A DNA stretch of 64,000 nucleotides from Anaerolineales bacterium. GTDB taxonomy: Bacteria > Chloroflexota > Anaerolineae > Aggregatilineales > UBA2796. Position numbers and translations under genes: made by a program. Positions 1 to 64,000 of this stretch are shown piece after piece. The notes beneath the pieces are model-generated. The model was not told where the DNA came from. It saw only the letters and a program-made list of their open reading frames with translations, and ran no database searches. Numbering within the stretch: position 1 is the stretch's first letter; each line of letters begins with the position of its first letter. The stretch is taken from positions 1,054,001 through 1,118,000 of the forward strand of contig JABTTZ010000002.1 of the NCBI GenBank assembly GCA_015075625.1, in the 5' to 3' direction.

Positions 1-103
1 TCAAACCACTGAGATTGATCCTCCCAATGCCCCGCTATAAGTTGGGGAGGGACTAGCGCAGCATGGCAAGGATAACAACTCCCCACCAAAGGAATATCAC
101 ACC

Positions 104-1147
104 ATGAACACACGGAAAGTCCTCTTTTGCGGACTCGGCTCGATTGGGCAGCGCCACTTACGCAATCTACGGGCGCTTTACGGCGATTCCGTCGAGGTGA
201 TCGCCTATCGCGGACGCAATGCCAGCCCCGTCCTCAACCCCGATATGACCGTTCGCCCCGGCGCCGTACTGGAGACCACCTATAACCTCACCAGCGTTGA
301 CCGCCTAGACGATGCTCTTGCCCTGAAACCGGACGCTGCCTTCATCACGAACCCAAACAGCCTTCACCTCCCCACCGCATTGGCAGCAGCCGAGGCGGGG
401 TGTCACCTCTTTATTGAAAAACCCGTCTCTCACAGTATGGCGGGGATGGCAGACCTTGTGCGGGTTGTCGAAGCGAAGCGCCTGACGACCTTCGTCGCCT
501 ATCAATTCCGCTTTCACCCAGGTTTGGCGACGATCAAACGGCTGATTGACCAGGGACGCTTGGGGCAGATCATCAGCGCCCACATTGTGAACGGCGAACA
601 CCTTCCCGACTGGCATCCTTACGAGGACTACCGAACAACCCATCCCGCCCGCGCCGATTTGGGTGGCGGTTCGCTGAGCATCCAAACGCACGAACTCGAT
701 TATGCCCTGTGGTTTTTCGGCTTGCCGCGCCGTGCCTTTGCCCTCGGCGGACACCTCAGTCGTTTGGAGGTGGATGTTGAAGACTCGGTGGATGTTTTGC
801 TAGAGTGTGACTGGCAAGGGAAAACACTTCCCGTACACATTCATCTTGATTATGTTCAGCGTCCGCCGCAGCGCGTGTGCGAGGTCATTGGCGATGCGGG
901 TAAGGTGCGCTATGACTACTACGCCGGAGAGGTCATTTTTGATGATCTCGTCACCCGCAATCAAGAGGTGTTTCGCTTTCCCCAGTTTGACCGCAATCAG
1001 ATGTTCCTCGGTGAGTTGCGCCACTTTTTTGCCTGTATCGAAGGGCGGGAACCCTCCCAGATCGATCTTGCCGAAGGGATTCGGAGTATGCGCATCGGCA
1101 TTGCGGCAAAGGAATCCCTTCGCACGGGGCTGCCCGTTTCGGTCTGA
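104..1147 (+). CDS. Gfo/Idh/MocA-family NAD(P)-dependent oxidoreductase
   Basis: This 347-residue protein has the two-domain plan of the Gfo/Idh/MocA family, which oxidises or reduces sugars and related polyols with NAD(P). An N-terminal Rossmann motif, GLGSIGQRH, lies near residues 10-18. The family signature EKP is at residues 105-107, and the usual mixed alpha/beta substrate domain follows. The length is normal for the family. An AAAGGAAT Shine-Dalgarno sequence sits eight bases before the ATG. The substrate cannot be read from sequence. The gene is monocistronic and converges on the CHAD gene across a hairpin. Nothing in the neighbourhood points to a sugar or cell-wall pathway. Confidence 0.9.
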   Translation: MNTRKVLFCGLGSIGQRHLRNLRALYGDSVEVIAYRGRNASPVLNPDMTVRPGAVLETTYNLTSVDRLDDALALKPDAAFITNPNSLHLPTALAAAEAGCHLFIEKPVSHSMAGMADLVRVVEAKRLTTFVAYQFRFHPGLATIKRLIDQGRLGQIISAHIVNGEHLPDWHPYEDYRTTHPARADLGGGSLSIQTHELDYALWFFGLPRRAFALGGHLSRLEVDVEDSVDVLLECDWQGKTLPVHIHLDYVQRPPQRVCEVIGDAGKVRYDYYAGEVIFDDLVTRNQEVFRFPQFDRNQMFLGELRHFFACIEGREPSQIDLAEGIRSMRIGIAAKESLRTGLPVSV

Positions 1148-1180
1148 TGTGTCCTTCCTTCTTAGACCCTGCGAGGGCAA

Positions 1181-1207
1181 AAGGGGAGGGGATTTCCCTC
1201 CCTCTTT
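1181..1207. terminator. Bidirectional hairpin terminator between convergent genes
   Basis: A seven-base-pair GC stem (GGGAGGG/CCCTCCC, five-base loop) is flanked by AAAA on the left and TCTTT on the right. It lies between the converging oxidoreductase and CHAD stop codons, so it could end transcription from both sides. The T-tract is short. Confidence 0.55.
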
Positions 1208-1212
1208 CCGTG

Positions 1213-2181
1213 CTACAGCGCCCCAACCGCCAGCGCCATCGCCCGCCGAACTGATGGGGCGTTGAATTCTGCCCACACGCTCGGAACAGCCTGGCGCAGG
1301 CGGCTCATCTCCTCGTAACAGAAAGTGAGGAATGTTCGCACTACGCTTGCCTCTGCGCTAAAGATGGTCTCCTCGCTGAAGGCGCTCTCTAGGTAGCCGT
1401 TGGCGTAGTCCACTGCCACCCGTGTATCTTGCAATTCTCCGACGGAGTCTTGAAACACTTTCGTCGCCTTAATAACGATGCTTGCTTCTTCACCGAGGAC
1501 GGGGGCGAACGCCTCTAAGCTATAGCGCAGGCGTTTTACCTCAATGCGCAGCGCGTGCAGCCCATCTAAGGTGAGCCGTTCAAGGTGTTCCTCATAGGCA
1601 CGAACGGCGGCGCTCTGCTCGTAAATCAAGATCGGCACGACATCACAGATGCGAGACGGTTTGGGAGACAGTAAATATGTCGTTTTCGGGGGAGGAACTT
1701 CCTCCAAAAATGCCTTAAATCGATCCTGAAACGCCTCAAAATAGGCGCTATCAAGGGTCTGGTGAAGGGGGACAAGGGCAGCGCTGCGCTGCTCATCAAA
1801 GTAGGTTAGCATTGCCCGCAGCGCGGCGGTTTCAGCGGGGGGGCGGGTTTGCGCATAGGCTTGCAGCATCAGGCGAAAGACATCTAAATCGCGCACAACA
1901 CCAAGCGCTGAGGCAATCTCCCGCAGTGTCCGATTTAAAGGGCGGACAGATTCCTTCGGAAAATAGGGCTTGAACAGCGCAAACATGCTCCGCAAGCGGC
2001 GGGTTGCCACGCGCATATCGTGAACGGAGTCGATGCTGTCGTCGTCCTTCACCATGTGCGGCGCTTCTTTTATGAGCTTGGCAAAATGCAGGGCGAGGAC
2101 ATACCGCCCGCCCCCTGCCATCGAATCATTAGGGTGTAGGGTGGCTGAATCTGTCGGGGAACTACGTCCAGTCTGTGTCAT
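1213..2181 (-). CDS. CHAD domain protein
   Basis: This 322-residue helical protein carries the CHAD signature: conserved HDMRVATRRLRS early in the chain (about residues 54-65) and a second basic helix RIEVKRLRYSLEAF in the middle. CHAD domains are rich in conserved His, Arg and Lys and bind inorganic polyphosphate. They are often next to or fused with CYTH triphosphatases. No CYTH partner is present here. The protein has no signal peptide or membrane segment, so it is probably cytosolic. It is transcribed alone. The polyphosphate role is inferred from the family. Confidence 0.88.
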   Translation of the reverse strand: MTQTGRSSPTDSATLHPNDSMAGGGRYVLALHFAKLIKEAPHMVKDDDSIDSVHDMRVATRRLRSMFALFKPYFPKESVRPLNRTLREIASALGVVRDLDVFRLMLQAYAQTRPPAETAALRAMLTYFDEQRSAALVPLHQTLDSAYFEAFQDRFKAFLEEVPPPKTTYLLSPKPSRICDVVPILIYEQSAAVRAYEEHLERLTLDGLHALRIEVKRLRYSLEAFAPVLGEEASIVIKATKVFQDSVGELQDTRVAVDYANGYLESAFSEETIFSAEASVVRTFLTFCYEEMSRLRQAVPSVWAEFNAPSVRRAMALAVGAL

Positions 2182-2244
2182 AAACGGGCGATCCTGATTT
2201 TAGTGGTCAAGGATACCACAGTTCAAAAAATTGTTAAGGTTAGG

Positions 2245-2751
2245 TTAAGGGTCTATTTGATCGCCCCATCGCCATAGCAACGCGCAGCGCCCCCACTGTA
2301 ACTCCCGCCCTACAAGGGAGCGCGACGGGTAATCCGGCACGCGGGCAGCAAACTTTCAAGCGGCTTGTGCCGCCTGTTCTTGAATACCCCAAAAGTGGCG
2401 CAGTGAGGGGAGTTTTGCCGCCCGTTCTTCCCGCCATGCCGCTTCCTCACTCCAACGGGCTATGGCTGTCTCCCCAATATGGACAACCCAAGCCGGATCA
2501 AGCCGCCGCACTATCCAATCAATTCCTAACAGATCGCCTGCAATAGCGTGTGGTCTGTCAGGTTGAAAGCCGCCAGCAGCGGTTGCCCCGGCATCAAAGC
2601 GATAGCCTTTGTGGAAAAATGTGCCAGCACAGCCACCGGCGTAAACATGTGCCTCTAGGACAGTGACGTTGAAGCCTTGTTTTGCCAACAGCGCGGCGGC
2701 GGTCAAGCCTCCCACCCCCGCGCCAATGACGGCGATTCGTTTTGGTGACAT
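2245..2751 (-). pseudogene. Remnant of a phytoene-desaturase-like FAD oxidoreductase, with in-frame TGA
   Basis: The reading frame opens with a clear FAD/NAD(P)-binding Rossmann motif (VIGAGVGGLTAAALLA), followed by the E-x-GG segment (LEAHVYAGGCAGTF). This is typical of the CrtI/amine-oxidase-like desaturase family, whose members are about 500 residues long. The frame meets TGA at 2356-2358, where relatives usually have Trp. It continues open as KFAARVPDYPSRS and then ends at TAA (2245-2247). Even with the TGA read through, only about 168 codons remain, so most of the substrate domain is gone. The ATG at 2751 begins right at the Rossmann segment. A perfect palindrome lies immediately upstream. 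Best read as a decaying gene. Confidence 0.8.
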
Positions 2752-2754
2752 CGG

Positions 2755-2782
2755 TATCTTTCGTGAACGATCACGAAAGATA
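2755..2782. promoter_or_regulatory. Perfect 12-bp palindrome upstream of the desaturase remnant (operator candidate)
   Basis: Arms TATCTTTCGTGA (2755-2766) and TCACGAAAGATA (2771-2782) are exact reverse complements around ACGA. The element starts four bases before the remnant's ATG, and on the minus strand a TTGACA (2791-2796) lies just upstream, so a bound protein would cover the promoter. The core TCGTGA-N4-TCACGA recurs at 50071-50086. Confidence 0.55.
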
Positions 2783-2880
2783 TTAGTAAATGTCAAAGGT
2801 TTGTGAAGGGTTTAATTAGGGGGGTGAACAGGTATATCATAGGAGTAAGGATGAAGGATGAAGGATATCTTTTGCCTTCT

Positions 2881-2953
2881 AAGCCCCGAAGGGGTGGCTG
2901 CTTTCAGCCCGCTGCTTTAGCGGCGGGCGACCCACATGGGGTCGCCCTTACGG
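2881..2953. repeat. REP-like dispersed repeat, copy 1
   Basis: The copy has the layout GGGGTGGCTGCTTTCAG, then an imperfect hairpin CCCGCTGC-TTTA-GCGGCGGG, then a second short palindrome GGGCGACC/GGTCGCCC. Related copies occur near 28468-28556, 50194-50290 and 57561-57641, all intergenic. The rest of the 2797-3055 gap holds pyrimidine/purine-rich sequence (CCCCCTCTGCCCC) that resembles sequence near 50110-50165 and 36608-36655, and no gene. Confidence 0.7.
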
Positions 2954-3055
2954 AGAGGTGAGGTGTGGGGGAAGGGGTTCTTTTAGAAATTTTCCTGACG
3001 AACGACTAGCCCCCTCTGCCCCACAAACAGGGAAAAGGAGTGCTAGGAGGTGAGG

Positions 3056-4555
3056 TTATCCACGCGGTGAAGGGTCGCCCTTTGCCGCCTTCATCGTCGT
3101 TTCCAGCGCAGAGATTCCCTCTACCGCCGCCAACCGCCCCGCCATGATGTGTTCGCACGGACCGCGTGAGAGAAGGTTTTCCCTAAAAAAGGCACATTCA
3201 CAGGTAGCAAACCGCAGCCGCCCTTCTAGATCAACAGCGAACTCCACGTTGTAGGATGTACTATCCTGATTCTCAACGGTGGCATAGCCTTTGATTTCAC
3301 GAGGACGATCCGGGTTGGGGATGACATTCTCAAGGTGGACACGCCCTGCATTGATTGCCTTCCGTGCGGCTGTAATGCGCGGATCGGGGGCGAGGATTGT
3401 CTCTGGATTCAGCGGCTCGGCAAACAATTCGCGGGAGCGGTAGCGGCGCGTCGTTGGATCGTACATTGCCTTACCTTCCCGACAGAGGGCAAAAAGTGCT
3501 GTCTCTGCTTGGGCTGACTCAAGCAGGGTGTGCGCTTCCACATCCTCGCGGGAGAGGGCATAGCGGCTGGTGAGCAGATTGTAGACGCTGGCAACTTCTT
3601 CCGCACTGATCGGGGTCTGTGGGGCAAGCAAATCAAGGGCGCTTTGCTCCGTCCAATCGTTGCGCACCCACCCGGAGAGCATCAAGAGGAACTTGTATGC
3701 CCCCACATGGCAGATGTAGAAATGGGGCAGCCCCCGCCCCAAGACGCCAATCGTCACTTTGTCGGCGTAGGGGAGAATCGGCAGCAAGAGTTCCAAGCGT
3801 TTTCGCCCCCAAAGGCGCACCACACGCGGATAGCCTTTGTACTCTGACCCCATCATGACAAAGCGCTTCTCCCATGGCTCAAGGACGAGATTCACAGGTT
3901 GGTCGGTGGCAAATTCAATACGCATTGCCGTAGGGGGGCGGCGTGCTTTGTTTTCTTGCAGGAAATGAATCGCGTTGAGTAAGTCTACAGGGCGGGTATG
4001 GAAGGTGAAGGGATGCATGGCGAGGGCGCTCTGAACTTGCAAAAAGCCTTTCACCCACGCATCGGGCAGATCAACCTTGTGTTCGTAGTGCGCCTTTTCC
4101 ACAGAGCCAACCTGTGTCTGAACGGCGAAGCCCGCCGCGCCAACGGCGAATTCCGTTTGGCGGCTGGAGCGCAAGTTTTGCAGGGCATCGCGCAGGGCAA
4201 AGGTGAAATCGATGTTCGTCGTCCCGTAGGTTGTCTCGCTGAGCAGGTTGAACGCCTCTGTAGCGGCGGAAAGCCTCACATAGACTGATCCATCGGTGCT
4301 GAACGCCTCGAAAAACATCTCGTCGGGGTGGACGGTAATCACCGGATCAAGCAGGAAACTGGAACGCTCTATACGGGCATCGCTGATGATCACCTCGTGC
4401 ATGGCGATCATCAGCCGGCGGAGCGTCGCCGGATCGTGCAGAGTAGCGCGAAAGCTGACCGGCAAACGCCGCATGTTTACGGCAAAATCAAGGGCGGAGG
4501 TGTTGGCATCGGTGATCAGACTCGTGCGATGGTCGTAAGCGAGTGTGTATTCCAT
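3056..4555 (-). CDS. SWIM zinc-finger protein
   Basis: This 499-residue protein has a C-terminal SWIM-type zinc-binding motif, CxC...CxH, formed by C452, C454, C467 and H469. SWIM domains bind DNA or proteins. The first 430 residues show no motif I recognise. The ATG at 4555 is preferred over longer in-frame starts because a strong AGGAGG lies just upstream and because a longer protein would run into the preceding gene. Only 11 bases separate it from the stop of the 1110-residue gene, so the two are almost certainly cotranscribed. The function is unknown. SWIM proteins in other bacteria often travel with large uncharacterised partners. Confidence 0.8.
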   Translation of the reverse strand: MEYTLAYDHRTSLITDANTSALDFAVNMRRLPVSFRATLHDPATLRRLMIAMHEVIISDARIERSSFLLDPVITVHPDEMFFEAFSTDGSVYVRLSAATEAFNLLSETTYGTTNIDFTFALRDALQNLRSSRQTEFAVGAAGFAVQTQVGSVEKAHYEHKVDLPDAWVKGFLQVQSALAMHPFTFHTRPVDLLNAIHFLQENKARRPPTAMRIEFATDQPVNLVLEPWEKRFVMMGSEYKGYPRVVRLWGRKRLELLLPILPYADKVTIGVLGRGLPHFYICHVGAYKFLLMLSGWVRNDWTEQSALDLLAPQTPISAEEVASVYNLLTSRYALSREDVEAHTLLESAQAETALFALCREGKAMYDPTTRRYRSRELFAEPLNPETILAPDPRITAARKAINAGRVHLENVIPNPDRPREIKGYATVENQDSTSYNVEFAVDLEGRLRFATCECAFFRENLLSRGPCEHIMAGRLAAVEGISALETTMKAAKGDPSPRG

Positions 4556-4566
4556 TGGGAAACCTC

Positions 4567-7500
4567 CTAATCCTGTGTCGCCATCATACGCTGTATCTTG
4601 GCATAGGCAAGCATTGTCTCTTGGTAAATAGACCGTCGCCCGCGCATGTCCATGGGGTCTTCCAACGCCCGCATAATGGGCGCGGTGTAGCGCTCCCCCT
4701 CCTGTGCAGCTGCCTCCAAACACGCCAAGACCATGCGTTTTGTCGTCCGTCGGGCGCGGGTCATAAGGAACCCGCGCAAGGTGGGGAGATTTTCGATGAC
4801 GCGCTCTGCCGCCTCCTGCCCACCTTTGCCCAAGCTGGTGAAGGCGATCATCTGGATGTAGACACTAGGCGATTCGAGCAAATCGCGGATCGCGGCGCCA
4901 GAGTTTAACAGGGCATTATCATGGGCGGTGGCAAGGTACTGAAAGAGGGGGTTGTTTGTCCGCAGTGTCTCCTCATTCCAATCGTTGATGTCCATCTGGC
5001 GAAATCGCCCGAACACATCAGCCGTATGGCGGGCGAAGGTTTCTGGCGACTCGCTGTACAGGCGCTCAAACCGCGCCGTGATAAGCGTCGTGAGGGCGTT
5101 TAGCCGTTCGGCGGCGTTTGGTGGGCGGTTACGATTGGCATAGGGATTGGAACTCCTGACCCAACCACCAGCGAGGATGATAAATCGGTAGGTTAAGTAG
5201 TTCAAAAAGACTTCATCACGCCGTTCGTCGGCAAGGGTATAAATCGCCTCATCGGGTTGGATTAGAAAGGTTTCTAAGAAAGAGCGAGTCTCTACGGGAT
5301 AGCGTTTATACAGGGTATTGGCTGTCTTGGCGGTAAGCGTCCACTGTCTAAATGTGTGGGCAGAAGGTGTCAGAAGGGCAAGACGTTCCAAAAACCGCTG
5401 CCGGTTGTCATCAGCAGCATGGGCGAGCGCCTGATTCCATTCGGAAGCGTAGAGAGGTGACTGTGTTGCCATACGGTATTGCCAAAGAAGGGTGTCATCA
5501 CCGAGGCGCTTGACGGCATCATCGAGTCCCTTAACGGGGAGCGAAAACGCCGCATGGTTAATCAAATAGGGCATTGCTGCCTTGCCATAGCGCTTAACCA
5601 CTGTGAGCAGCGCCTCTCTATGTTGAACATTCCATTCTTCTTCAGGATGGATGCGTTCTAGCGCGGCGCCGATTTGATCGGGCGGTATGGTCTGCTGTAG
5701 CAGACCATGTACCTGCCCACCCCAGGTGATTTTTTGGATAGCGATGAGCGCCTTGTTGATCGCATCAATCATGGGCTGATCGGCGTGTTTTTCCGCCTCA
5801 GCCAGAAGTTTGGGGTAGGGTTTGTTTTGTTCTCGTCGCCACCAATTGCGCCCAGTGGGAAGATGAGCGCGGATAAACTCACCCAAATGCAGCCGATCCC
5901 GCTGGTAAATGATTACTGCCAGATCATCGGGAAGGACAAACCACGTCATAGTGCGCAAGGTGAGGGCGCGGGCAAGGGTATCATTGTCGCTGGTGTCCGC
6001 GAGGTGTTTCCGAAGATCGGCAACCCAAGCGGGTTGTGTCGTGATCTGTCCATAGAGGCGAGTAAAGAGGGCATCACGCCCTTCTTTTTCCAAGCGCGGA
6101 AGGAGATCACGGATTACGTATTCATCTCGCCCGATGTAGCGGGCAATGAATGAGTCGAAGAATTCTAACCCCCGTTCCATCAAGGCAGGCACCCAAAGAC
6201 GCCCTAGCGCGGCGAATTCTGTTGGCTGCCGGCGTGCCATTGCCGAGAGTTCTCGCAGCAGTTCGCCGCGTTCAATGGGGAGGTCAAGCAGGGCGCGGAG
6301 GCGGCCCGCCGTGACCGTGTTCATCACCCGCTCCAGATAGGGGAGAACGGCTTCCCCATATTTTTCCAAAAAACGGCGCATGATGGCTGGATTCGCTTTT
6401 TGATAGTCTTTAGAATGCCACTCGTTTAGAACCGTTACGATCTGATCAGGCGGAATATCCTCGGCTAGAATGCGCTCCATCTGCGCTTCCCAAAGGCTGT
6501 GATTTGCCGCTTGCCGAAAGATGCGCTGAACCATCAACGGATCATCCTCTGTCTTTTCAATCATCGCAAGAAGTTTTGGGTAGGTTGCCGCTTTGCCCCC
6601 GCGATCTATATGCCGCGAGATGAAATCAAGGGCTACCTCTCGATTCAGCCTATAGAGTGCCACAGCTTGAGCGTCAGAGAGTTTGGTGTAGGGAATTTCT
6701 AAGCGAGCTAATTCGCTTTCAAGTTCGGCTTCGGCGGGCTTACGGGCAATGAGTTCGTCTATTTCTGCCCCCCATTCTTTCTTTGTATGGCTGTGCCGAA
6801 AGAGTTTGTTCCACAGATTATCCTTTCCATCTGCTTTGCAGCGCTCAAGAAGGGTTTGCCGTAGGGACATTAATTCGGCAATGTGCGGCTGATGTAAGAG
6901 GCTAAAATAATAATCATAAAAAGGAAAATAGGTCATCAGGAGGGCAGGGGCATGGTCATAAAGATAGCCTAACCATGCCGCTGCTGTATATTGTGTCATT
7001 TGCCACCCTAGCCTATTTTGAATGGCGTCCATCACCTCAGCCGGATTTTCCTTTGCCGTAAGTGCCTGAGCAATCCGTTTGTGGGCAAATTCTTTCGCGC
7101 CAGAAAGTGTATTTTTCTCCGCCCATTCCTTCAGATGATGTCCTAGCCCCTGCAACTGCTTAACAATCCCCTCAGCAAGCGCTGGAAAATGTGGTGGTCG
7201 CCACGCCGTAAGTTTTGAGGCAAGGGTGTCATCAGCGTTCTTCTTTATAAGATCGTTTGCTTTTGCATCCCATTCCGTTTGGGAGGCATAGGTCTTGAAC
7301 AACGCTTGTTGCAGGTGTTCATCCCCTTGTTTTTCAGCGGCGGCATACAAATTTGGGTAAGGAAACGATCCATCCTTTATATGGGCAGTATTATGAGAAC
7401 GACTAATCTGAGACAGGATCAATTTGCTAAACAGCGTCGGGTTGCGGGTATAGAGGGCGGTGGTATGGTCATCGCTAAGATGAAAATTGAAATTGGCGAG

Positions 7501-7899
7501 GCGGAGGGTTAGATTTGCCAAAAGGGTAGTATCGTCTGTGGTTTGCTCTATAAGGTTTGCCACATCTGTATCAAAACCATGCGGATCACGTTCGTATACT
7601 TGGGCATACAATTGTGAGAAAAAATGATGCCTCATCTTGGTTTCTTCTGCCCAGCGAAGGAGTTCCTTAACAGTACCTTTTGAGGTTGAGTCAATACGAA
7701 TCGCCCCGAGAACGAATGAATTAAAAAACGCGAAATCTCTTTCACAAAGCCTCAACGCCCAGTCCGCCGCTTCAGCCTGAAACCCTTCAGGGTCTTCCTC
7801 CATAATTTGTGTAAGCGCACGCTGTAGGTCTGGGCTTTCGTCATGCTCCTGAAACGCATCGAGGATGCGTTGACGTGTTGTAGGAAGTGAGGTTGTCAT
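4567..7899 (-). CDS. Large helical repeat protein of unknown function, partner of the SWIM protein
   Basis: This 1110-residue soluble, charged, mainly helical protein has no signal peptide or membrane segment. It contains at least three long internal repeats, at about residues 93-235, 362-525 and 610-785. Each has a similar order of marks: an LF/LY start, a Trp, a Tyr-Pro-x-Leu segment followed by AEK or IEK, and in the last two copies IPPDQI and KYG/RYG-x-A-x-PYL. Two short segments (FAFFNSF and LEFFDSF) precede repeats 1 and 3. The C-terminal hundred residues resemble HEAT-type helices. I do not recognise a catalytic motif. It starts with ATG behind AAAGGAGC and a sigma70-like promoter, and leads a two-gene operon with the SWIM gene. 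Confidence 0.8.
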   Translation of the reverse strand: MTTSLPTTRQRILDAFQEHDESPDLQRALTQIMEEDPEGFQAEAADWALRLCERDFAFFNSFVLGAIRIDSTSKGTVKELLRWAEETKMRHHFFSQLYAQVYERDPHGFDTDVANLIEQTTDDTTLLANLTLRLANFNFHLSDDHTTALYTRNPTLFSKLILSQISRSHNTAHIKDGSFPYPNLYAAAEKQGDEHLQQALFKTYASQTEWDAKANDLIKKNADDTLASKLTAWRPPHFPALAEGIVKQLQGLGHHLKEWAEKNTLSGAKEFAHKRIAQALTAKENPAEVMDAIQNRLGWQMTQYTAAAWLGYLYDHAPALLMTYFPFYDYYFSLLHQPHIAELMSLRQTLLERCKADGKDNLWNKLFRHSHTKKEWGAEIDELIARKPAEAELESELARLEIPYTKLSDAQAVALYRLNREVALDFISRHIDRGGKAATYPKLLAMIEKTEDDPLMVQRIFRQAANHSLWEAQMERILAEDIPPDQIVTVLNEWHSKDYQKANPAIMRRFLEKYGEAVLPYLERVMNTVTAGRLRALLDLPIERGELLRELSAMARRQPTEFAALGRLWVPALMERGLEFFDSFIARYIGRDEYVIRDLLPRLEKEGRDALFTRLYGQITTQPAWVADLRKHLADTSDNDTLARALTLRTMTWFVLPDDLAVIIYQRDRLHLGEFIRAHLPTGRNWWRREQNKPYPKLLAEAEKHADQPMIDAINKALIAIQKITWGGQVHGLLQQTIPPDQIGAALERIHPEEEWNVQHREALLTVVKRYGKAAMPYLINHAAFSLPVKGLDDAVKRLGDDTLLWQYRMATQSPLYASEWNQALAHAADDNRQRFLERLALLTPSAHTFRQWTLTAKTANTLYKRYPVETRSFLETFLIQPDEAIYTLADERRDEVFLNYLTYRFIILAGGWVRSSNPYANRNRPPNAAERLNALTTLITARFERLYSESPETFARHTADVFGRFRQMDINDWNEETLRTNNPLFQYLATAHDNALLNSGAAIRDLLESPSVYIQMIAFTSLGKGGQEAAERVIENLPTLRGFLMTRARRTTKRMVLACLEAAAQEGERYTAPIMRALEDPMDMRGRRSIYQETMLAYAKIQRMMATQD

Positions 7900-7946
7900 T
7901 GGCGGATAAGCTCCTTTGGGTGGGATACCCTTCCATGCGCTCTCTC

Positions 7947-7975
7947 AGAATAGCACAAAAGTTCTCTGTTGTCTA
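7947..7975 (-). promoter_or_regulatory. Sigma70-like promoter of the helical-repeat/SWIM operon
   Basis: On the minus strand TAGACA (7970-7975) and TATTCT (7947-7952) are separated by 17 bases. The element lies about 50 bases upstream of the ATG at 7899. Confidence 0.5.
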
Positions 7976-8078
7976 GAAGGAGACTCAACGCAAGAGAGAT
8001 ACCCCTTCCCTCGCTTTCAATTTTCCTGTACACTATGTTGACGCTTATTTAGACCTTTTAAGGGGTCAGGAAAGACCA

Positions 8079-9077
8079 ATGACGACACAAGAAACGGTCT
8101 CGCTCCATGTTCGTCCGGCAACGATGGACGACGTTGAAGCCATTGTCGATGTGCTGAACGCAGCCCAAACCGCTGATGGCGGCGACCCAATCACCAGCGC
8201 CGAGGACGCGAAGCGCGAATGGGAAGACCCAATGACGAATTTGACCACGGATACATTCATCCTTGCCACTGCCGAAGGGCGTGTTGTCGCTTATGGGGAT
8301 GTTTTTGATAAGCGTGAGCCGCTCACCCGTGTGTACCACTTTGGGCGTGTTCACCCCGACTTTTGGGGACAAGGCGTTGGGACGCGCTTGCTACAGATTC
8401 TGGAAGAACGCGCCCATCAATCCATTCCGAAAGCGCCGCCCCATGCCCGCATTGCCTTTTCAAGCTCAGTCGATAACCGCTGCTTAGGAAGCGCCAAGCT
8501 GCTCCAAGATAACGGCTACACGCTTGTACGGCGCTACCTGCAAATGCGGATCGAGCTTAATCAGGTCATTCCAGCCCCTGTCGTCCCAGAGGGGATCACG
8601 ATTCGGGCGTTCCGCCCAGGCGAGGATGATCGCCCCCTGTTCGATGCCCATAGTGAAGCCTTTCAAGACCACTGGGGCTACCAACCGATGCCCTACGAGC
8701 AGTTTGAGCATCACTTCTATAAGGGCGAGAAGGTTGATCCGGCGATCTATTTCCTCGCCGTCGAAGGGAATCAGATTGCCGGCTATTCTCTGTGCCTCAA
8801 CGAGATTCCCGACGATTTGGACATGGGCTGGATCGATCTGGTGGGGGTGCGCCGTCCCTGGCGGAAAAAAGGCGTTGCCTCAGCGTTGCTGCGGGCGTCC
8901 TTCTTGGCGCTGCAAGCGCGGGGTAAAAAGCGTGCTGGCTTGGGGGTGGATGCCTCTAGCCTGACGGACGCCACGCGGGTGTATACGAATGTGGGAATGG
9001 CGTCCCACCATGAATGGCATCGTTACGAGAAGGAAATCCGCGCCGGTGAGGATTTAGCCGTCCAGACGATTGAATAG
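8079..9077 (+). CDS. Tandem GNAT-family N-acetyltransferase
   Basis: This 332-residue protein contains two GNAT acetyltransferase folds in series. The first covers about residues 1-155 and has an acetyl-CoA-binding segment (HPDFWGQGVGTRLL). The second covers about 165-320 (RRPWRKKGVASALL, the Q/RxxGxG/A loop). Tandem GNATs include mycothiol synthase MshD and many uncharacterised acetyltransferases, and the acceptor substrate cannot be read here. The gene is divergent from the helical-repeat operon and converges on ftsW. No cofactor pathway lies nearby, so the role is open. Confidence 0.88.
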   Translation: MTTQETVSLHVRPATMDDVEAIVDVLNAAQTADGGDPITSAEDAKREWEDPMTNLTTDTFILATAEGRVVAYGDVFDKREPLTRVYHFGRVHPDFWGQGVGTRLLQILEERAHQSIPKAPPHARIAFSSSVDNRCLGSAKLLQDNGYTLVRRYLQMRIELNQVIPAPVVPEGITIRAFRPGEDDRPLFDAHSEAFQDHWGYQPMPYEQFEHHFYKGEKVDPAIYFLAVEGNQIAGYSLCLNEIPDDLDMGWIDLVGVRRPWRKKGVASALLRASFLALQARGKKRAGLGVDASSLTDATRVYTNVGMASHHEWHRYEKEIRAGEDLAVQTIE

Positions 9078-9096
9078 GACGGCGCCGTTTTCGGGA

Positions 9097-9117
9097 GGGG
9101 CGCAGCCTATGCGCCCC
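9097..9117. terminator. Hairpin between convergent GNAT gene and ftsW
   Basis: A perfect eight-base-pair stem (GGGGCGCA/TGCGCCCC) with a five-base loop sits between the two converging stop codons. There is no T-tract, so termination is inferred from position and stability. Confidence 0.4.
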
Positions 9118-9141
9118 GCTTGTGACGGTGAGCGTGCCTCA

Positions 9142-10398
9142 TCACTCCCCTTCGGTTGGTTTTTGCCGCACCCGCGAAATGGACGCCCGCATCCCGGGCA
9201 AGGAGAGCGTTTCGTTCACGCGGCGGGTGGGAATGGACTTCCGCGCCGTCGCCCGCGAAATGCTGACGAGAATCCCTACGCTTGCCAAGCCCGAAACCAA
9301 GGACGAACCGCCAAAGCTGATGAAGGGCAGCGGCACACCCGTGAAGGGGACGACGGACGCCATCACTGCAATATTGAACAATGCCTCCAAAACAATGGAG
9401 ATGGTAATCCCCGCCGCCAGCAGCGCCCCAAACATATCTGGAGCATTTTTGGCAATGCGAAAGCCGCGCACCATGAGCGTCACATAAAGCCCCACGACGA
9501 GCGCACATCCGGCTAGTCCGAGTTCCTCGCCAATCACGGCAAAGATGGAGTCGGTGTGCGGCGTTGGCAGTTGCTCAAACTTCTGGCGACTCTCGCCCAA
9601 GCCAACACCGCCAATGCCCCCATTCAAGAAGCCGATGATGGCAGCTTGGGCTTGATCGTTTGCCTCCAGCGGGTCACGCAGCATCTCGAAATAATTTTCA
9701 ACGCGGGCGCGGGCATAATCAAACTGGGTGATCGATACCGCACCGATCACAATAAAGGCAAGGCTGGCGATCCCAATCTGCGTCCACTCTGCGCCGGCAA
9801 GAAAGAACATAATCGAAGCAACCGCCAACACCATGATTGCCGTCGAAATATCCGGCTGAAGCAAAATCAAACCAGCCACCGTCCCTACCAACAAGGCAAA
9901 GGGCAGCAGCCCATAGGTCAGATGTTTCAGTTTTGCCTGTTTCGCCGTCAGCCAGGCACCCATATAAATGGTGACAACGAGGACGGCGATTTCCGCTGGC
10001 TGCACGGCACCGTTAAAATAAGCACGCCGTGCGCCATAGACAAGTTGCACACCCGGCAAAACAATCAGCCCCAACAAGAGCAAGATCGTGACGGACATCA
10101 TGGGGATTGCCAGCCGCCGCCAAAGACGGTAATCAATCACGGCGAGGATGAACATAATGACAATCCCCAAACCGGCGTTCCGCAATTGTTGGAGAAACAT
10201 TGCTGACTGCGGGTTTGACCAGTAAAACGTTGTACTCCAGACCATCATCAAGCCAATAGCGACCAAGATTCCGACGGTCAGGATCAGGTATGTATCCACT
10301 GTAGCGGTGAACAACCGCCGACGTTGGAACGCCTCTTGTTCAATGACTTCCTCAGGAAAATCGGGAAGATCATCAATAAACTGGGGGAGGGTTGCCAT
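9142..10398 (-). CDS. ftsW: FtsW/RodA/SpoVE (SEDS) family peptidoglycan glycosyltransferase
   Basis: This 418-residue integral membrane protein has about ten hydrophobic segments. SEDS proteins polymerise lipid II into glycan strands with a class B penicillin-binding protein, and FtsW acts at the division septum. The conserved family segments are present: GLGESRQKFEQLPTPHTDSIF with IGEELG in the large extracellular loop, and the near-terminal PFISFGGSSLV. A cytosolic, acidic N-terminus of about 35 residues precedes the first helix. The gene lies 34 bases downstream of proC and is probably cotranscribed with it. The usual mur/ddl cluster is absent. The loop motif fits FtsW better than RodA. 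Confidence 0.88.
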   Translation of the reverse strand: MATLPQFIDDLPDFPEEVIEQEAFQRRRLFTATVDTYLILTVGILVAIGLMMVWSTTFYWSNPQSAMFLQQLRNAGLGIVIMFILAVIDYRLWRRLAIPMMSVTILLLLGLIVLPGVQLVYGARRAYFNGAVQPAEIAVLVVTIYMGAWLTAKQAKLKHLTYGLLPFALLVGTVAGLILLQPDISTAIMVLAVASIMFFLAGAEWTQIGIASLAFIVIGAVSITQFDYARARVENYFEMLRDPLEANDQAQAAIIGFLNGGIGGVGLGESRQKFEQLPTPHTDSIFAVIGEELGLAGCALVVGLYVTLMVRGFRIAKNAPDMFGALLAAGITISIVLEALFNIAVMASVVPFTGVPLPFISFGGSSLVSGLASVGILVSISRATARKSIPTRRVNETLSLPGMRASISRVRQKPTEGE

Positions 10399-10432
10399 AA
10401 ACCAGCGCCTTATTCCATATAGACTCTATAGA

Positions 10433-11314
10433 TTACTTGATGCGGTTGACATCATCGTGTGGGGCGTCTTTCCCCTCTTTTTTCTTGCCGCCAAGCGCCG
10501 AACTGCGCTGGTATGCCGCCCATACCGCCCGCGAGAGGACGGTGCGCAACCCCCCTTTTTCCAAGTGATAGATTGCCTCTGCCGATGTGCCGCCGGGACT
10601 CGTCACTTGGTTACGCAGGGCGGCGGGATGTTCCTTCGTCTGAATGGCATATTCGACACTCCCGCGCATCGTTTGAAGGACAAGCTGTTCGGCAACGCGC
10701 CGCGAAAAGCCCATATGGACTCCGGCATCGATCATCGCCTCCATAAACAGGAAAACATACGCCGGACCTGTCCCGCTGAGCGCGGTTGCCATATCAAGGT
10801 AATGCTCATCTTCAACATACACCTCTTGCCCCAACGAAGCAAGGATCGCCCGTGTTTGGTCACGTCCGGCTTCATCCACATCGGCGGAGGACGCCCAGAC
10901 GGTAATGCCCTCGCCAATACGGGCGGGGGTGTTGGGCATGGAACGCACCACGTTCGGGTTGCCCATGCCATCGCGGATATGGGCGATCTGCACCCCCGCA
11001 ATAATGCTCAGAACAAGCGAAGGGCGTTTTCCGACGGGGCGAATATCAGCCAACACCTTGTCAATCACTTGCGGCTTGATGCTCAGGATTAGCACATCGG
11101 CGTTGGCGGCAACCTCGGCGTTCTCGCCAACCATGTGAATCCCGTGACGGTGTTCAAGGTCACGGCGGCGGGCATCCAGCGGGTCAGAACCGATGATCTG
11201 TGCCGGCGTGACAATCTGTTTCGAGAGCAGTCCACCGATCATCGCTTCCGCCATGACGCCGCTGCCAATGAACCCCACTCGTTTCCCCTCGAAATGTACG
11301 GCTGATTCGCTCAC
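10433..11314 (-). CDS. proC: Pyrroline-5-carboxylate reductase
   Basis: This 293-residue enzyme catalyses the last step of proline synthesis, the NAD(P)H-dependent reduction of 1-pyrroline-5-carboxylate. The N-terminal dinucleotide motif is GFIGSGVMAEAMIGG. The C-terminal P5CR signature is present (ALSGTGPAYVFLFMEAM, then TSPGGTSAEAI). It is slightly longer than the usual 270 residues because of a charged, lysine-rich tail after the dimerisation domain. It heads a likely two-gene unit with ftsW. Confidence 0.93.
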   Translation of the reverse strand: MSESAVHFEGKRVGFIGSGVMAEAMIGGLLSKQIVTPAQIIGSDPLDARRRDLEHRHGIHMVGENAEVAANADVLILSIKPQVIDKVLADIRPVGKRPSLVLSIIAGVQIAHIRDGMGNPNVVRSMPNTPARIGEGITVWASSADVDEAGRDQTRAILASLGQEVYVEDEHYLDMATALSGTGPAYVFLFMEAMIDAGVHMGFSRRVAEQLVLQTMRGSVEYAIQTKEHPAALRNQVTSPGGTSAEAIYHLEKGGLRTVLSRAVWAAYQRSSALGGKKKEGKDAPHDDVNRIK

Positions 11315-11604
11315 AGTGAGCCTTTCTCTTGTTTCCTAAAAGGCAATCTGAATAGTGTACCGCAGGCAAGCCCAACACAGCGCATGATAGCATGATAGGG
11401 CAACCCCACAGCACAGGGAAACGTATAAGCCAGAAACATCCCACCCTTTTCAAAAAGCATTCCCAAGCCGAACCCCCTCTTGCCTTTTGATTTTTTAATC
11501 GTATACTTTACATAATCAATTTGGTTGTTGAAAATATTGAAACTTATCTTCACTATCAACGTATAGTTGGCATAACCGAATCAATTTTATGAAGTGAGGG
11601 TGAT
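11315..11604. other. AT-rich intergenic region between divergent proC and MFS gene
   Basis: No gene is seen. The last 130 bases are markedly AT-rich compared with the rest of the window and end in a GTGAGGGTG ribosome-binding site before the MFS start. A short inverted repeat ACTAT-N5-ATAGT (11552-11566) overlaps a TATAGT that could be a -10 box. Promoters for both genes are expected here. Confidence 0.4.
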
Positions 11605-12939
11605 ATGACAGGTCAACATCCGACAATTGGCAAAGGCTGGATGCCGCGCTTTTTTACCATCTGGACAGGGCAAGCCTTTTCCCTCTTGGGAAGCAGCCTT
11701 GTGCAGTTTGCGTTGGTGTGGTGGCTCACACAACAAACCGGCTCAGCCACTGTCTTGGCGACGGCAACCCTTGTGGCAATGCTGCCGCAAGTGATCTTAG
11801 GTCCGCTGGCGGGGACGCTCGTAGATCGCTGGAAGCGCCGCACGGTGATGATTGCTGCCGATTCGGCGGTGGCGGCGGCAACGGCTGTGCTGCTGCTGCT
11901 CTTTGCCACAGAAACCGTGCAGGTCTGGCATGTCTATGTGATCATGCTCATTCGCTCCGGCGCAGGGGCGTTTCACTTCCCGGCGATGAGCGCCTCCACC
12001 CCTCTGCTTGTCCCAGAGCAGCACATTGCGCGAATCAGCGGGCTAAATCAGATGTTGCAGGGGTTGATGGCAATCGTCGCCCCGCCCGTTGGGGCGCTGC
12101 TGATCAGCCGCTTGTCTATTCCCCTTGTGTTAGGCATTGATATTGTGACCGCAGGGATCGCCGTTGTTCCGCTGTTGTTCATCGCCATTCCGCAGCCACC
12201 GCGCCATGCCGCCGCCGCTGAAAAAACCACCGTTGGGCAAGAGTTTCGCGCCGGGCTGCGCTATCTCGTGGCGTGGCGGGGGATGTTCTACCTGATTCTG
12301 ATTGCCTCTGGCTTAAATGCCCTGTTGAATCCGGCTTTTTCGCTGACCCCCCTGCTGGTTCAAAAGCATTTTCAGTTGGGCGCTGATTCCTTTGCCCTGA
12401 TGGAATCGCTGGTGGGGGTGGGGATGATTGTTGGTGGGGTGTTTCTTGGGGTGTGGGGTGGCTTCAAGCGGAAAATTATTACCGTCTTAGTCAGCGTGAT
12501 TGGAATTGGCAGCGGCACGCTGCTTATAGGCTTCGCGCCGGCAAATGCCTTTGCTATGGCGCTTCTCGGTATGGGGGTGGCGGGATTTTCCCTGCCCATT
12601 ACCAATGGGACGATGTTTGCCATCTTCCAAACCGCCGTTCGCTTGGATATGCAAGGACGCATCCAATCCCTCATCGGGGCAATTGCGACGGGCGCATCGC
12701 TGCTCAGCCTCATGGTTGCCGGTCCTGTGGCTGATCTCATCGGCATTCAAAATTGGTATGTCGTTGCTGGTACGGGCGTGATTCTGATGTCTGTCCTCGC
12801 CTTCTTTGTGCCAGCAATCATGCGCATTGAACAAGATGCGGCTGCCCACAAAGCGCCACCAGTGGTAGGAGTGGGCGAGAGAGAAAGCGTTGAAGAAACG
12901 CCTGTTCCCGTTGTTCCCGCTGTCGCCGTTGGCGATTAA
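11605..12939 (+). CDS. Major facilitator superfamily transporter (DHA3-like efflux)
   Basis: This 444-residue protein has about twelve hydrophobic helices. The MFS signature between helices 2 and 3 is present as GPLAGTLVDRWKRR. The overall pattern resembles the MFS_3/macrolide-efflux type of proton-driven drug exporter. The C-terminal 35 residues are a hydrophilic tail rich in Val, Pro and Glu. The gene stands alone with its own AT-rich promoter region and a strong terminator. The substrate is unknown. Confidence 0.88.
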   Translation: MTGQHPTIGKGWMPRFFTIWTGQAFSLLGSSLVQFALVWWLTQQTGSATVLATATLVAMLPQVILGPLAGTLVDRWKRRTVMIAADSAVAAATAVLLLLFATETVQVWHVYVIMLIRSGAGAFHFPAMSASTPLLVPEQHIARISGLNQMLQGLMAIVAPPVGALLISRLSIPLVLGIDIVTAGIAVVPLLFIAIPQPPRHAAAAEKTTVGQEFRAGLRYLVAWRGMFYLILIASGLNALLNPAFSLTPLLVQKHFQLGADSFALMESLVGVGMIVGGVFLGVWGGFKRKIITVLVSVIGIGSGTLLIGFAPANAFAMALLGMGVAGFSLPITNGTMFAIFQTAVRLDMQGRIQSLIGAIATGASLLSLMVAGPVADLIGIQNWYVVAGTGVILMSVLAFFVPAIMRIEQDAAAHKAPPVVGVGERESVEETPVPVVPAVAVGD

Positions 12940-12950
12940 CGCCTGATCAC

Positions 12951-12990
12951 AAGGCTATCCTCATGGATAGCCTTCCCCTTCCCCTTTTTT
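12951..12990 (+). terminator. Rho-independent terminator of the MFS gene
   Basis: A perfect ten-base-pair stem (AAGGCTATCC/GGATAGCCTT) with a TCAT loop is followed by a pyrimidine-rich tract ending in TTTTTT. It begins eleven bases after the stop codon. Confidence 0.85.
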
Positions 12991-13074
12991 CCCGCACATT
13001 CTCACACTTGCCGCAAGTCGGATGTTTGTGAGTATAATTCCCCTAAATGCGTTCTTCCGCCGAAGGGGGTTGTC

Positions 13075-13782
13075 ATGCGCCTTTCATCCAAGCCGCGCCG
13101 TGTTGTTCTTTTCGCCGTCCTATTTGCGGCATTCGTGATCAGCTTCGCTGTCGAGGGCTTTTCTGTCCGTGCGCAAGGGGGGGGGAATTATTACGTTGTC
13201 CAACCCGGCGATACGCTCTTTAGTATTGCGGATCGCTTTGGCGTCAGCCTCTCTGATCTGGCAACGATCAACGGCGTCTATGACGTGAACAGGGTTTTTG
13301 TTGGGCAGGTCTTAACGCTCCCCGCCGCGATACGTGCGCCACAGCCACAGCAGCCCATCTATCAGCCCTATCCCTCCTACCCACAGCCGCAGCCTTATGT
13401 GCCAAGTTTCCCGGCAGGGACAACAGTGACAACCGTCACCCGCTATGTGGGCTATACCGTTCGTCGGGGGGACAACTTGGCGGCAATTGCCGAAAAGTAC
13501 AAGACGACCATTGGCTTGATTATGGCAGCAAACGGCATCGCCAATGCCAATTACATTTATGTGGGGCAGCATCTTGTTATTCCCCGTGTGAATACGACGA
13601 TTTCGCCCCGTCCACCGGCGCAGCCAAGCCGCCCCGCCGGACGTGTCTATATTGTCCAACCCGGAGATAACTTGTTTGGCATTGCCGCCCGCTATCGCCG
13701 CGATGTGTATGCCATCGCGAAGGCAAATGGGCTTCTGAATCTGAATTACATTTATGTCGGTCAGGCGTTGATCATCCCGTAA
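13075..13782 (+). CDS. Secreted triple-LysM protein
   Basis: This 235-residue exported protein has a signal peptide (basic start, hydrophobic core about residues 9-27, then VRAQG) and three LysM modules at about 40-83, 124-170 and 189-235. Each module has the Y-V-GD-x-L-x-x-IA motif and a closing YVGQ-x-L-x-IP. LysM binds N-acetylglucosamine in peptidoglycan. A Pro/Gln/Tyr-rich linker joins modules 1 and 2. There is no catalytic domain, so a cell-wall-binding or structural role is likely. A TATAAT at 13033-13038 and an AAGGGGG ribosome site precede it. It opens a plus-strand run of closely spaced genes. Confidence 0.9.
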   Translation: MRLSSKPRRVVLFAVLFAAFVISFAVEGFSVRAQGGGNYYVVQPGDTLFSIADRFGVSLSDLATINGVYDVNRVFVGQVLTLPAAIRAPQPQQPIYQPYPSYPQPQPYVPSFPAGTTVTTVTRYVGYTVRRGDNLAAIAEKYKTTIGLIMAANGIANANYIYVGQHLVIPRVNTTISPRPPAQPSRPAGRVYIVQPGDNLFGIAARYRRDVYAIAKANGLLNLNYIYVGQALIIP

Positions 13783-13807
13783 GGTGTTGGGGCGTTTGGG
13801 GTGGCTT

Positions 13808-14611
13808 ATGGTGGCGAGGTCAGCAGATCGATTAGGGCGTTTTTATGCCCATACCCCCCTTGTGTTGGCGCATCGTGGGGCAAGCCACGACGCGCCCGAA
13901 AACACGATAGCCGCCTTTCTTTTGGCGCGTGAACAAGGGGCAGATGGGGTTGAACTGGATACGATGCTGTCCGCAGATGGTGTCCCTGTCGTGATTCACG
14001 ATTTCACCCTGGATAAAACGACCAGCGGCAATGGCTATGTGCGTGATTTCAGCCTAAAGACGCTGAAAGAACTGGACGCCGGCAGTCATTACGACCATCA
14101 GTTCAAAGGGGAGACGATTCCCACCTTAGAAGAAGCACTGGACGCCTGTGGTACAGAGATGGTGATCAATGTTGAGTTGAAGGCGCAAGGGTGGCGCGAT
14201 GACGGACTTCCGGCGGCGGTGGCAAACGTGCTTCATCGTCACGGGAACAAGAAAATTATCGTGTCTTCCTTCAATCCCTTTGCCTTACGTCGCTTTCATA
14301 CGCTGATGCCCCTGATGCCCCTCGGCTACCTCTATGCCCCAGACGATACACCACTCGCCCCGCTGTTGAAATTGATGATGCAGGTTGTCCCTCACGATGC
14401 CCGTCACCCTGACCAGCGGCTTGTCACCCCAAAGTTTATGGCATGGGCGCGTGAGCGCCGCCTGCGCGTCCATGTTTGGACGGTGGATGCACCTAAACGC
14501 ATTCTCGAATTACGTGATTTAGGGGTCGATGCGATTATCACCAATCGCCCCGCCCTTGCCCTAGAGACATTGGGGCGCGTGAGCGCCGGGAAGAAATCCT
14601 CAGCACCTTAA
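13808..14611 (+). CDS. Glycerophosphodiester phosphodiesterase
   Basis: GDPD enzymes hydrolyse deacylated phospholipids to glycerol-3-phosphate and an alcohol. The catalytic HRG...E-N-T motif (LAHRGASHDAPENT), the metal-binding E-L-D (GVELDTM) and the second His (VIHDFTLD) are all present. Length is usual for the family. The ATG at 13808 gives a 267-residue protein behind GGGGTGG. A GTG at 13784 one base after the LysM stop is an alternative that adds eight residues. No signal peptide is evident, so a cytosolic UgpQ-like role is more likely than a secreted GlpQ-like one. Confidence 0.88.
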   Translation: MVARSADRLGRFYAHTPLVLAHRGASHDAPENTIAAFLLAREQGADGVELDTMLSADGVPVVIHDFTLDKTTSGNGYVRDFSLKTLKELDAGSHYDHQFKGETIPTLEEALDACGTEMVINVELKAQGWRDDGLPAAVANVLHRHGNKKIIVSSFNPFALRRFHTLMPLMPLGYLYAPDDTPLAPLLKLMMQVVPHDARHPDQRLVTPKFMAWARERRLRVHVWTVDAPKRILELRDLGVDAIITNRPALALETLGRVSAGKKSSAP

Positions 14612-14637
14612 GCGCCTTAATGAAGGAGCGTTCATTT

Positions 14638-15993
14638 ATGACGACACCTAACCGCCCATCTGCCCCACCGATGCAAGGTGCGCCAGGGTCTGCCCCGCGC
14701 CAGCAAGCCGCTTGGCAGCCGCCACCTGTTCGCTCGATTGAAGATACCGGTCTCAACCTGATCACCATCTCTGATTTGGTCATTAAATTGCTCTATTTCA
14801 GCGGCTTGCTCACTGGGCAGCGCGTTGCCGATCTGATCAAGCTGCCCTTCGTGGGCGTTGTTGATCAGGTGATGGAGTTTCTCAAGCGCAGCAAGTATGT
14901 AGAGGTGATGGGGCAAAGCGGCTTTGGCGAAGGCGGCTCGCAGTACAAAATATCCGGTTTAGGCACGGATAAAGCCCGCGAGGTTCTAGAGCGCAGCCGG
15001 TACGCTGGCGAATGTCCCGTCACCTATGAACAATATGTGGAGGCGATGAAAGCACAAAACCGCACCCGCATGATGGCGACCCCCGATGTGATGAAGCAAG
15101 CGCTGAAGCATTTGGTCATTTCGGAGCGGATGTACGAAAAGGTCGGCGCGGCGTTTAACTCTGGCAAGTCTATGTTTCTGTGGGGTCCACCCGGCAACGG
15201 CAAGACGACCATTTCCGAGGCGGTGGGGCGCATTGTCTTAGGGGCAGATTTGTGGATTCCCTATGCCTTTGATGTTGATGGGCAGGTTGTCCGCGTCTTT
15301 GATAATGTGAATCACGATGTCCTAGAAACCGCCGAGGCAGAAACCGGTGCCGGTGGGCGTCCGGTGGGTATCAAGCGCGACCCTCGTTGGGTGCGCATCC
15401 GCCGCCCGATGATCATCGTCGGCGGTGAACTCACCATGTCTGGCTTGGACTTGATCTACGACCCAATTAACAAATTTTACGAAGCGCCCTTTCAGGTGAA
15501 ATCGAACGGCGGGTTATTTTTGATTGACGACTTTGGGCGGCAGCAAGCACGCCCCCGTGATCTCCTCAATCGCTGGATTGTCCCCCTCGAAAAAGGCGTC
15601 GATTATCTCACCCTTGCCACTGGACGCAAGATCGAAATGCCCTTCAATGTTTTGATTGTCTTTTCCACAAACATCGACCCTTCCGATCTCGTGGATGAGG
15701 CGTTTTTGCGCCGTATCCGTCACAAGATTGAGGTGGGCGATCCCTCTCCCCAAGATTTTGTGGAGATTTTTAAGCGAGCGTGCGAGGCAAAGCGCGTCCC
15801 CTATGATGAAGGCGGCTTGCGCTACCTGATCCAAAAGTGGTATTTGGAAAAAGAGCGAAAGTTTCGGGCGGTGCATCCCCGCGATATTCTCGATCAACTG
15901 CTCGATATCGCTCGCTATCTCAACCGCCCGCCACAGCTATCGCCCGAACTCATTGATCGTGCCTGTGATTCCTACTTTGTGATGCTGTCCTAA
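14638..15993 (+). CDS. AAA+ ATPase with N-terminal winged-helix-like domain
   Basis: A 451-residue AAA+ protein. A Pro/Gln-rich leader (1-35) is followed by a helical, winged-helix-like region (about 40-130) and an AAA+ core. The Walker A (GPPGNGKTT) is at 183-191 and the Walker B (FLIDD) ends near 298. A sensor-like segment reads FNVLIVFSTNIDPSD, followed by RRIRHKIEVGDP. The C-terminal lid region carries a HPRDILDQLLDIA helix. The ATG at 14638 is chosen because AAGGAG lies nine bases upstream; an ATG 18 bases earlier lacks that site. It overlaps the next gene by one base. It may remodel or assemble a membrane or secreted partner encoded nearby, but the target is unknown. Confidence 0.82.
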   Translation: MTTPNRPSAPPMQGAPGSAPRQQAAWQPPPVRSIEDTGLNLITISDLVIKLLYFSGLLTGQRVADLIKLPFVGVVDQVMEFLKRSKYVEVMGQSGFGEGGSQYKISGLGTDKAREVLERSRYAGECPVTYEQYVEAMKAQNRTRMMATPDVMKQALKHLVISERMYEKVGAAFNSGKSMFLWGPPGNGKTTISEAVGRIVLGADLWIPYAFDVDGQVVRVFDNVNHDVLETAEAETGAGGRPVGIKRDPRWVRIRRPMIIVGGELTMSGLDLIYDPINKFYEAPFQVKSNGGLFLIDDFGRQQARPRDLLNRWIVPLEKGVDYLTLATGRKIEMPFNVLIVFSTNIDPSDLVDEAFLRRIRHKIEVGDPSPQDFVEIFKRACEAKRVPYDEGGLRYLIQKWYLEKERKFRAVHPRDILDQLLDIARYLNRPPQLSPELIDRACDSYFVMLS

Positions 15994-17090
15994 TGCGCAG
16001 AGGTCGTGTCGGCTCATCTCTTTTGGTGGGGGCGATCCTGATCGCGGCAATGTTCGGGATCACCTCTTATCCCGCCGCGCAAACCGATTCCGGTGCGGCA
16101 ACGGCAACGGCACGGCGGGAAATGCTTGCCACCTTGTTGACCGTTCCTTCGCCAACGCCAATCCAATATACGATGACCATCCCGACGACGCGCCTCATGA
16201 CGGTGCAGATGGATGGGGTGGGCATTGGCGCTATCGGCGTTAATGACGAGGGGCAACTTGTCTTGGGCGATGGGCGAAACACCGTGTTCATTCTGAACCC
16301 AGACTTAACAACGGCGCTCCGCTTTCCGGCGGTGCAGCCCTATGCCCTCGGTGTACACCGCAGCGGGGGTATCCTTGTTGGGCAGCGCAACCGTGCCGTA
16401 CTCACGCTCTATGACAAGGATGGGAATTTCCAGCGCGTTTTTTGGGAACAAGACCGCGCAAGGCTTCAAACCTTCACCGTAGCTGCCGATGGGACGCTCT
16501 TTGTGGCGTGGGAACAGCGCGACCCACCCCAAGCAACCTACCTCACCCGCCTGGACGAGGCGGGAAACACGCTCTACAACCGCCCCTTTGCCAGCACCGA
16601 ACAGATGCGGGTGGGCGTCATTCATAACATCGCCCCCACCGGCGATCTCAAGCGGCTCTCCATTCCCTTCAGCGGCTTTGGGGTTACTCTATCCTCTGCC
16701 TATGCCTATTTAGGGGAATACACCTCTGATGGAGATGCCCTTGTGACCATGCCCCCCCTCATGTTCGATAGCTCCCTGTATGCGCCAAGTGTAGCGGCGC
16801 GGCTTGCCGATGATTCGCTCGTCGTGCTGACCGATAACGCCTTTGGTTGGTGGTCAGCGGAGCGTCTTCCTCGCGTTGTGATGGGGGCAAATGCGTACCG
16901 CTTCGGAATAAGCCAGCGCCCTAGCGAAGTGCAGAAGATTGCCGCTGCCCTTCGTCCTGATGGGTACTCCCTCTATTACGCAGAGATCACGAACGAAAAC
17001 AACCTCTTGGTTGGGATCATCCTCTGCGAGGATGCCGCTCGTCTCTCCCCTCCCCCACCTACCCCAACAGGAACACTGGAGACGTTTTGA
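15993..17090 (+). CDS. Secreted beta-propeller-like protein, unknown function
   Basis: This 365-residue protein has an N-terminal signal or anchor segment (SSLLVGAILIAAMFGITSY) followed by short beta-rich units such as DEGQLVLGDGRN, DKDGNFQRVF and AADGTLFVAWE. The pattern suggests a propeller of NHL or WD-like blades. It begins on the last base of the ATPase stop codon (TAATG), so the two are translationally coupled. I cannot assign a function. A role as an extracytoplasmic sensor or scaffold for the operon is a guess. Confidence 0.65.
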   Translation: MRRGRVGSSLLVGAILIAAMFGITSYPAAQTDSGAATATARREMLATLLTVPSPTPIQYTMTIPTTRLMTVQMDGVGIGAIGVNDEGQLVLGDGRNTVFILNPDLTTALRFPAVQPYALGVHRSGGILVGQRNRAVLTLYDKDGNFQRVFWEQDRARLQTFTVAADGTLFVAWEQRDPPQATYLTRLDEAGNTLYNRPFASTEQMRVGVIHNIAPTGDLKRLSIPFSGFGVTLSSAYAYLGEYTSDGDALVTMPPLMFDSSLYAPSVAARLADDSLVVLTDNAFGWWSAERLPRVVMGANAYRFGISQRPSEVQKIAAALRPDGYSLYYAEITNENNLLVGIILCEDAARLSPPPPTPTGTLETF

Positions 17091-17092
17091 CG

Positions 17093-17554
17093 ATGGGCAT
17101 TGCCGATATTTTCCTGCGGATGATTTTTGGCGTGGTTGCCACCTTTGGCTTCGCGGTTTTGTTCAATACCCCCCGCAAAGCGATTTGGATTGTGGCTGCC
17201 TTAGGCGGGGCAGCCATCGGCATTCGGACAGCCTTCACAATCTTGGGGGCATCGCCAGAGGTGGCTACTTTTTTTGCTGCGCTGTGTATTGGGTTGGTGG
17301 GTTATCTCGCTGCCTATCGGCTGTGGCTGCCGCGCCTTATCTTTACGGTGACGGGAATCATCCCTCTGATTCCCGGCGTCCCCGCTTATCAGGTCTTGTT
17401 TCATTTTTCGCAAGGGAACGTACTTTCTGGCTTAGAGAGTGCTGTTCGGGTGGCGTTGATCACGGCGGCAATTGCCCTCGGTCTGAGCGCCGCCCGTCTG
17501 ATCACCGATTTTGAGCAGCAAATCGGACCGCGACAGGAGCCGCAGCATCATTGA
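17093..17554 (+). CDS. Threonine/serine exporter, small ThrE_2-type membrane subunit
   Basis: This roughly 153-residue protein has five hydrophobic helices. It carries the hallmark TGIIPLIPGVPAYQ segment of the ThrE/YjjB half of the threonine/serine exporter family. In many bacteria this half pairs with a larger partner (ThrE/YjjP, about 250 residues), or both are fused in one chain. The partner is not in this window. A TTG at 17087 overlapping the previous stop is an alternative start, with GGAG spaced five bases from it and eleven from the ATG. The C-terminus is hydrophilic. Confidence 0.78.
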   Translation: MGIADIFLRMIFGVVATFGFAVLFNTPRKAIWIVAALGGAAIGIRTAFTILGASPEVATFFAALCIGLVGYLAAYRLWLPRLIFTVTGIIPLIPGVPAYQVLFHFSQGNVLSGLESAVRVALITAAIALGLSAARLITDFEQQIGPRQEPQHH

Positions 17555-17595
17555 CACACCTATCACCGACACAACAGCAATCAAAGGAACACACC

Positions 17596-19260
17596 ATGTT
17601 CTTGGGGGAAATACGCCTTCTGGCAGCACACGAGAGCCTGAAGCAAATTGCCTATTTTATTAATGGCGTTGCCCACCAGTTGCGGTTGACCGAAGCTGCG
17701 CGGTCTGATCTTGAAATTGCCGCCGAAGAAACAGCCGCAACCCTTCTCGAACGCCTTGCCCCACCAAGCATGATCGTGATCAATGCGCTCTTACAAGAGG
17801 ACATGATTTTTGTCCGGTTAACCCATGATGGGGCAAGGCGTACTACCCAAGAGCCTCATCCGAGTGATAGTTTGGCGGAAGGGATGCGCCTGCGGTTGAT
17901 CCAAGAATTAACCGACAACTTTGAACATGGGGTATCCCCTGCCGGCAACACGCAGTTTCAGATTATGAAACGGATTACCCAAACCCCCGCCGCCACCCCT
18001 CGTGAGCGGCTTGCCCCTCAGCGCGAACTTCAGGCACTTCAGATCATCAGCCAAGCGATGGCAACCAACATCACCCTTGATGATCTGCTCAAATTGATCA
18101 TTGATCAATTGGTTGATGCCATTGATGCTGAACGAGGGACACTTTACCTCATTGACGCTGAGCATGGCGAACTCTATTCCAAAATCTTGCTAGAGGATTC
18201 CAATATCATCTCCGAGATTCGCATCAAGATAGGCGAGGGCATTGCCGGGTTTGTTGCCAAGACGGGCGAGAGCGTCAATATCAAGGATGCTTACAGCGAT
18301 TCGCGTTTTATGCGAAGCATCGACAAACAAACAGGGTTCACCACACGTACCATGCTCACGATGCCGCTGCGCAACCCCTCTGGGACGATCATCGGCGTTG
18401 TTCAATGTCTAAACAAACGCGGCGGGCCCTTTTCTTCGCGGGATGAACGCCTGCTTTTGGCAATGTCTGCTCAGGTGGCAATCAGCATCGAGAATGCCCG
18501 CCTTCACCGCCAAGAGCTTCAGCAAGAACTGCTAAACCAAGAACTGACCGCTGCCAAGCGAATTCAAGAGAGTCTTTTGCCAGCCGTCATCCCGCAGCAT
18601 CCCAATTGGGAGATCGCCGCTTTTTGGCGTCCAGCGCGGCGTGTCGCGGGGGACTTCTACGATTTTCAACCTTTAGAGGATGGGCGCTGGTCGGTGGCTA
18701 TTGGGGATGTATCGGGAAAAGGTATTCCGGCAGCGCTGTTTATGGGCGTCTCAGCGGCGATGCTCCGCTTTGTGACTGCCCTTGATCTCCCGCCGGTGGA
18801 GGTGATGCGAAACTTAAATCGGGCGTTGGCGGCAATGAACCGTGATTCGCAGATGTTCCTCTCCATCTTGGTTGGCTTTCTGGATTTTAGCAACGGCACG
18901 TTTGCCTGCGCCTCCGCCGGACATAACCCGCCGCTCATCCGCCGCGCCAGTGGGGAAACGGCTTATGTCAAAGTGCCGGGTGTGATTGCCGGCATGTTCG
19001 AGGATGCCCCCTTCCAACCTTGCCAAATAGACATACATGCTGGCGATGTACTGGTACTCTATACGGATGGCATTACCGAGGCAACCGATCCTCACGATGA
19101 TCTGTTCGGGGAAGACCGTTTGAAGGCGCTTCTGGAAAGGGCGGAAGGGAAAAGCGCCACCGTGATTATCGATCGGATTGTGGCGGCGATCACCACCTTT
19201 TCCGGCGCACGCGGCTCGTATGACGATGAAACAATTCTCGTCATTCGGCGCCTGCATTAA
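17596..19260 (+). CDS. RsbW-like kinase / GAF / SpoIIE-type PP2C phosphatase fusion
   Basis: A 554-residue signalling protein with three modules. Residues 1-125 resemble the HATPase_c_2 anti-sigma kinase fold (SDLEIAAEETAATLLERL is the N-box helix region). About 150-320 is a GAF domain (DAERGTLYLID, IGEGIAGFV, GVVQCLNK). About 350-554 is a PPM phosphatase of the SpoIIE/RsbU type, with metal ligands in GDVSGKG and LYTDGITEA and the GH-PP motif (SAGHNPPL). Such proteins control partner-switching cascades by dephosphorylating an anti-sigma antagonist. The ATG at 17596 follows AAAGGAAC. A TTG at 17551 overlapping the exporter stop would add 15 residues with no family similarity. Confidence 0.88.
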   Translation: MFLGEIRLLAAHESLKQIAYFINGVAHQLRLTEAARSDLEIAAEETAATLLERLAPPSMIVINALLQEDMIFVRLTHDGARRTTQEPHPSDSLAEGMRLRLIQELTDNFEHGVSPAGNTQFQIMKRITQTPAATPRERLAPQRELQALQIISQAMATNITLDDLLKLIIDQLVDAIDAERGTLYLIDAEHGELYSKILLEDSNIISEIRIKIGEGIAGFVAKTGESVNIKDAYSDSRFMRSIDKQTGFTTRTMLTMPLRNPSGTIIGVVQCLNKRGGPFSSRDERLLLAMSAQVAISIENARLHRQELQQELLNQELTAAKRIQESLLPAVIPQHPNWEIAAFWRPARRVAGDFYDFQPLEDGRWSVAIGDVSGKGIPAALFMGVSAAMLRFVTALDLPPVEVMRNLNRALAAMNRDSQMFLSILVGFLDFSNGTFACASAGHNPPLIRRASGETAYVKVPGVIAGMFEDAPFQPCQIDIHAGDVLVLYTDGITEATDPHDDLFGEDRLKALLERAEGKSATVIIDRIVAAITTFSGARGSYDDETILVIRRLH

Positions 19261-19301
19261 AGAAGTTTGGGGTAAACCTATCCCGCAAAGGAGTCTTGAT
19301 C

Positions 19302-20477
19302 ATGTCTCTACGTTCCCTGCGGTGGGTTGCCGCATGTATTTTCTGTGCGTTTCTTTTGGGTAGTTTTGAGAGCGCTCCCAGAAGTGCCGCACAAGGAGGA
19401 GGCGGGGGAGTCAGCGATGCCCGCTTTGCCCGTTTAGCCAAGGGTGTCAACCTCCCCTTTTGGTTCTGGATGGGACCAGCTGAGGCAAAGCAGCTTGAAA
19501 CACGCTTTACCGATGAAGAATTCGCTGCGCTGCGGGCGATGGGGTTGACTCATGTTCGGCTGCCTATTGATTGGTCGTTCATTGCCGATGAGTCTGCCGT
19601 TGATTTGCTGCACGCCGACCACCTCGCCGCCCTTGACCGCGCCATTGAACGCCTTTTCGCCGCTGATCTGGCGGTGATCATCGATCTGCACGCTGTCCCC
19701 ACGCCACAAGCAGGGCAGTATTCTGGTGCGTTGGAAAATGATCCCAAATTTCTGGCAACATTCAAACGCTTTTGGCTGTCCTTTGCCAAGCACCTCAGCC
19801 GCTTTGATCCTGAGCGGCTCTTTCTGGCGGCGATGAACGAGCCTACCTTTCAGCAAGATCCCTCCCGTTGGGCGGCAATGCAGCCAGAGATCGTCGCTAC
19901 GCTGCGCGAGGGCGCTCCTGACCATACCCTAATCGCCACCGGAGCGCTGTGGTCATCATTGGAAACCTTGCTGCGGCTCACCCCACTGGCTGATCCAAAC
20001 GTGATCTACGAATTCCATTTTTACGACCCCTTCGCCTTCACCCATCAGGGCGCAACATGGATCGGTGAGAATCCAGTCACCCGTTTGCGGGAAGTCCCTT
20101 TCCCGCCCAACGAAACCGCCATGACGCGCCTCTACAACCGGAAGCGCAACGACCCCGACGCGCTGCGGGCGGCACAAGCCTACGCCGAAGAAAACTGGAC
20201 GCCGGAACGGATTACCAAACGCTTAGCCGAGGCGGGCGCCTGGGCAAAAAAGTACGGGGTGCGCGTCATCTGTACCGAGTTTGGCGTGTACAGCGAATAT
20301 GCCCCGCCACAAGACCGCGCTAACTGGCACGGCGCCGTGGTGAAGGCATTGGAAGGGCAGGGCATTGGCTGGACGATGTGGGAATACGATAGAAGTTTCG
20401 GCTTGGTGACGCGCTATGGAAAAAAGGTCGAGGTGAATCGCCCTCTTGCCGAGGCAATGGGTTTGACCCTCCCCTGA
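19302..20477 (+). CDS. Secreted glycoside hydrolase family 5 (cellulase-like)
   Basis: A 391-residue exported enzyme with a signal peptide (about 1-30, ending SAAQG) and a GH5-type TIM barrel. The acid/base Glu is E180 in AAMNEPTF and the nucleophile is E326 in ICTEFGVYS. The conserved LPIDW, IDLH and EFHFYDPF segments are all present. GH5 enzymes cleave beta-1,4-glucans, mannans or similar polymers; the substrate is not clear. The ATG at 19302 follows AAGGAG with an eight-base spacer. There is no carbohydrate-binding module. It follows the phosphatase by about 40 bases and could be part of the same transcript. Confidence 0.87.
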   Translation: MSLRSLRWVAACIFCAFLLGSFESAPRSAAQGGGGGVSDARFARLAKGVNLPFWFWMGPAEAKQLETRFTDEEFAALRAMGLTHVRLPIDWSFIADESAVDLLHADHLAALDRAIERLFAADLAVIIDLHAVPTPQAGQYSGALENDPKFLATFKRFWLSFAKHLSRFDPERLFLAAMNEPTFQQDPSRWAAMQPEIVATLREGAPDHTLIATGALWSSLETLLRLTPLADPNVIYEFHFYDPFAFTHQGATWIGENPVTRLREVPFPPNETAMTRLYNRKRNDPDALRAAQAYAEENWTPERITKRLAEAGAWAKKYGVRVICTEFGVYSEYAPPQDRANWHGAVVKALEGQGIGWTMWEYDRSFGLVTRYGKKVEVNRPLAEAMGLTLP

Positions 20478-20490
20478 CCGGTGGTATAGT
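20463..20490 (+). promoter_or_regulatory. Sigma70-like promoter of the ketoacyl-synthase gene
   Basis: TTGACC (20463-20468) and TATAGT (20485-20490) are spaced 16 bases apart. The -35 lies inside the end of the GH5 gene. The start codon at 20520 lies 30 bases after the -10. Confidence 0.5.
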
Positions 20491-20519
20491 TTTCGGGTTG
20501 TTAAACGTAAAGAGCGCTT

Positions 20520-21533
20520 ATGAGCTTACCCACCATCGGAATCGCTGGTATTGGGACGTATTTCCCGCCGCACATTGAAACAGCGGCGGAGATCGTTGAA
20601 CGGACGGGGATTCCCGAAAGCATCCTCCAGCAAAAAATGGGCATTGTCCAGCGCCATATTGCCGGCGAGACAGACACCATTAGCCATATGGCGACCATAG
20701 CAGCACAGCGGGCGCTAGAAGACGCCGGCATCCCCCCAAGTGCGGTAGGGGCGGTTATTTCGCATGGGAGCGAACATAAAGATCATCTTGTCTGGAACGC
20801 CGCTGCCAAGATTCAAGGCAATCTTGGTGCGGTGAATGCCTTCGCCTTTGAGGTGTACGCCCTCTGTGCAGGGGCAGCCATTGCCGTTGGCGCGGCGCAA
20901 GGGCTGATGATCGCCAACCCAAGCCTAGCGTGTGCTGTGTTGGTTGCCGCCAGCCGCGAACACGATTTGGTCAATCTATCCAACCCACGCACACGATTTA
21001 TGACGAACTTTGGGGCGGGGGCAGGGGCAATGGTCTTGGCGCGGGATTACCCCCGCAATCATATTGTTGGCATGTCTGCCTTCACCGATGGCAGCCTTGC
21101 CGAAGCGGTCATCCTGAGCCAGAGCCGCGAGGTTGCCGGAGAGCGTCCAGAGGTCAGCGCCGATCTGCGCGGAAAACTCGATGTCATCCAACCAGAGTAC
21201 ATGACCGAGCGCTTAGGCGAAACCTCCCTGCGGAATTTTGTGCGGGTCATTGAGGAAGCCACCTCTCGCGCCGGAGCGGGTCTAGGGGACATTGCCTTTT
21301 TAGGCATTACCCACATGAAACGATCTTTTTACGAGGAAATTCTGGCGGCGGTGGGGCTAACCCCCGCTCAATCTGTCTACCTTCAAGACTATGGGCATGT
21401 CCAAAGTGCTGATCAAGTTTTGGCGCTCCAGTTAGGCTTGCAGGCGGGGACGATTCGCCCGGGCGATCTCGTCGTCCTCGCGGGGGCGGGTGTCGGCTAT
21501 ACATGGAGCGCTTTAGCCATTCGATGGGGATAA
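20520..21533 (+). CDS. FabH/thiolase-superfamily acyl condensing enzyme with Cys-His-His site
   Basis: This 337-residue protein aligns by eye with FabH-type 3-oxoacyl synthases along its whole length. The nucleophilic Cys is C116 (EVYALCAGA) and the first His is H265 (GITHMKRSF). The position of the FabH Asn (HGNTSAAS in E. coli) reads YGHVQSAD, so it is H293. The Cys-His-His set is the one used by KAS I/II type enzymes, although the fold context is FabH-like. The C-terminal GGGFTW equivalent is AGVGYTW. It could be a primary-metabolism ketoacyl synthase, an HMG-CoA-synthase-like enzyme or a specialised lipid enzyme. It precedes an acyl-CoA ligase by two bases. Confidence 0.8.
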   Translation: MSLPTIGIAGIGTYFPPHIETAAEIVERTGIPESILQQKMGIVQRHIAGETDTISHMATIAAQRALEDAGIPPSAVGAVISHGSEHKDHLVWNAAAKIQGNLGAVNAFAFEVYALCAGAAIAVGAAQGLMIANPSLACAVLVAASREHDLVNLSNPRTRFMTNFGAGAGAMVLARDYPRNHIVGMSAFTDGSLAEAVILSQSREVAGERPEVSADLRGKLDVIQPEYMTERLGETSLRNFVRVIEEATSRAGAGLGDIAFLGITHMKRSFYEEILAAVGLTPAQSVYLQDYGHVQSADQVLALQLGLQAGTIRPGDLVVLAGAGVGYTWSALAIRWG

Positions 21534-21535
21534 CG

Positions 21536-23080
21536 ATGCTGCAACCATCACCGCAATCATCACACTATGTTACCGATTGGTTGGAGCGTCGTGCCGCGCT
21601 AACACCAAACCGGATCGCCCTTCAGGATACGCTCATAGGGCGTGATCTTACCTACTCTGCATGGAACGCCGTGACGAACCAAACCGCCCATTTCCTCAGC
21701 GATCTGGGCGTGCGCAAGGGGGATCGCGTCGCCGTCTATGCTACAAACCGGACGGAATACCTTGAGGTCTGGCACGCCTGCGGAAAATTAGGGGCAATCC
21801 TCCAAAATGTGAACTGGCGGCTTGCCCTTCCCGAAGTAGACCATTTGCTGAAAGATGCGTCCCCAACGGTGATCCTGTATTCAGGCGAATTCGCCGCGCA
21901 AATCGAAACGCTTCGCCCCACCCTGACCACCGTGCGCGAATACGTCGCCTTTGATCCACCCTATCACCGCACCCTGCCCTTCGAGAAACGCCTCTCGTTT
22001 CCCACCACCGCCCCGGATCGCCCCTCCCTGACGCTCGATGACACATGGGTTATCTGCTACACGGGCGGCACGACGGGACTGCCCAAAGGGGCACTGTTGA
22101 CTCATGGAAACATGACATGGAACAGCGTGAATACTGTCACCAGTTGGGGGTTGGATGCCAACGATGTCGGAATCATCAGCACGCCGCTGTTCCATACAGG
22201 GGCGTTGAACGTCTTTACCTTGCCGCTGATCCATGTTGGCGGAAAAAGCATCCTCTGCCAGCGCTTTGACTCTAACCAGATTTTTGATCTGATCGAAACA
22301 GGTGGCGTCACCGTTTTTTTTGGCGTCCCAACCATGTTTTTGGCGCTTCAGCAGCACCCCCGTTGGGAATCTGCTGATTTCTCCCGTCTGAAGATTGTGA
22401 TCAGCGGGGGAGCGCCCTGCCCCATGCCCATTTTTGAGCGCTTCTGGGCAAAGGGGGTCGATTTCAAAACAGGCTATGGGTTAACCGAGGCGGGACCGAA
22501 CACCTTTTGGCTGCCGCCGGAGGATGTCCGCCGTAAACCGGGCGCGGTGGGACGCCCGCTGATCCACGTCGATGTTCGTGTTGTCCGTTCTGATGGGTCA
22601 GATTGTGCGGCGGATGAACCCGGTGAATTGATCATCCGCGGTGCGCATGTCACGCCCGGCTATTGGAACAACCCCACCGCCACTGCTGAGGCAATCCGCG
22701 AGGGCTGGCTGCACACAGGCGACCTCGCCAAGTGCGATAGCGAGGGCTACTATACGATTGTGGGGCGTTTGAAAGAGATGATCATCAGCGGAGGGGAAAA
22801 TATTTATCCAGCAGAGGTGGAAAGCGTCTTATTCGCCCATCCCGCCATTGCCGCCGCTGCCTTAATCGGTATCCCAGACCCCACATGGGGAGAGGTTGGG
22901 CGGGCAATCGTTGTCCTAGAAGTGGGACGCACCCTGACGGTGGACGAACTGGTTCAGTTTTTGCGCGAACGTCTGGCGGGTTATAAAGTCCCCAAATCCA
23001 TTCGGTTTGTCAATGAACTGCCCCAAACAGGAGCGGGCAAGGTCGATAAACAGTTGTTGGCGCATCTCTACGGCGGATAA
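21536..23080 (+). CDS. AMP-forming fatty-acyl-CoA synthetase
   Basis: This 514-residue ANL-superfamily enzyme activates a carboxylic acid with ATP and joins it to CoA. It shows the P-loop YTGGTTGLPKGA, the A5 motif GYGLTEAG, the A7 motif HTGDLAKCD and GRLKEMIISGGENIYPAE, and the A10 lysine region GAGKVDKQLL. The pattern is that of medium/long-chain acyl-CoA ligases of the FadD13 type. The ATG at 21536, two bases after the upstream stop, is preferred to in-frame starts that overlap the condensing enzyme. It is probably translationally coupled. The acyl chain is unknown. Confidence 0.9.
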   Translation: MLQPSPQSSHYVTDWLERRAALTPNRIALQDTLIGRDLTYSAWNAVTNQTAHFLSDLGVRKGDRVAVYATNRTEYLEVWHACGKLGAILQNVNWRLALPEVDHLLKDASPTVILYSGEFAAQIETLRPTLTTVREYVAFDPPYHRTLPFEKRLSFPTTAPDRPSLTLDDTWVICYTGGTTGLPKGALLTHGNMTWNSVNTVTSWGLDANDVGIISTPLFHTGALNVFTLPLIHVGGKSILCQRFDSNQIFDLIETGGVTVFFGVPTMFLALQQHPRWESADFSRLKIVISGGAPCPMPIFERFWAKGVDFKTGYGLTEAGPNTFWLPPEDVRRKPGAVGRPLIHVDVRVVRSDGSDCAADEPGELIIRGAHVTPGYWNNPTATAEAIREGWLHTGDLAKCDSEGYYTIVGRLKEMIISGGENIYPAEVESVLFAHPAIAAAALIGIPDPTWGEVGRAIVVLEVGRTLTVDELVQFLRERLAGYKVPKSIRFVNELPQTGAGKVDKQLLAHLYGG

Positions 23081-23138
23081 CCCATCACAAGATCGTGGTT
23101 GGAGACCAACCGCACCCCTTAAGAAAAGGATATTCTCT

Positions 23139-24206
23139 ATGCCTATTCCTACGATCTCTGGCATCACTGCCCAAACAATCACAACGGCACGGCTGACGAC
23201 TCGCGTCCTTTTTAGCGCTGCAGAAGGCGGGACTCCCGTTCTCTTTGTTCATGGCAATGCTTCCTCGGCAACCTTTTGGGAAGAAGTGATGGTTGCACTC
23301 CCCGCTGGTTTTCGCGGGATCGCCCCTGATTTGCGCGGGTATGGCGACGCCGAACGGACGAAGAAAGTCAATGCGACGCGAGGCATGGGCGATTTCAGCG
23401 ATGATCTCGTCGTCCTCTTGGATCATTTGAACGTCTCGGCGGTGCATGTTGTTGGTCATTCGATGGGTGGCTCAGTCATTTGGCGGCTGATGATGGACGC
23501 CCCCGCCCGCCTGCTGAGCGTCACCCTCGCCTGCCCCGGCTCGCCTTATGGCTTTGGGGGTACCAAAGGGCTGGATGGGACACCCTGTCAGCCGGACTTT
23601 GCCGGATCGGGTGGGGGGATTGTGAATCCCGTCTTTGCCCAACGAATGGCGGCGGGGGATCGCGGCGTAGAAAATCCCCAAACCGCCCCGCGCATCGTCA
23701 TGAACACGTTTTACTTCAAACCCCCCTTCGCCTCCCCGCGTGAGGAAGATTTGCTCTCCTCGATGCTGGCTGAACATGTTGGCGAACAGGAATACCCAGG
23801 GGACAGCATTCCCTCGCCAAACTATCCCTTCGCTGCGCCCGGTGTGTGGGGTCCCGCCAATGCGCTTTCTCCTAAATACACAGGGGATGTGAGCCGCTTA
23901 TTCAACATCACCCCGAAACCGCCTGTCCTGTGGGTGCGCGGGAGCGATGATCAGATCGTCTCTGATAACTCCCTGTTTGATATGGGGACGCTTGGCATGT
24001 TGGGGGCAATTCCCAATTATCCAGGCACAGAGGTCTACCCCCCACAGCCGATGGTCAGCCAAACCCGCACCGTGCTAGAAAAGTACGCCGTCGCTGGCGG
24101 ACGTTACAAAGAGGCAGTCCTTGCTGAGACAGGGCATACCCCCTATTTGGAAAAACCTGCTGAATTCAACGCCCTCTTTCACGCCCACCTAAAGGGCGGG
24201 GCATAA
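23139..24206 (+). CDS. Alpha/beta hydrolase
   Basis: This 355-residue alpha/beta-hydrolase fold protein has the oxyanion-loop HGNASSA, the nucleophile elbow GHSMGG, a probable acid in RGSDDQIVSD and the catalytic His in ETGHTPYLEKP. It is longer than the usual 280 residues because of a lid region between strands 6 and 7. There is no signal peptide. The ATG at 23139 follows AAAAGGA; longer forms would overlap the ligase. It is likely the third gene of a condensing-enzyme/ligase/hydrolase unit. Candidate activities include thioesterase, lipase, epoxide hydrolase and haloalkane-dehalogenase-like reactions. Confidence 0.85.
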   Translation: MPIPTISGITAQTITTARLTTRVLFSAAEGGTPVLFVHGNASSATFWEEVMVALPAGFRGIAPDLRGYGDAERTKKVNATRGMGDFSDDLVVLLDHLNVSAVHVVGHSMGGSVIWRLMMDAPARLLSVTLACPGSPYGFGGTKGLDGTPCQPDFAGSGGGIVNPVFAQRMAAGDRGVENPQTAPRIVMNTFYFKPPFASPREEDLLSSMLAEHVGEQEYPGDSIPSPNYPFAAPGVWGPANALSPKYTGDVSRLFNITPKPPVLWVRGSDDQIVSDNSLFDMGTLGMLGAIPNYPGTEVYPPQPMVSQTRTVLEKYAVAGGRYKEAVLAETGHTPYLEKPAEFNALFHAHLKGGA

Positions 24207-24214
24207 CTCCCCCA

Positions 24215-24249
24215 CACCTCCGGCGGCAAGTTCATTGCCGCCGGAGGTG
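24215..24249 (+). terminator. Strong 15-bp stem-loop after the hydrolase gene
   Basis: Arms 24215-24229 and 24235-24249 (CACCTCCGGCGGCAA and its exact reverse complement) enclose a five-base loop. There is no T-tract, so it may act as an mRNA 3' stabiliser or a weak terminator. Confidence 0.55.
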
Positions 24250-24270
24250 AACGCGCCCCTCTTAGAACAT

Positions 24271-24299
24271 TTGACTTACGTACTTGTGTTCTGTATAAT
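24271..24299 (+). promoter_or_regulatory. Consensus sigma70 promoter of the radical SAM gene
   Basis: TTGACT (24271-24276) and TATAAT (24294-24299) are separated by 17 bases. The -10 ends six bases before the ATG at 24306, which implies a leaderless or nearly leaderless mRNA. Confidence 0.75.
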
Positions 24300-24305
24300 T
24301 GGATC

Positions 24306-25526
24306 ATGTTGATCCAAAGTGCCGCTGATCCCCTCACAAAAATCACCCAAATGGGCGATGTCACCCTCTATGAACCCGCTGGTGACCAACCAAGCACAGA
24401 GGGGGTAAAAGCTGCCCCCAACAAGCAAGCCGCGTGGACGCCAGCGCCTCTTGGCAAAAGCAGCTCTGACGCCCCATTTCAAGCGCGGAGTTTGGCGGAC
24501 TGCATCTCGAACGTCAGCACGCCAAGCGGGGCAAAGCCCATGCTCAAGACGATGCTGACGACGGCGTGTGAGCGAAACTGCTATTACTGCCCCTTCCGTG
24601 CCGGACGCAGCCGCACCACGCGAGTGACGATCTCCCCTGACGAACTCGCCGCAGCGTTTGATACCCTGCAACGGGCAAAACAGGTTGATGGACTGTTCCT
24701 CTCCTCAGGGATTATCAAAGGAAGCGTCACCACCCAAGACAAGCTGATCGACGCGGCAACCATTCTCCGCAAACGCTATGGCTATCGGGGCTATATCCAC
24801 TTGAAGATCATGCCCGGTGCGGAATACGATCAGATTCATCAGGCAATGCAGTTGGCAGATCGCATTTCGGTGAACCTTGAAGCGCCGACGGATGCTCGTC
24901 TGAGCGCCCTCGCTCCCAAGAAGGAATTTCACCGTGAACTGCTCCAAATGCTGCTGTGGGCAGAAGACATTCGACGCAAGCATCCTGGGCAGCGCCTTGC
25001 CCGCTCGGTGACGCAATTCGTCGTTGGGGCAGTGGGGGATACCGATCTCGAACTCTTGGGCTTAAGCGATCATCTCTACGCGCAGGCAAGCCTTACCCGC
25101 GTCTATTACTCAGCGTTTAGCCCGGTGGGGCAAACCCCGCTAGAAACCACCGCCCCCACCGATCCCCTCCGCACACACCGCCTCTACCAGGCGAGTTTCC
25201 TGCTGCGCGATTACGGCTGGAACGTGGAGGAACTTCCTTTTCAGGGGGATGGGAACATGCGCTTGGAGGTTGATCCGAAACGGGCGTGGGCAGAGGAACA
25301 CCTTCCCCATGCCCCCGTTGAGATTATGACCGCAGATCGGGCGGCACTCTTACGTGTGCCGGGGATTGGGGTGAGCGGCGCAGAGGCAATTCTTACAGCA
25401 CGAGAAAAGGGCGCGATCCGTGATCTGAGCGCCCTTCGGAAGTTAGGTATTCGCGCTCCTGAACAAGCCGCCCCCTTCATCCTTCTTGGTGGGCGGCGGG
25501 TGGAGACACAAGGGCGGTTGTTTTAG
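24306..25526 (+). CDS. Radical SAM protein with C-terminal helix-hairpin-helix (putative DNA modification/repair)
   Basis: This 406-residue protein binds a [4Fe-4S] cluster through CERNCYYCPF (CxxxCxxC, about residues 94-101). It ends with a helix-hairpin-helix segment, LLRVPGIGVSGAEAILTAR, that usually contacts DNA. The overall plan matches the 'putative DNA modification/repair radical SAM' family (TIGR03916-like). The first 75 residues are less conserved. The usual uracil-DNA-glycosylase-like partner is not adjacent. The ATG has no Shine-Dalgarno and sits directly after the -10 box, consistent with leaderless translation; a second ATG at codon 16 also lacks a ribosome site. The substrate is unknown. 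Confidence 0.82.
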   Translation: MLIQSAADPLTKITQMGDVTLYEPAGDQPSTEGVKAAPNKQAAWTPAPLGKSSSDAPFQARSLADCISNVSTPSGAKPMLKTMLTTACERNCYYCPFRAGRSRTTRVTISPDELAAAFDTLQRAKQVDGLFLSSGIIKGSVTTQDKLIDAATILRKRYGYRGYIHLKIMPGAEYDQIHQAMQLADRISVNLEAPTDARLSALAPKKEFHRELLQMLLWAEDIRRKHPGQRLARSVTQFVVGAVGDTDLELLGLSDHLYAQASLTRVYYSAFSPVGQTPLETTAPTDPLRTHRLYQASFLLRDYGWNVEELPFQGDGNMRLEVDPKRAWAEEHLPHAPVEIMTADRAALLRVPGIGVSGAEAILTAREKGAIRDLSALRKLGIRAPEQAAPFILLGGRRVETQGRLF

Positions 25527-25537
25527 CCACGTTACTC

Positions 25538-28135
25538 CTAATTGCCCGCTGTTTTCAACAACACCCCCAGTGCATCGGCGCTGTAGACAGCGACCCGCCC
25601 ACTGGCACACACGGGTGGTAGGGAGGCAAATTTCGCCAGTCCCTCTGCCGTGAATTCTCGCTGCTCCGTCGGACCCACATAAATGTAAGTGATTCCATAG
25701 CGTTTCACAATATCCATCGCCGTTTTTACATCGGGTGTATTGTAGAGCGTGGCAACTGCCGTGTAGCGATCCTCAATTTGTGGAACGCCATTAGCATCTG
25801 TATAGGTTAGCGTGTTTGCGGCGGCGAAGGTTGATCCCCGCCATTGGTTTTCGTGGTTATCCCACCCTAGCAAGGTTGGAATTCCGGTGAGTGCCGCCAC
25901 CCGCCCATACTCTTTGTTATATGCCAAGCCGCGCTTCGTTGCCTCTGCCACCACATCTTTGGGAGAAGTTGCCGCCTGCGCAAGGCATTGGATCACCGCG
26001 TAATCGTCGGGCGTCGAGGCAAGGGACGGCGCCCCGTCAAGGGTCATCGTCGTCACATAGCCGCCTAAATGCCCACCTTCCTTCAGGGCGCGGGTCTGAA
26101 TGGCAAAGTAGGGGTAAAGCGCTCCGGTGACGATCACAAATGTCAAAAGTCCCGCAAAACCTACGCGGACGATTCGCCCTCCCACATGGGGTTCGCTGAT
26201 CACTGACCAACAAATATACGCGGCAGCCACGCTCCACACGAGCCATGCCTGATAGTAAAACTTAAACAACATGTTGATGCGCGTTCCAAAGCCATCTTTT
26301 AAGTAGATGAATTCTGGGATGAGCGTCAATGCCGCGCCAACGCCGATCAAAAACAAGGCAACGCCCGTCGCTGGACTGTAAGTGATGATCCGCCGTGCCT
26401 GAGGATGCTCGCGGGGGAACAAGCGCCCCACTACCGCAACCAAAATCGTCCCAATGATCAAGAAGGTGGGCAGTCCTTGCAGGCGGCGGCTGGCGACATC
26501 GGACAATGCCTGACCAATCCCGCCGGATTGATCAACGATGCGGAAAACCCATGTCCGAATGTCATCGTTTAGATAGGCGACGACACCAAGCAGTACCGCC
26601 ACTACAGCCATGCCCATGATCCCTGTAAACGCTGTTTGGATGGCGAACCGTTCATTGAAGGATCGCCGCACCCGCCCAATCTCGACAAGCAAATAGACCG
26701 GGAGCAAAAGGAGGAACGGCGCAAACATCATGATGTACTGCTGCACACGAGTCGTCCAGATCACGTTGGGAAAAAAGCCCCCCGCCTGTGAACGGAAGAA
26801 CAGGAAGAAGGGCGCATAAAACACCCCCGTCAGCAGGAACAGCCTGACCCCAAACCAACCAATCCCTAGTAGATCATCCCCGCTTAGTTTTCCCGTCCCC
26901 GACCAAATCAGCCGACGGAGCGCCTCCACCCCAATGAATACGACGAGAAAAACGGCATCCCATGAGTTGAGGAACACCATCCCCCCCACAAAGATTGTGT
27001 AAAGGGCGATCTCCCATCCCTTTGGACGCCGCTTGAGCATGACGAGATTCAGCGCCAGCGCGATCACCAGCATGACAAACGGCATAGAAAGGACGTGCGG
27101 ATGCAAATCGGAAAGGATGAAACTGAACTGTGGAAACTCGGTGATAATCTCGTTTCCTGTCCCGTCAAGATTGCGGTCATAGACGACGCGGGAATAAGCC
27201 CACCACCAATAAGAGCACCACTGATCAACGTCTGTTGTTCCGGTGGCGGGGCAGCGCTCTGTGTTTGGGCGGTGAAGAATGTCCATAAATTGGAGGTTGT
27301 CGTTGCCCACAATGCCAAACTGCAAGGGGATTTCGATCATCGTCATCCCAAAGTTACCCATCATCGCCGTGAAAAAGATAGCGAGGACTCCCGCCGCAAG
27401 CGCATTACGCTTGTGCGGGCGGGCAGGCGGTGGATCATCTGCCTCGATAGGCTCAGGGTCGCCGCGCCGCAGCATGACCAAATCGTAGACCACGCCGAAC
27501 GCGCCAAGACTAACCAGCGCAAAAATGAGGCAAACAGCAAGGTTGAAGGCGATTCCGCTCCCTATGCCGCTCAGGTTTGCCAGCGTTCCCATCAGGATAT
27601 AGCCAAAGTGGTAGTAGCTGATCGCGTAGCCAGACATCCAAGGGTCGGGCGGGGGAAAGGCATCGGCGCGGCGGACGGCGTTCAAAAATGCCATTTCCAT
27701 CGGCTTTTCTGTCCCCGTCAGGTCAGGATTTAGCGCCCGCACCACCGCCCAGAGGAAGAATAACCCGAAAAAGAGCGCTTCGGTGGTCAGGACAAGGCTG
27801 AGGTTTTTCCGCAGCCATGCGCCAAGTGGTTCACCATCCTCTGCATCGCGGCGGGGGCGGAGCGTGGCATAGGCATAGAGCGCCGCGCTGAAAACACCCA
27901 CCCACACAAGGGCAACCGCCCCCCCTGTGTTTTTCAGCACACCGAGGACGCCGCCGATCCAATAGAAAAAGCCGATCAGCAGCAGACCGGCAGTGCGGGC
28001 AAGGGCGTAGCCGCGACTAGGGAGCGCCCCAAACCAACGAAACAGAAAGGGAAACACGGCGACACCCGCCAGCGTGACAAGCAGCCACCAACTGAGTATC
28101 GCGCTGAATTCACGCGAAAGCCATTCAAAGAACAT
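25538..28135 (-). CDS. DUF2298 (Chlor_Arch_YYY) polytopic membrane protein
   Basis: An 865-residue protein with at least fifteen hydrophobic helices and the conserved segments of the DUF2298 family, known mainly from Chloroflexota and Archaea. Examples are MEMAFLNAVRRADAFPPPDPW with GYAISYYHFGY and the later ITEFPQFSFILSDLHPHV loop. The acidic and His-rich motifs in the extracytoplasmic loops resemble those of GT-C glycosyltransferases, so a lipid-linked sugar transferase role is plausible but unproven. The C-terminal 200 residues form a soluble region. It converges on the radical SAM gene with only eleven bases between stops. It has its own upstream gap of about 430 bases. Confidence 0.85.
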   Translation of the reverse strand: MFFEWLSREFSAILSWWLLVTLAGVAVFPFLFRWFGALPSRGYALARTAGLLLIGFFYWIGGVLGVLKNTGGAVALVWVGVFSAALYAYATLRPRRDAEDGEPLGAWLRKNLSLVLTTEALFFGLFFLWAVVRALNPDLTGTEKPMEMAFLNAVRRADAFPPPDPWMSGYAISYYHFGYILMGTLANLSGIGSGIAFNLAVCLIFALVSLGAFGVVYDLVMLRRGDPEPIEADDPPPARPHKRNALAAGVLAIFFTAMMGNFGMTMIEIPLQFGIVGNDNLQFMDILHRPNTERCPATGTTDVDQWCSYWWWAYSRVVYDRNLDGTGNEIITEFPQFSFILSDLHPHVLSMPFVMLVIALALNLVMLKRRPKGWEIALYTIFVGGMVFLNSWDAVFLVVFIGVEALRRLIWSGTGKLSGDDLLGIGWFGVRLFLLTGVFYAPFFLFFRSQAGGFFPNVIWTTRVQQYIMMFAPFLLLLPVYLLVEIGRVRRSFNERFAIQTAFTGIMGMAVVAVLLGVVAYLNDDIRTWVFRIVDQSGGIGQALSDVASRRLQGLPTFLIIGTILVAVVGRLFPREHPQARRIITYSPATGVALFLIGVGAALTLIPEFIYLKDGFGTRINMLFKFYYQAWLVWSVAAAYICWSVISEPHVGGRIVRVGFAGLLTFVIVTGALYPYFAIQTRALKEGGHLGGYVTTMTLDGAPSLASTPDDYAVIQCLAQAATSPKDVVAEATKRGLAYNKEYGRVAALTGIPTLLGWDNHENQWRGSTFAAANTLTYTDANGVPQIEDRYTAVATLYNTPDVKTAMDIVKRYGITYIYVGPTEQREFTAEGLAKFASLPPVCASGRVAVYSADALGVLLKTAGN

Positions 28136-28571
28136 CGTTTAGCCTTTTATGACGGTTTATGACCTTATCAGGGCATTTTCTGCCCGTTTTTAGGTTTAGG
28201 GTTGATTGCAAATTGATTACGAAGGGTGTGATCCTACCCTAACTTACGGCGCATGGCGATCCGCTATGACTAAGTACAACGGCAAAAGAATTGACGAAAG
28301 AATAAAGTGATATCGATGAGAACCTATCATAGTGGATTGCTCGAAGCAACCGCCCAAAGGGAATTAGAAGGATTTTACCAGCAAACGGGGGATGCCAATG
28401 CGCCGTGTAGTCACCCACAAAACGATGGTCACAGGGAAAGGGGGTGGAGAGAGTCCCCGTCTCTGTTTACGGGGTGGCTGCTTTCAGCCCGCTGCTTTCG
28501 CGGCGGGCGCTCACCAACGGCGATGGGCGCAAGGCATTGCGCCCCTACGGGAATTACCTTGCCAACAGAGC
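28136..28571. other. Gene-free gap holding a REP-like repeat
   Basis: The gap lies between the ATPase stop (28572) and the DUF2298 start (28135). No gene is supported. Its right half contains REP-like copy 2. The left half is AT-richer and should contain the DUF2298 promoter. Confidence 0.5.
28468..28556. repeat. REP-like dispersed repeat, copy 2
   Basis: It shares GGGGTGGCTGCTTTCAG and the CCCGCTGC/GCGGCGGG hairpin with copy 1. It shares GGCGATGGGCGCAA followed by GCGCCCCTACG with copy 3 at 50194-50290. Confidence 0.75.
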
Positions 28572-31500
28572 CTAATCATTTACCAACTTATCGAACAAGC
28601 CCTTTGATTTCCCCTCCTCCGTAGACACTTTGGCGAAGCGCTGTTGAATTTCCTGCGTCACAATGAACGCATCTCGCCCATAGCGTTGGCGGCTATATTC
28701 GCGGATTTTCGCCGCTAACTCTGGGTTGGGGGCGCGGCTGTCGGGCAATGTCCGCACGGGGAAGGGCGGCGTAGCGTTTCCTTCGATCAGCATCTTCGCC
28801 AGCATGTGAAAATTTGGCAGGTTCACAAGGTCTTCCAACTCTGCCGGATACATCTCCGGGGCGAGGAACGCCCCATCTTTGATGCCCACCTGAAAGACGA
28901 AGAAATTTCCCACATTGCCAAAGACTGCCTCGCGGATTTCATTCATCAATTGGCTGATGAACTGGTTCGCCACCGTCAGCGACACCTTGAACTTGCGTGC
29001 TTCGGAAAGCATCTCGCTGAAGGCAGGTGTGACAAAACTTTGGAATTCATCTACGTAGAGGTAAAACGGACGGCGCACGCTCATATCTTGGCGGGCGCGG
29101 GTGAGCGCGGCTACCAGCAAGCGCGGCACGAGCAGAAGCCCTAAAAATTGGCTGCTTTGGTAGCCCATTCGCCCCTTAGAAAGGTCAACGAGAAGGATTT
29201 TTCCCTCGTCCATAATCTGCCGAAAGTTAAGCGTGTTTTGGCTTTGCCCAATGATGTTACGCATCATTTTGTCGTCCACAAAGCGCCCAAACTTACTCGT
29301 CAGCCAGTCAATGACCTCGCCCTTCGCACTGCCCCATCCAAAACGATCCAATTCCTTGCCGATGTTGTTCCAGTAATTGAGAACAACCGGATCCGTCACG
29401 TTCTTGATCGTGTGTTCGCGGAAGTCTTTATCAGACAAAAACCGCACAACGTCGATCAGTGTCGTCCCCGGCACGGCTTCCAGCAGCGCCAACATCGCAT
29501 TACGGATGATGTTCTCAAAGCGCGGTCCAACAATACCCTGATCATGCGGGTCAAACATGCGCCGCATCAAGCCAAGAAAGTCGGCAATGACCATGTTCCC
29601 CTCAAACATATCCTCCACATCAAGGATGTTCAGGGCAACGGGGCGTTCGGTGTCCGCCGGATCAAAAATCATCACGTCGTGAAGGCGGTGCGCCGGGATA
29701 CGTTCCAAAATGAGGCGGATCAAATCGCCGTGAGGGTCAATCACGCCGACACCACGCCCTGCTTCAATATCTTGCAGTGCCATATTGAGCAGCAGCGTAG
29801 ATTTTCCCGATCCGGTGCGCCCCACAACGTAAGCGTGCCGTGTCCGATCCTGCTCTGTTAGGCGGACAGTCATAGGACGTCCACCTTCCGTTGCCAAGCT
29901 CTCACCAATCACAACCCCTTCACGGGGGAGCAAATCTGGCGGATGCACCGTGCGAATCTTCAACACGGGCATCCCGGGCAGCCCGCCGGCGCCGGGGTGA
30001 GGAAGGCGTGATGCGGTGAGCGTCTCATCGGGGGTGAACAACCCCCGCCAGCGTTCCAAGCCGCCCGGCGCTGCGCTGTAGACCCACTGTTCTGCTTCAA
30101 TCGTGCCAAGGTTGCGGCGCACGGCGTCAAGATTGCCCTCATGGAGTGCGGGCGTAATCTCATAGCGGGCAAAGCCAAACAACCCCATGCTGACGATGTT
30201 CGGAAGGGCAGCATCCAGCGCCCCCTGTGAGGCGAGTTGAAGTTGGACAACAAAGGCAATCGCCTGCGTCCGGTCTAAAAAGAAGGGATAAAACTGGCGG
30301 ATGAGACCAGCGCGAAAATCAGGTGTGTTCTCTTTTGCCTCAGCGCCTGTTTCGATCACATCGGGGAGGGTTTCCAGGGCGGGTGTTCCCTGTGTGCGTA
30401 TTGTCTGGGTGATGATCTCGCGTTCCCACTGGAACACCTCGGTGGGCTTGATGTGAATGTTCAGCAGCGTTGGCTCCGGCTGTTCACTTAAGGCATAAAG
30501 CATCCGTGTGAGGGGGTCATCATGGCTGTTTAGGGGATAAACAAGGTAAAGCTCGTCATCCGCCTTGTTTCCCCGTATGGTGATTTCTTTGCGGGTGATC
30601 TCCGCCGCACTTTCAATGGGAAAGGGCTGCCGAAGGTAGGCGAGTTCCGCCGCCCCATAGACCGGCTCATAGGTATAGGCTAAGCCTTGCAAGGGAAGGA
30701 TCGGCTTGATCACTGTCCAAAGCGTTTGGGCAGTGTGGAGCGCCGTCTTTTCATTGGGGGCATCCACACGACAGAGCAGAGCAATCGTCAGCCGCCCCCC
30801 ACCGCCAATGTAGCGCCAGGCCAAATCAAGTTCAACGCCCGCGCCGGCGCCGCCGTTGAAGACGCTCACCGCTGTCAAAAGCTCAGCACAGCGATCCCGA
30901 ATAGGCAAGATGGTACGCGCTGCCCGCACATTGACGATTTTCACCGCAAAGTACGCTGCATAGCCGGTGGCTGCCTTGCGCCGCAGTGTGTCGGGAGAAA
31001 CCCGCGTCGCAAACGGCTCAAGGTGAATATAAGGGGCTTCCTGAAGGCGGTTGACAATCGCAACGCGCAGGGCATGAATAGCCGCCACATCGACCCCTGC
31101 CGCTGCCTCCGGCACAGTGGCAAGGCGTTCGCGGGCGTCTTGCACCTTTCCAGTGGCAAGGTCTATCTCTGCCAACGCCATGCTTGCTGCTCCTCCCCAC
31201 AGCGGATCGGCAAGGATGCTCCCCAAGATGCGTCGCCCGTCGGCAAGGCGATTCGTTCCGGCGTACACCCGCCCGATGATCAACCGCCCTTGCACATGGT
31301 CAGGGGCAAGTTCAAGGGCGCGTCTGGCAAGGGTTTCCGCCTCCATCGTGTTGTGCTGATCGAGCGCCTGACTCGCCGTTGTGATCAAGCTATCAATGTA
31401 GGCAGCACGCCGCGTCGCATAGGCGGCACGCCATCCTCGCCCATCAGGGATCGCCGCCGCGTAAGCATCTGCCACCAGCCAACGCTCCGCTGCGGCAAGG

Positions 31501-33026
31501 GCATCAATCAGTGGGCGAGTTAGTTTTCCAGGAAATTTTTTCAGGGTTTGGGGCGTAATCTTCCCCATCAGGTGAGCAATACCCTCTATCTTCATGCCGC
31601 TGTGAAATTGGGCAATGACCAGCCACGCAAAATCGTGTTCTTCGGCAAGAGGCTGCGTCGTTAAACGGTAAAACCCCTCACTGGCGGCGTGCCACGCTTT
31701 TGCCTCGGCGTGGGCAAGTGCGGTAGCACGCTGTGCCTCAACCTCGCTGCGCGATGCCTCTTGTTCTAGCCTTTCCACAACAGGCACGATCCGCGGGCTA
31801 ACCTCCTCAGGCAATTTAGGATCGTTTAAAAGGGCGCTGAGCGTTGTTTGTGCCTCAGCCACCTTTCCCTGCGCTTGGTAGGTGCGGTACAGCCCCGTCA
31901 ACGCTTGATGCTGAAGGTCTTTCGTCCCAAAGGTGAGTCGGGCAAGGGGGTGGGGATCGCCAGCCTTGTCAGCTTTTTCACCTTCTTGTTTTATTGCCGC
32001 TGCCAGCAGTGTTGCCTTTTGGTGAAGGGCAATCATCTCTTGAAGGTGTTTCGTGTTTGACGCTTTGGCTGTATAAGGGTAGGCTTTCGTATATTTTTTT
32101 TCTGCCGCAGCGTAGTTCCCCAAGCCAAACAACGCATCCCCCCAGACAAGCAAACCTTCTGGCCGCGGCGCAAGGGCATAGAGCGCTTCGGCAATGTTGG
32201 CAGCCTCCGCTGCCTTTCCCGCTTGGATCAGGGTGTCAATCTGGAAAAGGGTGTCCTTGCTATAGGTGTGCCATGCCTTAGGGAGCAGACGCTTCAAGTT
32301 CTCCTCTACATCCAACCCACAGGCGGCGGCTTCTTGATAGGCTTCATAAGCCCGTCGAATCCACTCTTCCTTTGCCTCACAGAGCAATCCCATCAAACGA
32401 AACAAAAAGGCACGGTAGGGATCGCCTGAGGGCAAGAGTGCTAAGACCTGTTCTGAATTATGGAGAAGGTCTGCCACCTCCGTTCGGGTCTCAAAATTGC
32501 GTTTGCGGTTCTTGTTCTTGCTGTTAATTTGATGAATATCCAGCGTCCGCCGCAAGGTAGCGAATTTTCCGGCAAGCTCCTTCGCCCGCTGCGCAAGCAA
32601 GAATAACTGCCCCTCGAAAATAACGCGAAGGTAAGCCACCTCTGGGAAATGATCGGCAAGCTGAAGTGTGCTGTCTATCGTGTTGATTGTTTCCGCGCTC
32701 ATCTCGACATTCTCTGTCTCAATCTGCAAAGACAGCTTGTCCACATGATGGCGAATCATCTTGGCAAAGGGGGCGAGGATAGCCTCTTGTCCATAAAGTG
32801 CGGGGTGATGTTCCTTCAGCCACTGCAACGTTTCGTGCAGCGCATTGACATCAAAAATACCCTTTTGAATCAGCGCCACAAGGACATCTAGCCGCAAACG
32901 GTAGACCTCAACAGTTTGCGCGGTTTGGAGAATTTCTCTCAGTAGATCAAGGGCGATTTCCGGCTGCCCTTTGTCAAGGGCGGCATGGACATTATCGAGG
33001 CGAACCGTGAGAAGTTCCGATGACAT
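28572..33026 (-). CDS. Giant TPR-like / HerA-TraG-type ATPase fusion protein
   Basis: A 1484-residue protein. Residues 1 to about 620 are a helical array with TPR-like character, for example the module LARRALELAPDHVQGRLIIG. A middle domain of about 430 residues follows with no motif I recognise. From about 1060 comes a P-loop ATPase of the HerA/TraG/VirB4 superfamily: Walker A GRTGSGKST near 1068-1076, then DPHGDL, then Walker B YVDEFQSF near 1322. The FVFQVG and LPNFHMLAKM segments of conjugative coupling-protein-like ATPases are also seen. These enzymes pump DNA or protein. There is no transmembrane segment, relaxase or conjugation gene nearby. It is the last gene of the run that starts with the WXG100 gene. 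Confidence 0.85.
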   Translation of the reverse strand: MSSELLTVRLDNVHAALDKGQPEIALDLLREILQTAQTVEVYRLRLDVLVALIQKGIFDVNALHETLQWLKEHHPALYGQEAILAPFAKMIRHHVDKLSLQIETENVEMSAETINTIDSTLQLADHFPEVAYLRVIFEGQLFLLAQRAKELAGKFATLRRTLDIHQINSKNKNRKRNFETRTEVADLLHNSEQVLALLPSGDPYRAFLFRLMGLLCEAKEEWIRRAYEAYQEAAACGLDVEENLKRLLPKAWHTYSKDTLFQIDTLIQAGKAAEAANIAEALYALAPRPEGLLVWGDALFGLGNYAAAEKKYTKAYPYTAKASNTKHLQEMIALHQKATLLAAAIKQEGEKADKAGDPHPLARLTFGTKDLQHQALTGLYRTYQAQGKVAEAQTTLSALLNDPKLPEEVSPRIVPVVERLEQEASRSEVEAQRATALAHAEAKAWHAASEGFYRLTTQPLAEEHDFAWLVIAQFHSGMKIEGIAHLMGKITPQTLKKFPGKLTRPLIDALAAAERWLVADAYAAAIPDGRGWRAAYATRRAAYIDSLITTASQALDQHNTMEAETLARRALELAPDHVQGRLIIGRVYAGTNRLADGRRILGSILADPLWGGAASMALAEIDLATGKVQDARERLATVPEAAAGVDVAAIHALRVAIVNRLQEAPYIHLEPFATRVSPDTLRRKAATGYAAYFAVKIVNVRAARTILPIRDRCAELLTAVSVFNGGAGAGVELDLAWRYIGGGGRLTIALLCRVDAPNEKTALHTAQTLWTVIKPILPLQGLAYTYEPVYGAAELAYLRQPFPIESAAEITRKEITIRGNKADDELYLVYPLNSHDDPLTRMLYALSEQPEPTLLNIHIKPTEVFQWEREIITQTIRTQGTPALETLPDVIETGAEAKENTPDFRAGLIRQFYPFFLDRTQAIAFVVQLQLASQGALDAALPNIVSMGLFGFARYEITPALHEGNLDAVRRNLGTIEAEQWVYSAAPGGLERWRGLFTPDETLTASRLPHPGAGGLPGMPVLKIRTVHPPDLLPREGVVIGESLATEGGRPMTVRLTEQDRTRHAYVVGRTGSGKSTLLLNMALQDIEAGRGVGVIDPHGDLIRLILERIPAHRLHDVMIFDPADTERPVALNILDVEDMFEGNMVIADFLGLMRRMFDPHDQGIVGPRFENIIRNAMLALLEAVPGTTLIDVVRFLSDKDFREHTIKNVTDPVVLNYWNNIGKELDRFGWGSAKGEVIDWLTSKFGRFVDDKMMRNIIGQSQNTLNFRQIMDEGKILLVDLSKGRMGYQSSQFLGLLLVPRLLVAALTRARQDMSVRRPFYLYVDEFQSFVTPAFSEMLSEARKFKVSLTVANQFISQLMNEIREAVFGNVGNFFVFQVGIKDGAFLAPEMYPAELEDLVNLPNFHMLAKMLIEGNATPPFPVRTLPDSRAPNPELAAKIREYSRQRYGRDAFIVTQEIQQRFAKVSTEEGKSKGLFDKLVND

Positions 33027-33360
33027 TCCGTTTTCCGCTCCAGGTAGGGTTTCAAAGGATGAGGCAGGATTGTTTGATTAGTATACGCGAATGTTCCGAC
33101 ATAACAAATGGGCGTCAGGGCATGGGGAGTCCCACCTAAATTCTGAGAGTGTGTAGAGGAACTGGCGTTTTCAACGACCACAGCGATGGAACGGAAGGCG
33201 CAACGACACGCACGATAAGCGACCTGCTACATAGCTCAAGAAGGCTGAACCATGCTTGGGCGGCGGCAAAAGTGGTCAGCCTTATTTCTGGCAAGAAGGC
33301 TGATTGTAGCGCAATCAACGAGGATGCTGAAATAGCGGGAGTTGGTTCGCCGCCGGCTCT
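33027..33360. other. Gap between the ATPase and EspG-like genes
   Basis: Of its 334 bases, about 33149-33364 can be read open on both strands for around 70 codons, but neither reading has a ribosome site or a recognisable domain. It includes repeated AAGAAGGCTGA-like words (33238-33248 and 33294-33304). It should contain the ATPase promoter. Confidence 0.4.
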
Positions 33361-34146
33361 TTAACTTGCCATTCCTAAAATTGCCCCTACGGCGGCTGAG
33401 CCATCGATGCTGCCGATAGCAAGCGGGGCATTTCCCTGCATATAGACCACGCCGCGCTCACTAACGAGCAATTCCACGGCGTTCAGCCGTTTCGGTTCGG
33501 GTGTTACCCCATCAAAGACGGCACAGGCGATGTAGGCGCGGGGACGGGCAAGCGCCCCTGTAAAGGTATTGGCAATGGGTATTTCCCAACCCGCCGCTGT
33601 CAGCGCCTCAAGCGCCTCTTGCCCCCCTTTGCGGAGGGCTGTCCGCACATTTTCTACTTCCTCTCCATCAATGTTTTGTTCGGGGATGGGGAGCGCCTCT
33701 GAGGGAGGAATCTTCAGCCGTTCCCCTAAAAGGGCGGCAATTTCATTGCGATCTGTGCTGCCATAAAAACTATTCGTGAAAGGGAGCGGTTGTTCCATGA
33801 GAACATACAATTTTTCAGCGACGAAAATGTGATAGACACTGGTTTCTGGCGGCGCAATACGCCCAATGCGAATTACGCGGTGGGCATTGCCACAGGCACT
33901 CAACATCCCCGCCACTATCGGGTCAATCTCAATCGTTTCCCCTTTTGCCACCGCAATCCGCCGAATTTGGAGGGATTGCATCGCGTTCAAAAGCGCCCCC
34001 GCTTGTGTTTCGTTGGCGGGTTGGGCAAAGGTCAACATCGTGCCTACGCTTGGTAAGGGCGGCAAATTGAGCAGCCGTAAAAGCCAGACGACCTCCGCAC
34101 GGGTAAGGTCAAGCTGGACAAGGTTCTCATTTAAACTCGTAAGCAT
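33361..34146 (-). CDS. Possible EspG-like partner protein of the WXG100 gene
   Basis: A 261-residue soluble protein with no signal peptide. Its start (TRAEVVWLLRLLNLPPLP) and the stretch ALLNAMQSLQIRRIAV...IDPIVAGMLSACG resemble the layout of actinobacterial EspG proteins: an N-terminal hydrophobic helix, a 'second-copy' helix, then a 'V-dP-l-a-l-l' segment. EspG proteins are cytosolic chaperones for type VII secretion substrates. This is a by-eye resemblance, not a firm assignment. It follows the WXG100 gene by 73 bases on the same strand. Alternatives are an immunity protein or an unrelated ESX-linked protein. Confidence 0.5.
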   Translation of the reverse strand: MLTSLNENLVQLDLTRAEVVWLLRLLNLPPLPSVGTMLTFAQPANETQAGALLNAMQSLQIRRIAVAKGETIEIDPIVAGMLSACGNAHRVIRIGRIAPPETSVYHIFVAEKLYVLMEQPLPFTNSFYGSTDRNEIAALLGERLKIPPSEALPIPEQNIDGEEVENVRTALRKGGQEALEALTAAGWEIPIANTFTGALARPRAYIACAVFDGVTPEPKRLNAVELLVSERGVVYMQGNAPLAIGSIDGSAAVGAILGMAS

Positions 34147-34219
34147 TGCTTCGTCATCCTTGTATTAGAGCAGTGCATCGGGATGGCTATGGCTATAACA
34201 ATATGTCTATGGTCGATGG

Positions 34220-35464
34220 TTATTTCCAGGTCAAAAGGTCTTTGACCCCTGATCCGATGAAATCGAACCCATCCCCTATTGCCGCCATCCCATCGTAGGC
34301 ATACCCTGTTACCAAGCCGTTGTACTGCCAATCAAGCGCAGAGCGCATCGACTCTACTTGTGTCGCTCGCTCACTAGGAGAATACCCTTTTCCGGCAAGT
34401 TCAGCATCATAGGCGGCTAAATCACGGGCAATTTGATAATCGATCAGTTCACGGGGGGAGCTCAAGACGCCCCCAATAAATTTGCCAGCCGTTTCCCCTA
34501 GTTGTCCCACTGAGTTTGAAACTTGCTTGGCATTGTCAAGGTGATCGGCGGGTGTGTTGAAGGGGTTGAACCCGCCAAAGGCAAATTTTCCCAAATCCCA
34601 TGCTGTCCCTGCTGTATCGCGCACGACGTTTTTGACATCCATCTTGCCCACGTTTTCAGCGTTTGCTTTGGCTTGGGCGCTAAACGCCTCACGCAGTGCC
34701 GGATTAATCGCCGTATTGCCGCTGATCGTAGCCGTGTCGGAGATAATGACAGCCTTCCCCGTTACTTGCAGCAGATCGTTCACAATGAGGACGCCGCGCC
34801 CAACCGGTGTGCTGAACAAGAGCGACTCAATACCAAATTTTGTCCCCGCAACACCAGCCGCATCGACCACCCCACGCCCCGCGTTCATCTGCTCCCAGGC
34901 ATCCATGAAGATTCCAAACCCGCTGGCAAACTTCCCAAATTTGCCCGTCTCCATGCCCAGCGCCTCGCCAAGCGAATTCATGAGGGAAATGACATCCGAG
35001 CCATATTTTGTTTTGTCAAACCCTGTGGGGAGAACACCATCCACCGGGCTCCCCGTATTCGTGCCAAGAGCAGCTGCCTCTTTGGTGAGGTTGTTAATGA
35101 GATCGCTGATCCCACCACCCATGACCCCCGCTTGCAACTGGCTGAACAAACCCGCACCCACCGCTGCCCCGCCAAAGAGCGCCGCCGCTTCCGCTTCCGC
35201 CTCGCCCAATAGTTTGGCAATCTTCTCCGTCATCTGTGCGGCATGATTCAAACTCTCGATGAGGGTTTTCAGCGCTGGAAAGAGGCGATCTGCCATCTCG
35301 CGCTGGTAGGCATCTGCCCCACTGCCCACCCAACCACCCGCGGCAAAGGTATCGGTCACGTGGCGAAGGGTATTCAGCAAGCCATTCGTCTTTTCGGCGT
35401 GACGGGCAAACATCTGCCTGATGGAGGAAAGGGAATCATAATCGGCTTGGATGCGGTTTGCCAT
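34220..35464 (-). CDS. WXG100-domain fusion protein (putative type VII secretion substrate)
   Basis: The first about 95 residues form a helical hairpin with the WXG motif at W45 (AAGGWVGSGADAYQREM), the hallmark of ESAT-6/WXG100 proteins exported by type VII systems. The next 320 residues are Gly/Ala-rich with several hydrophobic stretches. They include a central segment with VGRGVLIVNDLLQVTG and the terminal YDGMAAIGDGFDFIGSG. No known toxin domain is visible. The start follows AAGGAAC six bases upstream. Fusion of a WXG domain to a long C-terminus is typical of secreted effectors. Type VII core genes (EccB/C/D) are not in the window. Confidence 0.78.
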   Translation of the reverse strand: MANRIQADYDSLSSIRQMFARHAEKTNGLLNTLRHVTDTFAAGGWVGSGADAYQREMADRLFPALKTLIESLNHAAQMTEKIAKLLGEAEAEAAALFGGAAVGAGLFSQLQAGVMGGGISDLINNLTKEAAALGTNTGSPVDGVLPTGFDKTKYGSDVISLMNSLGEALGMETGKFGKFASGFGIFMDAWEQMNAGRGVVDAAGVAGTKFGIESLLFSTPVGRGVLIVNDLLQVTGKAVIISDTATISGNTAINPALREAFSAQAKANAENVGKMDVKNVVRDTAGTAWDLGKFAFGGFNPFNTPADHLDNAKQVSNSVGQLGETAGKFIGGVLSSPRELIDYQIARDLAAYDAELAGKGYSPSERATQVESMRSALDWQYNGLVTGYAYDGMAAIGDGFDFIGSGVKDLLTWK

Positions 35465-35509
35465 AGACCGTTCCTTAACATAGCGGGCAAATGGGTCTGG
35501 TTCTTTTTA

Positions 35510-35645
35510 GGACTTACGCAGTTGAACCTGTTTACCCCGTATTCATCGAAAGGGGTAAATTGAGGAGGAAGCCCGCTCAAAACCTCTTTTCCCCCTTCTC
35601 CCTAGGGGAGAAGGGGGTAGGGGGATGAGGGCAAGTGCGTAACTC
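35510..35645. repeat. MITE-like element with TTACGCA ends, copy 1
   Basis: The left end reads GGACTTACGCAGTT and the right end GTGCGTAACTC, imperfect inverted repeats about 135 bases apart. Internal sequence includes TATTCATCGAAAGGGG and a CCCCTTCTCCC/GGGAGAAGGGG hairpin. No open frame is present. Related copies occur at 39499-39621, about 36430-36600 and 55320-55412. Confidence 0.65.
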
Positions 35646-35899
35646 TTATCTTTTAATAATAGGGTTTTTCGGCTGTGCTGCAATCCTAAAGTGCGTTTTG
35701 GGGAGGGAAATGGAACAATCTTGTGATCATCCTTACATCTTTTTTGTAGCCTTATAACATTTACCACAGCACCTCGTTCGTCAAACCTACTGAAACCAAC
35801 CACATTCTTAACGACATCGGATTATAATGGAAGCGATTCGGAAAAGTCCGATGATATAGACTGTTAGTTTTTCAACCAGCTTTGAAAGGGCATTTTCGT
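35646..35899. other. Upstream region of the BON-like gene
   Basis: No gene is seen. The sequence is AT-rich relative to the window. It contains TATAAT (35823-35828) and an ATCGGA/TCCGAT inverted repeat (35816-35821 and 35847-35852) that could be regulatory. Confidence 0.35.
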
Positions 35900-36322
35900 A
35901 TGGAGCCGACAACAGATCGCCCGGATGTGGATATTGAGGAAGATATCAAACAAATCATCAATACCTTCACCCCACTTAAAACCTCAAAACCTTATTTTAC
36001 CCTTCAGGTCTCCAATGGCGTTGTCACAGTGCAAGGGAATGTTCGCAACCCCCAAGCGCGGCGTGTTCTGCTGGACAATGCGCCACGCATTACGGGCGTG
36101 CAAAAGGTAGATGCCAGCGCCTTTTTTGATGATGAACAGGTGCGCTATGATGTGGGTGGCGTGCTGCCGCCGGGTGTTCATGCCAGCGTCCTTTTCGGAG
36201 CGGTGGCGCTCACCGGAAAACTGCCCGAACATGCCACCGCCGAGGCGATTATCACCCTTGTTTCGCAGGTGGCTGGTGTGCGCCGCGTCGGGGTTGATTT
36301 TGGCGAGGCAAAAACGGGTTAA
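35900..36322 (+). CDS. BON-like domain protein
   Basis: A 140-residue protein. Residues 14-80 resemble the BON fold (ITNG-like V-x-NGVVTVQG-V-x-NPQARRVLLDNA, then GVQKVD), found in bacterial osmotic-stress and membrane-attachment proteins. A second, weaker half (FGAVALTGKLPEHATAEAI...GVRRV) looks like another BON-type repeat. There is no signal peptide, so it is probably cytosolic. The ATG at 35900 follows GAAAGGG. It is a single gene between repeat elements. Confidence 0.65.
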   Translation: MEPTTDRPDVDIEEDIKQIINTFTPLKTSKPYFTLQVSNGVVTVQGNVRNPQARRVLLDNAPRITGVQKVDASAFFDDEQVRYDVGGVLPPGVHASVLFGAVALTGKLPEHATAEAIITLVSQVAGVRRVGVDFGEAKTG

Positions 36323-36429
36323 AGTTTGCTCAAATGTAAGCGAGTAGTGTTAACGCTTACCCAGATTGTTTTCTCAAGAAGATGTGTGTGGGCAACCTGA
36401 TAAGGTCGCCCCAGAGAAAGGCTCACACT

Positions 36430-36660
36430 GTCATTCGTAGACGTTAGGCAGCCGCCCTCATCCCCCGGCGAGGCGCCTTCGGCGCAGACCTGCTCTCCCA
36501 GTGGGAGAAGGGGGAATCCATTTTTTGAGGGGGCTTCCCCCTCAAACGTCCCCTTTCGATGAATACAGGGGAAACACGTTCAACGGCGTAAGTTCTCATG
36601 ACAAGCCATTCCAAACCCCCTCCCCGTAAATGAAAAGGGGGCAAGGGATAGGGGTTTTTG
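36430..36660. repeat. MITE-like element copy 2 and adjacent CCCCT-rich repeat
   Basis: This copy is inverted relative to copy 1. It contains CCCTTTCGATGAATACAGGGG, split as CCCTTTCGATGAATAC and AGGGG, and ends GTTCAACGGCGTAAGTTC. The left end is degenerate. At 36608-36655 lies CCCCCTCCCC...GGGGGCAAGGGATAGGGG, whose reverse complement resembles 50112-50160. The gap 36323-36683 contains no gene. Confidence 0.55.
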
Positions 36661-36683
36661 AAATATGTTCTAGATTACTGGGC

Positions 36684-37910
36684 TTATCCCGCTGAGGCAC
36701 AGCCTAGCGTTGCCACTAACGCCCCTTTTGCTACTGCCTGCCGCGACCCCGCCGCTGCCAATGGCGCAGCAAACAAGGTCGCCTCGTTGCCGCCGCTGCC
36801 CGTCGCCGGATCAATCGCCTTTGTCGCATCAAAGAACAATGTATCGCCACAGACGCGCAAGCCGCCGATCACTTCAGCGGGATCTGCCGTCATCGCCGTG
36901 AGGACGTTCACCTGCCCCGTCGCCACATCCACGGTGAACAAGGTCGGGGTGACGATGTAATAGCTGTTTTGATACCCGCCGCCGGTGAAAATGATCTGCG
37001 TCCCATCCGATGTCCACGACATTGATTCCAACGCCTGACCAACCCCCGCTTGGGCAATCACACGCAGTTCCCCCGTAGCGAGGGTTAGCACCGCTAGGGT
37101 GTTCAAGGTGAAGCCCGGACCAAGCGGTTGGTATTGCGCTGGTGGGTTTGCCGGATCGCCATAGAGAAAGGCGATCTGTGATCCATCGGGGGAAAGGGCA
37201 AGGCTGGCGTTTACGCCCGCAGGGAACAACCGTGCTGCCGGGGGCATCGTCTGCTGCCCCAGTCCGATCTGGTCAGCCTGCGCCTCAAAACGATAGACAC
37301 CGCCGAAATTACCATCGGTGTAAGGGACAAATGCTGTCAGCAGCACCGCGCCATTGGCATAGTCAAGAGCGCTTCCTACCTGCCCCCCGCCAACAGGTGA
37401 GGAGTCATCGAAAAGGGCGTTGAATTGGGTGGCTTTGCCGCTCTCAAATTCAACAATGCCCACCGCCCACGCCCGCCGCTCTAAGTTGGTGATCGTATAG
37501 AAAAGGTACTTGGAATCACGGCTGATTCCGGCGTCAAGGAGGTTGAACCCCGTTTCGATAGGGAGGGCAATCGGTGTCCCATTTAGGGCGGAAAACTCCA
37601 AGACTTCCGTTTGGCGCGTAGCGTCATAGCCAGCGTTCACCCGCCAACGTAAATCGGGCGAGATAATGACGCGCACGGTGGGGTTTTCCACAAGCACCCC
37701 CGCCTCTGTTCCCTCTGGGGTATAAAGGCGAATACTGCTGTTGCCATCCGCCGTAAAAATCTGGGCGATCACATTGGGGCGTCCCCCCTCTTGTGCGCTG
37801 GCGGGCAGCGCGGCGGCGCTGAACACAAAAAGGGCGATCAAAACACGCAGCACCTGTTGGCGGGTGAGCGCAGCGATCAACGGTAAGGGTCTCACTATCG
37901 TTGCCTCCAT
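36684..37910 (-). CDS. Exported WD/TolB-like beta-propeller protein
   Basis: A 408-residue protein with a signal peptide (about 1-40, RVLIALFVFSAAALPASAQEG). It has repeated propeller-like blades such as SPDGSQIAFLYGD, DGTQIIFTGGG and SRDSKYLFYTIT, similar to TolB/WD40-type proteins. The ATG at 37910 is preferred because the signal peptide would be displaced by the longer form at 37961. There are two Cys near the C-terminus (GLRVCGD and TLGCAS). It is divergent from tRNA-Ser. No partner suggests a function. Confidence 0.72.
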   Translation of the reverse strand: MEATIVRPLPLIAALTRQQVLRVLIALFVFSAAALPASAQEGGRPNVIAQIFTADGNSSIRLYTPEGTEAGVLVENPTVRVIISPDLRWRVNAGYDATRQTEVLEFSALNGTPIALPIETGFNLLDAGISRDSKYLFYTITNLERRAWAVGIVEFESGKATQFNALFDDSSPVGGGQVGSALDYANGAVLLTAFVPYTDGNFGGVYRFEAQADQIGLGQQTMPPAARLFPAGVNASLALSPDGSQIAFLYGDPANPPAQYQPLGPGFTLNTLAVLTLATGELRVIAQAGVGQALESMSWTSDGTQIIFTGGGYQNSYYIVTPTLFTVDVATGQVNVLTAMTADPAEVIGGLRVCGDTLFFDATKAIDPATGSGGNEATLFAAPLAAAGSRQAVAKGALVATLGCASAG

Positions 37911-37986
37911 AGAAAGAGTGGCTTCTTCTGTGGGGAGACATTGTAGCGCGTTCCCGCACACCCCGCTGAGATCGGCTAAGCTAGGC

Positions 37987-38016
37987 TTGACCTCAATGCT
38001 GTGCCTCCGCTATAAT
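37987..38016 (+). promoter_or_regulatory. Promoter of tRNA-Ser
   Basis: TTGACC (37987-37992) and a perfect TATAAT (38011-38016) are spaced 18 bases. The tRNA begins twelve bases after the -10. Confidence 0.85.
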
Positions 38017-38028
38017 GGCACAATCACT

Positions 38029-38113
38029 GGAGAGGTCGCATAGTGGTTTAGTGCGCTCGCCTGGAACGCGAGTTGGGGTAACACCCTCGTGGGTTCGAAT
38101 CCCACCCTCTCCG
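38029..38113 (+). tRNA. tRNA-Ser (anticodon GGA)
   Basis: The 85-base gene folds as a class II tRNA. The acceptor stem GGAGAGG pairs with CCTCTCC, and the discriminator base is G. The anticodon stem is CTCGC/GCGAG with loop CTGGAAC, so the anticodon is GGA, which reads UCC/UCU serine codons. A long variable arm (TTGGGGTAACACCCTC) and the T-loop GGGTTCGAATCCC are present. The 3' CCA is not encoded. Confidence 0.96.
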
Positions 38114-38120
38114 CAGCTTT

Positions 38121-38155
38121 ACACCAGCAGCCAAAGGTTGCTGGTGTTTGTTTTT
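38121..38155 (+). terminator. Rho-independent terminator of tRNA-Ser
   Basis: A nine-base-pair stem (ACACCAGCA/TGCTGGTGT) is followed by TTGTTTTT. It begins eight bases after the tRNA end. Confidence 0.9.
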
Positions 38156-38263
38156 AGGTTTATTCTCGAACTGCCGAAAACAAAAACCATCACACCGCGT
38201 CTATAAAACAGGTTAACAGAATCCCCGTTCTTAATTCTTTGTGCTGTGGAGCAGTCAATCCAT

Positions 38264-39466
38264 ATGAAAACCCTCACCTCCCCTCTCACCTCAGTCGATT
38301 TGCTCTGGGATACTCTTGGTTTTTTACCTGTCCCCGGCGGCAGCGCTCCGATTGGTCTAGAGGAAAAATCCCTTGAACGCTTTTTGAAGGCAAATAGCCC
38401 TGACTGGCACAGTTATTACAGCCGAGAAGCGCCTTTTCATCAGGTGACTATCGCACCCTTCCACCTTATGCGTTATGCCGTCACGAACGGACACTATGCC
38501 CTTTTTATGGCGCAGGACGGTTATACCAACCCCGACCTCTGGACGCCTGATGGATGGGCTTGGCTGCTGCGTACAAAGCGGACGCAGCCGCTCCATTGGA
38601 ACACCCCTCAATTTGCTGGCGAAGATCGCCCAGTGGTTGGCGTCAGTTGGTATGAGGCAACGGCATTTGCCCGGTGGGCGTCGCTCCAAACCGGACACAA
38701 TCTGCGCTTACCCAGTGAGGTCGAATGGGAATGGGCAGCGCGGGGTGAAAACACACGCTCGTTTTACCCCTGGGGTGGCGCATGGGATGCCGCAAAACTG
38801 AACAGCGGCTATAGCGACGAGACACATCCAACCATTGGCACGACCACCCCTGTGGGGATGTTTAGTCCGGCGGGGGATGCCCCTTTGGGGCATGGCGAGA
38901 TGTTGGGGCAAGTTTTCGAATGGATGAATTCTGCCTTCCGCCCTTACCCCTATGACGCTCACGATGGGCGGGAAGATCGCTATGCCCCAGAGATGCGCGT
39001 TCGGCGCGGAGGGAGCTGGCTGGATGGCAAATTTGCCCACCGTGTGACAACGCGCTACTACTTCCCGCAGCATTATTCCGATAAAACAGATGGCTTTCGC
39101 TTAGCGGCAGGCGGCGACGCGCTCCCCCTTCCGCCTCGTCCCCCCTACGATTTGGTCGTCTATGGGCGGACAACCTTCTGTCCCGATTTGCTCCACACCA
39201 TCCGCTGGCTGCACGCCTGGAACGTCCCCTATCGCCAACTTCAACTTGATCGTGATGAGGAAGTCGCCCTCCGTCTTGATGCGTGGTTGGGGGCGCGCAC
39301 TATCCCCACGCTGGTTGTTGCGGCATGGGGCGATGTTCTGCCCATCACCCCTCCTACCGGTGTCGATTTCTCCCACCTACGGAACACAGATCGTGGGGCG
39401 ATGCTCCATGAGCCAGACGAATCAACCCTTCGTGCCTTTCTCGTGCGGCACGGCTTTTTAACTTAG
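38264..39466 (+). CDS. Formylglycine-generating-enzyme-fold protein fused to a glutaredoxin-like domain
   Basis: A 400-residue protein. Residues about 18-283 show the FGE/SUMF1 (EgtB-like) fold: FHLMRYAVTNGHYALF, VVGVSWYEATAFARW, RLPSEVEWEWAARG and VRRGGSW. Where formylglycine-generating enzymes have two active cysteines after GSW, this protein reads LDGKFAHRVTTR, so those cysteines are missing. Residues about 296-375 form a thioredoxin/glutaredoxin-like module (VVYGRTTFCPDLL with C306, and TIPTLVV with a cis-Pro). It has a single Cys rather than CxxC. The ATG at 38264 is chosen; a GTG 18 bases upstream is possible. The substrate is unknown. Confidence 0.8.
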   Translation: MKTLTSPLTSVDLLWDTLGFLPVPGGSAPIGLEEKSLERFLKANSPDWHSYYSREAPFHQVTIAPFHLMRYAVTNGHYALFMAQDGYTNPDLWTPDGWAWLLRTKRTQPLHWNTPQFAGEDRPVVGVSWYEATAFARWASLQTGHNLRLPSEVEWEWAARGENTRSFYPWGGAWDAAKLNSGYSDETHPTIGTTTPVGMFSPAGDAPLGHGEMLGQVFEWMNSAFRPYPYDAHDGREDRYAPEMRVRRGGSWLDGKFAHRVTTRYYFPQHYSDKTDGFRLAAGGDALPLPPRPPYDLVVYGRTTFCPDLLHTIRWLHAWNVPYRQLQLDRDEEVALRLDAWLGARTIPTLVVAAWGDVLPITPPTGVDFSHLRNTDRGAMLHEPDESTLRAFLVRHGFLT

Positions 39467-39498
39467 TATAGATGTCAGCAGGCGATCTTATTGAACTC

Positions 39499-39621
39499 AC
39501 CTTACGCAGTTGGCTTTGTTCACCCCATATTCATCGAAAGGGACAGATTGAGGGGGCTTCCCCCTCAAAAAAGTGCATACCCCCTCGCGCAGCGTGAGGG
39601 GGGTGAGGGTCTGTGCGTAAA
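39499..39621. repeat. MITE-like element, copy 3
   Basis: Left end CCTTACGCAGTTGG, right end CTGTGCGTAAAG, about 120 bases apart. The internal CATATTCATCGAAAGGGA matches copy 1. The element fills most of the 268-base gap before nadK. A TATAAT at 39699-39704 follows it and may belong to the nadK promoter. Confidence 0.65.
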
Positions 39622-39734
39622 GCAATCTTATCGAGATAAGATCGCCTACCCGAACCTTCTCTTGCCCCCTCAGAACACCCGTGCTATACTTCTGGCGGTA
39701 TAATCCCTCCCAAAGGGAAAAGGCATCACAATTC

Positions 39735-40649
39735 ATGTTCAAACGGGTGGGGGTATTGGGACATCCGCTGCGCCCTATAACAGCGGAGGTCTGTTCCGAA
39801 GTGGCTCAGACCGTTCGCCAGCGGGGGGCAGAGGCGTGGTGCTATACCACATGGGGAGCGGCGGAAATCCGTCCACAGGTTGCCGAATCCGATCTGATCA
39901 TCGCCATTGGTGGGGATGGTTCGATGCTGCGGGCGGCGCGGTTGGCGGCGCAGTATGATGTCCCTGTATTTGGAATCAACGCCGGGCATTTGGGCTTCCT
40001 CACTGAGTCCAGCCTGAGCGAGTGGGATCAGGCGTTAGAGCGCTTATTCAGCGGGATGTATTGGATCGAAACACGGATGATGATCCGTGCTGAGACGTGG
40101 CGAAACGACAGCCGCCTGCTTGTTGAAAACGCGCTGAACGATGTTGTCGTCAGTCGTGGTGGAGCGTCCCGTTCAATTTTGGTAGAGACATACATTGATG
40201 GCGGCTGGACAACAACCTATAACGCCGACGGTGTAATCATTGCCACCCCCACAGGCAGCACCGCCTATGCCCTAGCAGTGGGCGGTCCCATCTTGCCCCC
40301 GGAACTTGCCAATATCTTGGTTATTCCCGTCGCCCCTCACCTAAGTTTGGATCGTCCACTGGTACTGGCGAAAGGGGCGGTGGTTGAACTGCGCATCCCT
40401 GATGAGACCATGAGCGAGGCGATGCTGACCGTCGATGGCGAAAACCTGAACCCCTTACGCTCCGGCGATTCGATTGTTGTGCAGGGCAGCGAACACCGCG
40501 CTCGTTTTGTCCGTTTGCGAGAGCGGCATTACTTTTACCGTTCGCTGCTGGATCGGCTTGAACCACATGAGCCATCCCGCCGCGCCCGTCAGCCCTATCA
40601 ACCGCGCCGCGCCCGCCTTGATGCCTTAGCAGAGGACATGCCTTCATGA
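39735..40649 (+). CDS. nadK: NAD kinase
   Basis: A 304-residue ATP-NAD kinase that makes NADP from NAD. The catalytic GGDG is in IIAIGGDGSMLRAAR, followed by INAGHLGFLTE and the NAD-binding PTGSTAYALAVGGP. Length is slightly above the usual 290 because of a basic, Arg/Pro-rich tail. The ATG at 39735 begins at the conserved KRVGVLGHP start; an upstream GTG at 39681 would add 18 residues with no family match. The stop overlaps the next gene by four bases (ATGA), so the pair is translationally coupled. Confidence 0.93.
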   Translation: MFKRVGVLGHPLRPITAEVCSEVAQTVRQRGAEAWCYTTWGAAEIRPQVAESDLIIAIGGDGSMLRAARLAAQYDVPVFGINAGHLGFLTESSLSEWDQALERLFSGMYWIETRMMIRAETWRNDSRLLVENALNDVVVSRGGASRSILVETYIDGGWTTTYNADGVIIATPTGSTAYALAVGGPILPPELANILVIPVAPHLSLDRPLVLAKGAVVELRIPDETMSEAMLTVDGENLNPLRSGDSIVVQGSEHRARFVRLRERHYFYRSLLDRLEPHEPSRRARQPYQPRRARLDALAEDMPS

Positions 40650-41245
40650 CATTCACCGCCACCCCATCACCCACCAACGCCGATGAGGAAAAGACCTATT
40701 GCGCCGTTCATCCAACGGTAGAATCTGGGCTAAAATGCAATAAATGCGGGCGCTATATGTGTACAAAATGCGCCGTCTACACGCCCGTTGGCTACCGCTG
40801 CAAACAATGCGTGAATCAGCAGCAGGCGGGCTTTTTTAAGGCGCTCCCAATCGATTATGCCCTTGCGATTGCGGTAGCGCTGGTAGGTGGTCTGCTTGGT
40901 GGATTTATCCTTCCGAAGTTGTTCTTGTTCGGGGTGTTGATTCTCTCCTTTCCGGCAGGGATTGGCATTGGGGAGGCGGTTTGGCGGGTGACGAAAAAGC
41001 GGCGCGGAAAATACATCCCCCATGCCATTGTGGGGGCAATTCTGGTGGGAGCAATCGCCGCGAATGTACCGGCAATCAGCGATTTTCTTCACTTTTCGCA
41101 AGCGGCAAGTGCCAGCGGGCTGCCAGCCCGACAGGTGCAGCAAGTCCAAAACGAATTTCTGAGCATCTTCCTTCGGGATACACTCTTGCCCGTTGGCTTG
41201 TTTGCGATTATCGCTTCCGTTGGGGCAGTGGGACGGGTAAAGTAG
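40646..41245 (+). CDS. Membrane protein with N-terminal B-box-like zinc-binding region
   Basis: A 199-residue protein. Residues about 18-60 carry paired Cys and His that look like a B-box or zinc ribbon: CAVHP, LKCNKCGRYMC, KCAV, YRCKQC. Four hydrophobic helices follow (about 72-195). Its start overlaps the nadK stop, so the two are coupled. Similar small proteins with a CxxC-rich head and a membrane tail are common in Chloroflexota, but the role is unknown. It is upstream of recN by about 20 bases, so nadK, this gene and recN may form one operon. Confidence 0.78.
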   Translation: MTFTATPSPTNADEEKTYCAVHPTVESGLKCNKCGRYMCTKCAVYTPVGYRCKQCVNQQQAGFFKALPIDYALAIAVALVGGLLGGFILPKLFLFGVLILSFPAGIGIGEAVWRVTKKRRGKYIPHAIVGAILVGAIAANVPAISDFLHFSQAASASGLPARQVQQVQNEFLSIFLRDTLLPVGLFAIIASVGAVGRVK

Positions 41246-41264
41246 GACGAAATCAGGATAGGTT

Positions 41265-43013
41265 ATGCTGACGGACATCCGCATTGATCATTTTGCCATC
41301 ATTGATTCCCTCGAAGTGACGCTCTCACCCGGATTCAACGTGATCACCGGCGAAACAGGCGCGGGAAAATCGATCATCATTGACGCCGTAGACGTGCTGC
41401 TTGGCGGGCGTGCCGACCCCGACATGATCCGCGCTGGACAGGAACGGGCGGTCATCGAAGGGACATTTCGCCTTGTCCCGGGCAGCCTTGACGACCTCCG
41501 CACTCACTTTGAGGAACAAGGCATCGAGTTCAGCGATGATCTCGTCTTCACCCGCGAAATCCGCGCCAACGGGCGGACGCTGTGCCGCCTGAACGGAAGT
41601 ACGGTTGGCTTGCCCTTTTACCGCGAGATCGGTCAGCGGATGGTCGATATTCATGGGCAGAGCGAACACCTCTCCCTACTCCGTCCCAAAGTTCATATCT
41701 ACCTTTTGGATGGTTACGCTAGTTTAGAGGGGCAGCGCCGCGCCTTTGCCGCCCTCGTTGCCGAATTAGGCGACGTGCGTGCCGAGATCGCCCACTTGGA
41801 ACAAGATGAAGCCACCCTTGCCCGCCGCTTGGACATGCTTAAATTTCAAGTGGAGGACATCCGAGGCGTCGATCCCAAAGTGGGGGAAGACTCCCTCTTA
41901 GAGGAAGAATCAAGCCGCCTTGCCAATGCCGAAACCATCCGCACCCTTGCCGCTGAAAGCGCCCACCGCTTGAACCATGACAGCGCTAAACCGACCTCCG
42001 CAGTGGATGTCTTGAATCACATTTCGGCGCTCATGCTCAAACTGGTCAAGTTGGATACAACGCTCCAACCCGCCGCTGATCTTGCCGTGACATTGGCAGA
42101 TCAGGCGGCTGACCTTGCCCGGACGATGCGCCTCTACCTTGAAGGGGTGGAGAGCAACCCGCAGCGCCTCACAGAGGTGGAAGAACGCCTTGATCTGCTC
42201 AACCGGCTGAAGAAAAAATATGGCGGGACGTTGGAGGCGGTGATTGCCCACGCCGAGAGCGCGGCGAAGGAACTGGAAGCGATCACGAACAGCGATGTTC
42301 GCTTGCAAACGCTCCGTAAAAACGAGGATGCCCTTCTGCACAAGATTGGCAAAGCCGCCCTCTCGCTCAGCGACGCCCGTTTGGTGACGGCGAACAAACT
42401 GAGCCAAAAAATTGAACATGAACTTCAAGATTTAAAGATGGAGGGAGCGCGGTTTACCGTTTCGCTCAGCCAAGAGGAAGACCTCATCAACGGCTGTTAT
42501 GTTCGGGATCGTCGTCTGAAATTTGACCCAACGGGCATTGATCATGTCGAATTCATGATCGCCGCCAACCGGGGTGAACCGCTGCGCCCACTGGCAAAGG
42601 TTGCTTCTGGTGGCGAGACAGCGCGGATCATGCTGGCGCTCAAATCCGTCCTTAGCACAGAGGACAAAACGCCAACGCTGATTTTCGATGAAATTGATCA
42701 GGGCATTGGCGGGCGTTTGGGGAGCATGTTGGGGCAAAAACTCTGGAAACTTTCCACTGCACATCAGGTCTTGTGCGTAACCCACTTGGCACAGTTGGCG
42801 GGCTTTGCCGATGCCCATTTTAGGGTGGCAAAGGCAGTCAAGGGAACCCGTACTGTGACGGCGGTGACGCTGCTTGACGACAAGGGGCGGGTGAACGAGC
42901 TTGCCGAGATGCTTGGCGCGGAGACGGTCAGCGCTAAACAGAGCGCCCACGATCTGCTTATGTTGGCGCGGCAGATCAAAGATGGGAAAGGCGTTCAGGC
43001 AACCTTGATCTAG
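41265..43013 (+). CDS. recN: DNA repair protein RecN
   Basis: A 582-residue SMC-like ATPase that binds DNA ends during double-strand break repair. Walker A is GETGAGKSIIID near the N-terminus. A coiled-coil middle (about 160-420) separates it from the ABC signature VASGGETARIMLALKS and the Walker B TLIFDEIDQGIGG. The switch His is in LCVTHLAQLAGFAD. Length is normal for RecN. It lies directly downstream of the zinc-finger membrane gene, and its own hairpin terminator follows. Confidence 0.95.
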   Translation: MLTDIRIDHFAIIDSLEVTLSPGFNVITGETGAGKSIIIDAVDVLLGGRADPDMIRAGQERAVIEGTFRLVPGSLDDLRTHFEEQGIEFSDDLVFTREIRANGRTLCRLNGSTVGLPFYREIGQRMVDIHGQSEHLSLLRPKVHIYLLDGYASLEGQRRAFAALVAELGDVRAEIAHLEQDEATLARRLDMLKFQVEDIRGVDPKVGEDSLLEEESSRLANAETIRTLAAESAHRLNHDSAKPTSAVDVLNHISALMLKLVKLDTTLQPAADLAVTLADQAADLARTMRLYLEGVESNPQRLTEVEERLDLLNRLKKKYGGTLEAVIAHAESAAKELEAITNSDVRLQTLRKNEDALLHKIGKAALSLSDARLVTANKLSQKIEHELQDLKMEGARFTVSLSQEEDLINGCYVRDRRLKFDPTGIDHVEFMIAANRGEPLRPLAKVASGGETARIMLALKSVLSTEDKTPTLIFDEIDQGIGGRLGSMLGQKLWKLSTAHQVLCVTHLAQLAGFADAHFRVAKAVKGTRTVTAVTLLDDKGRVNELAEMLGAETVSAKQSAHDLLMLARQIKDGKGVQATLI

Positions 43014-43055
43014 GGAGCGTGGTGGGACTTAAAACCCTCTGCCGACCTTTTGCAA

Positions 43056-43091
43056 GGGCGCATCGTTTGCGCCCACCACCGCTGTTTTTTT
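43056..43091 (+). terminator. Terminator of recN
   Basis: A seven-base-pair stem (GGGCGCA/TGCGCCC, five-base loop) is followed after ten bases by TTTTTTT. It lies between the convergent recN and response-regulator genes. Confidence 0.6.
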
Positions 43092-43167
43092 GAACGCCAC
43101 GCACCTTCACCCTGCTTCCCCAACCGCTTGCCCGCTTGGAATCCGTCGCAGCGGTATTCGCCGCCTA

Positions 43168-43575
43168 CTATAACCCATTACCCCAAACAGGGCTGCCGTT
43201 CAGCGCCGCCGCGATCTGTTCGGCAAAGCGGAAGAAATTGATCGGCTTCATGATGTAGCCGTTAAAGCCCCGCCGCCGCGCCTCGCCGATTCCTTCAGCG
43301 GGATCGGTGCTGGAAATAGCAAGGATGGGAATTTGGCTGTAGTTAGGCGATGCCCGAATCGCCTCATACAAATCATAGCCTGAGGTGTGGTTGGGGAGGA
43401 TCAGATCGAGTAAGATCAGGTGAATGGGGGCGAGATTCTCTAACTGATAAAGTAAATCGTACCCCGAGCGGCTAACAAACACCTGCGCCCCGCTTGCCTC
43501 CAACAGCATCTGCGCAATCACACGATTTTCGGGGTTATCTTCCACGATAAAAATACGCTTGTCTCGGAGCAACAT
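43168..43575 (-). CDS. Single-domain response regulator 4
   Basis: A 135-residue receiver with the phospho-acceptor Asp in LILLDLILPNH, an acidic pair in IVEDN and the conserved Lys in MKPIN. There is no DNA-binding or enzymatic output. It is the last gene of the sensory island, about 33 bases after regulator 3. The ATG at 43575 is chosen over a GTG nine bases upstream. Confidence 0.88.
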   Translation of the reverse strand: MLLRDKRIFIVEDNPENRVIAQMLLEASGAQVFVSRSGYDLLYQLENLAPIHLILLDLILPNHTSGYDLYEAIRASPNYSQIPILAISSTDPAEGIGEARRRGFNGYIMKPINFFRFAEQIAAALNGSPVWGNGL

Positions 43576-43608
43576 GGCACACACTCGCTTCCGCCTAATG
43601 AACCCCCT

Positions 43609-44010
43609 TCATACAATACGCCAGATCGCTTCCCCTTTCAAAAGGCGCAAGAGCAACTCTGGGAAGGTTCTCTGGTCAATCGGTTTTGCCACACAGCCAT
43701 TAAACCCCGCCTGTTTTAGCAAGGCAATTTCCTCGTTCATGACACTTGCAGTGAGTGCCACCACCCTCGCTGAGGCATAGGATTCGCTTGCCCGCAGCAG
43801 TTTGAGCATGGCAAACCCATCCAGTGGAGTCATGTGGATATCCAGTAAAATCAAATCTGGAGTGATCGGCAGCGCCAGCACACGTGCCATAAAATCGGCG
43901 CTGTTTGGGAACATGTAAAGCGTGTACCCTAAGACATTGCCGACAAAAAACTCGAAAACCTCTCGGCTGAGGGTGTCATCCTCAATATACAAAATAATCG
44001 CTGAGGGCAT
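43609..44010 (-). CDS. Single-domain response regulator 3
   Basis: A 133-residue receiver (YIEDD pair, Asp in LILLDIHMTPLDG, Thr/Ser switch in VALTAS, Lys in AKPID). The ATG at 44010 follows GGAAGGAAC. It lies 13 bases after histidine kinase 2, so is probably its direct partner. Confidence 0.9.
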   Translation of the reverse strand: MPSAIILYIEDDTLSREVFEFFVGNVLGYTLYMFPNSADFMARVLALPITPDLILLDIHMTPLDGFAMLKLLRASESYASARVVALTASVMNEEIALLKQAGFNGCVAKPIDQRTFPELLLRLLKGEAIWRIV

Positions 44011-44023
44011 TGGATGTTCCTTC

Positions 44024-45931
44024 CTACCCCGTTCCGATGCTCTGAAGGGTGCGTGCTGTCTCGGCACACTGAATGGGCAGCCACACGTAAAAAGTGGCTC
44101 CTTTGCCCATCTCGCTTTCCACCCAAAGCCGCCCCCCTAGCCCTTCGGAAAGGCGCTTGGCAATGGGCAGCCCCAACCCCGTCCCCCCATATTTCAAGCC
44201 AGCCCGACTTTGCCGAAAAATCTCAAAGATCGTTTTTTGTTCTTCGTCTTCAATGCCCATCCCTGTATCGGCAACGCGGCACAACACGCCCTCCCCATCG
44301 CGCTGCACACGGATGCTAACCGTCCCCTGTTCGGTGAATTTGCAGGCATTGGACACCAGGTTATAGAGGATTTGTCGCGTGCGCTGTTTATCACCCGTTA
44401 GGAGGGGCAAATCCTCAGGAATATCGACCTCTAGGCGAACGTCCTTCTTCTTGTCGCGTAAGTAGGTTTCCCCAGCAGCAACGACAAGCCCTAGCTCCTC
44501 ATGGAGGTTCACATCGGGTTCGATAAAAAACTGGAACGCGCCGGATTCAATCTTGGAAATGTCCAATACATCGTTGATCAGGCTCAAGAGGTGTTCACCG
44601 CTGCTGAACGCCTTATCCAGGGCGCTGGTCTGCTTGTCGTTGATCGGACCCATCATCCCCGAACCCACAAATTTCACAAAGTTGAGTATCGCGTTGAGCG
44701 GTGTCCGCAGTTCATGAGACATGCTTGCTAAAAAGATCGATTTCACCTGATTGGCTTTTTCGGCAGCATTTTTGGCGGCGCTCAATTCGGCGGTTCGCTC
44801 CGCCACTCTTGCTTCCAGAAAGGTATTCATCTCCTTGAGGGCTGTTTCGCTCTGATGGCGTGCCTCAATGAGCAATTCCAAACGGCGTTGCGCCGCCTTC
44901 TGTTGGGCAAGCTGCCGCCCCGAACGGTACATCACCGTCCCCGCCACACCTGTCACCAACCACAACAGTCCTAATGCGGTGAACACCGCCGAACGAAACT
45001 GCCCGACCTCGGCGTAGAGCAGCCCTTGATTGGTATCGAGATGAAGAACCCAATTCACAGCGGGAACACTCACCTCCGCTTCGTCATAGGCGGGCGTAGA
45101 TAGTGTCTTTAGATAGGCTTTGTAGTCCCCATCCTTGAGATCAAGAATACTTATAGGCGTTTTTCCGGTTTGACGGGCATAAGCAAGCAAGGCATCTTCC
45201 TGCGGATGGACGAAAATTGACCCATCGGCAGTTGTCACATAGATGATTTCACCGTCTGTCGTGTTTTGGCGCAGAATCACCTCCCGAACGAGGGGCAGTA
45301 CCATATCCACCGTCACCACCCCGCGAAACACACCCTCCCCCCCAAAAAAGGCGCGGGTGGCGCTCATATAGATCAGCCCCGTATCAAAATAAGGGGTGGT
45401 AAAAATGGTTTTCCCGCTCCCGGCTTTCCCCGCCACATACCAGGGCTGGGTGTGAAAGTTGTAGGCGGGGGTCGTCCATTCGTAGGTTAGGGTGATCGGT
45501 TCGTTCGCGCCTTTCGTTTGATGCACATACGGACCAAAATAGCGCTCCCCGCTGAGAAATGCCTCTGGTTCATACCACGCCCCGATCCCATAAATGATTT
45601 CCGCCGGGGCGGAAAGAAGGACACGCCCTAGAATCGTCTCCACCTCGGCGCGATCTTCACGCAGCGGCGCGACAAGGGCGGCGACGGTAGCTGCCAACTG
45701 CTCTGCCCGTAAGGCATACCCGCTTAACACCTGAGCCAGTTCCTTGGCACGGTTTTCTTGCCGTTGGTGGGCATCAGCGGTGAGCGTTTGGGCATTCCCT
45801 ACAGCGTAAACAAGGGCGGCAAGCGTGATGAGACTGGCGAGGATGATAAGGGCAAGCGTTCCCGTTGCCCGCCAAGGGGGGGAGGTGGGCAGCGGTTCAG
45901 ATAGGGAGTGCGGCAGCGGAGGCTCTGTCAT
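44024..45931 (-). CDS. Cache-domain sensor histidine kinase 2
   Basis: A 635-residue membrane kinase. A TM helix (about 12-35) precedes an extracytoplasmic double-Cache domain (about 40-295, with YGIGAWYEP, TTPYFDT and VVTVDMVLP). A second TM helix (about 300-325), a coiled coil and a DHp domain (H-box SMSHELRTPLNAI) follow. The CA domain has N-box NACKF, G1 DTGMGIE and G2 GGTGLGL. dCache sensors bind small extracellular ligands. The ATG at 45931 follows GGGGA; 45946 is an alternative. It is flanked by response regulators. Confidence 0.9.
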   Translation of the reverse strand: MTEPPLPHSLSEPLPTSPPWRATGTLALIILASLITLAALVYAVGNAQTLTADAHQRQENRAKELAQVLSGYALRAEQLAATVAALVAPLREDRAEVETILGRVLLSAPAEIIYGIGAWYEPEAFLSGERYFGPYVHQTKGANEPITLTYEWTTPAYNFHTQPWYVAGKAGSGKTIFTTPYFDTGLIYMSATRAFFGGEGVFRGVVTVDMVLPLVREVILRQNTTDGEIIYVTTADGSIFVHPQEDALLAYARQTGKTPISILDLKDGDYKAYLKTLSTPAYDEAEVSVPAVNWVLHLDTNQGLLYAEVGQFRSAVFTALGLLWLVTGVAGTVMYRSGRQLAQQKAAQRRLELLIEARHQSETALKEMNTFLEARVAERTAELSAAKNAAEKANQVKSIFLASMSHELRTPLNAILNFVKFVGSGMMGPINDKQTSALDKAFSSGEHLLSLINDVLDISKIESGAFQFFIEPDVNLHEELGLVVAAGETYLRDKKKDVRLEVDIPEDLPLLTGDKQRTRQILYNLVSNACKFTEQGTVSIRVQRDGEGVLCRVADTGMGIEDEEQKTIFEIFRQSRAGLKYGGTGLGLPIAKRLSEGLGGRLWVESEMGKGATFYVWLPIQCAETARTLQSIGTG

Positions 45932-46078
45932 GCGTTGATTCCCCATTGATGATTCGCTCGTAAAGCGTCTGAATCATGACGTTGAATAGGGAGGACAATC
46001 ACATCCTGAGCGTAGCCGAAAATGCTGTTGGGCGCAAGTCCTAGTGCTTGCTCAAGATGCATCAGTGGGGCGTTAAGG

Positions 46079-46465
46079 TCAATCACCCTGTGGCGCTAAA
46101 CGCGCTTCAAGAACCCGCCCCAGACCTGCCAAATCAACGGGTTTAGCAAAGTAGGCGTCAAACCCCGCATTCAAGGCATCTTCGTCAAGATAGGAGCGAT
46201 CATAGGCGGTGATTGCTACGCAAAACAAGTCTGCTGTAAAGGGGCTTTCTCGAATCACGCGCAGCAGCGTCCACCCATCTTTATCGGGTAGTTTGAGATC
46301 GATCACCACCGCCTGATAGCTATTCGCCGCCAACATCGCTTGGGCGTTGGCTGCGTCGGAAACGGTATCAATAATGATATTCCAATGGGCTAATATATGG
46401 GCTAATACGGCTTGCGAATCGGGATCATCTTCAACCACCAACACGCGCCGAAGAAGATTGCTCAT
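46079..46465 (-). CDS. Single-domain response regulator 2
   Basis: A 128-residue receiver (VVEDD, Asp in AVVIDLKLPDKDGW, Lys in AKPVD). No output domain. The ATG at 46465 is used because longer frames overlap regulator 1. About 150 bases separate it from kinase 2. Confidence 0.88.
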   Translation of the reverse strand: MSNLLRRVLVVEDDPDSQAVLAHILAHWNIIIDTVSDAANAQAMLAANSYQAVVIDLKLPDKDGWTLLRVIRESPFTADLFCVAITAYDRSYLDEDALNAGFDAYFAKPVDLAGLGRVLEARLAPQGD

Positions 46466-46503
46466 GGATATCTCGTTTCTACTGCTCGCTTCTGAACTGC
46501 CCC

Positions 46504-46947
46504 TTACAGCCCTTCGGGAAGAAGGGCGGCTAATTCGGGGACAGTAGTCAAAATTGCCAACAAATCGTGGATGAAGGTTTTCACCGTGAATGGCTTGGTT
46601 AGGTAGTTGTAGAACCCCGCCTGAATTGCCCGCTCTCGATCCCGCATCATGGCGTGGGCGGTGAGGGCAATCACGGGAATGTGCATCGTTCGTGGGGTGT
46701 TCTGCATGGTGATCATAAATTCCCACCCATCCATAACGGGCATGGAGAGATCGCAGATTACAAAACGGGGGCGCACCCGCAGCACAGCGGCAAAACCCTC
46801 TTGCCCGTTCGTGGCGGGGTGTACTTCTGCCCCATAATAGGTTAACAGGTGTTGGATAACCCCTAAACTATCGTCCTCATCGTCAATGACAACGACAATC
46901 CACCCGGCTAAAAAATTGGGTGGCAACGAAACTGCCCCTTCAGTCAT
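46504..46947 (-). CDS. Single-domain response regulator 1
   Basis: A 147-residue receiver (VIDDEDD, Asp in FVICDLSMPVMDGW, Lys in LTKPF). Its start overlaps the end of histidine kinase 1 by eight bases, so it is translationally coupled to that kinase and likely its cognate partner. No output domain. Confidence 0.9.
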   Translation of the reverse strand: MTEGAVSLPPNFLAGWIVVVIDDEDDSLGVIQHLLTYYGAEVHPATNGQEGFAAVLRVRPRFVICDLSMPVMDGWEFMITMQNTPRTMHIPVIALTAHAMMRDRERAIQAGFYNYLTKPFTVKTFIHDLLAILTTVPELAALLPEGL

Positions 46948-48907
46948 GGTGATCCTCTTTTTTTAGGATAGCAACAGGTACTCGAACTGGAATACGTTGG
47001 TTGCTGCCTTTATCCGTAGCGCCGATGTAGGGGAATGTCACAGTGAAGGTGCTGCCTTGCCCAATCTCGCTCTCTAAGGCAATCTGTCCTTTCATGGCAA
47101 GGACAAGCCGTTTCACAATTGCCAAGCCCAAGCCTGTCCCGCCATGCTCTCGCTTGGAGGATTGATCGACTTGGCGAAATTCTTCAAAAATGAACTCGCG
47201 GGCGTGAAGGGGAACACCAATTCCTGTATCATGGACGCCGATAAACCAATCCTCCTCTGTTTTCCCCAAGCCCCAACTCAAAAATATCGTACCCCGTACG
47301 GTAAATTTGAACGCATTGCTGAGCAGATTGACAACAATCTTGGTCAGCGCCTCCGCATCGCTAATAAGCGACTCTGGCAGTTTGGGATCAAGCCATGTTT
47401 CTAAAACAAGCCCCTTCGTCTCCCCCAAAATGCTGATCTCTTTGACCCAACGGGCAAGCAGTTCCGCTGGCACAATACGGCGATAACTGAGGTCAAAACG
47501 CCCCGATTCAATCCGCGAGAGGTCGAGCAAGTCGTTGATCAAAGCGAGAAGGCGTCTGCTGTTGGCGCTGACCCGCTCTAACATGCCGATTGCCTTTGGC
47601 TCAATGGTCACCCCGAAGCCATGCAGCAAAATTTCTGTGTAGCCCACAATGGCGTTCAGCGGGGTGCGCAGTTCGTGGGACATCGTGGCGAGAAATTCCG
47701 ACTTTAAGCGCGAGCTTTGCTCTGCTTTTTCATTGGCAATCTGAAGATCCACGATCAACTGCTCCCGCTCTCGTTCAATCTGCTGGCGCTGTTTGAGTGT
47801 CTCTAAGAAGGTGTTGAACCCCTGTGCCAAATCGCCCACCTCGTCATGGCGATTCACTGGGAGTGGGGAGGGCAATTGCGCGGGATGGGCTTGAAGCTGC
47901 TGAAAGCGGGCAGTGACTTGGCGGATGGGAGCAACCGCTGTTCGGCTGACAAAATAGGCTGCTCCGGCTAAGACCCCCACACTGACGATCATCACCCCAA
48001 GCGTCCCCTCCGCTACCTGTCGAGAGGGGGCGACCAACTCGCTATACGGCAAGTTATAGGCGATCAGCCACCCAATAGGCTCCACCTTTCGGTAACGGGA
48101 GATCAACCGATCATCGGGAAGGGGGTATTCCACCTCGCCCGAACTATTGTTCATTTTGAGCAGACGATCCAGCGGGACGCGCTGTCCGAGGGTGTTTGGA
48201 TCGGGGTGGTAGATGTAGCGCCCTTTCTCGTCAATCAACCAAAAGGTTGCCGTAGGGCGGCGCTCATCGTACAGGCTGTTTCTGCTGGCGAGATCAGCGG
48301 GATCATAACTAAGGGCGATGAAGCCAAGCGGTGTCGGGAGCAGTGTTTGGGCGTCTATCTCGGTGATCAAGGAGACTCCCATAATCACCTTTTGATAGGT
48401 TGAATCAGCGACGACATTATCCTCAATACCCGTCCACAACACAGGGCGATCACTGCTGAGCGCTTCGCTGTACAGCCGGTCTCGTATATTGGGACGGATG
48501 GTCTGGGAGGTCAGCGTATCGCCCACATGGTAGTGATGCCCATCAAGGCTGAACACATTGATCGCCACCAACCCGGAGATGTTTAGGAAGGAGTTCAGCA
48601 CATACCCAACGTTCGCCTCTGTAGAAAGGCGCGAAAAAGTGCTGGAACTGGCATTTTTGATCAGGGCGCGAATGTCTTCTGAACCAGAAAGGGCGGTCAT
48701 CAGCGTTTCCATCTGGTGGATTTTTAGCTGAATTTCTTCCTCCTCCTCAATCAGAATACGCTCGGCAAACGCGCTGGACTCCCGCGCCAGAAGCTGCGAG
48801 GAAAGGCTAAAGGTTATTCCACCCACCAAGAGGACAGGGATAATGCTGAGCAGAATCACCATCAAAAAAGCGCGTTGGGTCAGTGTTAGACGTGGTTGGC
48901 GCATCAT
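46940..48907 (-). CDS. Cache-HAMP sensor histidine kinase 1
   Basis: A 655-residue kinase. TM helix (about 12-34); extracytoplasmic Cache sensor (about 40-290, with VAINVFSLDG, FWLIDEKGRYIYHPD and GWLIAYNLPYSEL); TM helix (about 300-322); HAMP (RTAVAPIRQVTARFQQL and HDEVGDLAQGFN); DHp (H-box TMSHELRTPLNAIV); CA domain (NLLSNAFKF, DTGIGVP, GGTGLGLAI). It follows the periplasmic binding protein by 45 bases, an arrangement in which a binding protein can present its ligand to a sensor kinase. Confidence 0.9.
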   Translation of the reverse strand: MMRQPRLTLTQRAFLMVILLSIIPVLLVGGITFSLSSQLLARESSAFAERILIEEEEEIQLKIHQMETLMTALSGSEDIRALIKNASSSTFSRLSTEANVGYVLNSFLNISGLVAINVFSLDGHHYHVGDTLTSQTIRPNIRDRLYSEALSSDRPVLWTGIEDNVVADSTYQKVIMGVSLITEIDAQTLLPTPLGFIALSYDPADLASRNSLYDERRPTATFWLIDEKGRYIYHPDPNTLGQRVPLDRLLKMNNSSGEVEYPLPDDRLISRYRKVEPIGWLIAYNLPYSELVAPSRQVAEGTLGVMIVSVGVLAGAAYFVSRTAVAPIRQVTARFQQLQAHPAQLPSPLPVNRHDEVGDLAQGFNTFLETLKQRQQIEREREQLIVDLQIANEKAEQSSRLKSEFLATMSHELRTPLNAIVGYTEILLHGFGVTIEPKAIGMLERVSANSRRLLALINDLLDLSRIESGRFDLSYRRIVPAELLARWVKEISILGETKGLVLETWLDPKLPESLISDAEALTKIVVNLLSNAFKFTVRGTIFLSWGLGKTEEDWFIGVHDTGIGVPLHAREFIFEEFRQVDQSSKREHGGTGLGLAIVKRLVLAMKGQIALESEIGQGSTFTVTFPYIGATDKGSNQRIPVRVPVAILKKEDHHD

Positions 48908-48952
48908 TCCTCCCGTCGGGATTCTGGCGATCTTTTCCTTACCGAAACACGA

Positions 48953-49918
48953 TCACTTCAGGGTTTCGGCAGTGACCACCAGAACATCCACCAAGATCGT
49001 GCCAGATAAGGGGTCTCCCTTCAAGCCCTTCACCGCATACTCAATGCCCATGTAGCCTTGTTTCGCCGCTTGTTGGTCAATTGTCGCTATCAATGTTCCG
49101 GCACGAATGGCAGCTTTTGCCTCATCCAAAGCGTCAAAACCAACAACCCGAACATCCGTTCGCTTTATCTCCTGAAGGTACTCAATAACGCCAAAAGCCA
49201 TCACATCGTTCGAGCAAAATACGGCGGCAATGTCGGCGTCTTTCTCAAACATCGCCTTAATGACCATATAGGCTTCATCGATTTTCCAATTTGCCGTTTC
49301 CGAGGCAGCAATGGTGATATTTGGATGTTCCTTAAAAGCACGTTCGGCGCCCGCTTTCCGCTGTTGGGCGTTTTTGGCGCTCCGAATCCCTTCAAGAATG
49401 GCGACCTTTGTCGGGGTGGTAATCCCTTTGATCAACTCTTGTGCGGAGAGGTACGCCCCTTGTTCATTATCCACGCTGATGAACGGAACGTTCTTCAAGC
49501 CAATCGTCTCCGCCGTTTCTGGGTCAAGCTGGTTATCGATGTTTATCACCAGGATGCCGGCGTCTTGTGCTTTCTTAAGGACAGGGATCAATTTTTGAGA
49601 ATCGCCTGGAGAAATGACAATCGCATCGACTCCAGCGACAATCAGATCATCGACAATCTTAATTTGCTGTTCAATAGATGTTTCCTGCGCGGCTGTTTTA
49701 ACCACCAAGCGAATGCCAAACTCTTTTTCGGCTTGGCGTGCGCCGCGTTCCATCTCCACAAAAAAGGGATTCGTCAGCGTTTTCATGACGAGGGCAATGG
49801 TCAGCGGTTTGGCGGTGGGGTCAGGGCTTGGGGTGGGAGCGGCGCTTGGCGTGCAGCCAAACAAGGCTAGGCTCATCAAGCTGATGAGAAGGATAAAACG
49901 AGCTGCCAAACGAGACAT
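48953..49918 (-). CDS. Periplasmic-binding-protein-type lipoprotein (RbsB-like)
   Basis: A 321-residue lipoprotein with a lipobox (LALFGC near residue 21), a Pro/Thr linker and the two-lobe fold of ribose/galactose-type binding proteins (KTLTNPFF, VDAIVISPGD, VINIDNQ, AVFCSNDVMAFG). The ATG at 49918 follows AAAGGAGA; a longer start lacks one. No ABC permease or ATPase is adjacent. Its position at the head of the two-component genes suggests a sensory rather than a transport role. Confidence 0.88.
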   Translation of the reverse strand: MSRLAARFILLISLMSLALFGCTPSAAPTPSPDPTAKPLTIALVMKTLTNPFFVEMERGARQAEKEFGIRLVVKTAAQETSIEQQIKIVDDLIVAGVDAIVISPGDSQKLIPVLKKAQDAGILVINIDNQLDPETAETIGLKNVPFISVDNEQGAYLSAQELIKGITTPTKVAILEGIRSAKNAQQRKAGAERAFKEHPNITIAASETANWKIDEAYMVIKAMFEKDADIAAVFCSNDVMAFGVIEYLQEIKRTDVRVVGFDALDEAKAAIRAGTLIATIDQQAAKQGYMGIEYAVKGLKGDPLSGTILVDVLVVTAETLK

Positions 49919-50070
49919 AAAACGCTTCTCCTTTGGGGGCAATGATCGCTTGATGATGAGCGCCCTTGTGAATGGTTATTGCATTTAAAATGAATTAAAT
50001 TAAGAGATTCATAAACAGACACTCTCTATTGTACACGCTTTTTGAGGCTATAAGGCGTATAACAGTCTTG

Positions 50071-50086
50071 TCGTGAACTTTCACGA
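50071..50086. promoter_or_regulatory. Palindrome TCGTGA-N4-TCACGA upstream of the sensory island
   Basis: The arms TCGTGA (50071-50076) and TCACGA (50081-50086) flank ACTT. The same 16-base layout occurs at 2761-2776. On the minus strand it lies just upstream of TTATAC/TTATAG-like -10 sequences about 150 bases before the binding-protein start. Confidence 0.5.
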
Positions 50087-50193
50087 GTAGCCCATCAGAA
50101 AAATTTCGAAAAGAACCCCTATCGCCCCCTGCCCCCTTTCCCCGCACACAGGGAAAGGGGGAGAGATTCCCTCTGGCTGTTATGGGGTGGGGA

Positions 50194-50290
50194 AAGCCCC
50201 GAAGGGGTGGTTACCTCCTAGCCCGCTGCTTTGGCGGCGGGCGCTCACGCACGGCGATGGGCGCAATGCCTGGCGCCCCTACGAGAATTA
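50194..50290. repeat. REP-like dispersed repeat, copy 3
   Basis: It has AAGCCCCGAAGGGGTGG as in copy 1, the GCCCGCTGC/GCGGCGGGC hairpin, and GGCGATGGGCGCAA followed by GGCGCCCCTACG as in copy 2. Confidence 0.75.
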
Positions 50291-50495
50291 CACTGTCAAC
50301 ACACCGTAGCGTAGTTCCCGGACAAGCCTTTTAGCGGCGGGATCATGCGTTATCGCGCGTTTTCATTGTGTTTGTACTTAGTTCCCCACCAGGGGAATTT
50401 TTGAAAGACCATCGAACGATGGTGGGCGCACACATCGGTACGCCCCGGCAAAGTCAAGTTCACCGCATGCGTTAGACTCCTTGCCCGCATTCCTC

Positions 50496-50524
50496 TTGCC
50501 ACAAAACCCGAACAAGTGTACAAT
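50496..50524 (+). promoter_or_regulatory. Sigma70-like promoter of uvrA
   Basis: TTGCCA (50496-50501) and TACAAT (50519-50524) are separated by 17 bases, with the uvrA ATG at 50578. No LexA-like box was recognised. Confidence 0.6.
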
Positions 50525-50577
50525 CTTTCTTTATCGTCCTCCCTGATTGACGCCCAAAGGACACCCCAAAAACACCT

Positions 50578-53481
50578 ATGGCACAAGATAAAATCATTGT
50601 GCGTGGCGCACGCGAACACAACCTAAAAAACGTTAACGTGGACATCCCCCGCAACAAACTGGTCGTGATCACCGGACTTTCTGGCAGCGGGAAATCCTCC
50701 CTCGCCTTCGACACCATCTTTGCCGAAGGGCAGCGCCGTTATGTGGAATCTCTTTCTGCCTATGCCCGCCAGTTCGTCGGGCAGATGGAAAAACCCGATG
50801 TGGATCAGATCGAAGGGCTTTCTCCGGCGATCTCTATTGACCAAAAAGGCGTCAGTGCGAACCCCCGTTCCACCGTCGGCACGGTCACTGAAATTTACGA
50901 CTACATGCGGCTGCTTTATGCACGGGTGGGAATTCCTCATTGTCCGGTTTGTGGGGAGCGCGTCGTTGCCCAAAGCGCCCAACAAATGGTCGAGATCATC
51001 GAAGGGCTGCCAGAGGGGACACGGCTGCAACTGCTCGCTCCGGTGATCAAAGATCGCAAGGGCAAGCACGATAAAGTGTTTGATGACCTCCGCAAAGGGG
51101 GGTTTATGCGGGCGCGGGTTGATGGGGACGTTCATGACCTAGAGGACGATATTAAGCTCGCCCGTTATGAAATGCACACCATTGAAGTGGTTGTGGATCG
51201 CCTCATTGTCAAGCACTATGACGATCCCGACAGTGACGACGCCAAGTCTGCCCGCAGCCGTCTGACGGATTCTGTTGAAACGGCATTGGAAATGGGCGAG
51301 GGGCTGATCATCCTCAATGACATCAGCGATCCGAAGCACCCGACGGATACGCTCCTCAGCGAAAAGCTCGCCTGTGTTCATGGGCATGGCTCAATCCCAG
51401 AGATTGAACCGCGCACCTTCAGTTTCAACAGCCCGCACGGGGCATGTCCCACCTGTCAGGGGTTGGGAATCAAGTTGGAGATTGATCCGGGACTGGTTAT
51501 CCCCAACCCCGATCTGACGATCAACGAGGGGGTCATTAGCGAGACCGCCTTCCCGCGTGATACGGACAGTGCCAGCATGAATATCCTGCTCACCGTCTGT
51601 GAGGCGCATCACATCCCCGTAGATACCCCTTGGCGGGCGCTTAGCGATGAGCAGAAGGTGATTATCCTCAGCGGGACGGGAACACAAAAATACACGATCC
51701 ACTTCAATGGCGCGGATGGACGCCCGCGCTCATGGACGATGAATTGGGAAGGCATCATCACGATGGTGCAGCGCCGCTATGAGCAGACCGATTCCGATTA
51801 CATGCGTTGGAAGTATCAATCGCTCATGGCGGAACGCCCTTGCCCCACCTGTGAGGGGGCGCGGCTGCGCCCGGAATCGCTCGCCGTGAAGATTGCCGAT
51901 CAGAGTATTCATTATGTCAGTCACCTGCCTGTGATCAAGCTGAAAGAGTGGGTGGAGTCGCTGCGTGGGACAAATGGCACGCCCCCCCTTCTGAACGAAC
52001 GAGAGCGCACGATTGCCTACCAGATTTTGAAAGAGATCGACGCTCGTGTATCGTTCCTGAAGGATGTTGGACTGGATTACCTTTCCATGTCGCGGGCGTC
52101 GGGCAGCCTGAGCGGTGGAGAAGCGCAGCGCATCCGCCTCGCCACCCAGATCGGCAGCCAACTGACCGGTGTTTTGTATGTCCTTGACGAGCCATCCATC
52201 GGCTTGCATCAGCGCGACAACGCCCGATTGATCAAAACCTTAGAGCGGATGCGCGATTTGGGCAATACCCTTCTCGTTGTTGAGCATGACGACGAGACAA
52301 TGCGTTCCGCCGATTGGATTCTTGATCTGGGTCCCGGCGCGGGTGAACACGGCGGGCAGATTGTTGCCGAGGGGACACTTGAGGACATTATGAGCCATCC
52401 AGAGAGCATCACCGGAGCGTTCCTCTCTGGGCGGCGGCGGATTAACGTCCCTATCATGCGCCGCAAAGGAAGCGGAAAATACATCACCATCAAAGGGGCG
52501 CGAGAGAACAACCTGAAGCAGGTGGATGTTTCGATTCCGCTGGGGAAACTCGTCGTCATCACCGGCGTCAGCGGCAGCGGGAAATCGTCGCTGCTGATTG
52601 AAATCCTCTACAAGCGGCTTGCCCAAACGTTGAACGGCGCACGGGAACGCCCCGGCGATCACGATTCGATTGAGGGCTTAGAGACAATTGATAAGATCAT
52701 CAACATTGACCAAACCCCCATCGGGCGGACACCGCGCAGCAACCCCGCCACCTACACAAAAATGTTCGATAACATCCGCGCCCTCTTTGCCGAAATGCCA
52801 GAGAGCAAAGTGCGCGGCTATACACAAGGGCGCTTTAGTTTCAATGTGAAGGGCGGGCGCTGCGAGAACTGCGAAGGGCAGGGTGTTCTCCAAATTGAAA
52901 TGCAGTTTCTCCCCGATATTTTCGTCCCCTGTGATGTCTGTCATGGGGCGCGGTACAACAAAGAGACGCTCCAAGTGAAGTACAAGGGCAAGAACATTGC
53001 CGAGATACTCGATATGACGGTTGCCGAGGGGTTGGCGTTCTTCGAGAACTTCCAAACCATTCGCCGCCCCTTGGAGACGCTTGATGGGGTAGGCTTGGGC
53101 TATATCCGCATTGGGCAGCCAGCAACCACGCTCTCTGGCGGGGAGGCGCAGCGGATCAAACTGAGCCGCGAACTGAGCAAACGCGGCACGGGGCGCACGC
53201 TCTATGTCTTGGATGAACCCTCTGTCGGCTTACACGCCGCCGATGTAGAACGTCTGATTCAGGTTTTGAACACGCTGACCGATCAGGGGAACACCGTTGT
53301 GGTCATTGAGCATAACCTTGACATCATCAAGATTGCCGATTGGCTGATCGATATGGGACCGGAAGGCGGGGATCGCGGCGGCGAAGTGATCGCTTGTGGG
53401 ACGCCGGAAGATATTGTGGCGGCGGCGGATTGCAGCCACACGGGAGCATTCCTTGCCGATTACCTTGTCGGCGTGAAGTGA
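50578..53481 (+). CDS. uvrA: Excinuclease ABC subunit A
   Basis: A 967-residue UvrA, the damage-recognition ATPase of nucleotide excision repair. Both ABC modules are complete. Walker A1 is GLSGSGKSS and A2 is GVSGSGKSS. The ABC signatures [12 protein letters not shown] and [12 protein letters not shown] and the Walker B segments ([20 protein letters not shown]) are present. Zinc-binding Cys pairs occur as CPTCQG, CPTCEG, CENCEG and CDVCHG. Length is normal. AAAGGAC precedes the start. uvrB and uvrC are not in the window. Confidence 0.97.
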
Positions 53482-53531
53482 CCTGATGGGAGGGCGGCAC
53501 ATTAGAACCTATCCGTTAGACACTTAGGGCA

Positions 53532-53568
53532 TTCGCCGGGGCGCATACGCATTCGATGCGCCCACACC
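53532..53568. terminator. Short GC palindrome after uvrA
   Basis: GGGCGCAT and ATGCGCCC arms enclose a short spacer. It could end uvrA transcription but lacks a T-tract, and it also resembles fragments of the REP-like family. Confidence 0.35.
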
Positions 53569-53628
53569 TCGGCGTTCGGTTTCCCAGAGGAGATACAGTA
53601 TAATCCCTTCCTGAGAGGGATACTCTGT

Positions 53629-54369
53629 ATGTCAATTCAAAACGAACCACCCATGTTAGCGCCACAAGCGATTCGTGTTTTCGAGGTAGCGGGCGTGCCG
53701 TTTCTGCTTCGCCCTCGTGAAATCCCCCTGCTTGGCGGGGTGTTGTACCTGATGATCCGGCTGACAGAGATTGCCTACCCACGCTTACCCGCACCGCTGC
53801 GCTGGCTTCTTGGGATGATCTGGTTTATCACCTTCTACGCCTGCGATACCCTGCATAACATTGGGCATATCTTCAGCAGCCGCGCCGTGAACGCGCCGGT
53901 GAATGCAGTCTATTTCTTCCTCGGTTTGCAAGTCACCGTCTACTACGAGGAGACAGTCACCCCCGTGCAGCACGTTGGGCGGGCGGCGGGGGGCATCCTT
54001 ACCTCAGCGCTGCTCACCCTTGAGGGAAACCTGATCTACCGCATTGCCAAACGCATTCCCATTTTGCGCACTCTGGCGCGGACGTGGTATCTGACCAATG
54101 GGCTGTACTTGCTCGTCTCTGCCCTCCCGACGCCCTCTTTTGATGGGAGCGTTATCCTCAACCAGCTTGCCACCGCCATCACCGGCGAAGAAGGTCTTGG
54201 CGCAGAGGTTGTCCAAACGGTTGGGCTGGCGGCGTCCGGGGCGTTCCTCCTCGTGGGGATGGTTTCCCTTCTGAAGGGGCGTGTGTTGTGGGGCTTGGGC
54301 TTGTTCGGCGCGGGGGTTTATGGCATTGCCGATACCTTACTCCTGCGGGGGCGGCGTCCACTTTCGTGA
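53629..54369 (+). CDS. M50-like polytopic membrane protein lacking the catalytic Glu
   Basis: A 246-residue membrane protein with about six hydrophobic segments. LHNIGHIFSSR (H76, N77, H80) sits where site-2/M50 metalloproteases have HExxH. PTPSFDGSVIL (D172) matches their P-x-DGG zinc-ligand segment, and a VGRAAGGILTSALL stretch lies between them. The zinc ligands are retained but the catalytic Glu is Asn, so proteolysis is doubtful. A TATAAT at 53599-53604 precedes it. The stop lies two bases before the RluD-like ATG, so the pair is coupled. Function unknown. Confidence 0.62.
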   Translation: MSIQNEPPMLAPQAIRVFEVAGVPFLLRPREIPLLGGVLYLMIRLTEIAYPRLPAPLRWLLGMIWFITFYACDTLHNIGHIFSSRAVNAPVNAVYFFLGLQVTVYYEETVTPVQHVGRAAGGILTSALLTLEGNLIYRIAKRIPILRTLARTWYLTNGLYLLVSALPTPSFDGSVILNQLATAITGEEGLGAEVVQTVGLAASGAFLLVGMVSLLKGRVLWGLGLFGAGVYGIADTLLLRGRRPLS

Positions 54370-54371
54370 GC

Positions 54372-55319
54372 ATGACACACGATCTCACCTTTACCCCCGG
54401 CATTGAGGCAAGCGGCGAACGGCTGGATAAAGTCCTCACCGATTGGCTGAACAGCACCTACGCGCTCTCGCGGGGGCGCGTTCAGCAGTTGATCAAAGAG
54501 GATGCCGTGCGCGTCGATGGTAAACCCGTCAAGGCGAGCTACCGTCTTGACGGCGGCGAGGCAATCACGGTGACTCTCCTTGAGGCGATCATCGCCCCCC
54601 CAGAGTCCAACGCGCATATTCTCCCAGAGGCGATCCCGCTCACCATTTTATACGAAGATGAACAGATCGTCGCCGTCGATAAACCCGCTGGCATGGTTGT
54701 TCACCCTGCCGTTGGGCATGAGCGAGGGACGCTGGTGAACGCCATCCTCGCCCGCTACCCAGAAACCGCCCTTGTAGGCGGCGAAGACCGCGCCGGAATC
54801 GTCCACCGGCTGGATAAAGACACCTCTGGTGTGATTCTGATCGCCCGCAGCGAGGCTGCCCGTTTGTTTTTGATGAAGCAGTTCGCCGCACGGACGGTGC
54901 AGAAACGCTACCTTGCCCTTGTCGAAGGGCTGCCAGACACAACGACTGGGGAGATCACCGCCCCGCTTGGGCGCGATCCGAATCACCGCAAACAGATTGC
55001 CGTCATGCCCACCAACCGAGGCGGACGGGAATCGATCTCCCGTTTTCAAGTTGTCGAACGTTTTGAGGGATTCACCCTTTTGGAATTCTTTCCCAAAACG
55101 GGACGCACCCACCAAATCCGTGTTCACTGTGCCTTTATTGGGCATCCCATTGTTGGCGATAAGGTCTATGGGCGGCGTAAACAGAGGATCGCGCTCCACC
55201 GCCATTTCCTCCATGCTGAAGCGCTCACCTTCACCACTCCGGCAGGCGCCGTGCTGACCGTGCGTGCTGCCCTCCCACCGGAATTGGAGCGCCTTTTAAC
55301 CATGTTACGAGGTGAATAA
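54372..55319 (+). CDS. rluD: RluD/RluA-family 23S rRNA pseudouridine synthase
   Basis: A 315-residue enzyme with an N-terminal S4 RNA-binding domain (SRGRVQQLIKEDAVRVDGKPVK) and a catalytic domain with the HRLDKDTSG motif holding the nucleophilic Asp. AVDKPAGMVVHP, FPKTGRTHQIRVH and GHPIVGDKVYG follow. Length and order fit RluD, which modifies helix 69 of 23S rRNA; RluC-type specificity cannot be excluded. The ATG at 54372 lies directly after the upstream stop. An in-frame GTG at 54366 is possible. Confidence 0.88.
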   Translation: MTHDLTFTPGIEASGERLDKVLTDWLNSTYALSRGRVQQLIKEDAVRVDGKPVKASYRLDGGEAITVTLLEAIIAPPESNAHILPEAIPLTILYEDEQIVAVDKPAGMVVHPAVGHERGTLVNAILARYPETALVGGEDRAGIVHRLDKDTSGVILIARSEAARLFLMKQFAARTVQKRYLALVEGLPDTTTGEITAPLGRDPNHRKQIAVMPTNRGGRESISRFQVVERFEGFTLLEFFPKTGRTHQIRVHCAFIGHPIVGDKVYGRRKQRIALHRHFLHAEALTFTTPAGAVLTVRAALPPELERLLTMLRGE

Positions 55320-55412
55320 ATCACCCTTTTGAGGGGGAAGCCTTCGCAGCCTACCCCCTTCGATGAATACGTCGATGAGTACAGGGAAACACATTCAACG
55401 GCGTAAGTCCGA
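55320..55412. repeat. MITE-like element, copy 4
   Basis: Inverted relative to copy 1. It contains CCCCCTTCGATGAATACG and ends CATTCAACGGCGTAAGTCC, the same end as copy 2. A short internal duplication (GATGAATACGTCGATGAGTAC) is split across GATGAATAC and GATGAGTAC. The left terminus is not clear. It starts at the rluD stop. Confidence 0.6.
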
Positions 55413-55560
55413 CAGAAGGCTGATGTGTCTCTCTGTGCCGTTGGTTCTTCGCCGATTTGCCGCCACACTACCTCGCAACACAATAAAATGCTACACTACC
55501 CAGTCTGAGGTTGTGGTTGCCTGTTGTAAGTAGACCGACCCAAAGGGGGAATAGATCGTG

Positions 55561-57537
55561 ATGAAACGTGTGATCATCACCAGCGCGATGGTGGTTGTTT
55601 TAGCGCTTAGCCTCGGCATGGTTGCTCTGACCGTGACTGGTCAAGGAGGGCTGCCTTCCGAACCGCCTATCATCACTGTCATGTATGGTGAGCAGTCCTT
55701 TGAAGGGGAGGTTGGCTCTGCCTGTTGGCAATCCGACGATGGGTCGCCGCTTTGCACCTTTGTTGATGATCCGCAGCCCGATGAGGCGATTGCCGTCACT
55801 GAGAGCGATTTGATCACCTTTGTGGTCACCCCCGCCGATCCAACCCCGCTCTTTCTGACGATTGCCCTTCCCGACAGACCCGCCACTGATGGGACAATCC
55901 CCGAAAGCGAACTAGGGATGACGGGCGAGTTTAAGGTGAACGGTTTGGGCTTGGGCGATGTCCGCGTGACGGTCACCGCTAGCTATTCGGCGGGCGATGG
56001 CGAATATTTTGTCACCTATGCCTTTCGCCTGACGATTTCCGAGGCGGTTGCCCTCGCCACCGAAACCCCCACCGCAGAACCTACCGAAGCGCCCACCACT
56101 GCGGCAACTGCCGTCGCCACTGCGGCTGCTACAGAGACAGCCACCCAACCTTCAACGGCTGTTCCCACCGAAAGCGCTGCCCCAACCACTGAGCCTACTG
56201 CGCCCACCGCCGAATCGACGGCACAACCAACAGCAGAGGCGAGCCTCGCTCCAACCGCTGAACCAACCGCTGAACCAACCGCTGAACCAACCACCGAACC
56301 AACAGTCAAACCAACGATCAGCATTGTCGTCATTGGGGCAACCGATACACCCATCCCCCTCGCCACCCTTCAACCCACCGAGGAAGCTACTGTCGAGGCA
56401 ACGCCGCTCCCCACGACGGATGCTACGACTGCCCCAACCGCAGTCGTTGAATCAACGGCAGCGCCAACAACAGCGCCAACCGTTGAAGTATCCCCTAGCG
56501 CTACCCTTGAGGTCACGGCAGCGCCAACAACAGTGTCAACCGTAGAGCCAACCTCAACGCTCATCGCGCCGACGGCGACGCCCACCGAATCCCTTCCGCC
56601 AACGGTGCTGCCCATCTCCCCGACGCCGTTGATCGTCATCATTGAGGCGACGCCAACCCCCACCTTCACCCCAACTAAGGTACGTTTTGAGGCGCTGCCG
56701 CCAAGGCTAGAAGGCGACCTCATGGTAATTTCACTGAGAATCGACGAAAATGCCGACTTAATCAAGGCGTTCCGTGTTAATGAGGTGTTTTTGAATGATC
56801 TGACAACCGTTTTTAACGGTACTATCCCAATGACCGGCTTTAATTATAGGATTGAAATTCCCTTTCCATTGTTGGGGCGTCGCGCTGGCGCTTATCGCAT
56901 TGAAATTGTCGCCTTAAATGCCGCAAGAGAAGCCATATCGGATCCGGTAGAGGTTCGCCATTATTTCGACCCACCGCCCACCGCAATGGCGACTGGGACA
57001 GCAACACCACCGCCCACCCCGACCCTCTTTATCCCGACCATCGTCCCATTGGGAGACCCCAATGCCACACCTGTCGTTGCGATGACGGCAACCCCGTCCA
57101 TTTTCATCCCCACCGTTGAGCCAACCTTTGGCGCTCCCACCATTGCCCCGCCCATCGGCACGGATACCCCCAATGCGCCAAACCTTCTCTTAGGAATTGG
57201 CGACCAAACCTTTGATCCGGTGGCGGTACGTGGCTGCGTTATCGATGCGGCTGGCGCAACCACCTGCACCGAAGGTCCATTGGATGCCCGTGAACCGCGT
57301 GCCGTGATCCCCGTCCGCAGCGTGGGGACGTTTACCTTTGCCGAGACGCCCAGCACAGTCCTTATCAGCGTATTTACAGGCGATGGGACGACAAACCAAC
57401 AAACGGATCGCTTGGCGTTTGGGGAACAAATCCAGTATGTCCTGCCGAGCTTGCCAGGGACATACCTCCTGACGGTGGAGATCGCCTGGAGCGGCGGGAC
57501 GGCAACCTATCTGTTCCGGCTGTCGGTAACCCCTTAA
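55561..57537 (+). CDS. Secreted Thr/Pro-rich (mucin-like) protein with duplicated end domains
   Basis: A 658-residue exported protein. It has a signal peptide (about 1-28), an N-terminal beta-rich domain (about 30-165) and a Thr/Pro/Ala/Glu-rich stretch (about 170-370) encoded partly by 12-base CCAACCGCTGAA repeats (56251-56303). A middle Ig-like domain (about 375-480) and a second Pro/Thr segment follow, then a C-terminal domain (about 545-658) resembling the first. Both end domains carry a Cys pair 11-12 residues apart (GSACW...LCTF, RGCV...TCTE), perhaps a disulfide. A surface or matrix role is likely. A GTG three bases upstream is an alternative start. Confidence 0.8.
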   Translation: MKRVIITSAMVVVLALSLGMVALTVTGQGGLPSEPPIITVMYGEQSFEGEVGSACWQSDDGSPLCTFVDDPQPDEAIAVTESDLITFVVTPADPTPLFLTIALPDRPATDGTIPESELGMTGEFKVNGLGLGDVRVTVTASYSAGDGEYFVTYAFRLTISEAVALATETPTAEPTEAPTTAATAVATAAATETATQPSTAVPTESAAPTTEPTAPTAESTAQPTAEASLAPTAEPTAEPTAEPTTEPTVKPTISIVVIGATDTPIPLATLQPTEEATVEATPLPTTDATTAPTAVVESTAAPTTAPTVEVSPSATLEVTAAPTTVSTVEPTSTLIAPTATPTESLPPTVLPISPTPLIVIIEATPTPTFTPTKVRFEALPPRLEGDLMVISLRIDENADLIKAFRVNEVFLNDLTTVFNGTIPMTGFNYRIEIPFPLLGRRAGAYRIEIVALNAAREAISDPVEVRHYFDPPPTAMATGTATPPPTPTLFIPTIVPLGDPNATPVVAMTATPSIFIPTVEPTFGAPTIAPPIGTDTPNAPNLLLGIGDQTFDPVAVRGCVIDAAGATTCTEGPLDAREPRAVIPVRSVGTFTFAETPSTVLISVFTGDGTTNQQTDRLAFGEQIQYVLPSLPGTYLLTVEIAWSGGTATYLFRLSVTP

Positions 57538-57560
57538 ATCCTGCGTGGTCGTCCACGCCG

Positions 57561-57641
57561 CCGTAGGGACGCCCCCCTGGGCGTCCGTGTAGCGCCCGCC
57601 GCTTTAGCAGCGGGCTGAGATCAACCACCCTTACGGGGCTT
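57561..57641. repeat. REP-like dispersed repeat, copy 4 (inverted)
   Basis: Reads CGCCCGCCGCTTTAGCAGCG and GGCTGA, the reverse of copies 1-3, with GGGACGCCC/GGGCGTCC as the second palindrome and CCACCCTTACGGGGCTT at the end. Confidence 0.7.
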
Positions 57642-57648
57642 AAAGGCA

Positions 57649-57673
57649 AAAGCCGCATCCTCTATGCGGCTTT
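57649..57673. terminator. Bidirectional terminator between mucin-like and VanW genes
   Basis: A perfect ten-base-pair stem (AAAGCCGCAT/ATGCGGCTTT, five-base loop) provides A/T tracts on both sides, suitable for the two convergent genes. Confidence 0.75.
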
Positions 57674-57699
57674 CAACCCCGCGCTTTTTCCTTTCACCC

Positions 57700-59619
57700 T
57701 CACTGATTCTTCGGCGCGTACCCAGGGGCAACCAAAAACTGATCCGACCAGGGCAGGTAATGGCTGTAGATTTCCTCGCCATTCACCAGCACCCTGTCGC
57801 CTTCCTTCACCGTCCGCCACACGCGGACATCCACCCCGTTCACCGCATAATCGATCTGGCGACGCTCACCGGGGCGTAGGCTGGCTGATTCCGTGTATTT
57901 TGCCTTTCCGTGTGGAACGGTGTCCGAAAGTTTCGGTCCCTCCACGTAAACGGTGCGCCCCATCCGCGTGCTGTAAAACTTGAACGTCAGCGATTGTTTC
58001 GTCGGGTTGAAATACGCCTCCATCAAAACGTGGTAGGGTGTGTCGTTCTTCCATTTCAGGTCTACAATCGGCGCGTATACCGTCGCATCCAAGCCAACAC
58101 CCGCCTTGAAACTCTGCCCGTTTGCCGTCGCTGCCCCGCTTTCATAGTAGCCGACGCGGTAGCCGTGTGCATAGCGTTCGACAATCGGGTAGCCCCCGAA
58201 AAACGCCGCCTGAAAAACAGTGGACGACACTTGACAAACACCGCCACCAACACCCTGAATCGTCCGATCCCCAAAGATGACCAACCCCGTTTCATAGCCC
58301 GTCTCTGGGCTAACATCACCCAGATAGCGATTGAACGAGAATACTTCGCCCGGACTGATCACTAACCCATGAAACTTCGAGGCAGCAACCTGAATGTTTG
58401 TCCGTCGTTCATCGGTAGACCCATAGAAGAAGGTGGTCGCTTCCACCACGAGTTCGGTAATCCCTAGCTCTTGCGGGGTTGCTTTGCTGTTTGCCGTCGG
58501 GATCAGCGCATCGAAGCGAAGGGGAACAGTGCGGTTCTCGCCTCGGAAGATCGCCGCCTCAAAGAGCGCCGCCGTCTCGTTGATGTTCAGCGTTCGCCCG
58601 CTGACGCTTTCCTGAATCACCTCCAGCGCTTTCGCCTGATCATTGAAGATGAAGCGGGCATTTGCCGGATTCACCGTCAGATCAGCGGCAAGTGTGGCAA
58701 GAAAATCCTTCAGCGGGGCAACGTTCGTCCCCACCTCATAATGTGCCGTGCCATCCCCGTTTTCCACCCGTGTGACGGAGAGCAGCCCACCGATGAAATC
58801 GGGCGTTGCCTGCCACGGTCCGGGGTCGCTGGTCGTCGCCGCCTCAATAAAGAGTTTGATCGGTGAGGACACCGCCGCCCGCAGCTTAGCCGCCGCTGCC
58901 TCCACATCGCGCACTGTCGGCTGGCTCTCGCGGATCACAAGAGGGACTTCCGCGCCGGTGCCAAGGTTCATCACCACCGGACGAATGGCAACCATCGTCG
59001 CCGCCACATCCAACTGGCGTCCATTCTGTGCTGGCGTGCTGGTGACCACCGTCCCCCGCAGCATCAGCGTGGCGTCCAACACCGGACGGTTAATTTCCCC
59101 TCCGATCTGTTCAAGAATCGCCGCCGCTTTCGCCTCATCAAAAACAATGATTGGGGCGACGGCACGCCCATTCAGCCATGCCTCGCCCTGCGCCATGAAG
59201 TTGGCGACGATCCCCGCCCCCCGCCCGATTTGGTAGGCGGCGTCTACCGTCTTTTCAGCGTCAAAGCGCACTCCGAGGTCTTCAGCGGTGCGCTGCCATG
59301 CCTTTTCACCATCGCGGAAGGTGAACACGGCGTTTGTCCCATAGGTGTAATGTGCCGAGAGCGCACTGATCGCCTGTTCGCGGGTCATTCCCGATAGGTC
59401 AATGCCATAGGCAGAGACGCCCGGATAGATCAAGCGGTCATACTGCACTTGGAGCAAGGCGACATAAATCATGCCGAGGAACAGCAGCAGAAACAGTGCC
59501 GTTGCCGCCAACAGCGGAATACGGATCAGCCAGGGGGCAAGCCCACCGCTCTGGTAAGGTTGGCGGCGGGGCGGTGGTGGCGTGACGCGAACATCACGAG
59601 GGGCGCGGGATGTACTCAT
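57700..59619 (-). CDS. VanW-family membrane-anchored protein
   Basis: A 639-residue protein. A short cytosolic head rich in Pro and Arg leads to a TM anchor (about 30-55, PLLAATALFLLLFLGMIYVAL). A long extracytoplasmic region with two peptidoglycan-binding-4-like repeats (around the VSAYGIDLSGMTREQA segment and its later partner) follows. The VanW domain is at about 390-560 (KFHGLVISPGEVFSFN, GGGVCQVSSTVF). A G5-like C-terminal segment closes it. VanW proteins are cell-wall linked; their biochemical role is not settled. The ATG at 59619 is used; a GTG at 59637 is possible. Confidence 0.88.
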   Translation of the reverse strand: MSTSRAPRDVRVTPPPPRRQPYQSGGLAPWLIRIPLLAATALFLLLFLGMIYVALLQVQYDRLIYPGVSAYGIDLSGMTREQAISALSAHYTYGTNAVFTFRDGEKAWQRTAEDLGVRFDAEKTVDAAYQIGRGAGIVANFMAQGEAWLNGRAVAPIIVFDEAKAAAILEQIGGEINRPVLDATLMLRGTVVTSTPAQNGRQLDVAATMVAIRPVVMNLGTGAEVPLVIRESQPTVRDVEAAAAKLRAAVSSPIKLFIEAATTSDPGPWQATPDFIGGLLSVTRVENGDGTAHYEVGTNVAPLKDFLATLAADLTVNPANARFIFNDQAKALEVIQESVSGRTLNINETAALFEAAIFRGENRTVPLRFDALIPTANSKATPQELGITELVVEATTFFYGSTDERRTNIQVAASKFHGLVISPGEVFSFNRYLGDVSPETGYETGLVIFGDRTIQGVGGGVCQVSSTVFQAAFFGGYPIVERYAHGYRVGYYESGAATANGQSFKAGVGLDATVYAPIVDLKWKNDTPYHVLMEAYFNPTKQSLTFKFYSTRMGRTVYVEGPKLSDTVPHGKAKYTESASLRPGERRQIDYAVNGVDVRVWRTVKEGDRVLVNGEEIYSHYLPWSDQFLVAPGYAPKNQ

Positions 59620-59637
59620 GGCAACACTCGTTAACAC

Positions 59638-60016
59638 ACTTCAGCGTAGGAACAGTATGCCACAAAACAATGCGCTTTGCCCTCATCCTACGCTCAGAAA
59701 CGACCCCACCCCCTAGCCCCGCCGCAAGGCATGAACAAAGGCGCTTGCTGTTGGATAGCGCTCTGCGGGTTCTTTTGCCAAAACGCGCTCAACCGCATTC
59801 ACAACAGCAGGAGGAAGATCAGGGTTAACAGTCAGGGAGTTAATCGGTTTGGCTTGCAAATGGCGCTGCCGCGTAGAAGGAGTGACAGTGGGTGTGGGGA
59901 GACAGGTCGCCCTCTCTGTCGGGGTGTTGCCCTTGTTTAGCGTTGAGCTAAGGGAGGTGGGCGGACGCGCCGCAGCGCGTCCCTACAGGGAGGGGCGAAG
60001 GGGGGTGAAATGACCT
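59638..60016. other. Gap with kinase remnant and GC palindrome
   Basis: Contains the 3' end of a broken Ser/Thr kinase gene (59713-59871) and a GGACGCGC/GCGCGTCC hairpin (59963-59982) resembling part of the REP-like family. No intact gene. Confidence 0.5.
59713..59871 (-). pseudogene. C-terminal remnant of a PknB-type Ser/Thr protein kinase
   Basis: Read on the minus strand, about 52 codons before a TAG give NPDLPPAVVNAVERVLAK followed by EPAERYPTASAFVHALRRG. This is the end of the catalytic domain of bacterial eukaryotic-like kinases (the conserved Arg helix 'KdPaeRyps'). There is no start codon or upstream kinase sequence, only unrelated sequence, so the rest of the gene is gone. Confidence 0.75.
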
Positions 60017-60298
60017 CTAGGCTTCTTCCGCTTCTAACACATCACCGCCAAGCGAGGTCAGGATCACCTTTTCCTCTACCAAGCGAATGACGCCCATTTC
60101 GCGCAGCGCTTCCCAACCGGGGACTTGCGCCACCGTTGGAAAATCACCCTTCTCCATGATCGACTCCACCTTTTGGAGCGTTTTGATCTGCTCTGGGGTG
60201 ATCGCTTCGATGAGGATCAATTGACGGCGCATCTTGTTGTATTCGTGCGCCCGGATGCGGTTCTTACGGGCTTTATCCTTCAGCGTTGTACGTGGCAT
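60017..60298 (-). CDS. Small conserved-looking protein, unknown function
   Basis: A 93-residue protein with a strongly basic start (MPRTTLKDKARKNRIRAHEYNKMRR), written here only to show its charge as K/R-rich residues 7-25, and an acidic end. The middle is helical (TPEQIKTLQKVESIMEK). I do not recognise it. Its first 26 bases overlap the end of the GNAT gene, which argues for a real coupled gene. It may bind nucleic acid. Confidence 0.6.
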   Translation of the reverse strand: MPRTTLKDKARKNRIRAHEYNKMRRQLILIEAITPEQIKTLQKVESIMEKGDFPTVAQVPGWEALREMGVIRLVEEKVILTSLGGDVLEAEEA

Positions 60299-61229
60299 GA
60301 GTCGATTCCTCTTGTGTGTTCTGATCGGTGTCTAGATGTTTTGTAAATAAACAGGCGCGTCCACCCCCATCGGCGGGACGACGCCATCCGGCTTGCTCAA
60401 TGGCAACCAAGCGTTCGGGGGCAACGGGCAGCATATGGCGAATCGCCCCTATCCCTTGCGCTGCTGCCCACCCTCGTAGTGCCGCCGCCATCGGCGCTAA
60501 CCAGCCCCGCGCCGCATCAAGGTAATTGACATGGAGCGTGGGCGTTTCCTCGGCTGTTTTGGGGGGAACGGTGAGGGCGATGATCACCCCATCCAGTTCC
60601 CCATGTGCGCCATACCAGCCAAGCATCTGCTCAGCCGCCGCCCATGAGATTAGGCGTTCGTCCGTAATCAGGCGGCACAGCCAGCGCATCTCACAGGTAC
60701 TCCCAGAGGCGAGGGCGAAGGTGGGCGATTTGCGCAGGAAACCCCACACGCTCGAGAGATCACTTTCTTTAAGAAAGCGAAACGCCTCACCTCCCCTATA
60801 ACGATCATCTGGCTCAGCGGTGTAGCGCAAAAAGCGTGCCGTCTGTCTGAAACCCGTCCCCATAGACATTTTGTGAACGGCATGGTTGTCATACTCTGTG
60901 CAAAAACGGAGGACGCCGCTTGCCAGCACCATCGCCCGCCCAACGCCATACTCGTGCAGGGCGCGTCCAATGCCTTGTCCGGCGTGGTGGGGGTGGACGC
61001 GCAAACCCTCTAACCACCACTCGCCCGCGCCCAGTTTCGTCAGTTTTCCCGTGCCAACGACGCCCATTGGCGACTCGGCAACGTAAAACTCACCGTTTGG
61101 GTCGGCAAGCCACGCCTCAATATAGCGGGGAAGGTAATCTGTCCCTTCCCATGTCAGCGCCGAGATCGCCTCAATGTCGGGACGATCAGTGATGCGTGCT
61201 GGACGAAGCTGAAGGGTGAGAGTGGGCAT
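60273..61229 (-). CDS. GNAT-family acetyltransferase (two GNAT-like halves)
   Basis: A 318-residue protein. The N-terminal GNAT domain (about 1-140) has the acetyl-CoA loop HPHHAGQGIGRALHEYG. The C-terminal half (about 150-300) looks like a second, degenerate acetyltransferase fold without a clear Q/RxxGxG loop. The substrate is unknown. It ends inside the start of the 93-residue gene. It lies downstream of pnp on the same strand, separated by a stable hairpin. Confidence 0.82.
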   Translation of the reverse strand: MPTLTLQLRPARITDRPDIEAISALTWEGTDYLPRYIEAWLADPNGEFYVAESPMGVVGTGKLTKLGAGEWWLEGLRVHPHHAGQGIGRALHEYGVGRAMVLASGVLRFCTEYDNHAVHKMSMGTGFRQTARFLRYTAEPDDRYRGGEAFRFLKESDLSSVWGFLRKSPTFALASGSTCEMRWLCRLITDERLISWAAAEQMLGWYGAHGELDGVIIALTVPPKTAEETPTLHVNYLDAARGWLAPMAAALRGWAAAQGIGAIRHMLPVAPERLVAIEQAGWRRPADGGGRACLFTKHLDTDQNTQEESTHATYNAEG

Positions 61230-61254
61230 GAGTTTCGTTTAGACCTGCGCATCG

Positions 61255-61285
61255 CCCCGCCCGCTCTGGTTGAGAACGGGCGGGG
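61255..61285 (-). terminator. Hairpin downstream of pnp
   Basis: A nine-base-pair GC stem (CCCCGCCCG/CGGGCGGGG) can extend with a further short stem around GGTTG. No T-tract follows on the minus strand, so it may serve to protect the pnp mRNA end or as a weak terminator. Confidence 0.45.
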
Positions 61286-61300
61286 AAAGTGGAGTTTGGC

Positions 61301-63625
61301 TTAGTCTCGGTTGCCCCATCCGCCGCGATTGCCACCACCGCCGCTGCCGCCGCTGCGATTGCCACCACCGCCACCACCGCTGCCGCCGCGATAGCCACCA
61401 CCACCGCCGCCGCCACGCCGGTCACCACCGCGATCCCCGCCACCGCTGCGCCCACCACCGCTTGGACGACGATCTTGCTCGCGGGCTTCTTCGGGGGTCA
61501 GGTCTTCAAGGACAGCTTTGCGGCTGAGGCGCACCTTGCCCTCGGCAATATCGGTGACCATGACCATCAATTCATCGCCCATGCTGATCTCGTCTTCGAT
61601 GCGCTCAATACGCCGATCCGAAAGCTGACTGATATGCACCAAGCCATCGCGTCCGGGGAGGAATTCCACGAACACACCGTAAGGTTCGATGCGCGTCACC
61701 TTGCCGGTGTAGATGCGCCCAATGACCGCATCTTCGGTCATACCGGTGATGATCTCAGCAACCTTATCCGCCGCCGCCCCGTTCACCGAGGAAATAAAGA
61801 CCGTTCCATCCTGCTGCACTTCGATGGTGACGCCGTGCTGTTCTTGCAGCCCGCGCACCGTCTTGCCGCCGGGTCCGATCACCGCCCCAATTTTCTCCGT
61901 TTCGATCTTCACCGTGAGCAAACGGGGGGCGTTTGGGCTGAGGGCGCGGCGTGGTTCGGGAATGGTTGCCAGCATGACATCCATGATCGTCATCCGTGCG
62001 GCGTGCGCTTGTTCCAGCGCCTCGCCCATGACCGCCCACGAGACACCCTTGATTTTCAAGTCCATCTGGAGCGCCGTCACACCGTCGCGTGTTCCGGCAA
62101 CCTTGAAGTCCATATCCCCGATGTGGTCTTCCAAGCCCTGAATATCGGTGAGAACAGCGTATTTATCGCCGTCGGTGATCAAGCCCATAGCAATTCCGGC
62201 GACGGGCGCTTTCAACGGCACACCCGCATCCATCAACGCCAATGTGCTGCCGCAGACGCTCGCCATGCTCGTGCTTCCATTGGAAGAAAGCACCTCGCTG
62301 ACGACGCGAATCGTGTAGGGGAATACAGACTCGTCGGGGATGACGTTGCGGAGAGCGGTTTCCGCCAGCGCCCCGTGACCAATTTCGCGCCGTTTCGGTC
62401 CGCGCAGGGGGGAGGATTCCCCGCTGGCGAAGGGGGGCATGTTGTAATGATGCATGTACCGCTTGGAGGTATCCGGCTCTAGGGTATCCAACTGTTGGCT
62501 ATCTGCCGGAACGCCCAATGTGACAACGCTCATGACCTGTGTCCGCCCGCGCTGGAACAAGCCTGAGCCATGTACACGGGGGAGGATGCTCACCTCTGCG
62601 CTCAGGGGGCGAATGTCCTTCAGTCCGCGCCCGTCGGGGCGAATGCCTTCGTTCAAGATGCGGCGGCGAACTTCTTCGGTGACGACATCCTCAAAGCCCG
62701 CCATAATCTGCTGTGGGGTATAGCTATCCGCTGCGTCGCGTGCCGCCTCAACAGGGCTGCCGTATTCGGCAACAAGGGAGTCGCGCAGGTCCCACAGTTC
62801 GGCTTGGCGTTCGTCTGTGTTCCCACGCAAAGCAATAATTTGGGCGATCTGTCCGGCGGCGCGTGTCCGCACTCTATCCATCAGATCGGTCTTGGGTTTG
62901 GCGGGGGTGTAATCAGCCTTTGGCTTGCCCACTGCCGCCCGCATTTCTTCTTGAACGCGGAAAATATCTTGCATCGATTCTTGGGCAAGTTTGAGGGCAT
63001 CAACGAGGGTCGCCTCGCTCACTTCCAGCGCCCCGCACTCCACCATGTTAATCGCATCTTTCGTCCCTGCCACGCGCAGATCGAGAAGGCTTTTTTCCAT
63101 CTCGGCATAGGTTGGGTTAGCGATCAGTTTGCCATCGACAAGGGCGATGCGCACCCCGCCAACGGGGCCATCAAAGGGGACATCGGAGATGGTCAGCGCT
63201 GCGCTTGCGCCCAAAATGCAGAGCATGTCCAGCGGACGCTCTTGATCGAAGGCGAGGGCGTTGATCACAATTTGCACATCGTTGCGGAGGTCTTTGGGAA
63301 AGAGAGGGCGAAGGGGGCGATCTGTGACGCGGCTGGTCAGAATTGCCTGCTCGCCCGGGCGACCCTCGCGGCGGAAAAACGACCCGGGAATACGCCCGAC
63401 GGCGTAGAGGCGCTCCTCATATTCAACGGTGAGGGGGAAAAAATCGATTCCCTCGCGGATATTGCGGCTCATGACCACTGTCGCCAGGATCACGGTGTCG
63501 CCCATGCGGACTGTCACTGCGCCACCGGCTTGGGGTGCGAGCTTCCCCGTCTCAATGGTTATTGTCTCGCTGCCGAGTGTGGCTGTAAAGCGTCGTGCTT
63601 GCTGTGCTTGCTCGCCGTTCGTCAT
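61301..63625 (-). CDS. pnp: Polynucleotide phosphorylase with Gly/Arg-rich tail
   Basis: A 774-residue 3'-5' exoribonuclease. Order: RNase PH-like domain 1 (about 10-140), helical linker, RNase PH-like domain 2 (about 320-530, with GALAETALRNVIPDE), KH (IGPGGKTVRGL near 570) and S1 (about 625-695, VTRIEPYGVFVEFLPG). The final 55 residues are an unusual Gly/Arg/Ser-rich, RGG-box-like tail, absent from E. coli PNPase. The start ATG follows AAGGAG with a long 13-base spacer. Located directly downstream of rpsO, the classical arrangement. Confidence 0.96.
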   Translation of the reverse strand: MTNGEQAQQARRFTATLGSETITIETGKLAPQAGGAVTVRMGDTVILATVVMSRNIREGIDFFPLTVEYEERLYAVGRIPGSFFRREGRPGEQAILTSRVTDRPLRPLFPKDLRNDVQIVINALAFDQERPLDMLCILGASAALTISDVPFDGPVGGVRIALVDGKLIANPTYAEMEKSLLDLRVAGTKDAINMVECGALEVSEATLVDALKLAQESMQDIFRVQEEMRAAVGKPKADYTPAKPKTDLMDRVRTRAAGQIAQIIALRGNTDERQAELWDLRDSLVAEYGSPVEAARDAADSYTPQQIMAGFEDVVTEEVRRRILNEGIRPDGRGLKDIRPLSAEVSILPRVHGSGLFQRGRTQVMSVVTLGVPADSQQLDTLEPDTSKRYMHHYNMPPFASGESSPLRGPKRREIGHGALAETALRNVIPDESVFPYTIRVVSEVLSSNGSTSMASVCGSTLALMDAGVPLKAPVAGIAMGLITDGDKYAVLTDIQGLEDHIGDMDFKVAGTRDGVTALQMDLKIKGVSWAVMGEALEQAHAARMTIMDVMLATIPEPRRALSPNAPRLLTVKIETEKIGAVIGPGGKTVRGLQEQHGVTIEVQQDGTVFISSVNGAAADKVAEIITGMTEDAVIGRIYTGKVTRIEPYGVFVEFLPGRDGLVHISQLSDRRIERIEDEISMGDELMVMVTDIAEGKVRLSRKAVLEDLTPEEAREQDRRPSGGGRSGGGDRGGDRRGGGGGGGYRGGSGGGGGGNRSGGSGGGGNRGGWGNRD

Positions 63626-63669
63626 AAATATTGCCTAGCTCCTTAACCTTTGCCTATGCGGTATGACAG

Positions 63670-63717
63670 ACCACATCGGTGATTGCCCCCTTTTCGAGTC
63701 GCAATCACCGATGTGGT
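63670..63717 (-). promoter_or_regulatory. Long perfect stem-loop in the rpsO-pnp leader
   Basis: Arms ACCACATCGGTGATTGC (63670-63686) and its exact reverse complement (63701-63717) form a 17-base-pair stem with a 14-base loop, 45 bases upstream of the pnp ATG. In E. coli a stem-loop at this position is cut by RNase III and mediates pnp autocontrol; an analogous role here is inference. Confidence 0.7.
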
Positions 63718-63765
63718 ATTCATTCGTGGGTTGTATGGGGTGCGCCGGGGGGAGTCGCGGTGACT

Positions 63766-64000
63766 CTAACGCCCAATGTAATCGCGCAAGCCCAAGCGTT
63801 CAATGAGTGCCTTGTAGCCAGCGAGATTTGTCTTGTGAAGATAGCGAAGGTGGCGCAGGCGCTGCCCAACCAGTTTGAGCAGACCCCGCCGTGAGGTTTC
63901 GTCGTGCTTGTGAACCTTCAAATGCTCCGTCAATTGGAGAATCCGTGTGGTGAGCATCGCAATCTGAACTTCCGGCGAACCTGTATCTTTTTCGTGCCGT
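63766..64000 (-). CDS. rpsO: 30S ribosomal protein S15 (5' end beyond window)
   Basis: At least 77 codons read to the window edge with S15 signatures: [38 protein letters not shown]15 binds 16S rRNA helices 20-22 and nucleates assembly of the small-subunit platform. The start codon is outside the window. The C-terminus ends [11 protein letters not shown], a few residues longer than E. coli S15. Confidence 0.95.

Follow-up and report, generated by a model that had tools for sequence, protein, structure and literature searches.

The SUMF1/EgtB/PvdO superfamily (PF03781) comprises the closest described relatives of the protein reported here, whose N-terminal domain has the same fold and sequence signature. 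Within this superfamily the copper of formylglycine-generating enzymes (FGE) is held by a pair of cysteines, C336 and C341 in the human enzyme, five apart after an RGGS(F/W) motif. EgtB has an N-terminal DinB domain with three iron-binding histidines, and N414, W415, D416 and R420 are its substrate residues. The C-terminal half is related to glutaredoxins, NrdH and mycoredoxins (PF00462; 1h75, 2lqo), with which it has in common the thioredoxin/glutaredoxin (Grx) fold, a (V/I)PT cis-Pro motif and an N-terminal active-site cysteine. Bacterial glutaredoxins with selenocysteine (Sec) have been described as well, and those listed in two papers are of the UxxC type (PMC13188914; PMC1088965).

The gene analysed here lies in a window of 64,000 nucleotides from an Anaerolineales bacterium, by which we mean the whole stretch of DNA that was studied. 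It is a single unbroken open reading frame, running from an ATG at 38264 to a stop codon ending at 39466, and comprises the following features:

38264–39466, forward strand: whole gene, 400 amino acids, FGE-fold domain plus one-Cys glutaredoxin-fold domain (open reading frame and translation; full-length homologues)
38327–39106, forward strand: FGE-sulfatase (C-lectin-like) domain, residues 22–281 (PF03781, E 4.5e-48; AF2 model)
39005–39064, forward strand: RGGSW-LDGKFAHRVTTRYY segment at the place of the FGE copper-binding Cys pair, both Cys missing (sequence, motif count)
39107–39148, forward strand: short Pro-rich linker, about residues 282–295 (alignment A1)
39149–39457, forward strand: glutaredoxin-fold domain, residues about 296–398, with a C-terminal DRG(S/A/T)M(L/M)HE signature (PF00462, family profile, AF2 model)
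39179–39181, forward strand: codon of C306, the sole cysteine of the protein (FCPDL)

A preliminary description of this DNA had proposed an FGE fold without its catalytic cysteines, fused to a one-Cys glutaredoxin-like domain, and both halves of that proposal are borne out within one reading frame. Pfam places PF03781 at residues 22–281 (E 4.5e-48). PF00462 matches residues 298–352 with 22.3 bits in the context of the whole protein, just below the cut-off of 22.9, and with 25.5 bits when the C-terminal piece is searched alone. With a profile made exclusively of 36 stand-alone Grx rows the fused protein scores 99.4 bits (E 6.6e-30); the highest score among 1000 versions in which the C-terminus had been shuffled is 2.6 bits. 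Only about 20 residues precede the FGE domain, and no signal peptide was seen on visual inspection of the fused protein. The linker is free of gaps in all seven homologues of alignment A1. An AF2 model of the entire chain has a pLDDT of 89.9 and a pTM of 0.91, the latter suggesting a fixed arrangement of the two predicted domains.

Following RGGSW the fused protein reads LDGKFAHR, with no cysteine at either position of the FGE pair, and neither cysteine is found in any of the seven fused rows. The usual copper-cysteine reaction is therefore impossible, as had been stated at the outset. Their absence, which had been presented as remarkable, turned out to be commonplace: in alignment A3 the motif can be read in 30 FGE-only relatives (one more being unreadable), none of which has the pair, and the pair is likewise missing from all 11 FGE domains of the host genome whose motif is readable (four more being unreadable). 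Judged by these alignments, absence of the cysteines is the rule among the relatives and not the exception. A true FGE was rejected for lack of the Cys pair, though the PF03781 fold is present. The host genome encodes at least 16 domains of the FGE fold, besides 12 matches to DinB_2; an EgtB-like DinB-FGE protein was not seen in it, and no listed DinB_2 and FGE places overlap.

Among solved structures, EgtB (4x8b) is the closest to the modelled FGE domain (VIA Z 29.6, rmsd 2.1 over 235 residues), followed by OvsA, CalU17, ToxD, PorK, PvdO and FGE itself, the FGE structures having a VIA Z of 24–25. A literature search for CalU17 gave no paper. The fold matches also include Mtd and T. denticola variable protein 1, and an origin from a diversity-generating retroelement was considered on account of this shared fold; however, the FGE domain does not form the end of the protein here. 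The preliminary description had recommended inspecting the pocket for an EgtB-like His triad. This search came out negative, since Pfam finds no DinB domain in the fused protein and the EgtB substrate residues N414, W415, D416 and R420 align, in a gap-free stretch, to Y265, Y266, F267 and Y271. In contrast to EgtB, the fused protein thus lacks the iron-binding DinB domain and has the substrate residues replaced, and unlike the 55 FGE-only loci examined, in which no more than 39 residues follow the match, it carries a C-terminal Grx domain. With the NCBIfam profile of EgtB (TIGR03440) it scores 137.3 bits against a cut-off of 360, and L084 scores 148.5 bits. Both values fall among those of eight FGE-only relatives used as a control (94.8–155.0 bits); the apparent closeness to EgtB is thus a general trait of FGE-only relatives, and nothing closer is shown for the fused protein. 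The PvdO profile (NF051459) gives 57.2 bits against a cut-off of 500. Identity with EgtB, SenA, OvoA or PvdO was rejected, every score lying far under the NCBIfam cut-off. Since the Cys pair, the DinB domain with its histidines and the EgtB substrate residues are all absent, neither the FGE nor the EgtB chemistry fits. Common to the fused rows, EgtB and OvsA is the motif MLGxVWEW. An invariant found only in the fused rows is Q216, which replaces the asparagine of GNVWEW (Asn in 29 of 31 others); further invariant residues that set the fused proteins apart from FGE-only relatives are H210, D254-G255-K256, Y265 and Y271.

The C-terminal domain belongs to a Grx family of the Chloroflexota whose members mostly stand alone. 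At E 1e-8 it was found in at least 65 of the 396 genomes of a class sample, with only partial matches among the four weakest. Of these loci, 29 (L055–L083) were read residue by residue and the rest by open-frame length. In a phylum sample, which partly contains the same genomes, at least 19 of 400 matched, and several of the weak matches are ordinary CxxC redoxins. As the first-look step scored up to 12 candidates per genome in the class sample and up to 11 in the phylum sample, misses are possible in both counts. The family is marked by the signature Y-x-R-x-x-x-C-P-x-(V/L), SVPT and DRGSM(I/L)TE. In alignment A4, comprising 43 rows with L060 and L174–L177 left out, the active-site position is Cys or Sec and the cis-Pro is kept in all 43 rows, whereas the resolving position of a CxxC centre is Cys in none; a dithiol glutaredoxin was rejected on this count. 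A separate AF2 model of the Grx domain is of moderate pLDDT (83.5, the best of five models ranging from 49.9 to 83.5) and superimposes on NrdH (1h75) with a VIA Z of 9.8 and an rmsd of 1.8 over 75 residues, which places the predicted fold in the glutaredoxin/NrdH/mycoredoxin type. In contrast to these described proteins, the domain has Cys-x-x-Leu instead of CxxC, an extra strand in the model and about 30 added residues with the DRGSM(L/I)(H/T)E signature. In a tree based on 111 columns, in which many forks remain open, the seven fused Grx domains cluster together (100/100). This cluster branches with stand-alone genes from two other families within the phylum (97/93) rather than with the stand-alone paralogues present in the host family.

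A clue to the role of C306 comes from two stand-alone relatives of one genus, L065 (genome G176, L065:1528) and L071 (genome G132, L071:1144), in which the codon of the active-site residue is an in-frame TGA. The translations read YSRATF-[TGA]-PDV and YSRAAF-[TGA]-PDV, respectively, and the family sequence continues on both sides. The TGA form occurs in two of the three genomes of the bacterial family to which this genus belongs, the third being without a match. SelB scores above its cut-off in both genomes. A tRNA-Sec is clear in G132 (70.5 bits), while the best match in G176 reaches 50.6 bits, similar to the extra matches of G132. About 20 nucleotides after the TGA a GGGCCC-GGA-GGGUCC hairpin can pair, and the SECIS-like regions fold no better than shuffled sequences (z −1.41 and −0.14). 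Given the in-frame TGA and the presence of SelB, the position is probably Sec, and these relatives would represent a UPDV-type selenoprotein. If present, selenocysteine would identify the position as redox-catalytic. Because the aligned position in these relatives is TGA, and likely Sec, C306 may be regarded as a redox catalyst, and a role as redox residue is strongly suggested. Of the preliminary proposal that the protein uses its Grx cysteine for a redox or sulfur-related task, the redox part gains support from the invariance of the position and from the TGA codons, and the sulfur part found no specific support. The in-frame TGA at a Grx active site recalls the Sec-containing glutaredoxins of bacteria, but those known are listed as UxxC proteins (PMC13188914; PMC1088965), whereas the relatives described here have U-P-D-V without a resolving cysteine. 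A literature search for a glutaredoxin selenoprotein of the Chloroflexi gave no paper.

The proposed search for the same fusion in other genomes was rewarding. The full-length fusion is intact in 7 of the 11 genomes of the host family (G000, G001, G003, G004, G006, G007 and G010), which span all five genera. The homologues from other genomes are 60–66% identical to the protein encoded at 38264–39466 over the full length, so that an assembly artefact does not account for the fusion. C306 is invariant in all seven fused rows. A stand-alone Grx paralogue is also present in all 11 genomes of the family. In G005 the two halves of the fusion are located on separate contigs, and the genome has an extra degraded piece of a fused-type Grx in addition to the split copy; what is left in G008 is a decayed Grx domain of the fused type, interrupted by two stops. 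These decayed copies (L182/L183) demonstrate that the fused gene can be lost. No fused match was found in G002 or G009. A scan of genome_contigs kept 80 of 125 confirmed loci, of which seven encode the fused protein (one cut at the contig end); they appear to belong to genomes of the family set, for example Anaerolinea sp. CH2 and Chloroflexi bacterium CFX4. Among 55 of the remaining 73 loci no other fusion was seen, at most 39 residues following the FGE match. The searches made revealed no fusion outside the host family. Viral contigs and phages, searched with the Grx domain, gave nothing, and of the 330 plasmid records matched by the whole protein none covered 80% of the query. Among the papers listed by a literature search for the domain pair or the Grx domain, none deals with an FGE-Grx fusion. 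The fusion is real and conserved, in the searches made it is restricted to one bacterial family, and it brings together domains of known kinds in a new way.

The surroundings of the gene are not conserved. Situated just upstream is a tRNA-Ser (gga) at 38029–38114, and downstream follow genes for a NAD kinase and of the RecN/SMC type. Across eight loci no gene other than the fused one is shared by more than two, and an operon or neighbour logic was rejected, the best recurrence being a BON-domain gene at two of the eight loci. In the window a BON-domain protein is encoded at 35882–36319, about 2 kb upstream, and in L088 the gene of a relative immediately follows the fused gene. The stand-alone Grx adjoins a gene for an Amidase_3 protein (N-acetylmuramoyl-L-alanine amidase) in 13 of 20 loci, and for two of these 13 the amidase was checked with Pfam; an example is L184:7612–8835 beside 7002–7334. 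A profile search for the counterpart of a Rosetta-stone arrangement detected no FGE gene near the stand-alone Grx in 25 loci (20 + 5).

The reading that we favour, with a rough probability of 0.45, is that of a putative cytosolic one-thiol oxidoreductase with an FGE-fold recognition module on a short linker. The Grx-fold domain would supply C306 as nucleophile, which could attack a disulfide, an S-thiolated cysteine or a peroxide of a client. As the protein contains no second cysteine, the mixed disulfide or sulfenate formed on C306 would have to be resolved by an outside thiol. The FGE-fold domain would most likely bind the client or partner, which the short linker of constant length would keep beside C306. 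Several observations count against such an oxidoreductase: among eight loci no conserved neighbour of the fused gene points to a client, the SECIS-like regions fold no better than shuffles and G176 showed no clear tRNA-Sec, the Sec-bearing relatives are stand-alone proteins that do not lie close to the fused clade in the tree, and the fused gene is decayed or was not found in 3 of the 11 genomes of the family. PvdO, ToxD and CalU17, which have neither metal site, may be enzymes, and this analogy may weaken the case for a recognition role of the FGE domain. It is conceivable, with perhaps half the likelihood of the favoured reading, that the FGE domain is still an enzyme of the PvdO/ToxD kind, using neither Cu-Cys nor DinB-His iron, and that the Grx domain regenerates it or provides its pocket with a thiol. 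The fused-specific invariants Q216, H210, D254-G255-K256, Y265 and Y271, the presence of PvdO, ToxD and CalU17 among the close folds and the short, fixed linker would suit such an enzyme, but a recognisable set of metal ligands is missing and the EgtB scores (137.3 and 148.5 bits) are no nearer than those of FGE-only relatives (94.8–155.0 bits). A composite active site, in which C306 reaches into the FGE pocket and so provides a branch of the superfamily that lacks metal ligands of its own with redox catalysis by a fused thiol, appears improbable.

Somewhat less doubtful than such a composite site is a redox switch, in which oxidation or S-thiolation of C306 would alter binding by the C-lectin-like FGE fold, rendering the protein a sensor or regulator and not a catalyst. 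This fits the single cysteine without a resolving partner, and also the FGE domains of the relatives, which, judged by open-frame lengths, are usually C-terminal in longer proteins, as would be expected of a binding module; yet the probable Sec in stand-alone relatives suits catalysis better than sensing, which leaves the switch unlikely. We give very little weight to an EgtB/OvsA-like C–S or C–Se synthase that borrows the iron of a separate DinB protein while the Grx domain presents sulfur. EgtB is the best structural match (Z 29.6, 235 residues), MLGxVWEW is shared with EgtB and OvsA, and 12 DinB_2 matches are available in the genome, but the EgtB substrate residues are not retained, the EgtB score is no better than that of other FGE-only relatives and none of the 12 DinB_2 places adjoins the fused gene. 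Equally faint is the chance of a functionless accidental fusion. The decayed Grx remnant in G008, the second piece in G005 and the missing matches in G002 and G009 could be taken in its favour; conservation of both domains makes it unlikely, since the fused protein is retained at full length with 60–66% identity in all five genera, with the active-site Cys and the signature invariant in seven of seven.

Many FGE-fold proteins are without both known chemistries and without an assigned role, and none of the 30 sampled relatives has kept the Cys pair. In the Grx family, Cys and TGA are exchanged at a CxxV/CxxL centre, as would suit a redox catalyst that has no resolving cysteine; the selenoglutaredoxins named in the cited sources are, by contrast, UxxC proteins (PMC13188914; PMC1088965). 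If a composite site were to exist after all, it would give the FGE fold a third route to oxidation or the transfer of thiols, beside Cu-Cys and DinB-iron. By linking an FGE domain of this kind to an identifiable redox residue, C306, the fusion provides a handle on what the FGE domain recognises.
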